Below, one piece after another: positions 1 to 32,387 of a stretch of 32,387 bases of DNA. Under the pieces are notes generated by a model, which searched no databases, was not told the origin of the DNA, and was given only the letters and a program-made list of their open reading frames with translations. How positions within the stretch are numbered: the first letter of the stretch is position 1; each line of letters opens with the position of its first letter. A program made the position numbers and the translations under genes. This DNA is from Candidatus Krumholzibacteriia bacterium (lineage in GTDB: Bacteria; Krumholzibacteriota; Krumholzibacteriia; WVZY01), in the NCBI GenBank assembly GCA_029863805.1, contig JAOTUR010000005.1, positions 1-32,387 of the forward strand, written 5' to 3'.

Positions 1-1091
1 TGCAGGTTCTAGACATTATTCTAGATGATCCCGAAGCGTTGCTGACAACACCATTAGCCGATACCGTGTGGCGTGCGTCCGCCGAGAATTCGGGAACGAG
101 AGCGAGAGGTAGCGATGGCGAGCGAACGCAAAGCACTATCGACCAACGTATATTGGCTGCCTGGGTAGTGGACATCGATCGGGGTACCTTTCCACAGGGG
201 TTGTCGCAGGTGATAACCCGATCAGTACGTGAGTTGATCACCGTGGGGTTCGATACAATCGTCGGGGAATCGGATGGGGTCGTGCTGTTTGCTCTGGGAT
301 CGTTCGCGGTTGGAGAGCCAAGACTCACAAGTGACCTCGACCTGTTGGTAATAACAAAGGGGCGTGAACTAGAACCAGTAACTCGCGCGATCCAGGGCAT
401 CAGTCGGATCCTGGCGGAGGGGAATCTGCTGCAAATTGACTTCAGACTTCGAGGCGAAGGTGCGAACGCCCCCCTGGTCCAAGACCTGGAAACCTACCGT
501 CAATACTTTGCGAAGCGCTTGTCGCCGTGGGAGAGAGTTGCTTTTGCCAAGTGCGCTCACTGGTGGGGTGATCCCTCGCTCGCTGAAGAATTCACGGAGG
601 CAATAATGCCCCGTTTGGTCGAGAACCCTGTCCCCGGAACGATTGAGTCACTTATCGAGACACGCAGTAAATTGCAAGGACTTGTAAAAAAGGACGCAGA
701 GCTCCTCGAGACCAAGAGATCACAAGGCGGCCGCTATGACATTGAGTATCTCTGTTCGATTGGGCTGGCCGTCTTGGGTAAGCCCTTTAGTCTCGAACAC
801 TCATCGCGGACTCGACTAAAACATCTCGCGAAGGCAGGACTGATAACCAGCGACGATCACGACACCATGACGGCCGCGCTCGCGCTTTACAGTAAGATCG
901 AATATCTGCTCGAGCTCGGAGAGCTGATGTTGCCATCAAGCCCGGAGTCGACCACGGAAACATTTCAGTATCTGGCGACAACGATGGAACTTCTCGGCAT
1001 GTCATCTAATGGAGATGTCGAATCCGCCCTTGGGCAATACAAAGAGCTCGTGCGGCGATGTTACGATAATTTTGTTAGTCAGTTGCATTAA
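1..1091 (+). CDS. glnE: Glutamate-ammonia-ligase adenylyltransferase, C-terminal part (5'-truncated by window edge)
   Basis: GlnE adenylylates glutamine synthetase, lowering its activity when nitrogen is plentiful. The frame is open to the window edge (first full codon at base 3), so only about 363 C-terminal residues are seen; a TTG at 39 is just an internal codon. The visible part fits the C-terminal adenylyltransferase half. It has a nucleotidyltransferase signature GSFAVGEPRLTSDLDLLVI with the metal-binding DxD, then IDFRLRGEG (family: DLRLRPSG), then SPWERVAFAKCAHWWGDP (family: tWEhqAL.RAR..aGD), then KRSQGGRYDIEYL (family: lKrgpGGl.DIEFl). The remainder is helical. It is the only + strand gene before 7770. 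Its stop overlaps the glnD stop, and glnA, its substrate's gene, is nearby, which strengthens the call. It is more diverged than proteobacterial GlnE; a generic nucleotidyltransferase is the alternative. Confidence 0.82.
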   Translation, partial: QVLDIILDDPEALLTTPLADTVWRASAENSGTRARGSDGERTQSTIDQRILAAWVVDIDRGTFPQGLSQVITRSVRELITVGFDTIVGESDGVVLFALGSFAVGEPRLTSDLDLLVITKGRELEPVTRAIQGISRILAEGNLLQIDFRLRGEGANAPLVQDLETYRQYFAKRLSPWERVAFAKCAHWWGDPSLAEEFTEAIMPRLVENPVPGTIESLIETRSKLQGLVKKDAELLETKRSQGGRYDIEYLCSIGLAVLGKPFSLEHSSRTRLKHLAKAGLITSDDHDTMTAALALYSKIEYLLELGELMLPSSPESTTETFQYLATTMELLGMSSNGDVESALGQYKELVRRCYDNFVSQLH

Positions 1092-3736
1092 GCCAGGGCT
1101 GTTTCCAGCCGTTTTCTTATTTGGCGCAACTTGTCGATCGCCGTGACCTTCCTCGTCTTTTTGTCCTGAACATCGAAGGAATCGATGGCTCGATTGGCTT
1201 CAGTCGATATTCTTGCTCGATGAATTGTCAATCCTTCTTCGGAAAGCGCCCTGGCTATTTTGAACAGGAGTCCCGGCTGATCCATCGCAAAGATGTCGAC
1301 TATGGTAACGTCGCCGGACAAGTCGTTTTCGAATTCGACCCGCAGCGGAACCGGTATTGAACGTATCCTCTGCCGCTTCCACTTTTGAACGTGCTTTTCG
1401 ACCGCATCATGTATATCGATCTTCTCTCCCACGATATCGTTTAGATCCCGTCTGACCTTGTCAATGCGAGCGTCGTCGATGGGCCCCACCCCGCCGATGT
1501 CTTCCACATAAAACACGTCGAGCACCTTGCCGTCCGTCCTCGTGAAGGCGTAAGCAAAGAGAATGTTACAATCATTCAAGGTAAGCACACCACACAACTG
1601 CGATAGACGGTAGGGTTTATCATGCGTACAAAACGTAATCTCCGTTGCCAGCTTTATCTTTCTCTTGCTAACAATAGCCTTGTCCTTGTCGAGAGCCGCA
1701 ACGAGCTCCATGTGTGCTTTTACCTGCGAAGCATTCATCGTTAGAAGATATCGACCAGGAAGCATATCCAAGTGCTCCAATGCTCTTTGCCTCAGCGTTC
1801 CACTTGCAAACGATCTAAGGAGTGCCTTTTTGCGCGCCTTGTAAACAACGTCGGGCTCCTTTTCCGCCTGGGCCATAAACCGGTAGGCGCTCAGGTAGAG
1901 TGTCCACAGAAGACTGCGTTTCCATTCGGTCCAAACCACAGGCGAGGTGGCGTCCAGGTCTGCATACGTCAGCAAACAAAGGTACTTGAGGTTGCTCCGA
2001 TTACGAACCTTTTTGCAGAAGGAACGAAGCGTTCCTATATCTGTCGGGTCCCGTCGCTGACTAAAATGGGACATGAGAAGATGGATCTCGATCAAAAAGC
2101 AGACGGTATCGATAACTCCAGCCTCGACCCCCATTCGCTTGAGTATACGCTGCGACAGCGCCGCACCTTTCTTAGCATGTCCCGCACCCTCTATTTTACC
2201 GATGTCGTGTAATAACGCGGCCAAGAAAAGCACGTGCTTGTTCGAAATCTCGGAGTATATCCGTGCCATTGGCGCGAGTCGCCTGGACTTCATATTGGCG
2301 AGCTGCTCAACATTGTACACAACCTGAAAACTATGCTCATCGACCGTGTAGTGGTGATAAAGATCGTATCTCTTAAGACTGGTGAGATCATTGTACTCCG
2401 GTATGATAGTGCCAAGAAATCCCGTCTCGTGCATCGTGCGCAGAACAAGACTGACATTGGTTCCACCTTCCAAGAGCCTGGGGAAACTGTGCCGCATGAG
2501 TGTTAGCGCCGCCTTGCCCGATAGGTCCTCTTTAAGAATGACTTCCAGACGACGCTTGAGTGTTCTGTGTAGTTTGACGCCCTCCTTCTTTTGCCTGACG
2601 AATAAATAGAGTGGCTCTCGTTTTATTCGGCTTCTATCTACCCTCAGCGACAACTTGCCTACCGCTCTCGGCACCTTCTTCCTACCGAGGAGCACGTCGA
2701 GCCGTTTGCCATAGTGAAGCTCGTCCATGATGTCCTCTGTGATTGTATAAATAGCTCGAGTGTGGTTGTAGTAGTCTCTCATAAAAAGTTCCACACCAAG
2801 ATGACTTCGCTTCGCCTTGTACCCGAGACGTTCCGCGATGACTTTTTGCATGCCAACCGTCAGCTGATCCTCCTTGGACTCGGTGGCCAAATGCAACTCC
2901 ACGCGGACTCTTAGCAGAAAATCGTACGCGGACTCCAAAACAGCGGTTTCTCCGTGTAGGAGAAGACCCTTCTTGCGCAGGGCAGCCAAACCCCTCTGGC
3001 CACCGAGCACCATGCCCAACCAAACCAAAGTCTGAAAATCTCTCAAGCCGCCTGGGCTCACTTTAACGTTGGGTTCTATCAACTGATAGCGATTCGAGTA
3101 CCGCGCATGCCTGCTAACTGCGTCCTTTATCTTTCGTGACAGAAAAGCCTCACGGTCTTTCTTGCGGAGCCTGCGAATCTGCGTCTCTACCTCGCGCGCG
3201 ATTTTTCTCGATCCACAGATCCAGCGACTTTCAAAAAGCGCCGTTCGTGTATCCATGTGCCGCGCTAGCGTGCTCTCGCTCTCTACCAACGACTCGACCG
3301 CATGGCCCAATTCAAAACCAACGTCCCACATCAAACGGATGAACGAAGAGGCGATGAGTTTGGTCACACGTGTCTTACGCTTGCAGAGGATCAGGATATC
3401 GACGTCGGAATAGGGTGCAAGTTCCTCACGCCCATAACCACCCATGCCAACGATCGCAATATCGACACGGTTGTAAGCGATTCCATGCTCTTGGATCGCT
3501 CTTTGAAACAATACCCCGACCAGCGAATCGACAATCCTACTGTAGTCCTGAACGAATGCTCGTCCTTCGCTGCCCTTTGAACGGAAATCGACGAGACTCT
3601 TCTTTAGAATGGACAGGTAGTTGCGGGACAGGCTGAGAAAGCTCTCTCGGCTGACCGGAGAGTTCACTTCAAATGACGCTGTGTCGTCTATGGGAGGGGT
3701 CGATTTGTAATCGCTTTTCTTTTGTGGTGGCTTCAT
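1088..3736 (-). CDS. glnD: [Protein-PII] uridylyltransferase / uridylyl-removing enzyme
   Basis: GlnD is the glutamine sensor that uridylylates PII proteins when nitrogen is short and removes UMP when glutamine is high; PII in turn steers GlnE. The 882-residue length is normal. Domains in order: nucleotidyltransferase with GMGGYGREELAPYSDVDILI (catalytic Asp111 and Asp113), a helical linker, an HD domain with HHYTVDEHSF near residue 457 and LLHDIGKIEGAGH near 508, and two C-terminal ACT domains from about residue 700 to the end, which bind glutamine in characterised homologues. The ATG is preceded by GGAAG about 8 nt upstream. The gene starts 12 bp after the glnA stop, so it is probably co-transcribed with glnA. 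Its stop shares the palindrome TTAA with glnE. No glnB or amtB is present in the window. Confidence 0.96.
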   Translation of the reverse strand: MKPPQKKSDYKSTPPIDDTASFEVNSPVSRESFLSLSRNYLSILKKSLVDFRSKGSEGRAFVQDYSRIVDSLVGVLFQRAIQEHGIAYNRVDIAIVGMGGYGREELAPYSDVDILILCKRKTRVTKLIASSFIRLMWDVGFELGHAVESLVESESTLARHMDTRTALFESRWICGSRKIAREVETQIRRLRKKDREAFLSRKIKDAVSRHARYSNRYQLIEPNVKVSPGGLRDFQTLVWLGMVLGGQRGLAALRKKGLLLHGETAVLESAYDFLLRVRVELHLATESKEDQLTVGMQKVIAERLGYKAKRSHLGVELFMRDYYNHTRAIYTITEDIMDELHYGKRLDVLLGRKKVPRAVGKLSLRVDRSRIKREPLYLFVRQKKEGVKLHRTLKRRLEVILKEDLSGKAALTLMRHSFPRLLEGGTNVSLVLRTMHETGFLGTIIPEYNDLTSLKRYDLYHHYTVDEHSFQVVYNVEQLANMKSRRLAPMARIYSEISNKHVLFLAALLHDIGKIEGAGHAKKGAALSQRILKRMGVEAGVIDTVCFLIEIHLLMSHFSQRRDPTDIGTLRSFCKKVRNRSNLKYLCLLTYADLDATSPVVWTEWKRSLLWTLYLSAYRFMAQAEKEPDVVYKARKKALLRSFASGTLRQRALEHLDMLPGRYLLTMNASQVKAHMELVAALDKDKAIVSKRKIKLATEITFCTHDKPYRLSQLCGVLTLNDCNILFAYAFTRTDGKVLDVFYVEDIGGVGPIDDARIDKVRRDLNDIVGEKIDIHDAVEKHVQKWKRQRIRSIPVPLRVEFENDLSGDVTIVDIFAMDQPGLLFKIARALSEEGLTIHRARISTEANRAIDSFDVQDKKTRKVTAIDKLRQIRKRLETALA

Positions 3737-3748
3737 AAGACGCTTCCG

Positions 3749-5170
3749 CTACGCGTCGAAATATAAAAAGAATTCGTACGGATGCGGTCTCTGCGCCATG
3801 GCGGATAGCTCCCTCTCCCTCTTATAATCTATCCAGGTACGAACAACATCCTCATCGAACACGTTACCTTTTAGAAGGAAGGCATGGTCGTCCTCGAGGG
3901 CATTCAGCGCCTCGTCTAACGAACCCGGCGTCTTGGCTATCCTTCCCAGCTCCTCGGGGGGCAGATCATAGATGTTCTTGTCGAGCGGTTCACCAGGATC
4001 AATTTTGTTCTCTATCCCGTCGAGGCCGGCCATCATCATGGCGGCAAAGGCGAAGTAAGGATTACAGGTCGGATCGGGACACCGAAACTCGACACGCCTC
4101 GAGTTTGGCGAGGGTGAATACATGGGAATACGAACCGCGGCGCTACGGTTACGCTGGGAGTACGCGAGATTCACCGGCGCTTCGAACCCCGGTACGAGAC
4201 GCTTGTAAGAGTTAGTCGTGGGATTTGAAAAAGCAAGAATTGAAGGCGCATGCTTCAGGATCCCGCCAATGTAATGCAAAGCGGTGTCACTCAAACCTGC
4301 GTAACCATTCCCTGCGAAAAGTGGTTTGTCGTTCTTCCACAGGCTCTGATGAACATGCATCCCGGAACCGTTATCGTTGAAGATCGGCTTTGGCATAAAC
4401 GTGACCGTCTTGCCATACCTTCGCGCAACGTTGCGTATGACGTACTTATAGACCATCATCTTGTCACCCATCCGAGTGAGCGAATCGAAGCGCATATCGA
4501 TCTCGGCCTGCCCTGCAGTCGCCACCTCGTGATGCTGAGTCTCAACCTCGCAGCCAAGCTTCATCAAAGTCAGCATCATCTCGGAGCGCAGGTCCTGGAA
4601 CGAATCGGTCGGCGGCACCGGAAAGTAGCCTTCCTTGTAGCGAGGCTTATAGCCGAGGTTAGGTCCCTCTTCGCGCCCGGAGTTCCAGCTACCCTCCTTT
4701 GAATCGATGTAGTAAAATCCCATGTTTTCTTTTTGATCGAATCTCACATCGTCGAAGATAAAAAACTCCGCCTCGGGACCAAAGCTCGCCTGATCCGCGA
4801 TACCCGTACTCTTGAGGTAGTTTTCAGCACGGACCGCGACTCCCCTTGGATCTCTTGTATAACGCTGCTTGGTAATCGGATCAAAAATGTTGCCGACCAA
4901 ACTCAATGTCGGCTCTCTTGTAAAAGGGTCCATAAAAGCCGTATTTGGATCGGGAACCACGAGCATGTCGCTCTCGTCAATGTTTCGCCACCCGCGAATG
5001 CTAGAACCATCGAATCCGAATCCGTCCTCGAATACAGCCTCATCAAGAGATTCCACCGGTACGCTGAAGTGCTGCCACGTACCCGGAAAATCAAGAAACT
5101 TGAGATCGACTACCGTTGCCTTTTTTTCACTGGCATACTTGATTACGTCCTGCGGAGTCCTTTCCTGCAT
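3749..5170 (-). CDS. glnA: Glutamine synthetase, type I
   Basis: Condenses glutamate and ammonia to glutamine with ATP; a cytoplasmic dodecamer in the GSI family. The 473-residue length is typical. Visible signatures are [11 protein letters not shown] near the N-terminus, [11 protein letters not shown] in the middle, and [20 protein letters not shown] before the C-terminus. Tyr401 lies in [11 protein letters not shown], which matches the adenylylation site of GSI-beta enzymes, so this enzyme should be a GlnE substrate. The ATG has a good ribosome site (GGAAGG, 9 nt spacer) and a sigma70-like promoter upstream. glnD follows 12 bp downstream. I saw no sigma54-type promoter upstream, so NtrC control is not indicated by sequence. 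Confidence 0.98.
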
Positions 5171-5259
5171 GAGGACACACCTTCCTTCAACGTTCGGTTG
5201 GACTGATTTCCGTGGCTTTAGCGACCTAGAAGCGCAGTTTGTGATGAATTAAAATTACT

Positions 5260-5287
5260 ATTTAACTGAAAGAACGGGCGCTGTCAA
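5260..5287 (-). promoter_or_regulatory. Predicted sigma70-type promoter for glnA-glnD
   Basis: On the minus strand, TTGACA (5282-5287) is followed after 16 bases by TTAAAT (5260-5265). Transcription would start near 5253, leaving a leader of about 83 nt before the glnA ATG. It lies just beyond the stop codon of the preceding gene. Confidence 0.6.
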
Positions 5288-5301
5288 TAACATCGGCACA
5301 T

Positions 5302-6870
5302 CTAGTTTGCGGTGTGCTCCAGTTCGAGCAACGGACCACCCAGGTATCTCAAAAGGTCCCCCGCAATCACACTTCGCAGCCCCACCTCGCCTGCGGCGAA
5401 CTCGGCAGCACGCCCATGCAGGAAACACGCGACACACGCCGCGTCGAGCTCGGAGGAATGCTGCGCAAGCAAACCGCCTAGCACCCCGGCGAGCACGTCT
5501 CCGCTGCCAGCCGTCGCCAAGGCCGAGCTGCCATGGTAGTTAACCCACACATCGCCTTCGGCCGATGCTATCAGCGTCGGCGCACCCTTGTGAACGATGG
5601 TGACACCCCAACTTCTTGCGGTCTGACGGGTTAACTCGATGCGTTTCAAGGGATCACGGGGAATATCGCTCGCCAGCACCCTGCCAAGCTCGCCACTGTG
5701 AGGGGTGACGACCGCTCGGGGAGCGAGTGATGGCAGCCTATCCGACTTGCCGACGAATGCGTTGATGCCGTCGGCATCCAGCACCAAAGGTCGCGTGTGA
5801 TCGCCAACCAGATCGATGACAAACCGAACTGTCTCTTCGTGAGTGGTCAAACCGGGTCCGACCACCAGAACGTCGGCTTTTTCCAGGTGGTTTTCAAGGG
5901 CGGACCGTGCCTTCACGGCAATCGTGCCCTCCACCGTCTCCGGCAGAGGTATCACGATCGCTTCTCTTAGCCCGATTTGAACCGTTTGCCGAATACCCTC
6001 GGGCACGGCGACGTAAACCATCCCACATCCACTTCTTAGCGCGGCTTCGGCGGCTAGCACGGCCGCACCGGTATACGCCCGGCTCCCCGCGACCAGCAGG
6101 ACCACGCCCATTTCGTACTTGTGCCCAGACGGCGGCCGTGCAGGTAATCGGCGAGATGCATCCTCCCTATCGAGCAAGTACATGCCGAGAGAATTGGCCT
6201 GCACGACTTCATCGGGGAATCCGATGTCAGCCACCTCAAGCTCACCAACATAAGACTTACCGGGATGGAAGAGCATGCCGACTTTGGGGCAACCCATGGT
6301 GATGGTGTATGTGGCACGCACCGCCTGGCCAAGTACCTCGCCCGTGTCGCTGTGTATTCCCGAGGGTATGTCAATACTGACAACAGGCAGCCGGCTGCTG
6401 TTTATGAGTGTGACGATTTCGGCGGCACGCCCTTCGAGGGACCGAGACAGCCCAGTGCCAAAAAGACCGTCTACGACAACGGTCGCATCGGCAAAGTCCC
6501 GTTGTACGACACTCACCCAATCCGGTCTGGTGGAGTTTATTTCCCTGAGCTTGCGATACTGGCCGAGCCGCTGTTGGACGCGGTGATAGTTCTTTAGCGC
6601 GTCCATCGTATAGTCTTCCGGGGAAGACATGTAATGAAGCGAACATGCCCGACCCTCTTCGCTGAGATGCCTCGCAACCACCAGAGCGTCGCCGCCGTTG
6701 TTACCCGGCCCCACAAAGATTGATGCCTTGAACCCTTGCTTTGGGAAACGTTCGAGGATGAATTGCGCCACCTCACGACCCGCCCGTTCCATCAGCTCGA
6801 GTCCCGGACAGAAACGTTTGATAGTCTCCTCGTCGACTATCTTCATCCTCTCGCCAGTCAATACATCCAT
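5302..6870 (-). CDS. nnr: Bifunctional NAD(P)H-hydrate epimerase / ADP-dependent (S)-NAD(P)H-hydrate dehydratase
   Basis: Repairs hydrated NADH and NADPH: the N-terminal half epimerises R and S hydrates, the C-terminal half dehydrates the S form using ADP or ATP. The N-terminal YjeF_N domain shows VGPGNNGGDALVVARHL (about residues 53-69). The C-terminal ribokinase-like domain shows VVGPGL, LVLDADGINAF, VVTPHSGELGRVL and GSGDVLAGVLGGLL with its anion-hole Gly and catalytic Asp. I chose ATG at 6870, giving MDVLTGERMKIVDEETI, which matches how the family begins and has GGAAA just upstream. A GTG at 6897 would add nine residues without a ribosome site. A weak promoter-like pair (TTAACT at 6938-6943, TATAAA at 6917-6922, spacer 15) lies upstream and also favours the shorter form. 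Confidence 0.95.
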   Translation of the reverse strand: MDVLTGERMKIVDEETIKRFCPGLELMERAGREVAQFILERFPKQGFKASIFVGPGNNGGDALVVARHLSEEGRACSLHYMSSPEDYTMDALKNYHRVQQRLGQYRKLREINSTRPDWVSVVQRDFADATVVVDGLFGTGLSRSLEGRAAEIVTLINSSRLPVVSIDIPSGIHSDTGEVLGQAVRATYTITMGCPKVGMLFHPGKSYVGELEVADIGFPDEVVQANSLGMYLLDREDASRRLPARPPSGHKYEMGVVLLVAGSRAYTGAAVLAAEAALRSGCGMVYVAVPEGIRQTVQIGLREAIVIPLPETVEGTIAVKARSALENHLEKADVLVVGPGLTTHEETVRFVIDLVGDHTRPLVLDADGINAFVGKSDRLPSLAPRAVVTPHSGELGRVLASDIPRDPLKRIELTRQTARSWGVTIVHKGAPTLIASAEGDVWVNYHGSSALATAGSGDVLAGVLGGLLAQHSSELDAACVACFLHGRAAEFAAGEVGLRSVIAGDLLRYLGGPLLELEHTAN

Positions 6871-6958
6871 GGGCCACTGTTTCCGTTCTTGAATCACCTA
6901 ACCGCACGGGAGGCTCTTTATAGTTGAGCGCAGCGGCAGTTAACGCTTACTGGACGGG

Positions 6959-7645
6959 TCATTTCTTGCTGTTATGGTTGTCAACGATTTTGACAAGTTC
7001 TATGATGTCGTCGATTTCGTATTTGGCTCCGCTCTCCGTGACGCCCGCCCTGTCGCCATAACGGGCAAACACCGTGATAATTCCGAGTTGCGCCGCTCCA
7101 CTGATATCCCTTTCCGGCCAATCCCCCACCATCATGGCTTGCTGGGGCTGGACGGCAAAGTGTTCCAAAACCGTTTTGAAGGGCACCGGACTGGGTTTCC
7201 GTTCTCCGGTGTCTTCGAAGGTAAGCACCTTTTCAAACATGTGATGCAATTGCAGATAACAAAGACGTAGCCACCCCTCCTTACGGGGTGCGTCGGTTAT
7301 GACGGCCAGTCGAAGACCTCTTTTGATCAATTCAAAAAGAGTGACACGCACATGCGGGTACAGCACCAAAGCGGCTTCCCTGGCTCTCCGGTAGGCCACC
7401 ACCCCCGCCGCGAGAACCTTGTGATTGACCTCTCCAAGCAGTTGGTTCAACACGTCATCGAAAACGCCCTGAAACTCGATCCCCTTCTTGTCGTAGACAT
7501 CGTAAATCCTGTCTTTAATGGTTTGCGCAGGCAACATCAGTCCAGCGTCAATCATTGCATCGACAGCTGCGTCCACCGCGCTTTCCTTCATCCTCATGAA
7601 ATCGGTTAGCGTGTTATCAAGATCGAAAATGACTACAGCTATCAT
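6959..7645 (-). CDS. HAD-superfamily hydrolase (phosphatase-like)
   Basis: A cytoplasmic haloacid-dehalogenase-family enzyme of 228 residues, probably a small-molecule phosphatase; the substrate cannot be read from sequence. Motif I is IFDLDNTLTDF (nucleophile Asp8, acid Asp10). The helical cap follows. Motif II is LAVITDA, motif III lysine is in GERKPSP, and motif IV is MMVGDWPERDI. The layout resembles the pyrophosphatase/phosphoglycolate phosphatase branch. I chose ATG at 7645, which puts the DxD motif at the usual distance from the N-terminus. A TTG at 7654 would add three residues, and neither has a clear ribosome site. The gene lies about 88 bp upstream of nnr on the same strand, so joint transcription is possible. 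Confidence 0.88.
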   Translation of the reverse strand: MIAVVIFDLDNTLTDFMRMKESAVDAAVDAMIDAGLMLPAQTIKDRIYDVYDKKGIEFQGVFDDVLNQLLGEVNHKVLAAGVVAYRRAREAALVLYPHVRVTLFELIKRGLRLAVITDAPRKEGWLRLCYLQLHHMFEKVLTFEDTGERKPSPVPFKTVLEHFAVQPQQAMMVGDWPERDISGAAQLGIITVFARYGDRAGVTESGAKYEIDDIIELVKIVDNHNSKK

Positions 7646-7769
7646 GTTCGACAAGGGTTGGCTGTGCTTTTCTTTTGACTTAGAATATGAGCAGCACCAC
7701 TGAAGCTCACATATAACCAGAATTCGTCAACTTGGCATGGTTACCCTAAAGTGACACGACAGAACCGTA

Positions 7770-8624
7770 ATGCAGAACACACCCAAAAGCAATCACGATT
7801 TCGACGGTGGGGATCTCTTTGAGATCCTTAATCAATATCTGCTGCTCTTCTTTGGTCTGAGCTGCATATTGAGCAGCGTCTTTATTCAGCAGATTTTTGT
7901 CATGCTCGAACAGTTTCGGGTGGGGATCAGCATTGCACCCACCGTCGGTATCATACTCCCCATATATATCCTGAGCAGACGGTTCGAACCCGGTTTTAGA
8001 AAGCAGCTGTGGATCAAGGGAATTCAGGCGGCGACCACAATTTATGTTGTACTGGCGACGCTTACCATGGTGGTCGTCATCGATCACGTTTATCTACTGA
8101 CTCAGCGATTCATGCCCACGCCGAGCGAGTACCTGGAAGGCCTGAGGGCCCTCCAGCCCGACGGTGTCGTGGCCGCCGTCGTGACGTTTATCGGGCTCTG
8201 TATCATCGTGCCCATCTCGGAAGAAATTGTCTTTAGGGGTGTCGTACAACGAGTCTTTAGCCGCAATATGGGTGGCGTTGTGGCCATGCTGCTTACCGGC
8301 GTTTTTTTTGGAGTGATTCACCTCAACCCACACCTGCTGCCAAGTATGACATGCTTTGGCATATTCGTCGGCTTTATCTTTCTTGCCACATCAAATCTCA
8401 CATACACGATTCTCTCTCACGCCGTACTCAACACTGTCGCCTTCATGCAGTTGACGCTTGGGCCCGATAGTCTGGTGACAACGCCTTTTTACGTCCAAGA
8501 GGGATGGATGTTAGCGGTCGCGGTCGCATTTCTCGTTGTCCTGTTAATGCAAATAAAAAGGGGAGCCGCGACAACCGGGCGAACTCCCTCGGAACTTTCC
8601 AATGATCCCGACAATGGCAAATGA
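7770..8624 (+). CDS. CPBP-family intramembrane metalloprotease
   Basis: A polytopic membrane protein of 284 residues with the CPBP (Abi/CAAX-protease-like) motifs. Motif 1 is SEEIVFRGVVQRVF near residue 150 (EExxxR), motif 2 is GVFFGVIHLNPH near 178-189 (FxxxH), and motif 3 is LSHAVLNTVAF near 216-226 (HxxxN). Those Glu and His residues form the intramembrane metal site in family members. About six to eight hydrophobic segments are visible, for example residues 20-45, 50-70, 88-108 and 250-268. Substrates are unknown; family members act in prenyl-protein processing, bacteriocin self-immunity or stress signalling. It is divergent from the HAD gene and convergent with the zinc-ribbon gene. No clear ribosome site precedes the ATG. 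Confidence 0.9.
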   Translation: MQNTPKSNHDFDGGDLFEILNQYLLLFFGLSCILSSVFIQQIFVMLEQFRVGISIAPTVGIILPIYILSRRFEPGFRKQLWIKGIQAATTIYVVLATLTMVVVIDHVYLLTQRFMPTPSEYLEGLRALQPDGVVAAVVTFIGLCIIVPISEEIVFRGVVQRVFSRNMGGVVAMLLTGVFFGVIHLNPHLLPSMTCFGIFVGFIFLATSNLTYTILSHAVLNTVAFMQLTLGPDSLVTTPFYVQEGWMLAVAVAFLVVLLMQIKRGAATTGRTPSELSNDPDNGK

Positions 8625-8631
8625 GAGACTA

Positions 8632-8826
8632 CTATTTTACTGACGTGCTGATATCTCTACCCAGACTTATTTCGCCGTTGTCAATTCGAATGTTGAAACC
8701 ACATTCTGGGTTGTTGCAGACCCACGCCTTGTACATAATCGGTGCACCATCGCGGCCATAATCTGAAAGGGGCAATAGAACACCGTTACGGCACTTCAGA
8801 CAGCTCGTAAAATCCTTATCCATCAT
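8632..8826 (-). CDS. Small zinc-ribbon protein of unknown function
   Basis: A 64-residue protein with two cysteine pairs, CLKC near the N-terminus and CNNPEC about 24 residues later, followed by GFNIRIDNG. That spacing is typical of a two-knuckle zinc ribbon that binds one zinc. There is no signal peptide, so it is probably cytoplasmic. Function is not recognisable; such proteins often bind nucleic acid or a partner protein. Support for being real: four well-spaced cysteines, a strong promoter upstream, and an ATGA overlap with a leader ORF. The start is ATGATG at 8821-8826. Directly upstream there is no ordinary ribosome site; see the hairpin entry. Its stop lies 7 bp from the stop of the convergent protease gene. 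Confidence 0.72.
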   Translation of the reverse strand: MMDKDFTSCLKCRNGVLLPLSDYGRDGAPIMYKAWVCNNPECGFNIRIDNGEISLGRDISTSVK

Positions 8827-8888
8827 AGCATCCGAATCACTACCCGATTCGGACTCTTCACCTCCATCCTCATCACGGGCTTAGTCAT
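8823..8888 (-). CDS. 21-codon leader ORF overlapping the zinc-ribbon gene
   Basis: An ATG at 8888 opens a 21-codon frame beginning MTKPVMRMEV and ending in a TGA that overlaps the zinc-ribbon ATG as ATGA. AAGGTGG (8893-8899) precedes the ATG, with AGG about 7 nt away. It sits about 60 nt below a near-consensus promoter. The peptide is basic, with no signal peptide and no recognised family. It may be a translational-coupling leader rather than a functional peptide. Confidence 0.4.
   Translation of the reverse strand: MTKPVMRMEVKSPNRVVIRML
8832..8865 (-). promoter_or_regulatory. Shine-Dalgarno separated from the start codon by a perfect hairpin
   Basis: In the mRNA sense, a perfect GGAGGTGA (8858-8865) is followed by five bases, then a 7-bp perfect inverted repeat CCGAATC/GATTCGG with a 7-nt loop (8832-8852), then five bases and the zinc-ribbon ATG. 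The linear distance is 31 nt, but folding the hairpin leaves 10 nt, which is workable for initiation. No start codon lies at the normal distance from GGAGGTGA. The sequence is seen; the bridging mechanism is inferred. Confidence 0.45.
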
Positions 8889-8955
8889 CTAACCACCTTG
8901 TATCTCCGAGTAAACACAACCACCATGAGTCGCAACAGGCAGACGAGCACGATTG

Positions 8956-8984
8956 ATTATTCTCCAAAGTGGTTCAGATGTCAA
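8956..8984 (-). promoter_or_regulatory. Predicted strong sigma70-type promoter for the leader ORF and zinc-ribbon gene
   Basis: TTGACA (8979-8984) and AATAAT (8956-8961) on the minus strand with a 17-base spacer. The predicted start is near 8949, about 60 nt before the leader ORF. Confidence 0.62.
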
Positions 8985-8998
8985 GCGGTTTGTCGTTA

Positions 8999-9027
8999 AC
9001 CAACCATGTGACCACATGCTCGTTGGT
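8999..9027. repeat. Extended inverted repeat upstream of the zinc-ribbon promoter
   Basis: ACCAAC plus CATGTG is mirrored, after a 2-base centre, by CACATG and, after a 3-base offset, GTTGGT. This gives 12 paired positions in 29 bases. No T-tract follows on either strand, so it is not a standard intrinsic terminator. Its centre is about 63 bases upstream of the predicted start near 8949, a usual place for an activator site. The rest of 8889-9130 holds no convincing gene. Confidence 0.45.
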
Positions 9028-9130
9028 GGCCGCGCGAATCCATCGCATTTTACGCCCCATCGTGACCTGTCGCACGGGAGCCGGACACAGAGAATGGTGC
9101 TGTGTCTCGCCGATATAAGAGGTGCCGGCT

Positions 9131-10414
9131 TTATGTTTTCATCTTTTTCTTTTTCGCAGCAGGAAACAAAATGTTGTTCAAAATCAGCCGGTAGCCGGGC
9201 GAGTTTACGTGCAGAGCTAGATCTGTTGGCACGTCACCAACGGCGTGCTGGTAATCCTCTGGATCATGCCCGCCAAGAAAGGTGAATGTGCCCATACCGA
9301 GGTTGCCGTGCAAATACTTGACCTCAGTGTGAGCTGTATCTTCGCCGAGTATCAATACGCTGCGTTTTATTAAGGACTTCTTGAAACCAGTTGTCTGTCC
9401 CAGAAAACCCTTAACTACATTGACGTGGTTTTGAACAAGCATGCTCGGCACCGGATCGTGCTTTGCCGAAAACGCAAAGAGTGCGAAATAGTCAACGTCG
9501 CTACCACGCGCTTTTGCGTAATCGCTAGTATCAATATTTGAAAACTCATAGACGAGTGGATTTGAGATTAATCGAAATCCCGTAAAGGCATAGCAACGTT
9601 CATAGTCCAGCTTGTCTTGAAATCCCGGCGTGACTCCATCGTGATCGTACTCCTTGGGAACGACATCAAGGGAATGTGCCGCCAAGGTGATATCTATCGT
9701 GTCACACGCAGAGCACATGGCGAACAGAAAACCGCCGCCCGTTACGTATTCTCTGATTTTTTCGGCCACCGCTTTTTTTGCGTCGGGCACCTTGTCGAAT
9801 CCCAGTTTCTTGGCCAGCTTTTCGGACTGAACTTGCTGCGTTCGATACCATTCCGCGTGCCCGTAAGAGCCGTAAAACTTGCCGTACTGCCCGGTGAAAT
9901 CCTCGTGGTGTAGATGAAGCCAGTCGTACTCAAGCAGCTCACCCATGAGCACCTCCGCGTCGAAGACCTTTGCAAAAGGGATCTCTGCATAGGTCAGGGC
10001 AAGCGTCACTGCGTCATCCCAAGGTTGCTTATTTGGCGGTGTGTAAACCGCGATACGCGGCGCTTTCTCTAGAATCACTAGCTCCATGTTCTCTCTTTCT
10101 ACTTCGGCATAGATGACCGCCACGTCCGCACCACTGACTTCGCTAAAGGAGACGTTTTTTAGTCGCGCCTCCAGAATCACGCTCTTACCCGCCGGCAGAA
10201 CAAAGCTGCCACCCCGGTAGTTGAGCAACCAATGCACGGTGTGCCCTTTTTGCAGAGCATGAAAGGCCAGCCCATATGCCTTCAGGTGGTTGGTTTGCGT
10301 TAGATCCATGGGCACCAGTATCGAGGACGCCTGTGCCGGACAGGTGCCCGGAATGAGCGCCACCACCGCCAGGGCCAACGTCAACAAACGACTCACCACA
10401 ACAGACCTATTCAT
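9131..10414 (-). CDS. Exported class I amidotransferase-fold-like protein, function unknown
   Basis: A 427-residue protein with an N-terminal signal peptide (hydrophobic 5-24, likely cleavage after AQA near 29). I recall relatives beginning MDLTQTxHLKAYG that carry the label asparagine synthetase B, but no asparagine synthetase feature is visible: no N-terminal Cys nucleophile and no PP-loop. Instead, YVTGGGFLFAMCSACDT places Cys234 after a GGG turn, as at the nucleophile elbow of glutamine-amidotransferase-like folds. GGHDPEDYQ near 382 resembles the His-x-Glu part of the triad. ILVPMDLTQTNHLKAYG and WLLNYRGGSFVL are probable family motifs. The C-terminus is lysine-rich. The ATG overlaps the TPR stop as ATGA and has AGGTGAGG upstream, so it is translationally coupled as the last gene of the DUF4159 operon. 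Confidence 0.7.
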   Translation of the reverse strand: MNRSVVVSRLLTLALAVVALIPGTCPAQASSILVPMDLTQTNHLKAYGLAFHALQKGHTVHWLLNYRGGSFVLPAGKSVILEARLKNVSFSEVSGADVAVIYAEVERENMELVILEKAPRIAVYTPPNKQPWDDAVTLALTYAEIPFAKVFDAEVLMGELLEYDWLHLHHEDFTGQYGKFYGSYGHAEWYRTQQVQSEKLAKKLGFDKVPDAKKAVAEKIREYVTGGGFLFAMCSACDTIDITLAAHSLDVVPKEYDHDGVTPGFQDKLDYERCYAFTGFRLISNPLVYEFSNIDTSDYAKARGSDVDYFALFAFSAKHDPVPSMLVQNHVNVVKGFLGQTTGFKKSLIKRSVLILGEDTAHTEVKYLHGNLGMGTFTFLGGHDPEDYQHAVGDVPTDLALHVNSPGYRLILNNILFPAAKKKKMKT

Positions 10415-12315
10415 GGCGCCTCACCTAGAGTCTCGCGCAGGCGTTTAACGTCCGCCCTCACCTCGTCGAGAAATATGTAATGCGGGAACGAAATGAGAAT
10501 ATCTTCGTATGTCTTCAAGGCCAGTCTTTTGTCGCTGTAACCTTGTTCGTGAATGCGAGCGACTTTTCTATGCACGTCCGGCAACCGCGCATCCTGCGGA
10601 TACTGCTCAACAAATTTTCGCAGCACGGCCAAGGCCTTATCATGCTCACCGAGACTTTCGTATAGCTCTCCAAGTTTGACAAGGGATCTCGCTCGCAAAG
10701 GCGTCGTCTCAGGTGAATCGACGATTCCGGTCAGCTCGCTTATGGCCTGAGTGGTGTCTCCGGCGATCTCCAATCGCAGCGCTTTGACAAAGCGGTCGAG
10801 GACTCTCTGATCTCCCTGCAGCCCTTCTTCAATAACCCAGGCCAGATGGATGGCATCATTGGTAAACTGAGAAGCGGGGTTGCTCTCCGCCAGGCCAGTA
10901 AGCGAATCCCGAGCTGCTTCGTATTGTTTCATGAAGGTGAGAAGCAGGCCGTTATAGAAGACCCCCGTCTCGCTAAGCTCTTTATTCTTGGATTTGACGA
11001 GCTGTGAAAAATGTTCTTTGGCTCGTTCGTACTCCTCGGTGACCAGGTACACCCGACCGAGCCTCTCGGCAAAGTTGGTCGGGTAGAACCGGGCGTTCTG
11101 CATGCCGTCTGTGTAGATCTTGAGTGCTTCTTGAGGCCGCTTCTGGATCCGAAACACGACGTCTCCCTTTTTGAGATAAGCCTGTTCCGCATAATCTGTC
11201 CCCGGGAACGACGTAATGAGCCAATCCAACGCCTGCAATGCGCGGATCACGACCGCGTCGAGATCGATGTCGGGATGGCTCTTGGCGCGGCCAGAGGCGA
11301 GATCGACGAGGAGATCTATTAACATCAACTTCGCCCGCGGTACGTCACGCGCGTCCGGGTAGCCATCGAGGTACGCCTCCAGCGCACGTAATCCCAGGTC
11401 GAAATAGCGTGTTCGTTCCAAGCCTTCACGGCGCTGATACTCCTGCACCGCCTGGCCTGCTAGAACAAACAAGACCGACCCATCGGAACCCTTTTGCTGA
11501 CCTGCAAGCAGAGCCATCTCAAGCGCTTTCTCGAGCATGCCTCTCTCGAGGTATCCGCTAGCCAGAATCTCCATGACGATCCTTCGATACGGCGTGTTTT
11601 TATCTCCATGCGTACGCAGGACGTTGAACAATTCGTCGTGATCCGCATCGGGCACCCTCAACAAATCCATGATTCTGGTCTTGACCAGACGGTGTTGCTT
11701 TGGACTCGTCTCAATGACTCGTAGATACTCGATGAGCGACCCCTGCAAATTGCCCACGGACTTTTGCATGTAGGCGATGTCCAACGTTAAGACGTAGTTA
11801 CTATTATTCCTGTCTCGGCCTTCCTCATAGTAACGAAGCGCCTGAGCGAAGAACCCGTTACGACTGAGAGCGGATCCAATCATCCGGTACGTATTCACAC
11901 CGTACTTAGTGCGCTCCAGCAAATCACGAAATACCGCATCACCCTTTGCCACATCGTCTCCCTGCACGTACAAAAGCCCCAGCGCCGTGCCTGCCTGCAA
12001 GTTAGCCGGGTGAAATCGCTGGCACGTTTCGTAGGCTTCACGCGCCGAATCCACATCGCCGACCACCCGATACGCCTCACCGAGCAAAACCAGCACTTGC
12101 GAATGCCCCGGATACTCCTTGTTCAGCTTCTCCAGCATCTGAATGGCGCGCTGAGCGTCTTCGCGTAAGAGTGGACGGATTACGCGCAGCGCCGATGCGA
12201 GATCCGTGCGGACATCAGACTGCAAATTGGACCGTCCCTGTCCGCAAACGTCGGGCACAAAACCCGCCAGCGGTATCAGCACAAGGATGAGCGGAATGAC
12301 TTTGTGGAGATACAA
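10411..12315 (-). CDS. Exported tetratricopeptide-repeat protein
   Basis: A 634-residue protein with a signal peptide (hydrophobic residues 6-19, cleavage near CGQ about 26) followed almost entirely by TPR-like helical hairpins. Clear repeats include HSQVLVLLGEAYRVVGDVDS, NLQAGTALGLLYVQGDDVAK, YRMIGSALSRNGFFAQALRY, and later RSLVKLGELYESLGEHDKAL and FVEQYPQDARLPDVHRKVAR. TPR arrays are protein-interaction scaffolds, here probably periplasmic. The start is TTG, 6 bp after the DUF4175 stop, with only a weak AAAGAG upstream. No other in-frame start lies nearby, and the signal peptide begins right there. It is third in the DUF4159-DUF4175-TPR-amidotransferase-like operon, so it may hold that complex together. 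Function is otherwise unknown. Confidence 0.85.
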   Translation of the reverse strand: MYLHKVIPLILVLIPLAGFVPDVCGQGRSNLQSDVRTDLASALRVIRPLLREDAQRAIQMLEKLNKEYPGHSQVLVLLGEAYRVVGDVDSAREAYETCQRFHPANLQAGTALGLLYVQGDDVAKGDAVFRDLLERTKYGVNTYRMIGSALSRNGFFAQALRYYEEGRDRNNSNYVLTLDIAYMQKSVGNLQGSLIEYLRVIETSPKQHRLVKTRIMDLLRVPDADHDELFNVLRTHGDKNTPYRRIVMEILASGYLERGMLEKALEMALLAGQQKGSDGSVLFVLAGQAVQEYQRREGLERTRYFDLGLRALEAYLDGYPDARDVPRAKLMLIDLLVDLASGRAKSHPDIDLDAVVIRALQALDWLITSFPGTDYAEQAYLKKGDVVFRIQKRPQEALKIYTDGMQNARFYPTNFAERLGRVYLVTEEYERAKEHFSQLVKSKNKELSETGVFYNGLLLTFMKQYEAARDSLTGLAESNPASQFTNDAIHLAWVIEEGLQGDQRVLDRFVKALRLEIAGDTTQAISELTGIVDSPETTPLRARSLVKLGELYESLGEHDKALAVLRKFVEQYPQDARLPDVHRKVARIHEQGYSDKRLALKTYEDILISFPHYIFLDEVRADVKRLRETLGEAP

Positions 12316-12321
12316 GTTGGG

Positions 12322-15300
12322 TCACTCTTTGTTAGGACTGGTGGGAGCTTCCTCGGCCAAGGCGCGGAAGTAGAGTTTGATCAGATCCTCGAACTCACCC
12401 GGTGCCTTTAGCGACATGGCTCGCTTTATCTCTTCTCGTAGCGACTGCGAGACAGATTTGCGCGATTCTGTGCCGTCCGTCGCCGAAAACACATCATCCG
12501 CCGAAACGCTGAGCCTCTTCTTTTCATAATCGCGTGAATGCACCGATCGGTTCGCATCAAGCAGACGACTGACTATCCGTTCTTGGTTGCGAACCGTCTG
12601 CTCATCGAGCACTCCACTGTTGAGATCACGGATGACTTCCTCCATCTCCTCGACGATCTTGTCCATGCGACCCAATACCCGGTTGTTACCCTTGACATCC
12701 TTTTCGATGTCCTCGGCCAGCTGCTGCAGTGACCGCTGCTCTCCGGCGAGACGCTCTATGGCTGCCTGTCTCTCCTGTAGCATTTTTTCCTGCAGCGCGC
12801 GCATTCCCAGTAAGGTCTGAGATTGCTGGAGAATCTGCTGCTGCTGCACCATGAGCATCTGCAACCGCGAAACTTGGTCTGACGCTCCGCCGCCGCCGCC
12901 TGACTGGCATTGTTGGCAGGCTGTCAGCAGCGCGATCGTCGTCGCGTTCAGATTGGTCACCGCCTGTGAGGCACTGGCCGTTGCCATGAACGCTTTGTTC
13001 TGCTCGAGAAAGAGCATTGAACTTCGCATGTTACTAATTGTCTTACCGAGGAGTCTCAAAAGCGCATCGGGCACCGCCACCGATTTCTTGCCGATCTCGT
13101 ACAGTTCATCTGAGATCTGCTCCACCGCTCTTACGTATGTCTGTTGTTCGTTGGCCAGCAACCGTACCCTGGACAGTTCCTCGGCGGATGCCTGTTCACT
13201 GAGACGGCTTGTGAGCTTTTCCTGTTTGAAGGACAGTGCAAGCGTGCTATTGGCAAGCCTCTGCAGGTTATCGGCTGTGCGGCGTCGTGACGCGTTGTTC
13301 ATCTGCGCCTGCACCGTCACCACCCGGCTAAAGAGTGCGATCAGATTATTCTTCGCCTCCTCCTGGCTTTGCATGGCTTCCTCCTTCTCTCCCCGGCGCA
13401 ACTGACCAGAAGCCTCCCGCATGGACTTTGATGCCCCGCTTTCACACATGCCTGAGGCGGCGGCCATGTCCTCCGACAACTGCTTTTCATCGATGTTCTC
13501 CGCCATTTTCTTCATTTCTTCTGCCAGCCGATCCGCCTTTTCCGCGAGAGCCTTTTGCTCTTCCGAGAGCTCGCCCATTTCTTGGTTGTCTCCAGCGTCG
13601 GCCTCTGATGTCTGCTCCTGGAGTCCCTCTTGCTCGTCCATCAAATCCCTGGCCTTACGCACCAGCTCTTCCATTTCCTGCTCCTGCTGAATCTCCCTCA
13701 GCAAGCTCTCCGTCCGCTCCAGACTCCGCAACAGGTCCTCGGCGTTGACATTGAGGTTCTGCAAAGCTTTTTGAACCTCTTGCGGATCGAGCTTGTTCAT
13801 TGCCTCACGAAGTTCCTCAACGTATCGGTTCAGCGCTTCATCGTTGATTGTTTCGATGAGACGATTGATCTCTTCGAGTTTCTCTCCGATCTCTTGCGAA
13901 GTCATCCGATTGTCGGACAGCGACTGAAGCGTCTCCTCTAGCGAGGTCTGGATATCCTCGAGTTTCTCCTCGATGCTTTGTTGCGACGATATGGCCTTGT
14001 CTATTTCCTTCTTTTGGCTCCAGTCCATCTCCTCTGTCTTTTTTAATTCTCGCGTAAGCTTCTCCAGTCGCTCTTTGAACTCCTCGGTTTCTTTCATCGC
14101 ATCCGCAAAAAGATCCGTCCGCTCAGCGTCTTCCTTTTTTATTTTTTCGTAGAGTTCCGCCATTGTGGGCACCGCGATGTGGAAGATTTGGCTCTTCGTG
14201 ACACCCGGACCGGTGACTACGTTGTTGTCCTCTACCTGCACAAAGTATTCGACGAAGTTACCGGGAAAAAGAGGAACGTCGCCAAGATCCCATTCAAACG
14301 CCTTGGCGATCTCACGCGTTCCCCTTTCGGCACCGAGGGGAATCGAACCACGAAGGAACCGCTCCTCGCCGTTCTTGCGATAAAAAATGCTGGCCTTGCT
14401 GATGCCGTAGTCATCTGAGGCCACGAACCGCAGATCGACGAGTAGGTTACGCGGCAACGTGGCGTCCTCGCCCGGCTCCAGCACATCGAGGACTGGCGGA
14501 TTATCCTTGTACACCTCGATCGAATGGACAATGGGGTCGTCGGTTCTATGTTGCAAGTCGTCTTCGAGTAGAATGCTGTACGGACCATCTTCGAGCGCGA
14601 AAAAATCGAACTCGAATGTCTTACCAGAAAAGTTCACGGGACGCGGTTTGTCCGAACCAAACTCGACCCAAGCGCCGCTCAGGATGTTGTTAGCCTGCGC
14701 GTGAATCGTGATCTTGGTCCCTTCGAGAGCCTGGATATTGCCACCGCTATCGATCAGGGTGTCGGCCGGCTCACCGGTATATTTGGGCGGATTGAGAACG
14801 ACGCTCATGTCGGTTACGATCGGTTTGTGTACCACATTGATGCGATACTTGCGGCTTTGTTGATCGCCCGCCCTGAAATAGTAGGTGATGGAACCGCGAA
14901 CATCCCTAAAAGTATAACGGTACTGCGTCAACGAGGCCTGATTGGACACCGCAACCTCGCTTGGCTCAGTGGCCTCCGTCTTCCAGAATCCCTCGGCGAG
15001 GTTGTAAGACAGTGCCACTGGTTCTTTCGAGCCCCCAAAATCGAACGCGACAACCTCTACATCGCTGCCGGCCAGCACGGTGACGTCACCCGGCGAACCG
15101 TACAGATTGGCCTTGTGAGTCAACGCTGACGCTGTTTTGGGTGAGACAATCCGCCGTCCGGTGTCAAAGAGAACCGTCGGCGACACCAGCGCAACAACAA
15201 TCAGAATGACAAGAGCGGCGTACGCTACAGGAACAAAAAGCAGTTGGCGCTGGTTCAGAAAGAGAAATCGGACTTGCAGCCCGACAACTGATTTGACGGC

Positions 15301-15708
15301 TTGTCGAACCACTTCGCGAACAAGTTCCGGAGAATAACGGGTGCCCAGATCGTCGCGTTCAGAAAACTCGTATCCGGCCGCGACGATGTGTTTGAAGTCT
15401 TTGTGATGCTCTACTTCGAGAGCCAGCCGACGAAACCGCGGCATGCGAGCGATGGGTAAGATGACAAAAAAGGCGGCAAGCAGAGCAAATAGGACAAACG
15501 TGGCCCGGCTAACCAGTATGGCTTGCCACAGCACGGGTTCATCAGTCGCCATCGTCCACAACAGCACGGCAAGAAAAACCCAAGCGGCAACCGCCAGAAA
15601 CGAAACGAGACCGGAGACGACACGGACGCCCAATGCCTTCAGGTAAATTTTTCTGAGTTCCCGGTGGAGTTGAGCGTCAAAAAAAATGGCTTTTCTCTCT
15701 CCCGACAT
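12322..15708 (-). CDS. DUF4175-like membrane-anchored coiled-coil protein
   Basis: A 1,128-residue protein with a DUF4175-type layout: hydrophobic segments near 30-52, 63-86 and 157-181, a beta-rich region from about 190 to 510 with repeated Ig-like stretches, then a long charged coiled coil from about 520 to 1,000 dominated by Glu, Lys and Gln. A CQQC motif followed by five glycines lies near residue 930, and a further Cys sits in GMCESG. After the third membrane segment the bulk should be periplasmic. No catalytic residues are recognisable. The ATG has AAGGGG about 7 nt upstream. DUF4175 genes are known to neighbour DUF4159/BatA-type clusters in other bacteria. The role is unknown; the shape suggests a structural or force-bearing envelope component. 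Confidence 0.75.
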   Translation of the reverse strand: MSGERKAIFFDAQLHRELRKIYLKALGVRVVSGLVSFLAVAAWVFLAVLLWTMATDEPVLWQAILVSRATFVLFALLAAFFVILPIARMPRFRRLALEVEHHKDFKHIVAAGYEFSERDDLGTRYSPELVREVVRQAVKSVVGLQVRFLFLNQRQLLFVPVAYAALVILIVVALVSPTVLFDTGRRIVSPKTASALTHKANLYGSPGDVTVLAGSDVEVVAFDFGGSKEPVALSYNLAEGFWKTEATEPSEVAVSNQASLTQYRYTFRDVRGSITYYFRAGDQQSRKYRINVVHKPIVTDMSVVLNPPKYTGEPADTLIDSGGNIQALEGTKITIHAQANNILSGAWVEFGSDKPRPVNFSGKTFEFDFFALEDGPYSILLEDDLQHRTDDPIVHSIEVYKDNPPVLDVLEPGEDATLPRNLLVDLRFVASDDYGISKASIFYRKNGEERFLRGSIPLGAERGTREIAKAFEWDLGDVPLFPGNFVEYFVQVEDNNVVTGPGVTKSQIFHIAVPTMAELYEKIKKEDAERTDLFADAMKETEEFKERLEKLTRELKKTEEMDWSQKKEIDKAISSQQSIEEKLEDIQTSLEETLQSLSDNRMTSQEIGEKLEEINRLIETINDEALNRYVEELREAMNKLDPQEVQKALQNLNVNAEDLLRSLERTESLLREIQQEQEMEELVRKARDLMDEQEGLQEQTSEADAGDNQEMGELSEEQKALAEKADRLAEEMKKMAENIDEKQLSEDMAAASGMCESGASKSMREASGQLRRGEKEEAMQSQEEAKNNLIALFSRVVTVQAQMNNASRRRTADNLQRLANSTLALSFKQEKLTSRLSEQASAEELSRVRLLANEQQTYVRAVEQISDELYEIGKKSVAVPDALLRLLGKTISNMRSSMLFLEQNKAFMATASASQAVTNLNATTIALLTACQQCQSGGGGGASDQVSRLQMLMVQQQQILQQSQTLLGMRALQEKMLQERQAAIERLAGEQRSLQQLAEDIEKDVKGNNRVLGRMDKIVEEMEEVIRDLNSGVLDEQTVRNQERIVSRLLDANRSVHSRDYEKKRLSVSADDVFSATDGTESRKSVSQSLREEIKRAMSLKAPGEFEDLIKLYFRALAEEAPTSPNKE

Positions 15709-15816
15709 GCTTTACCCCTTGATGATTCGCTGGCCCGTGGCCGGTCGCCCTGACGCCGCATTATCTATTCCAGCTTTTCTTCGTTCCAACCGGCCGAGTT
15801 TTCGACCCCTCAATCG

Positions 15817-16545
15817 CTACGGGAGGGCGTTCTGGGCAATCGCGTACATAAGTATGTTTACAGCCATTCGCATGGCCAGTTCCCGCTTCTCCTCGGGATC
15901 GTTGTGGACCCTCGCGTCCTCGAGGCCATCACCAATATCGGACTCATAGCTATAATATAATACCAGCCGGCCGTTCAGCGTAATCCCCAGTCCGCGTGGG
16001 GTCTTACCATCGTGCTCATGAATCTTCGGCAACCCCGGAAGATCGTAAAAAACATGGTAAATCGGATGTGTGTTTGCCAGCGGCTCGAGCCGCTGCTCCG
16101 GAAACAGCTGGGCCACCATTTTGCGGAACGACTTGTCCATCCCGTAGTTGTCATCCGCGTATAGAAACCCACCCGATTCGAGGTGAGCTCGAAGCGCGTC
16201 GACTTCCTCTGCCGTGAGGCGGATCGTGCCATGCCCCGTCATATAAAGAAACGGGTAGGCTCGGAGGTTCTCATCGGTCAGGCTCACCACCTTCTCCTCG
16301 CCATGGGTCTGTACGCCGGTACGTCTTTTGAACTCCCTCAACCAATTGGGTATGGATGACGGGTCGCAGTACCAATCTCCGCCACCCCCGTACTTTACAC
16401 GAGCGATACGGACCGCATATTCATCAGCGGGGTCGCCGGCGGGGGCTCGGGCACCGACCGCTAGCGGCCAGGACAACACAACCAGCCCTCCCAGGACGCA
16501 GGCCATTCGTAGTTTTACAGTTATGACCGATCGACGTGAAAACAA
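15817..16545 (-). CDS. DUF4159-domain exported protein
   Basis: A 242-residue protein with a hydrophobic N-terminus (residues 14-32, likely cleaved after ARA) and a full DUF4159 domain. Motifs are RVKYGGGGDWY near 48-59, LYMTGHG near 100-106, GGFLYADDNYG near 125-135, HPIYHVFYDLPG near 160-171 and LYYSYESDIGDGLED near 196-210. The domain has a class I amidotransferase-like fold, but the nucleophile-elbow position has Asp rather than Cys, so it is probably a binding domain. The TTG start at 16545 is preferred: AGGTGAGGTGAGAG lies just upstream, while the inner ATG at 16506 has none and would cut the signal peptide. It is the first gene of the four-gene operon, 108 bp ahead of the DUF4175 gene. 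Confidence 0.86.
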   Translation of the reverse strand: MFSRRSVITVKLRMACVLGGLVVLSWPLAVGARAPAGDPADEYAVRIARVKYGGGGDWYCDPSSIPNWLREFKRRTGVQTHGEEKVVSLTDENLRAYPFLYMTGHGTIRLTAEEVDALRAHLESGGFLYADDNYGMDKSFRKMVAQLFPEQRLEPLANTHPIYHVFYDLPGLPKIHEHDGKTPRGLGITLNGRLVLYYSYESDIGDGLEDARVHNDPEEKRELAMRMAVNILMYAIAQNALP

Positions 16546-16583
16546 CAGACTCTCTCACCTCACCTGAATGGGTTAGTAACACA

Positions 16584-16624
16584 AGTATAGGAACTATTAG
16601 GTACAAAAGCAATTACCGTGTCAA
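16584..16624 (-). promoter_or_regulatory. Predicted overlapping promoters for the DUF4159 operon
   Basis: Two overlapping minus-strand candidates: TTGACA (16619-16624) with CCTAAT (16596-16601), spacer 17, and TTGCTT (16607-16612) with TATACT (16584-16589), spacer 17. Either gives a leader of about 32-44 nt before the TTG start, containing the ribosome site. Confidence 0.55.
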
Positions 16625-16758
16625 AACGCTTGTCTATCCGACGACGCCCGCCGGCGATATGAATCATCACCGCGTTTCGACGTTCGCCAAAGATGTTGCC
16701 TGGCCGATTGACATATTTTATTGTAGCTCTAGCGGTTAATCGTCCGATTGATGCCCTC

Positions 16759-18429
16759 ATGCTCATTCTCTTCTTGATAGCAATCATTCTGTTCGCATTG
16801 GCTTATCGAATCTACGGAGCCTTTCTCGATCGGCAGTTTACCGTCGAGCCCTCCCGCAAGACGCCTGCCCACACCCACTTCGACGGCGTCGACTACGTGC
16901 CCACCAGGACACCGGTTTTAATGGGGCATCATTTCTCATCGATCGCCGGTGCCGGGCCGATCGTCGGGCCCATTATCGCGGTCGCGTTCTTCGGATGGCT
17001 GCCCGCGGTGCTGTGGATTATTCTCGGGGCGATATTCGTCGGGGGTGTGCACGATTACTCGGCGCTGGTGGTGTCGATCCGCCACCGGGCTCGTTCGATC
17101 GCGCAAGTCGCCAAACGAATGATGAGCCCGCTGGCTCACCGGCTCTACCTGGCCTTTATATGGCTGGCAATGGTGTATGTACTCGTCGCTTTTGTTGATC
17201 TGACCGCCGGTAGTTTTGCCGCCGATGGTGGCGTTGCCAGTTCGTCGGCGATGTATATTTTGCTGGCCCTCATCATGGGGTTTGCAGTGGCTCGACTCAA
17301 CTTATCATTGGTAAGGGCGAGTCTCATATTCGTACCATTGGTGTTTTTCGCTATTTATCTAGGACAGCAGTTTCCTTTTGCGTCGCCGCCGCCTTTGGCT
17401 CATGGGGATCCCAAGACCACTTGGACTGTTATCCTACTTGCCTATTGTTTCGTAGCTTCTGTTACACCGGTCTGGGTATTGTTGCAACCGCGCGATTATT
17501 TGTCCTCTTATCTACTGATCGGCTGCATTCTCGGCGGCCTCGGCGGTATCGCTCTGGGGCGGCATACATTGGACACACAGGCATTTCTGGGTTTCAACAC
17601 GAACATCGGCTTTCTCTTCCCGGCTCTTTTCATAACCATCGCCTGCGGTGCCTGTTCCGGTTTTCATTCTGTCGTAGCGTCGGGCACCACTTCTAAGCAG
17701 CTCAATGACGAGCGTTCCGCTCGCCCAGTCGCCTACGGCTCGATGCTGGTGGAAGGTTTGTTGGCGTTGATTTCGGTGAGTGCAATCGTTGTCGCTGGCG
17801 GCACGTTGGCGGAACGCACTCCAACGACGGTCTTCGCCTCGGGAATGGGCACCTTTCTCGCCTCGTTGGGTATACCACAGGCTCTAGGAACGTCATTTGG
17901 CCTGCTGGCGCTTAGCACGTTTCTCCTCACCACGCTCGACACCGGTACCCGCCTATCGCGTTACGTATTTGAGGAGTTCTTCAATATCTGGGGAAAGAAG
18001 GCACACTTTATTGCAACAGCCGCCACTCTTATTCTGCCGTTGTGGCTAGCCCTCACCGAGTACAGAGACGCGCAGGGGCAGGTCATCCCCGTGTGGAGGG
18101 CGATCTGGCCGGTCTTTGGCGCTACTAATCAACTTCTCGGTGCGCTCGCGCTGATTACGGTCGGCGTGTGGTTGAAACGTACAGGAAGGAGAACGGTGTT
18201 TGTGATTATTCCCATGGTTTTCATGTTCGCCGTCACGTTGCTCGCGCTGGCCATGCTGGTGTGGAAGAATGACATTCTGGTGATTCGCACCATCGCTCTC
18301 TTTCTATTTGCTCTGGCGGCAACCCTGATTTTCGAGGCGGTACGGGCTTTCTCGGGCGGTCGGGTGGTTGACGATGACGGAATGCCGGACCAGGGTCCAA
18401 CGGTTGCCGCGGGTGGCAAGGTCTGTTAA
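16759..18429 (+). CDS. cstA: Carbon starvation protein A family transporter
   Basis: An inner-membrane transporter of 556 residues with at least 14 hydrophobic segments. Characterised CstA/BtsT members import pyruvate, and CstA has also been linked to peptide uptake. Family motifs are GVDYVPT, the conserved HHFSSIAGAGPIVGPIIA, GGVHDYSALV, HSVVASGTTSKQ, the C-terminal LDTGTRLSRYVFEE and FGATNQLLGALALI. I chose ATG at 16759 (MLILFLIAIILFALAYRIYG), which matches how the family begins. An in-frame ATG at 16693 would add 22 residues, but a TTGACA at 16708-16713 lies inside that extension. Neither start has a good ribosome site. It is divergent from the DUF4159 operon and convergent with the giant kinase, 12 bp away. 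It is shorter than E. coli CstA (about 700 residues), which is common outside enterobacteria. Confidence 0.94.
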   Translation: MLILFLIAIILFALAYRIYGAFLDRQFTVEPSRKTPAHTHFDGVDYVPTRTPVLMGHHFSSIAGAGPIVGPIIAVAFFGWLPAVLWIILGAIFVGGVHDYSALVVSIRHRARSIAQVAKRMMSPLAHRLYLAFIWLAMVYVLVAFVDLTAGSFAADGGVASSSAMYILLALIMGFAVARLNLSLVRASLIFVPLVFFAIYLGQQFPFASPPPLAHGDPKTTWTVILLAYCFVASVTPVWVLLQPRDYLSSYLLIGCILGGLGGIALGRHTLDTQAFLGFNTNIGFLFPALFITIACGACSGFHSVVASGTTSKQLNDERSARPVAYGSMLVEGLLALISVSAIVVAGGTLAERTPTTVFASGMGTFLASLGIPQALGTSFGLLALSTFLLTTLDTGTRLSRYVFEEFFNIWGKKAHFIATAATLILPLWLALTEYRDAQGQVIPVWRAIWPVFGATNQLLGALALITVGVWLKRTGRRTVFVIIPMVFMFAVTLLALAMLVWKNDILVIRTIALFLFALAATLIFEAVRAFSGGRVVDDDGMPDQGPTVAAGGKVC

Positions 18430-18441
18430 GGCTGACGTCGG

Positions 18442-21400
18442 TCAAGCCGGCTTCAGGTACAGCGTTGCGCTCACACCTTTTTCCTTTTCCACGTTTGTCA
18501 CCACGACGTCACCGCCCATCTCGCGAGATAAAGTACGACAAATGGCCAACCCCAGACCAGTGCCGGTCGTCTTGGTCGAAAAATAAGGTTCGAACAACTT
18601 CTGTTTTACGTCATCGGTCAAGCCCGAACCGGTATCTCGGAAAGACACCATCACGTGTTCCTGACCTTGGTGCATGGCCCGGGAACAGGTGATATCCAGC
18701 CGTCCCCCATTCGGCATGGCTTCCATCGCATTCTCGATAAGATTGGTACAGATCTTACGAAGCGCCTCGCTGTCCACCAAAACACGGAGATTCTGTTCTT
18801 CGCAACGCAACGCGACCTCGATACCTGCTGTGTTTTTCCGGTATGGGGCCACCATATCTTCGATTTGTGGCGCTAGCGCATGCGACACGAGATCGAGTTG
18901 CTGCAATCGTCCGAAGCTCGAGAACTCGCTTGCGATATGCCGAAGCACTTCGACCTGATGGATTATCGTGTCGGACCCTTCTTTGAAGATTGTGTTGAAA
19001 TCCTCCGCTTTCTCTTCATGTGCCTTGACCATGAATTGTGCGGAGAGCTTGATCGGCGTCAACGGATTCTTGATCTCATGAGCTATTTGTCGGGCCATCT
19101 CTACCCAGGCCGAGAGCTTCTTTGAATTGATGAGCTCGGTCAGGTCCTCAAACACATAGACGGTGCCAAGATAGCGCCCATCGGTACTGAGCCTTGTTCG
19201 CATATACTTGATGGTCCGTGTGCGACCGTCTGCCGTGATGTCTATCTCTGACGAAACAAAGGGCTCATCCTGCGAAGAGCCGCGCGCAAGTATCGCAAAA
19301 AACTCCGGCACGACGTCGTGTTGCACAAGCTCGTCGGCCGATTTTTGCATCACATCGGCGCTTCTTAGATTGAGAATACGCTCGGCGGCGTTGTTGACGG
19401 CTCTGATTCGATCATCGGCGTCGGTACTTATTACCCCGGTACCGATATTTGCAAGTATTACCTCAAGATATCGTCTACGTTCCTCGAGGGCGTTCTGCGA
19501 CTTCAACAGCTGGTCGGTCATTTCGTTGAACGCCTCCACCACGGTGCCGATTTCGTCGCTTCGCAAAGCCGGCAACTTGAACGTCAAATCGCCACGGCTA
19601 ATTCGCTTGGTCCCTTCCAACAAACCCTTGAGTGGTTCAAATATGCCACGCGCAAGGAGAAGCCCCAAGCCCATAGTCGCCGCCGACAACAATGCAAAGA
19701 TACTCAAGACTATCGATGACGCTTTTTGAACTTCGACATGATAGGACTCCGGTCGAAACAGTAACGGGAGCCCAATCGCACCGCTTTCGTCACGGGTCGC
19801 CGTCTGAACGGGCAGATACGCGACCTCATAGCGATAACGACCCGCTCGCTCGGTGACTAGCGATTGATCCACCCTCATCAACGATACTTTGACATAAGCA
19901 TCGGCGTTCATCATCGAACTAATAAATCCGCCGAATAGTAGGCCTTCTCTGCTGGTCGCTATTAGCTCGCCCTTATCGTAGACGTTTATATCGGCCCCGA
20001 TTTGATCAGCGATTTCACCAAGCAACTGTCCGTCGACCCTCCGTGCATAGTAGACCATGAACGTACTTATCGCTTCGCCAACCTTGAAACTAAAGGGCCC
20101 ACTGAGCACCGCAGCGCGCGGTTCTTCCTTTTGCCCGTGTATGAATACTTGTTCGGTCGAGAATCGTTCCAACAGCGCTGCCACGTCCCAGTCAACGGCA
20201 TCCACACCCGCCCCGCCTTGCGTCTGATTGTCATTGCCCTTGCCCCCCACAACAACCCGCTCGTAGGTTCCGACCGGGTCACCGGTATCGACAAACACCT
20301 CTATCGATCGAGTCTTATCGCGCAGAAAGGAACGTGGAATGTCACCCGATACGAGTTCACGAAGATCCGAATGGTCAAGAAGATAGTTCAGTTCATCGAT
20401 CAACAGATTGCTCAGAGACTTCCGTGCACTGAACGATTTGTAGAGTGCTTCCTTTCTGTTCTCCTCGACAAAACGCTCTTTAATAAGACGTATCGAGAAC
20501 ACTCCCAGAATAATCGATGGCAACAATGCAATAATCAAAAACGAGACCAGCAATTTTTGTTGAAAACCCAATCGACGACCCGGAGTCAACGTCGGCATTA
20601 TTGCTCTCAAGAACGGAAGGCTTTTCAAAACGATTATCAGAACGATAATTGCCACCGTAAAGAAAAAATACAGTGATAGAATCGTTGACCAACGTAGAAG
20701 GTGCTGTAACGGCCCGGGCACCGGAAAGCCCGCCAGCAGGTAATTACCCCGCTCTTCACTTTCCTGAACTAGAAATCGGTATGGCGCGTTGGCAGTTTTG
20801 ATAACTGGCCACTCGAGATTCATCGCTTTGTCAAGTTCCGACTCCGGAAAGGCAAAACCGGCAGGCAGAACATCTGAGGAACTCTCGACGACGCGTGTTC
20901 CTTTCAACCGAGCGAGCAATAGCACTTCGGTTTCTTCGAGACGTGGTTCGATTCCTCCCTCCTGCACATTGCGTAATACCTCCGGCGTTTGCGGTCCGGT
21001 TCTCGACGCCCAGGCGAGACTCTCAAAAAAAAACGGTATGTCCACAACGACCTTGCCCGTACTACTGTGGCTACCGGCGCCCAGCACGGTGGGACCGAAA
21101 CCCCGAATATTCACTATTCCACGGTAAAACCGTACTTTTCCTCCGGGTGTGCTCGTTGTCAGATCGAGCACCACCCACTCTTGAGATGAAACAGTCTCCA
21201 AACGCTCCGTCGCTTCTGCGACTTTCACGCGATACGGCATCTCCACCGTGAACCGACTTATCAGGCTATCGTGCTCGTTAAACACATGTATGGCACTACT
21301 ATAGCCGAGAAGGCTCAGCGAGCTCCCTGCCCACAAATCAAAGGCAAGCCTTTGAACATCGACCGATTCCCCGCGCCGCAACGTCTCGCGGATCGAGTTG

Positions 21401-23445
21401 TCCTGTGAGAATCTTTCAAGCACATCTTCCAGAATAAAAACCTTCCAGTTGTCCGAGGGGTCCGTCAGTTCGGAGACTCTCTCCTGAATAAATGTCCGCC
21501 TCAGCGCTTGATAGTTGTCGTTCAAAAACAAATAAGCCACCGCTGACACGATGATCACAAAACAAAACGCTGCGAGCACGATCGATACCAGATCTTCGCG
21601 CTGGATAATGCGTGGCGCAAATACGACAAAGAGGAGAAGCAACAGCACAAGAAACGCGGTTTGCCAGTCCCACGCGAAGAGCGAAACAACGACGATGACA
21701 AACACGGCGGCCAGCGAAGACCTTGTCGCATCCATCCTGCTCCCCATGCGATACAGGCCCCACACGCAAATCATCCCCGCAAGAAAAATGCCTGACATCA
21801 TCAAGAAGGTGCTCAAATGCAGCATTACAGCGTAAGACTCAAACAGTTTCATGGTCTCGCCTACGAGCCTCGGATTGGCGTTGACCACGACGCTATGAAC
21901 GAACCGTCGTGACAGTTCGAAGGTGCCAAAAAGGGCAACGGCGGCGAGAGCACCTTTGATCACAAACAGCCACGATGAGCTTTTTATTGGAGAGGGCCGT
22001 TGCGTTCGGATTGATGCCCGTGTTATTTTGAGCGCGCCATACAACGCTATGACAAAAAACACCGACGTGATCATAAGGTCACCCGCACTTCGCATCAAAC
22101 CACCGAGAATCGGCGTGGCAAAGACCGCCGGATCGAAGAGCTTGTGCTGCGAATCGAACAGGACGGGCAAGAGCCAGACTCCCCAGTACCGTATCAGAAG
22201 AAAAAACCCAATCAGATATATGGCTTTTGTTACACCCGCGGGTCCGGCGAGTCGGGGTGGAAACACTCTCAGCGAGAAGACAAAATAGACAATGAGCGCG
22301 AGCAGAATCAGAACGCTGGCCCGAGCGCGATTCTTACTCTTGTAGTTGTCGAGAAAATATCGGAATGGCCTACTTGTGATCGTGATGGTGAAAAGTGGGT
22401 TGCCCAACTTGCTGTGCACCAGCGCACGACCGGTAAGTCCCGCCGACTCGTCGCCATGGATCTCCCCAAAGGGCCTGACAATCGCGGGAAACCCCGCGTA
22501 ATTGAGCAGCGAATCCCCGTCGGCCGCCCGCCCGGATTCCTTGATACGCCCGATCTCGGCCTCCCGCGCGCGAAGGTTCTTCTCAGCATTGTCAATGGTG
22601 TACGGCAGGTTCGGCATGGTGGGCGCGTAGTCAAACCTGACATTTGCCGCGGAGCCCTGGGCGATGTTGTCCACGAAACTGGTGCTTTTTAGGAACTTGT
22701 TATTGACCTTATAGTTCACCTCGAGAGGCATATCGATGGCCAGCGTGGCAACCCGTTCGCCGGAGTTATTGCTAATCGGTATGATGTGGGTCAGGATCTG
22801 GTAGAGAGACACCTGTCGCGAGTAAAGCAGTGTCTTGCCACTTGCAACAAATCTGTGATCCTGCGGAAAAAGCGACTGCGGCCATCCGGCCCAAGCAAAG
22901 CGCTTACCGTTCTTGTCGAATAATTGGATACCAATTTCCGTGCCGGGTGGCAACTCGCCGCCATTTCTTACCCGGGTGGCCTGGCTTTCCAGCAGCCCAA
23001 ATGCTTCGAGTCGCAGACCCGTCGAGTCCTCGCGCATAGTCCGCTCTCGCTCCAGGATAAAGGTGGAGGCCTGGTTGCCAAGGCCTGTGGAAAGCGCCTG
23101 AAGACTTTGTACGCGCTCACCGACTGCTTGCAGCATCGAGATCGTGGATCGAGCCTCGTGTCTGCGCCACAGTCTTCTTAGGTCATCGGCATCGCGATGG
23201 ACGGCAATCAACGAAATTCCGGCAAGAAAAACGAGGGTTCCGGCAGCGACGACCACGAAGCGGGGCCCGGTCGGGCGGCTGCTACGCACAGCCAGAATGA
23301 CAGCCAGCGCGATTAAGACCATCTGCAGCCAGGGCGTGATCAACGCCGGGAGCTCAAATGTGCCCAACAGTTCGACAAAAACCAGCGCCCAACTGGCTAG
23401 AGAGAGCAGAACGGCGATTCCAAGCTTATCGAATGGATTTCTCAT
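18442..23445 (-). CDS. Giant NtrY-like sensor histidine kinase with an added polytopic sensor module
   Basis: A membrane histidine kinase of about 1,667 residues, roughly twice the usual NtrY length. Numbering from a GTG at 23454: hydrophobic segments at 11-31, 40-56 and 66-84; an extracytoplasmic region 85-378; about eight segments from 379 to 645; a second extracytoplasmic region 646-920; segments at 922-945 and 968-990; a third, Cache-like region 991-1245; a segment at 1246-1268; HAMP about 1270-1322; PAS 1325-1440; HisKA with HEIKNPLTPIK (His1459); and an ATPase domain with NLIENAMEAMPNGG (N box), DTGSGL (G1) and GTGLGLAI (G2). Residues from about 960 onward match a complete NtrY. ATG at 23445 is taken as the start; no clear ribosome site. 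No response regulator is adjacent in the window. The signal sensed is unknown. Confidence 0.92.
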   Translation of the reverse strand: MRNPFDKLGIAVLLSLASWALVFVELLGTFELPALITPWLQMVLIALAVILAVRSSRPTGPRFVVVAAGTLVFLAGISLIAVHRDADDLRRLWRRHEARSTISMLQAVGERVQSLQALSTGLGNQASTFILERERTMREDSTGLRLEAFGLLESQATRVRNGGELPPGTEIGIQLFDKNGKRFAWAGWPQSLFPQDHRFVASGKTLLYSRQVSLYQILTHIIPISNNSGERVATLAIDMPLEVNYKVNNKFLKSTSFVDNIAQGSAANVRFDYAPTMPNLPYTIDNAEKNLRAREAEIGRIKESGRAADGDSLLNYAGFPAIVRPFGEIHGDESAGLTGRALVHSKLGNPLFTITITSRPFRYFLDNYKSKNRARASVLILLALIVYFVFSLRVFPPRLAGPAGVTKAIYLIGFFLLIRYWGVWLLPVLFDSQHKLFDPAVFATPILGGLMRSAGDLMITSVFFVIALYGALKITRASIRTQRPSPIKSSSWLFVIKGALAAVALFGTFELSRRFVHSVVVNANPRLVGETMKLFESYAVMLHLSTFLMMSGIFLAGMICVWGLYRMGSRMDATRSSLAAVFVIVVVSLFAWDWQTAFLVLLLLLFVVFAPRIIQREDLVSIVLAAFCFVIIVSAVAYLFLNDNYQALRRTFIQERVSELTDPSDNWKVFILEDVLERFSQDNSIRETLRRGESVDVQRLAFDLWAGSSLSLLGYSSAIHVFNEHDSLISRFTVEMPYRVKVAEATERLETVSSQEWVVLDLTTSTPGGKVRFYRGIVNIRGFGPTVLGAGSHSSTGKVVVDIPFFFESLAWASRTGPQTPEVLRNVQEGGIEPRLEETEVLLLARLKGTRVVESSSDVLPAGFAFPESELDKAMNLEWPVIKTANAPYRFLVQESEERGNYLLAGFPVPGPLQHLLRWSTILSLYFFFTVAIIVLIIVLKSLPFLRAIMPTLTPGRRLGFQQKLLVSFLIIALLPSIILGVFSIRLIKERFVEENRKEALYKSFSARKSLSNLLIDELNYLLDHSDLRELVSGDIPRSFLRDKTRSIEVFVDTGDPVGTYERVVVGGKGNDNQTQGGAGVDAVDWDVAALLERFSTEQVFIHGQKEEPRAAVLSGPFSFKVGEAISTFMVYYARRVDGQLLGEIADQIGADINVYDKGELIATSREGLLFGGFISSMMNADAYVKVSLMRVDQSLVTERAGRYRYEVAYLPVQTATRDESGAIGLPLLFRPESYHVEVQKASSIVLSIFALLSAATMGLGLLLARGIFEPLKGLLEGTKRISRGDLTFKLPALRSDEIGTVVEAFNEMTDQLLKSQNALEERRRYLEVILANIGTGVISTDADDRIRAVNNAAERILNLRSADVMQKSADELVQHDVVPEFFAILARGSSQDEPFVSSEIDITADGRTRTIKYMRTRLSTDGRYLGTVYVFEDLTELINSKKLSAWVEMARQIAHEIKNPLTPIKLSAQFMVKAHEEKAEDFNTIFKEGSDTIIHQVEVLRHIASEFSSFGRLQQLDLVSHALAPQIEDMVAPYRKNTAGIEVALRCEEQNLRVLVDSEALRKICTNLIENAMEAMPNGGRLDITCSRAMHQGQEHVMVSFRDTGSGLTDDVKQKLFEPYFSTKTTGTGLGLAICRTLSREMGGDVVVTNVEKEKGVSATLYLKPA

Positions 23446-23527
23446 GCCTTGCACAAGCCGATAAACTCAAGGCTTCAAAACATGATAGCAGAAATAGGGG
23501 CGGATCGGTGGCCGCATGGCCGGAGAT

Positions 23528-24088
23528 TCAGCGGATCGACTTGATCTCACTTATCACCCAGTTACTGTCTTCCAGCTGCAACGATACATAGATCTTGTCC
23601 TCGAACAACCTGCCATCATCGTTTCTCTTGTACGAGCGCTCAGCCACTGCATACACTTTAGCGCGGCCGTCCGATACATTGCGATACTGGATGAACTCGA
23701 ACTTCTTCGTGATGGTGTATTTGAAGAGGTCTTTGAGGAGGTAGTGGCTTTGGTTCTTGCTAAACGCCCCACCCCTCGGTCCGATGCCGTCAATGGCGAT
23801 CGCCACTTTGCCCTTCCCGTAGTGGCGAAGTATGAGCCGAACATTCTCCTTTTTCCAACCCTCTTCGATATCGGCAAACACTCCGATAGGTCCCAGGTTA
23901 TCCGCTTCCCGGTTTACCGGCGTCGTCGAATCCGCCGGCTCTCTGGACTTCGCTTTGCGGGTGGGCTTTGCTTTTGGGGTAGACTTGGCCATTTTGGATC
24001 GGGCCAGCACCACTGCGTCAGACGCAGCAACACCCACCCATCCGCTGGCCAGCAGAAGGCAGAATAGAGTTAAGCATGCGGTTCTCAT
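23528..24088 (-). CDS. DUF4783-like exported NTF2-fold protein
   Basis: A 186-residue protein with a signal peptide (hydrophobic 5-22, cleavage near VAAS), a Lys/Pro/Thr-rich linker (about 30-60), and a C-terminal domain resembling DUF4783. Matching features are GVFADIEEGWKKENVRLIL, a basic beta strand KVAIAIDG, FSKNQSHYLLKDLF near 110-125, and the terminal VSLQLEDSNWVISEIKSIR. That family has an NTF2/SnoaL-like fold with no assigned function. It lies 83 bp upstream of the giant kinase start and 140 bp downstream of the DUF456 gene, all on the same strand, so it could be part of the kinase's expression unit or supply a periplasmic partner. That link is inference. No obvious ribosome site precedes the ATG. 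Confidence 0.72.
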   Translation of the reverse strand: MRTACLTLFCLLLASGWVGVAASDAVVLARSKMAKSTPKAKPTRKAKSREPADSTTPVNREADNLGPIGVFADIEEGWKKENVRLILRHYGKGKVAIAIDGIGPRGGAFSKNQSHYLLKDLFKYTITKKFEFIQYRNVSDGRAKVYAVAERSYKRNDDGRLFEDKIYVSLQLEDSNWVISEIKSIR

Positions 24089-24228
24089 GATGACACGGCC
24101 ATATCAAACGTATAAATCACCGCAAGCTCCATGCCAGGCTAATTCCGTTGAAAATAAGGAAGTTAGTGTTGTCAGGAGTCCAAAGTGTGTCCTAATTCCA
24201 GGACTGGCTGCGCTCGAAAGTGGACAGA

Positions 24229-24744
24229 TCAAGGCCAGGTTGTCGCAATAATGATCCACAATATGACCAGGCCAACGCCGAGCTTGGTCGCCACCGCCGC
24301 CATCCGCCCCACGAGCGACCAGAAGCCGATCCGCATGGCCGGCTCGACCCGGCGCTGCTTTATCAGCTCACCTCCGACCGCCCCGGCAAAGGCACCAATC
24401 AGCCCGCAAATGACACTGCCCAACGGCGGTACGACACCCGCTCCCAAGACGACGCCGGCAAACCCGCCCACGATCGATCCGATGATCCCCCAACGGCCGC
24501 CGCCCCGGCGGGCAACGATCACCGCCCCCAGGAGGCTCTCGGCAATCTCACCCGCCAGCGCCAGCGCGGCGCAAAGCACGAGATAACCCCATGTCATCCC
24601 GTTAAACCGGGTAATCAGAGCGATGACCAGCGCGATTCCCACCAGAACCCAGTTGCCCGGCAAACCTATTGTGGTGGATAGTAATACTGCGGTAAGGAGG
24701 GCGTAGAGGAGAACAAAGAGAATCTTGTAGGCGATGATTTCCAC
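24229..24744 (-). CDS. DUF456 family membrane protein
   Basis: A 171-residue integral membrane protein with about five hydrophobic segments (8-26, 28-45, 50-68, 85-125 Gly/Val-rich, 145-168). DUF456 hallmarks are TTIGLPGNWVLVGIALVIAL at the start and the glycine-zipper stretch GIIGSIVGGFAGVVLGAGVV followed by GAFAGAVGGELI. Biochemical function is unknown for the family. It begins with GTG 21 bp after the secF stop, with no ribosome site of its own; coupling to secF is likely. The next gene downstream begins 140 bp away. Confidence 0.88.
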   Translation of the reverse strand: MEIIAYKILFVLLYALLTAVLLSTTIGLPGNWVLVGIALVIALITRFNGMTWGYLVLCAALALAGEIAESLLGAVIVARRGGGRWGIIGSIVGGFAGVVLGAGVVPPLGSVICGLIGAFAGAVGGELIKQRRVEPAMRIGFWSLVGRMAAVATKLGVGLVILWIIIATTWP

Positions 24745-24765
24745 GTGCGTCAGGAGGATCTGTCG

Positions 24766-25674
24766 TTATTTCTGACGCTTTCGTCTTCGGGCTCGCCACA
24801 ACTCCCATTCGACCAGCACCGGGCTTGCGATGAAGATCGACGAGTAGGTACCCACAATAACGCCAACCAGGAGCGTCAGCGCGAAATCCCTGATGACCGG
24901 CCCACCGAGAATCACAAGGCACAATACGACGACCAGTGTGGTGAGCGATGTGATAATGGTTCGTGAGAGTGTTTCATTGATCGACGCGTTGACAACGACT
25001 GGGTACCCCTCCCGCTTTCGCGATCGTAGATTCTCCCGGATTCGGTCGAATACCACAATCGTGTCGTTGAGTGAATAGCCAACGATGGTCAGGACGCCAG
25101 CGATGACCGGAATCGACAGCTCTCGGTTACTAACCGAGAAGAACCCCAGTGTGAACAAGACGTCGTGAATCAGCGCGATTATCGCGGCCACCGCAAACCT
25201 GAACTCGAACCGCCACGATATATAGATGACGATACCGGCGAGTGAATAGATTATTGCCCAAAACGCAGCCGTTTTCAGCTCGTTTCCGATCTTGGGCCCC
25301 ACCGTTTCAACTCGACGCATGTCGATATCTCGGTCGCCAAAACTGTCTTTCAAGGCTTGCTCGATCCTTGCAGATGCCTCAGCGGCCTCGCCGATTCTCT
25401 TGACTTTGATGAGAATCTCTTCGTCGGCTCCAAAGTGGGTGACTTCGGCACCCTCAAAACCCACCGCATCGATGACATCCCGAACTTGCTGTAGCGGGAC
25501 GGCTTGATCAAACCGCACCTCTACCAGCGTACCGCCCGCAAAATCTATGCTGGTGTTAAAACCCTTGTGAACGGCGACCGAAACCAAGCCCACAAGAATC
25601 AAGATACCGGACAAAAGAATGCTCTTTCTTCTAAAGGCGATGAAATTGATGTGTGTGCTCTTGATAAGTCGCAT
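24766..25674 (-). CDS. secF: Protein translocase subunit SecF
   Basis: SecF pairs with SecD to use the proton motive force to pull exported proteins through SecYEG into the periplasm. At 302 residues it has the normal length. There is one N-terminal membrane helix (about 18-36) followed by NTSIDFAGGTLVEVRFDQ, a small periplasmic domain, then five C-terminal helices. VGYSLNDTIVVFDRIRENLR is the conserved cytoplasmic-face motif with the Asp/Arg pair. The C-terminus is basic (RARRRKRQK). The ATG lies 8 bp after the secD stop, and its ribosome site TGAGG overlaps the secD stop region, so translation is coupled. Confidence 0.97.
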   Translation of the reverse strand: MRLIKSTHINFIAFRRKSILLSGILILVGLVSVAVHKGFNTSIDFAGGTLVEVRFDQAVPLQQVRDVIDAVGFEGAEVTHFGADEEILIKVKRIGEAAEASARIEQALKDSFGDRDIDMRRVETVGPKIGNELKTAAFWAIIYSLAGIVIYISWRFEFRFAVAAIIALIHDVLFTLGFFSVSNRELSIPVIAGVLTIVGYSLNDTIVVFDRIRENLRSRKREGYPVVVNASINETLSRTIITSLTTLVVVLCLVILGGPVIRDFALTLLVGVIVGTYSSIFIASPVLVEWELWRARRRKRQK

Positions 25675-25682
25675 CGAAAACC

Positions 25683-27392
25683 TCAGATACTCAATTTGCG
25701 AAGCGCCCTTCTCGCCGTAATCAGATCAAACACAACTCTCGTGCACAGAAGCGCGGTGAACATACTAGCAACGATGCCGATACTCAGCACTGTTGCAAAT
25801 CCCTTAATGGGACCGGTGCCAAATTGCCATAAAACAAATGCCGTGATCAGCGTAGTGAGATTTGCGTCAAGAATGGTAGTAAAAGCACGCTCGTAGCCGC
25901 TGTCGATCGCACTCCTTACCGTTTTTGCCTTGGCCAGCTCCTCACGAATCCTCTCGAAGATCAGGACATTCGCGTCGACAGCCATGCCAATGGTCAGAAT
26001 CAGACCCGCGATTCCTGGCAAGGTGAGCGCCGCCCGCAGCTGAGCGAGCGCGGCCAGCACGATGACTAAGTTCAGGATCAGCGCACCGCACGCCAGAATC
26101 CCTGAAAAACGGTAGTAAATCAACATGAACAGCAGGACCAGAACAAAACCGTAGAGGGCCGCTTTGACGCCCAATACAATCGAGTCGCGCCCGAGCGTCG
26201 GCCCCACCGTTCGCTCCTCGATGATTTTGACCGGTGCGGGCAAGGCGCCGGCGCGGAGCACGATGGCTAGGTCATTGGCCTGTTCGTCTGTAAAGCTCCC
26301 CGTGATCCGCCCCTCGCCACCCGGAATCTTTGTCTGCACCACAGGAGCCGAAACCACGTTGCCATCCAAGACGATGGCGATCCGCCGGCCGACGTTTTCG
26401 CCGGTAAAGCGAGAGAAAATAATCGCGCCTTCGCGATTGAGCTGAAATGACACATTCAGAGTGCTGGGATCGTCGGGGTCCGGACGCGTGGTCGCGTTGA
26501 CCAGTGTTGCACCCGTAAGGGTGGCACGGGTCTCGACCAAATAAAACAACCGCCCCAGACCACTTCCCTGCAGCGGCTTGGCCTCGTTTTCCCAAAGAAA
26601 CACGGACTGTCTTGGCATGACCCGCTGTGCCTGCGGGGTAGCCAGAAGAAGTTCGACCGCTTCCTTGTTGCTCTCCTGGACGACAACCGCCCCACCCGAC
26701 CCCGAGATTAGATACGAAGAAAAGGGGCGGTCTTCAGACGCCTCGAAGGGCACCTCCACTTCCTCGGTGCCGGGAAGCGTGGGAATCAGAGTATCAAACG
26801 GTGTCACCGACTCCGCCGTATCCGCATCGGCCAAGGTGCTCAGCGTGTCCCCCTCCGGCAAGTCGGCGCCCTGGCTATCGCTCAGCTGCCCGGTTGTATC
26901 AACCACCGCCCCCACGACCTTAACCCCCTTCAGCGCCTCATCCAGGTCCCGCAGCACCCGTCCTACCTCTTCGGACTCGCGAACCAAGCGAAACTCGAGC
27001 AGCGCCGTATCACCTATCAAGCGTTTGGCGCGATCCGCGTCCTGGAGGCCGGGCAGCTGCACGATGATCCTGCGACCTCCCTGTTTTTGAATGACGGGTT
27101 CAGACACGCCAAACTGATCTACGCGGTTGCGAATGATCTTGATCGCACGATCCAGCGCATCCTTCCTTGCGTCCTCTTCGAGCTTGGTATCATCAATTTC
27201 AAGGACAAGATGCATCCCCCCCTGCAGATCCAGACCGAGCTTGATCGCCGCTTCGAGATACTTGTTTTTGTCTACTTGAGATAAACCGGAGCGTGTCTCC
27301 GCGGCCATGGAATAATAGCGAACCGTTGGTATCAACTGGTAGACGGAATACAGGATCACTGCAATGATAAAAAGGTACTTCCATCTCTTCAT
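25683..27392 (-). CDS. secD: Protein translocase subunit SecD
   Basis: The large subunit of the SecDF export motor. At 569 residues, domain order is: helix 1 (5-20), LGLDLQGGMHLVLEID near 52-67 (the DLQGG family motif), the periplasmic P1 head, then five C-terminal helices with AGLILTIGMAVDANVLIFER near 462-481 containing the conserved Asp. Residues about 165-222 form an Asp/Thr/Ser/Pro-rich stretch between VVGAVVDTTG and EDRPFSSYL that looks inserted in the P1 region and of low complexity. The ATG has AGAGG at 27399-27403, 6 nt spacer. The 243-bp upstream gap holds a near-consensus promoter and a hairpin abutting the ribosome site. secF follows at once. Confidence 0.97.
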   Translation of the reverse strand: MKRWKYLFIIAVILYSVYQLIPTVRYYSMAAETRSGLSQVDKNKYLEAAIKLGLDLQGGMHLVLEIDDTKLEEDARKDALDRAIKIIRNRVDQFGVSEPVIQKQGGRRIIVQLPGLQDADRAKRLIGDTALLEFRLVRESEEVGRVLRDLDEALKGVKVVGAVVDTTGQLSDSQGADLPEGDTLSTLADADTAESVTPFDTLIPTLPGTEEVEVPFEASEDRPFSSYLISGSGGAVVVQESNKEAVELLLATPQAQRVMPRQSVFLWENEAKPLQGSGLGRLFYLVETRATLTGATLVNATTRPDPDDPSTLNVSFQLNREGAIIFSRFTGENVGRRIAIVLDGNVVSAPVVQTKIPGGEGRITGSFTDEQANDLAIVLRAGALPAPVKIIEERTVGPTLGRDSIVLGVKAALYGFVLVLLFMLIYYRFSGILACGALILNLVIVLAALAQLRAALTLPGIAGLILTIGMAVDANVLIFERIREELAKAKTVRSAIDSGYERAFTTILDANLTTLITAFVLWQFGTGPIKGFATVLSIGIVASMFTALLCTRVVFDLITARRALRKLSI

Positions 27393-27406
27393 GACGAACC
27401 TCTGAA

Positions 27407-27429
27407 GCCGTGGTTACGCAGACCACGGC
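27407..27429 (-). promoter_or_regulatory. Leader hairpin abutting the secD ribosome-binding site
   Basis: A perfect 8-bp inverted repeat, GCCGTGGT/ACCACGGC, with a 7-base loop. In the mRNA it ends 3 nt before AGAGG, the secD Shine-Dalgarno. No T-tract follows, so it is not a terminator. It could affect translation of secD; that role is inferred. Confidence 0.45.
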
Positions 27430-27582
27430 GCCTAGACAAACCTTGACGCCGCTCGCGTAAGCTTAACTCTGTTCACAACCGGCCACAACCTAACGAATTG
27501 CGAATCCACACAGGGAAAGCCCCTGACACGCTTGTGAAGGTATGCACCGTTGGAATCGGGGGAGAAGTCGGGTAAAACAGGA

Positions 27583-27610
27583 ATTATACATTTTCCGGAC
27601 TGCGAGTCAA
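27583..27610 (-). promoter_or_regulatory. Predicted near-consensus promoter for secDF
   Basis: TTGACT (27605-27610), 16-base spacer, and a perfect TATAAT (27583-27588) on the minus strand. The predicted start near 27576 leaves a leader of about 184 nt before secD, unusually long for this window. The promoter begins 26 bp after the pdxJ stop. Confidence 0.7.
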
Positions 27611-27635
27611 CGGAAAAGTCTTTTGCCCAAAGAAC

Positions 27636-28352
27636 CTAGCGTCTTCCCATCTGTCTCAACATATCCCTCACAGCCTGCTCGAGTCCGACAAAAATTGCCC
27701 GGGCAATGATCGAGTGCCCGATATTGAGCTCCTCGATCTCGGATATCTGAACGATTGGTGGCACATTTTGATAGTTCAACCCGTGGCCCGCGTGGGCCGA
27801 CATGCCGAGGTGACGAATCGCCGCCGCCGCGTCCTTGATTTTTCGGATTTCGGCAGCCTTGGCCACGGACGACGCGTTGGCGTACTGTCCCGTGTGAACT
27901 TCCACACAGTCAAACTGCATGTGGGCCGCCTCGTTGATCTGATCGAGATCCGGCGCAAGAAAGGCGCTGGTCTTGATGCCGGCCTGCTTGATCGTCGCCA
28001 CCAGGTCCGCGACCTTGGGGCCGACACTCCTGAGGTCGAGTCCGCCCTCGGTCGTCACCTCCTCGCGCTTCTCCGGCACCAGGGTCACCACTTCCGGGTG
28101 CAACGCCAAAGCAATCTCCTGCATCTCGTCAGTGGCAGCCATCTCCAGATTCATGGCGGTTTTCGCCACTTCACGAATCAGCCGTGCGTCGCGATTTTGA
28201 ATGTGTCGTCTGTCTTCTCTCAAGTGAATGGTGACCTGATCCGCTCCGGCCATTTCAACCGCTGCCGCGGCACTGACGGGATCAGGCTCGAACGTTTTGC
28301 GCGCCTCACGCAGCGTGGCAACGTGGTCTATGTTCACGCCCAATCGCACCAT
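27636..28352 (-). CDS. pdxJ: Pyridoxine 5'-phosphate synthase
   Basis: Condenses 1-deoxyxylulose 5-phosphate with 3-amino-2-oxopropyl phosphate to make pyridoxine 5'-phosphate in the DXP-dependent vitamin B6 route; a cytoplasmic TIM barrel. At 238 residues the length is typical. Motifs are RLGVNIDHVATLREARKT at the N-terminus, GADQVTIHLREDRRHIQ, NLEMAATDEMQEIAL, PEVVTLVPEKREEVTTEGGL with the catalytic Glu region, VEVHTGQYA and SAHAGHGLNYQNV. The start is ATG at 28352 with AAAGGAGA 7 nt upstream. A longer frame reaches 28448 but gives an atypical basic N-terminal extension and is not used. It lies 115 bp downstream of the deacetylase gene, probably on the same transcript. The partner gene pdxA is not in the window. 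Confidence 0.97.
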   Translation of the reverse strand: MVRLGVNIDHVATLREARKTFEPDPVSAAAAVEMAGADQVTIHLREDRRHIQNRDARLIREVAKTAMNLEMAATDEMQEIALALHPEVVTLVPEKREEVTTEGGLDLRSVGPKVADLVATIKQAGIKTSAFLAPDLDQINEAAHMQFDCVEVHTGQYANASSVAKAAEIRKIKDAAAAIRHLGMSAHAGHGLNYQNVPPIVQISEIEELNIGHSIIARAIFVGLEQAVRDMLRQMGRR

Positions 28353-28359
28353 CGCCGTC

Positions 28360-28367
28360 TCTCCTTT
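28360..28367 (-). promoter_or_regulatory. Ribosome-binding site that fixes the pdxJ start
   Basis: AAAGGAGA lies 7 nt before the ATG at 28352. It is the strongest ribosome site in this stretch and rules against the longer upstream frame. Confidence 0.75.
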
Positions 28368-28467
28368 TGTGCTCAACCTTCGCAGGTTCTTGTGCCGGTG
28401 TGATCCTGGCTTTCTTCTCGGCACCGACCGGCTACCGGCGGGTCTCACGCCCGGCGATGCGAAACGC

Positions 28468-29652
28468 CTACTCCATTATCTCGGAAACAAATACGAGATC
28501 GACTCCCGACTCCTTCAATACTTGCTCATTTCTCGAAATGGCCTCATATGTCCACGACTTGGGATGACCAATACCCACCGCCCACCCCCGCTGTTTTGCC
28601 AGCGCGACAAGCCGCAAGAGTCTATCCTCCACGACAAGCGGATCTTCTGTGTCATCATCCAGGAACAGATCGTTCTTCGCGGTGGGAACACCCAGATTTC
28701 TCGCCGTATTATACGCTATCGATTCGGCGGAAGTCAAAGAATCGAGAAAGAAAAGACCCTGCTGCTTGATCACACGGATGACGGTTTCCATCACACGTGG
28801 ATCGCGCGTGGCAAGCGACCCCTGGTGATTATTGACTCCCACGACACCCGACGTTTCTTTGAGGTAACGGTCTACCATCCCTCGAATTCGGTCATCGTCC
28901 ATGGTGGTCAAAATCACCCCTTCCTGCGCCTGGTGATCTTCGGCTTCCATAGGCAAGTGCAGAATGGCTTGCTTGCCCGACGACTTCGCTCGTTCGATGG
29001 CGTACCGGGTACGAGGCAAGGAGGGGATGACTGAGATGGTAAGAGGCAGGTCCATCTCAAAAAAAGCCTCGACCACATCGGCCTTTGAGTAGCCAAAGTC
29101 ATCTATGACCAGCGCGAGTTTCGGCACCGTGGGCGGGGCCGGCAACGCCTGTGGGGTGTGCCGTGGCTTGTCGATGGTGATACGGTGCGTCGGGTACCTG
29201 CGACTGCCTACCGTTATCACAATCGTCGCGCCGGCCACGGCTCGTTTACCCCAGTTCTCGAGGCTCGAGCTCGCCACCGCGCCTCTTCTCTTGGCCGACT
29301 TGGTAACCGCCAGGTTTATCTTTGCCGAGCTGCACGGACCATCGCACCGAGTCTTCCAATGTCGGACATAATACGCATCACCGCGTACGCGCGTGATGCG
29401 GACTTCTTCCGTGAGGCCGTTCAGCAATCCGAACTGTATCAAGGACCGACGCAGATCCCCATCCAGCTCTTCCTGCACAATGTCGTAGTAGCTAGTAAAA
29501 CCGATATCGAGAAGGATCACTTTGCCCCTGGTCGTTTCAAGGAGTTTGACCAGGCCGATCCCTGCGATAGTTGTGACCATGAGAAAAGCGACGAGTAGCC
29601 TGACTCGAAGCGGCACAGTTTTTGGAGATTTCTTACGCTTTTTCTTGGGCAT
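28468..29652 (-). CDS. Divergent polysaccharide deacetylase family protein (YibQ-like)
   Basis: A 394-residue membrane-anchored protein. A basic start (KKKRKKSPK) leads into one helix (about 19-38), a periplasmic region that includes the stretch SAKINLAVTKSAKRRG, and a C-terminal divergent polysaccharide deacetylase domain from about residue 182. Domain motifs are KLALVIDDFGYSKAD (metal-binding DD), PLTISVIPSLP, QAILHLPMEAED, VVGVNNHQGSLAT (NNHxGS), LFFLDSLTS and WAVGIGHP. The family is a distant branch of carbohydrate esterases; its bacterial substrate is unsettled, possibly a cell-wall or surface sugar. The ATG at 29652 has no evident ribosome site but lies about 41 nt from a near-consensus promoter. 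pdxJ follows 115 bp downstream. Confidence 0.9.
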   Translation of the reverse strand: MPKKKRKKSPKTVPLRVRLLVAFLMVTTIAGIGLVKLLETTRGKVILLDIGFTSYYDIVQEELDGDLRRSLIQFGLLNGLTEEVRITRVRGDAYYVRHWKTRCDGPCSSAKINLAVTKSAKRRGAVASSSLENWGKRAVAGATIVITVGSRRYPTHRITIDKPRHTPQALPAPPTVPKLALVIDDFGYSKADVVEAFFEMDLPLTISVIPSLPRTRYAIERAKSSGKQAILHLPMEAEDHQAQEGVILTTMDDDRIRGMVDRYLKETSGVVGVNNHQGSLATRDPRVMETVIRVIKQQGLFFLDSLTSAESIAYNTARNLGVPTAKNDLFLDDDTEDPLVVEDRLLRLVALAKQRGWAVGIGHPKSWTYEAISRNEQVLKESGVDLVFVSEIME

Positions 29653-29699
29653 GCTAGAGACTTTGGGGTGGCGAGGTTCTTGATCTCGACTACTGAGGG

Positions 29700-29728
29700 A
29701 CTATAAAAATGGTCAAATGGCTTGTCAA
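29700..29728 (-). promoter_or_regulatory. Predicted near-consensus promoter for the deacetylase-pdxJ unit
   Basis: A perfect TTGACA (29723-29728), 17-base spacer, and TATAGT (29700-29705) on the minus strand. The predicted start is near 29693, about 41 nt before the ATG. It lies directly after the terminator of the preceding unit. Confidence 0.72.
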
Positions 29729-29758
29729 GCATAGCTGCCTACAGCATTCTTGCCCTGC

Positions 29759-29790
29759 AAAAAAAACCGGCGGACTTTCGTCCGCCGGTT
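29759..29790 (-). terminator. Rho-independent terminator of the barrel-lipoprotein unit
   Basis: A perfect 11-bp GC-rich stem (29780-29790 with 29765-29775) around a 4-base loop, followed on the minus strand by eight T residues. It lies 32 bp beyond the stop of the last lipoprotein gene. Confidence 0.93.
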
Positions 29791-29822
29791 ACTGAATGAG
29801 CAGAAAGTGGAAAGGTTCGGCG

Positions 29823-30422
29823 TTAGTTGCCGACGTCATCGCGCCACGTAGTGATTTGCCACACTGAATCACCCGCGACTTCCGTGAACCGCATGGTAAA
29901 CAGAGCCAGCACGGTCTTGTTCTGAGTATAGGTGGTGGCCCCGATAGTCACCGTCAGGCGGTACTCGACCGGTTTCTCATACCACGTCTCGTTGGGATGA
30001 CTCGCCGGCGTCACGGGTATATAAGCGTCGTCTCCCGCGGTGTACGTCAACTCCAACGATATGCTCTCGGCCGGCGGGAGCGGAGCGGGCGGACGTCGGC
30101 TAAACATTTTGGCCGTCACATCGTTTTCCTTGGCCACATCCCACTGCGAAGATTTTACCTTGCCCTCGGCGATATCCGTCGGTGAGAAGTGAAAGACAAA
30201 AACGTTGGGAGCCGGATCCAGCAACTTGCTGTATTCTTGAGCGTTACGCTGGTTATAGGCCAGCTCGAGGTTATCGAGCAGGTTGTCCTTTTCGTCGAGC
30301 GGCTTGTAGGCGGGTGGTGGCTTGTCGGGGTCCGGTTTGTCTTTCTCCGCATCAAAAATACACGAGCTGGCCCCCGGCATCAAAATGGATAGAATCGCCA
30401 GAACCGTAAGTACCCTTGCCAT
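29823..30422 (-). CDS. Lipoprotein with NTF2-like domain (copy 1)
   Basis: A 199-residue lipoprotein of unknown function. The signal sequence MARVLTVLAILSILMPGASS ends at lipid-modified Cys21, followed by IFD and a Pro/Asp/Lys-rich linker. The body begins with NLLDNLELAYNQRNAQEYSK and VFVFHFSPTDIAEG, a pattern typical of NTF2/SnoaL-like folds, and ends with FTMRFTEVAGDSVWQITTWR. Asp at +4 and Ile at +2 give no clear inner-membrane retention signal, so the outer membrane is likely. ATG at 30422 is chosen because it starts the signal peptide and has AGGAAG 10 nt upstream; the frame stays open to 30638, but that part does not look like protein. It resembles the lipoprotein encoded just upstream and is followed by a strong terminator. 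Confidence 0.8.
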   Translation of the reverse strand: MARVLTVLAILSILMPGASSCIFDAEKDKPDPDKPPPAYKPLDEKDNLLDNLELAYNQRNAQEYSKLLDPAPNVFVFHFSPTDIAEGKVKSSQWDVAKENDVTAKMFSRRPPAPLPPAESISLELTYTAGDDAYIPVTPASHPNETWYEKPVEYRLTVTIGATTYTQNKTVLALFTMRFTEVAGDSVWQITTWRDDVGN

Positions 30423-30471
30423 AATATCGCTACTTCCTTTCTGCTCTCTCAGAAGCTGCTTTGCTACCATA

Positions 30472-30500
30472 ACGTTAGCACGCCCGTGATGGACAGTCAA
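30472..30500 (-). promoter_or_regulatory. Possible promoter for lipoprotein copy 1
   Basis: TTGACT (30495-30500), spacer 17, TAACGT (30472-30477), which keeps the most conserved -10 positions. The start would be near 30465, about 43 nt before the ATG. Weaker than the other promoters listed. Confidence 0.35.
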
Positions 30501-30522
30501 CCCGACGACCGCAGGAAAAATG

Positions 30523-30541
30523 TCACCTGGTGACCTGGTGA
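30523..30541. repeat. Short tandem and palindromic repeat between the lipoprotein genes
   Basis: CCTGGTGA occurs twice in tandem (30526-30533 and 30534-30541). The first copy is also half of the palindrome TCACC-T-GGTGA (30523-30533). It lies about 23 bp upstream of the -35 candidate for lipoprotein copy 1, so it could be a protein-binding site. Confidence 0.35.
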
Positions 30542-30565
30542 GGTCGCGTTGCTCTTTATTTGCGC

Positions 30566-31156
30566 TCACAACTGCCTCAATGATCCCCTGAGGAAGCCCC
30601 AAGTGGCAAATCCAGACACCCGCTCGGTGTCCTGCCAACGCTCGAGCTGCCAGCCCTTGCTGCCATCTCGCATATCGAACTGAGCGTTTCCCTTGTAGAA
30701 TGTCGTGTCCGGCGGAACGCTGCTATCGATCACTCTCAGCGAATACGCCACATTGAAAAACGCCAACGGGGTCTGATCAAAAACCTGCTCGATGTCCGTG
30801 AAGCTCACGTCTATATCTACGGCATCGGCCAGAAGTTTATCGATCACCTCTTTTTCAACATCCGCCGTCCAATTATCGAACGCCCCCACGAGTGTCGGGT
30901 TGTTGGCATCTTCCGGCAGCGGAACAAACGTAAAAGCATCTTGCATACTCCGTTTGTAGTTGACTCCGGTTAACTCCTCGAGCCCCGTTCTCATATTGGT
31001 AAAAACCTGTGTCGGCAGGTTCGGCACCACCCAAGTCGAGCCCGCCCCCCCGGGCGCATCGGCGCTCCGAGTGTCAAATATGCAGCCCGAAAACGCGCCA
31101 AAGGCAGTCACCACCGCCGTTACTGCCGCCAAAGATCTCATCGCAATAATGCTCAA
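30566..31156 (-). CDS. Lipoprotein, related to the downstream lipoprotein (copy 2)
   Basis: A 196-residue lipoprotein of unknown function. The signal sequence ends in AFSGC (Cys25), followed by IFD exactly as in copy 1. The body has TNMRTGLEELTGVNYKRSMQ, FTFVPLPEDAN, a W in FDNWTADVEKEV, and ends with AQFDMRDGSKGWQLERWQDT, aligning by eye with MRFTEVAGDSVWQITTWRDD in copy 1. The two look like diverged paralogues of one NTF2-like lipoprotein family. A TTG at 31156 is chosen because AGGAG lies 8 nt upstream. GTG at 31162 is too close to that site, and ATG at 31141 is too far. It starts 26 bp after the barrel gene stop, so it is probably co-transcribed with it. Confidence 0.78.
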   Translation of the reverse strand: MSIIAMRSLAAVTAVVTAFGAFSGCIFDTRSADAPGGAGSTWVVPNLPTQVFTNMRTGLEELTGVNYKRSMQDAFTFVPLPEDANNPTLVGAFDNWTADVEKEVIDKLLADAVDIDVSFTDIEQVFDQTPLAFFNVAYSLRVIDSSVPPDTTFYKGNAQFDMRDGSKGWQLERWQDTERVSGFATWGFLRGSLRQL

Positions 31157-31164
31157 CGTCACTT

Positions 31165-31169
31165 CTCCT
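31165..31169 (-). promoter_or_regulatory. Ribosome-binding site favouring a TTG start for lipoprotein copy 2
   Basis: AGGAG lies 8 nt before TTG 31156. GTG 31162 would leave only 2 nt, and ATG 31141 would leave 23 nt. Confidence 0.5.
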
Positions 31170-31182
31170 GGCGTTGCAAGGG

Positions 31183-32387
31183 TCAGAACGGGTAATTCAG
31201 CGATGAATCCATATTCCAGTAGTCTTCTTGTTCCGGGCTGCTAAAGCGCCCAAAGCGACTTACCTTCATCAGCCTGAAAACCAGTCTTCTGCCACCGCCA
31301 AAATCGTACTTGCCTTCTGCACCCACCTCCAAACCACCTTCTTCAAAAGATGACGTCCCGGATCCCCCGGCAAGCTGATCCCGCCTGATCGTGTAGTCGT
31401 TTCTTCCCACCAGTGCAAGGCGCGGATTGATCTGGTAACGGAAGCCGATCGACATCTGGTCCCGGCGGTCTTCCTGGTCGATATCGAGAAGCCGCTCGGC
31501 ACCGGGCGCCGGCCTCAAGTACGATCCCCGATCGTGCAACAGCAACGAATAGTCAAACGTACTAGACAACGAGGGAGTTAGCTTTGCTCTGACCGTATTC
31601 CCGAACAGGAAGTTGCGATCGAGGAAGTTATCCTCCTCGGTGAAATCAAATTCTGTGAATTCGATATTCAGTCCGTACTCCTGTTTCAACTCGAGCCGCT
31701 CGGTGATCTTATAGGTGAATTCGGGTCGAAAATCGTACGTGGTTTCCCGGCGGTTGTTTTGCGACAGACTGCCGTCGATATTGACGTATCTGGTTTGGCT
31801 AGCCGACAGAAAGACTGCTGCAGCAACCTTTGGGAAAGGTGTCGAGTTGATTCTGAGATTCACGTATTCGTCGAGCTGATCTCTGTCTCTGGGGTTTACG
31901 TCCTTTGCTTTGTAGAAGTTCTGGAAGAGCTGCGCGCCCGTTCCCAGCTGTACCTGGAGCGTACTACTCACCGGATACGCAATATCCAGTTTTGCGCTTT
32001 GTCGTTTGTCCGTATAGCTCCCCAACGATTGCGAACCGAGGTCGTGCAATGTCTCCGAGGTCTCCAGTCTGGCCTTCACCGTCGCGTTGCTGCCTAGCTT
32101 GTAGGCTACAGCTCCTGACAGTCTGTCCACGGTCGTCGTGCTGTTTCGTTTCTGGGCCACCCGGTATTCGTTGTCCGCTATGGAATGCGTTCCGCCAATC
32201 GTCAATCTTACATTGGCCGACAAATCCGCTTGCAGGCTGGCGTTGAACACCTCTGCCATCCGCGTTTCTGTTTCGCGTACCAGATTGCCGCTAAACCGTT
32301 GCTCAAGAAACACGCCACGCGGATGGTCCATAAATTCGTTCGACGATGTGGAGCGGCGATAGTGCGCGTTTACAAAGCTACCCGAGG
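31183..32387 (-). CDS. Outer-membrane beta-barrel protein, 5'-truncated by window edge
   Basis: About 401 C-terminal residues are visible; the frame is open to the window edge (reading SFVNAHYRR before an internal Met at 32331), so the start is outside. The sequence is a run of alternating polar/hydrophobic strands with short turns, such as SANVRLTIGGTHSIADNEYR, KLDIAYPVSSTLQVQLGTGA, YDFRPEFTYKITERLELKQE and MSIGFRYQINPRLALVGRND. It ends in SSLNYPF, with the C-terminal Phe used as the signal for barrel assembly by BamA. No plug or enzyme motif is visible, so cargo or partner is unknown. It heads a unit with the two lipoproteins, which suggests the three products work together at the outer membrane. 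Confidence 0.82.
   Translation of the reverse strand, partial: SGSFVNAHYRRSTSSNEFMDHPRGVFLEQRFSGNLVRETETRMAEVFNASLQADLSANVRLTIGGTHSIADNEYRVAQKRNSTTTVDRLSGAVAYKLGSNATVKARLETSETLHDLGSQSLGSYTDKRQSAKLDIAYPVSSTLQVQLGTGAQLFQNFYKAKDVNPRDRDQLDEYVNLRINSTPFPKVAAAVFLSASQTRYVNIDGSLSQNNRRETTYDFRPEFTYKITERLELKQEYGLNIEFTEFDFTEEDNFLDRNFLFGNTVRAKLTPSLSSTFDYSLLLHDRGSYLRPAPGAERLLDIDQEDRRDQMSIGFRYQINPRLALVGRNDYTIRRDQLAGGSGTSSFEEGGLEVGAEGKYDFGGGRRLVFRLMKVSRFGRFSSPEQEDYWNMDSSLNYPF

Follow-up and report, generated by a model that had tools for sequence, protein, structure and literature searches.

The window, by which we mean the whole stretch of 32,387 nucleotides analysed, is one entire contig (C373 of genome G000). 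On its minus strand, a strand left unstated by the original prediction, a single open frame encodes a giant sensor histidine kinase with an NtrY-class core, accompanied on the same strand by secD, secF and genes of several DUF families. The relevant features, all on the minus strand, are the following:

25683..27392 (-): secD, conserved upstream neighbor of the kinase
24766..25674 (-): secF, conserved upstream neighbor of the kinase
24121..24136 (-): sigma-54-type -24/-12 site, TGGCATGGAGCTTGCG, before the DUF4783-kinase unit, conserved in position
23528..24088 (-): DUF4783-like gene, immediately preceding the kinase
18442..23454 (-): giant NtrY-class sensor histidine kinase, one open frame, 1667–1670 aa
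23200..23424 (-): three membrane helices, residues 11–85 (hydropathy and charge bias)
22318..23199 (-): extracytoplasmic region 1, residues 86–379, tentatively Cache-like
21535..22317 (-): eight-helix membrane module, residues 380–640 (hydropathy and conservation)
20683..21534 (-): extracytoplasmic region 2, residues 641–924, possibly Cache-like (the weakest case)
20497..20682 (-): two-helix membrane hairpin, residues 925–986 (hydropathy)
19714..20496 (-): extracytoplasmic region 3, residues 987–1247, putatively Cache-like
19504..19659 (-): HAMP, residues 1266–1317 (Pfam)
19162..19467 (-): cytoplasmic PAS, residues 1330–1431 (Pfam)
18901..19101 (-): HisKA, residues 1452–1518 (Pfam)
18451..18774 (-): HATPase_c, residues 1561–1668 (Pfam)
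15817..16545 (-): DUF4159 gene, which usually follows the kinase directly but is separated from it here by cstA
12322..15708 (-): DUF4175 gene, following DUF4159 in the conserved block

The kinase starts either with a GTG at 23454 (1670 aa) or, three codons further on, with an in-frame ATG at 23445 (1667 aa), the point at which the relative L010 also starts. The claim of one continuous frame is borne out, and an assembly join of two genes is ruled out, because the same long frame is present in independent assemblies, closed single-contig chromosomes included, and because codon-position GC is of one type across the entire frame. Close relatives with this frame are annotated as Candidatus Latescibacterota; one is annotated as Chitinivibrionia, and there a masked stretch breaks the frame. 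Within the phylum of the window (Latescibacterota), a four-sequence N-terminal profile detects relatives in at least 65 of the 80 genomes, and a 23-sequence profile covering the membrane part and the second outer region detects them in at least 73, at about one copy per genome, with open frames of about 1500–1780 aa on all contigs of sufficient length. With a broader profile, relatives were found in at least 12 of the approximately 307 sampled genomes outside the phylum, their frames measuring about 1360–1650 aa where intact. All these counts are lower bounds because the best few candidates per genome were scored. A literature search retrieved no published description of such a kinase.

Kyte-Doolittle analysis places 14 helices in the protein, 12 of them within residues 1–950, as originally counted, followed by helices at 968–986 and 1248–1266. 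The two additional extracytoplasmic regions, for which about 290 and 275 residues had been claimed, span 294 and 284 aa by hydropathy (86–379 and 641–924), and the third comprises 261 aa (987–1247). This topology, with the three large regions outside and HAMP inside, fits the positive-inside rule in 38 relatives: lysine and arginine make up 15–34% of every inside loop, compared to 5–6% of the short outside loops and about 11% of the three large outside regions. Such an arrangement could plausibly allow the integration of multiple signals.

From about residue 960 on, the protein had been considered a full NtrY, which stands for the kinase core. The cytoplasmic part has the same HAMP-PAS-HisKA-HATPase order as NtrY (of the NtrYX systems of alphaproteobacteria and Neisseria), with all four domain matches above the Pfam cut-offs, and the same HEIKNPLTPI motif, which within HisKA contains the phospho-acceptor H1459 (codon 19078–19080); the ATPase boxes are intact, the N, G1 and G2 box residues being invariant across 23 relatives, and, as in NtrY, one extracytoplasmic region lies beside HAMP. 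In phylogenetic analysis of a small set with some long branches, the kinase cores of the giant family cluster with two NtrYs from alphaproteobacteria and with an NtrY-like kinase encoded in the same genome, in a single clade (98/94) that excludes NtrB, GlnL and AtoS/ZraS-like kinases. The family profile scores the two NtrYs at 382 and 349 bits versus 113–287 bits for seven other kinases. The best matches in a plasmid collection include the annotated NtrY of S. meliloti (1e-42), and the top match is a Paracoccus kinase in an ntrB-ntrC-ntrY-ntrX type gene order.

The membrane and periplasmic part of NtrY is a different matter. The window protein has no NtrY_N Pfam match at E 0.01, and beyond the cytoplasmic part it resembles NtrY only faintly (10.7–17.8 bits, over the membrane hairpin and the third outer region); for these reasons, we assign the protein an NtrY-class kinase core and do not classify it as an ortholog of proteobacterial NtrY. 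The two NtrYs compared are only 752–771 aa long, against 1667 aa for the giant kinase, in which residues 1–900 have no NtrY counterpart. An ordinary NtrY region of unusual length is ruled out as well: residues 1–960 have no Pfam match, and residues 1–950, which the original prediction did not recognize, have no match in Pfam, NCBIfam, PDB sequences or plasmid records. The proposed joining of a normal NtrY to a second sensor is not supported: the long form is already present in every relative found, no N-terminal module on its own came to light among the proteins retrieved, and the likeness to NtrY is slight outside the kinase core. Judging from these sequence comparisons, the giant kinase combines an NtrY-class core with an N-terminal sensor module that is new and very large.

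No response regulator adjoins the kinase and none is encoded within the window, in agreement with the original prediction and unlike the situation in NtrYX. The suggestion made there to look for NtrX-like regulators elsewhere in the genome led to an orphan NtrX-family sigma-54 activator on contig C404. The connection between the two comes from another phylum, where a sigma-54 response regulator is encoded directly after the kinase in three genomes (G155, G290 and G292); at locus L117, the two genes overlap by 4 bases. Used as a query against complete genomes, this kinase-paired regulator yields one clearly best match in each, with 47–53% identity, and the orphan ortholog is located beside rlmN and a 1019-aa TPR/sigma-54 protein in families f1, f3, f4, f5, f6, f7 and f8. 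The latter protein (L162:1990-5049, L168:2843-5902 and orthologs) is TPR-like in its N-terminal part and resembles a sigma-54 activator in its C-terminal part. There is no directly adjacent kinase at the orphan regulator in Latescibacterota loci from seven families or in G136, a genome from another phylum; in G002, a kinase is found near the orphan, on the opposite strand past rlmN, and G003 has a distinct kinase-regulator pair some 2.5 kb from the orphan. A regulator profile gives a high-scoring match in 73 of the 80 Latescibacterota genomes. In the genome of the window, it retrieves at threshold only a paralog on contig C105 as the end of C404 truncates the orphan, leaving 244 residues that are 81% identical to the ortholog in G076. 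Phylogenetically, the kinase-paired regulators fall into a single clade with the orphans (86/88). The orphan activator is thus probably the missing partner of the giant kinase, although this pairing is derived for Latescibacterota from another phylum and from moderately supported trees, as the kinase and the regulator are not adjacent.

A second, shorter NtrY-NtrX-like kinase-regulator pair is encoded on contig C105 of the same genome (L003, L103) and also in G075 (L166). Conceivably, the giant kinase serves as an auxiliary input to the regulator of this pair or to several regulators, with the orphan responding to something else. Such an arrangement would be in line with the adjacency of an NtrY-type kinase and an NtrX-like regulator on C105 and with the 48% identity of that regulator to the kinase-paired regulator from the other phylum. 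We nevertheless deem it unlikely: the kinase-paired regulators group in the tree with the orphans, not with the C105 type, and the identity to the G155 regulator is 47–52% for the orphans versus 44% for the C105-type regulator of G075. The assignment of the orphan activator as the partner therefore remains our preferred one.

Within the N-terminal module, the eight-helix segment contains a near-invariant arginine (R422) inside a helix and two conserved outer loops, DPxxFAT..GGL..S..D (442–459) and NANPRLIG...LHL (525–547). Neither a consistent Pfam match nor a known transporter family is recovered across 34 members, and PDB sequences give no match. Fusion of a polytopic module to a kinase, together with the conserved arginine and outer loops, could still be taken to mean that the module is a transporter or an enzyme and that the protein senses its own transport or catalysis, as a transceptor similar to CbrA of Pseudomonas. 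CbrA is not known to have three large outer regions around its helices, as the giant kinase does, and its membrane module is an SLC5 transporter, whereas here it consists of eight unassigned helices located between large outer regions. What the two share is the fusion of a polytopic membrane module with a histidine kinase that acts with an NtrC-family regulator, and CbrA provides the precedent for a membrane transporter and a histidine kinase in a single chain (PMC7096432; PMC13022988). With no transporter family consistent among the members and none suggested by PDB sequences, we give the transceptor explanation little credence.

The large outer regions show some resemblance to Cache domains, which comes from relatives, as the window protein itself has no Cache match in regions 1–3. 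The dCache_3 profile matches region 1 of relative L079 (1.5e-5) and region 3 of relative L080 (2.5e-5) just under the curated cut-off, and dCache_1 matches region 2 of L080 below it (0.002); member-by-member scans of the relatives added few further matches. Region 1 contains an invariant tryptophan (W188) within the motif G-x-R-x-AWAG. Two structure models, built from four aligned sequences, were poor (pLDDT 48.6 and 46.9). In the low-confidence model of region 1, a long N-terminal helix is followed by two beta sheets, which is the published Cache layout (PMC4822843), and its fold matches, to be taken as hints only, include the double-Cache sensors McpB (5e-5), DctB and KinD; the model of region 2 produced no significant fold match. 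Profile comparison of the outer regions with each other gives weak similarities (E 4.6e-5, 1.1e-4 and 1.5e-3), which are consistent with, but do not prove, a single shared fold. Taken together, these weak signals hint that all three regions may be Cache-like, the difference from DctB, KinD and McpB being that three separate such regions are present in one chain, split by membrane modules.

The gene neighborhood of the kinase is conserved across Latescibacterota families and several other phyla, with the order, on one strand, polysaccharide deacetylase, (pdxJ), secD, secF, (DUF456), (DUF4783), kinase, DUF4159, DUF4175 and a TPR protein; the gap between the kinase and DUF4159 is often less than 150 bp. 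The conserved locus is one of protein-export and envelope genes. The DUF4159-DUF4175-TPR block ends in the window with a 427-aa secreted protein (9131–10414) that shows approximately 57–64% identity across families and has no Pfam or NCBIfam match. We found no paper on DUF4159 and a single one on DUF4175, which concerns A. baumannii AdvA and cell division. The cstA gene (pyruvate/peptide permease family, 16693–18429), inserted between the kinase and DUF4159, occupies this position only in the family of the window and was not seen there in other families; in the window, L009 and L011 it converges with the kinase, and in L061, where its sequence is divergent, the two are co-directional. NtrY was initially linked to nitrogen, and glnA, glnD and cstA share the contig with the kinase. 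A primary role of the kinase in sensing nitrogen or carbon status is nonetheless highly improbable, considering that cstA adjoins it in the family of the window alone, that the nitrogen genes are at least 13 kb away, that the neighbors common to families and phyla are secDF and DUF4159/DUF4175, and that no role in nitrogen was apparent for NtrYX of R. sphaeroides (PMC7240162).

The sigma-54-type site of the window (24136..24121) is located 33 bp before the DUF4783 start. Under the criteria of GG at -24, GC at -12 and at least 5 of the 7 other consensus bases, such sites are present in 16 of the 39 secF-kinase intervals, versus an expectation of 3.9 in shuffled sequences and 3 sites on the opposite strand. 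At 14 of the 39 loci, the site lies 455–802 bp before the kinase, just ahead of the DUF4783-like gene at those loci where one is recognized; upstream of DUF4783, the count is 9 of 15 versus 0.5 expected. Over the whole window, sites of this type are not above chance, so that only the position conserved among relatives counts, and no clear site is found at the expected place in the f3, f4, f5 and f7 loci or in most loci from other phyla. The genome of the window encodes RpoN. With a sigma-54 activator as the proposed partner, this promoter is most simply read as that of an autoregulated unit. NtrX of Rhodobacter sphaeroides offers a parallel, with binding upstream of both its own operon and envelope genes, and NtrYX controls envelope genes in that species (PMC7240162). 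A stretch resembling AGGACAGATTT...GTAAC..RTT occurs 20–57 bp before the -24 element in the window, L009, L010, L061 and L058, and may represent either a binding site for a regulator or what is left of a terminator; a search for CAA-N(3-5)-TTG type motifs and inverted repeats upstream of the promoter gave no consistent result. A second sigma-54-like site, TGACACGGTAATTGCT (16608–16623, minus strand), mismatched at one position of the -24 GG, is located 63 bp ahead of DUF4159, which cstA cuts off from the kinase operon, and is only suggestive.

On balance, we favor the hypothesis that the kinase, the orphan activator and their own sigma-54 operon constitute an NtrY/NtrX-type system of envelope surveillance, a role for which NtrY with its NtrX-family sigma-54-type regulator provides a published parallel. 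The kinase would survey the outer side of the inner membrane through its three, probably Cache-type, extracytoplasmic regions and the eight-helix module. A signal from outside would be relayed by the last helix and HAMP to the HisKA/ATPase core, presumably a dimer, which is predicted to autophosphorylate at H1459, and the phosphoryl group would be transferred to the NtrX-family sigma-54 activator encoded elsewhere, on C404 in the genome of the window. The phosphorylated activator would then drive the promoter at 24121–24136, upstream of DUF4783 and the kinase, in a unit that in most relatives would also take in DUF4159-DUF4175. If the activator indeed drives this promoter, the system would thereby control its own operon and part of the envelope or export machinery. 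Several observations count against this hypothesis: the C105 pair and many other sigma-54 regulators of the same genome could serve instead, cstA splits DUF4159 from the kinase in the family of the window, the structure models are poor and the window protein lacks a Cache match.

More speculatively, and with considerable doubt, the giant kinases might represent a widespread, undescribed class in which three Cache-type sensors and an eight-helix module of a new fold read several export or envelope states, for example Sec translocation or outer-membrane traffic, and pass this on to an autoregulated sigma-54 operon via the orphan NtrX-like activator, as a counterpart in Latescibacterota and related phyla to Cpx, Rcs or NtrYX in Proteobacteria.

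The N-terminal sensor module described here is conserved and absent from the family libraries searched. Through the kinase locus, the DUF4159, DUF4175 and DUF4783 genes, whose function is unknown, become tied to SecDF and to a regulator of the NtrY/NtrX type. For these uncultured phyla, the findings outline a two-component system that is almost universal and whose partner, promoter and operon can be tested; they also suggest that envelope control by NtrY/NtrX-like systems reaches past Proteobacteria.
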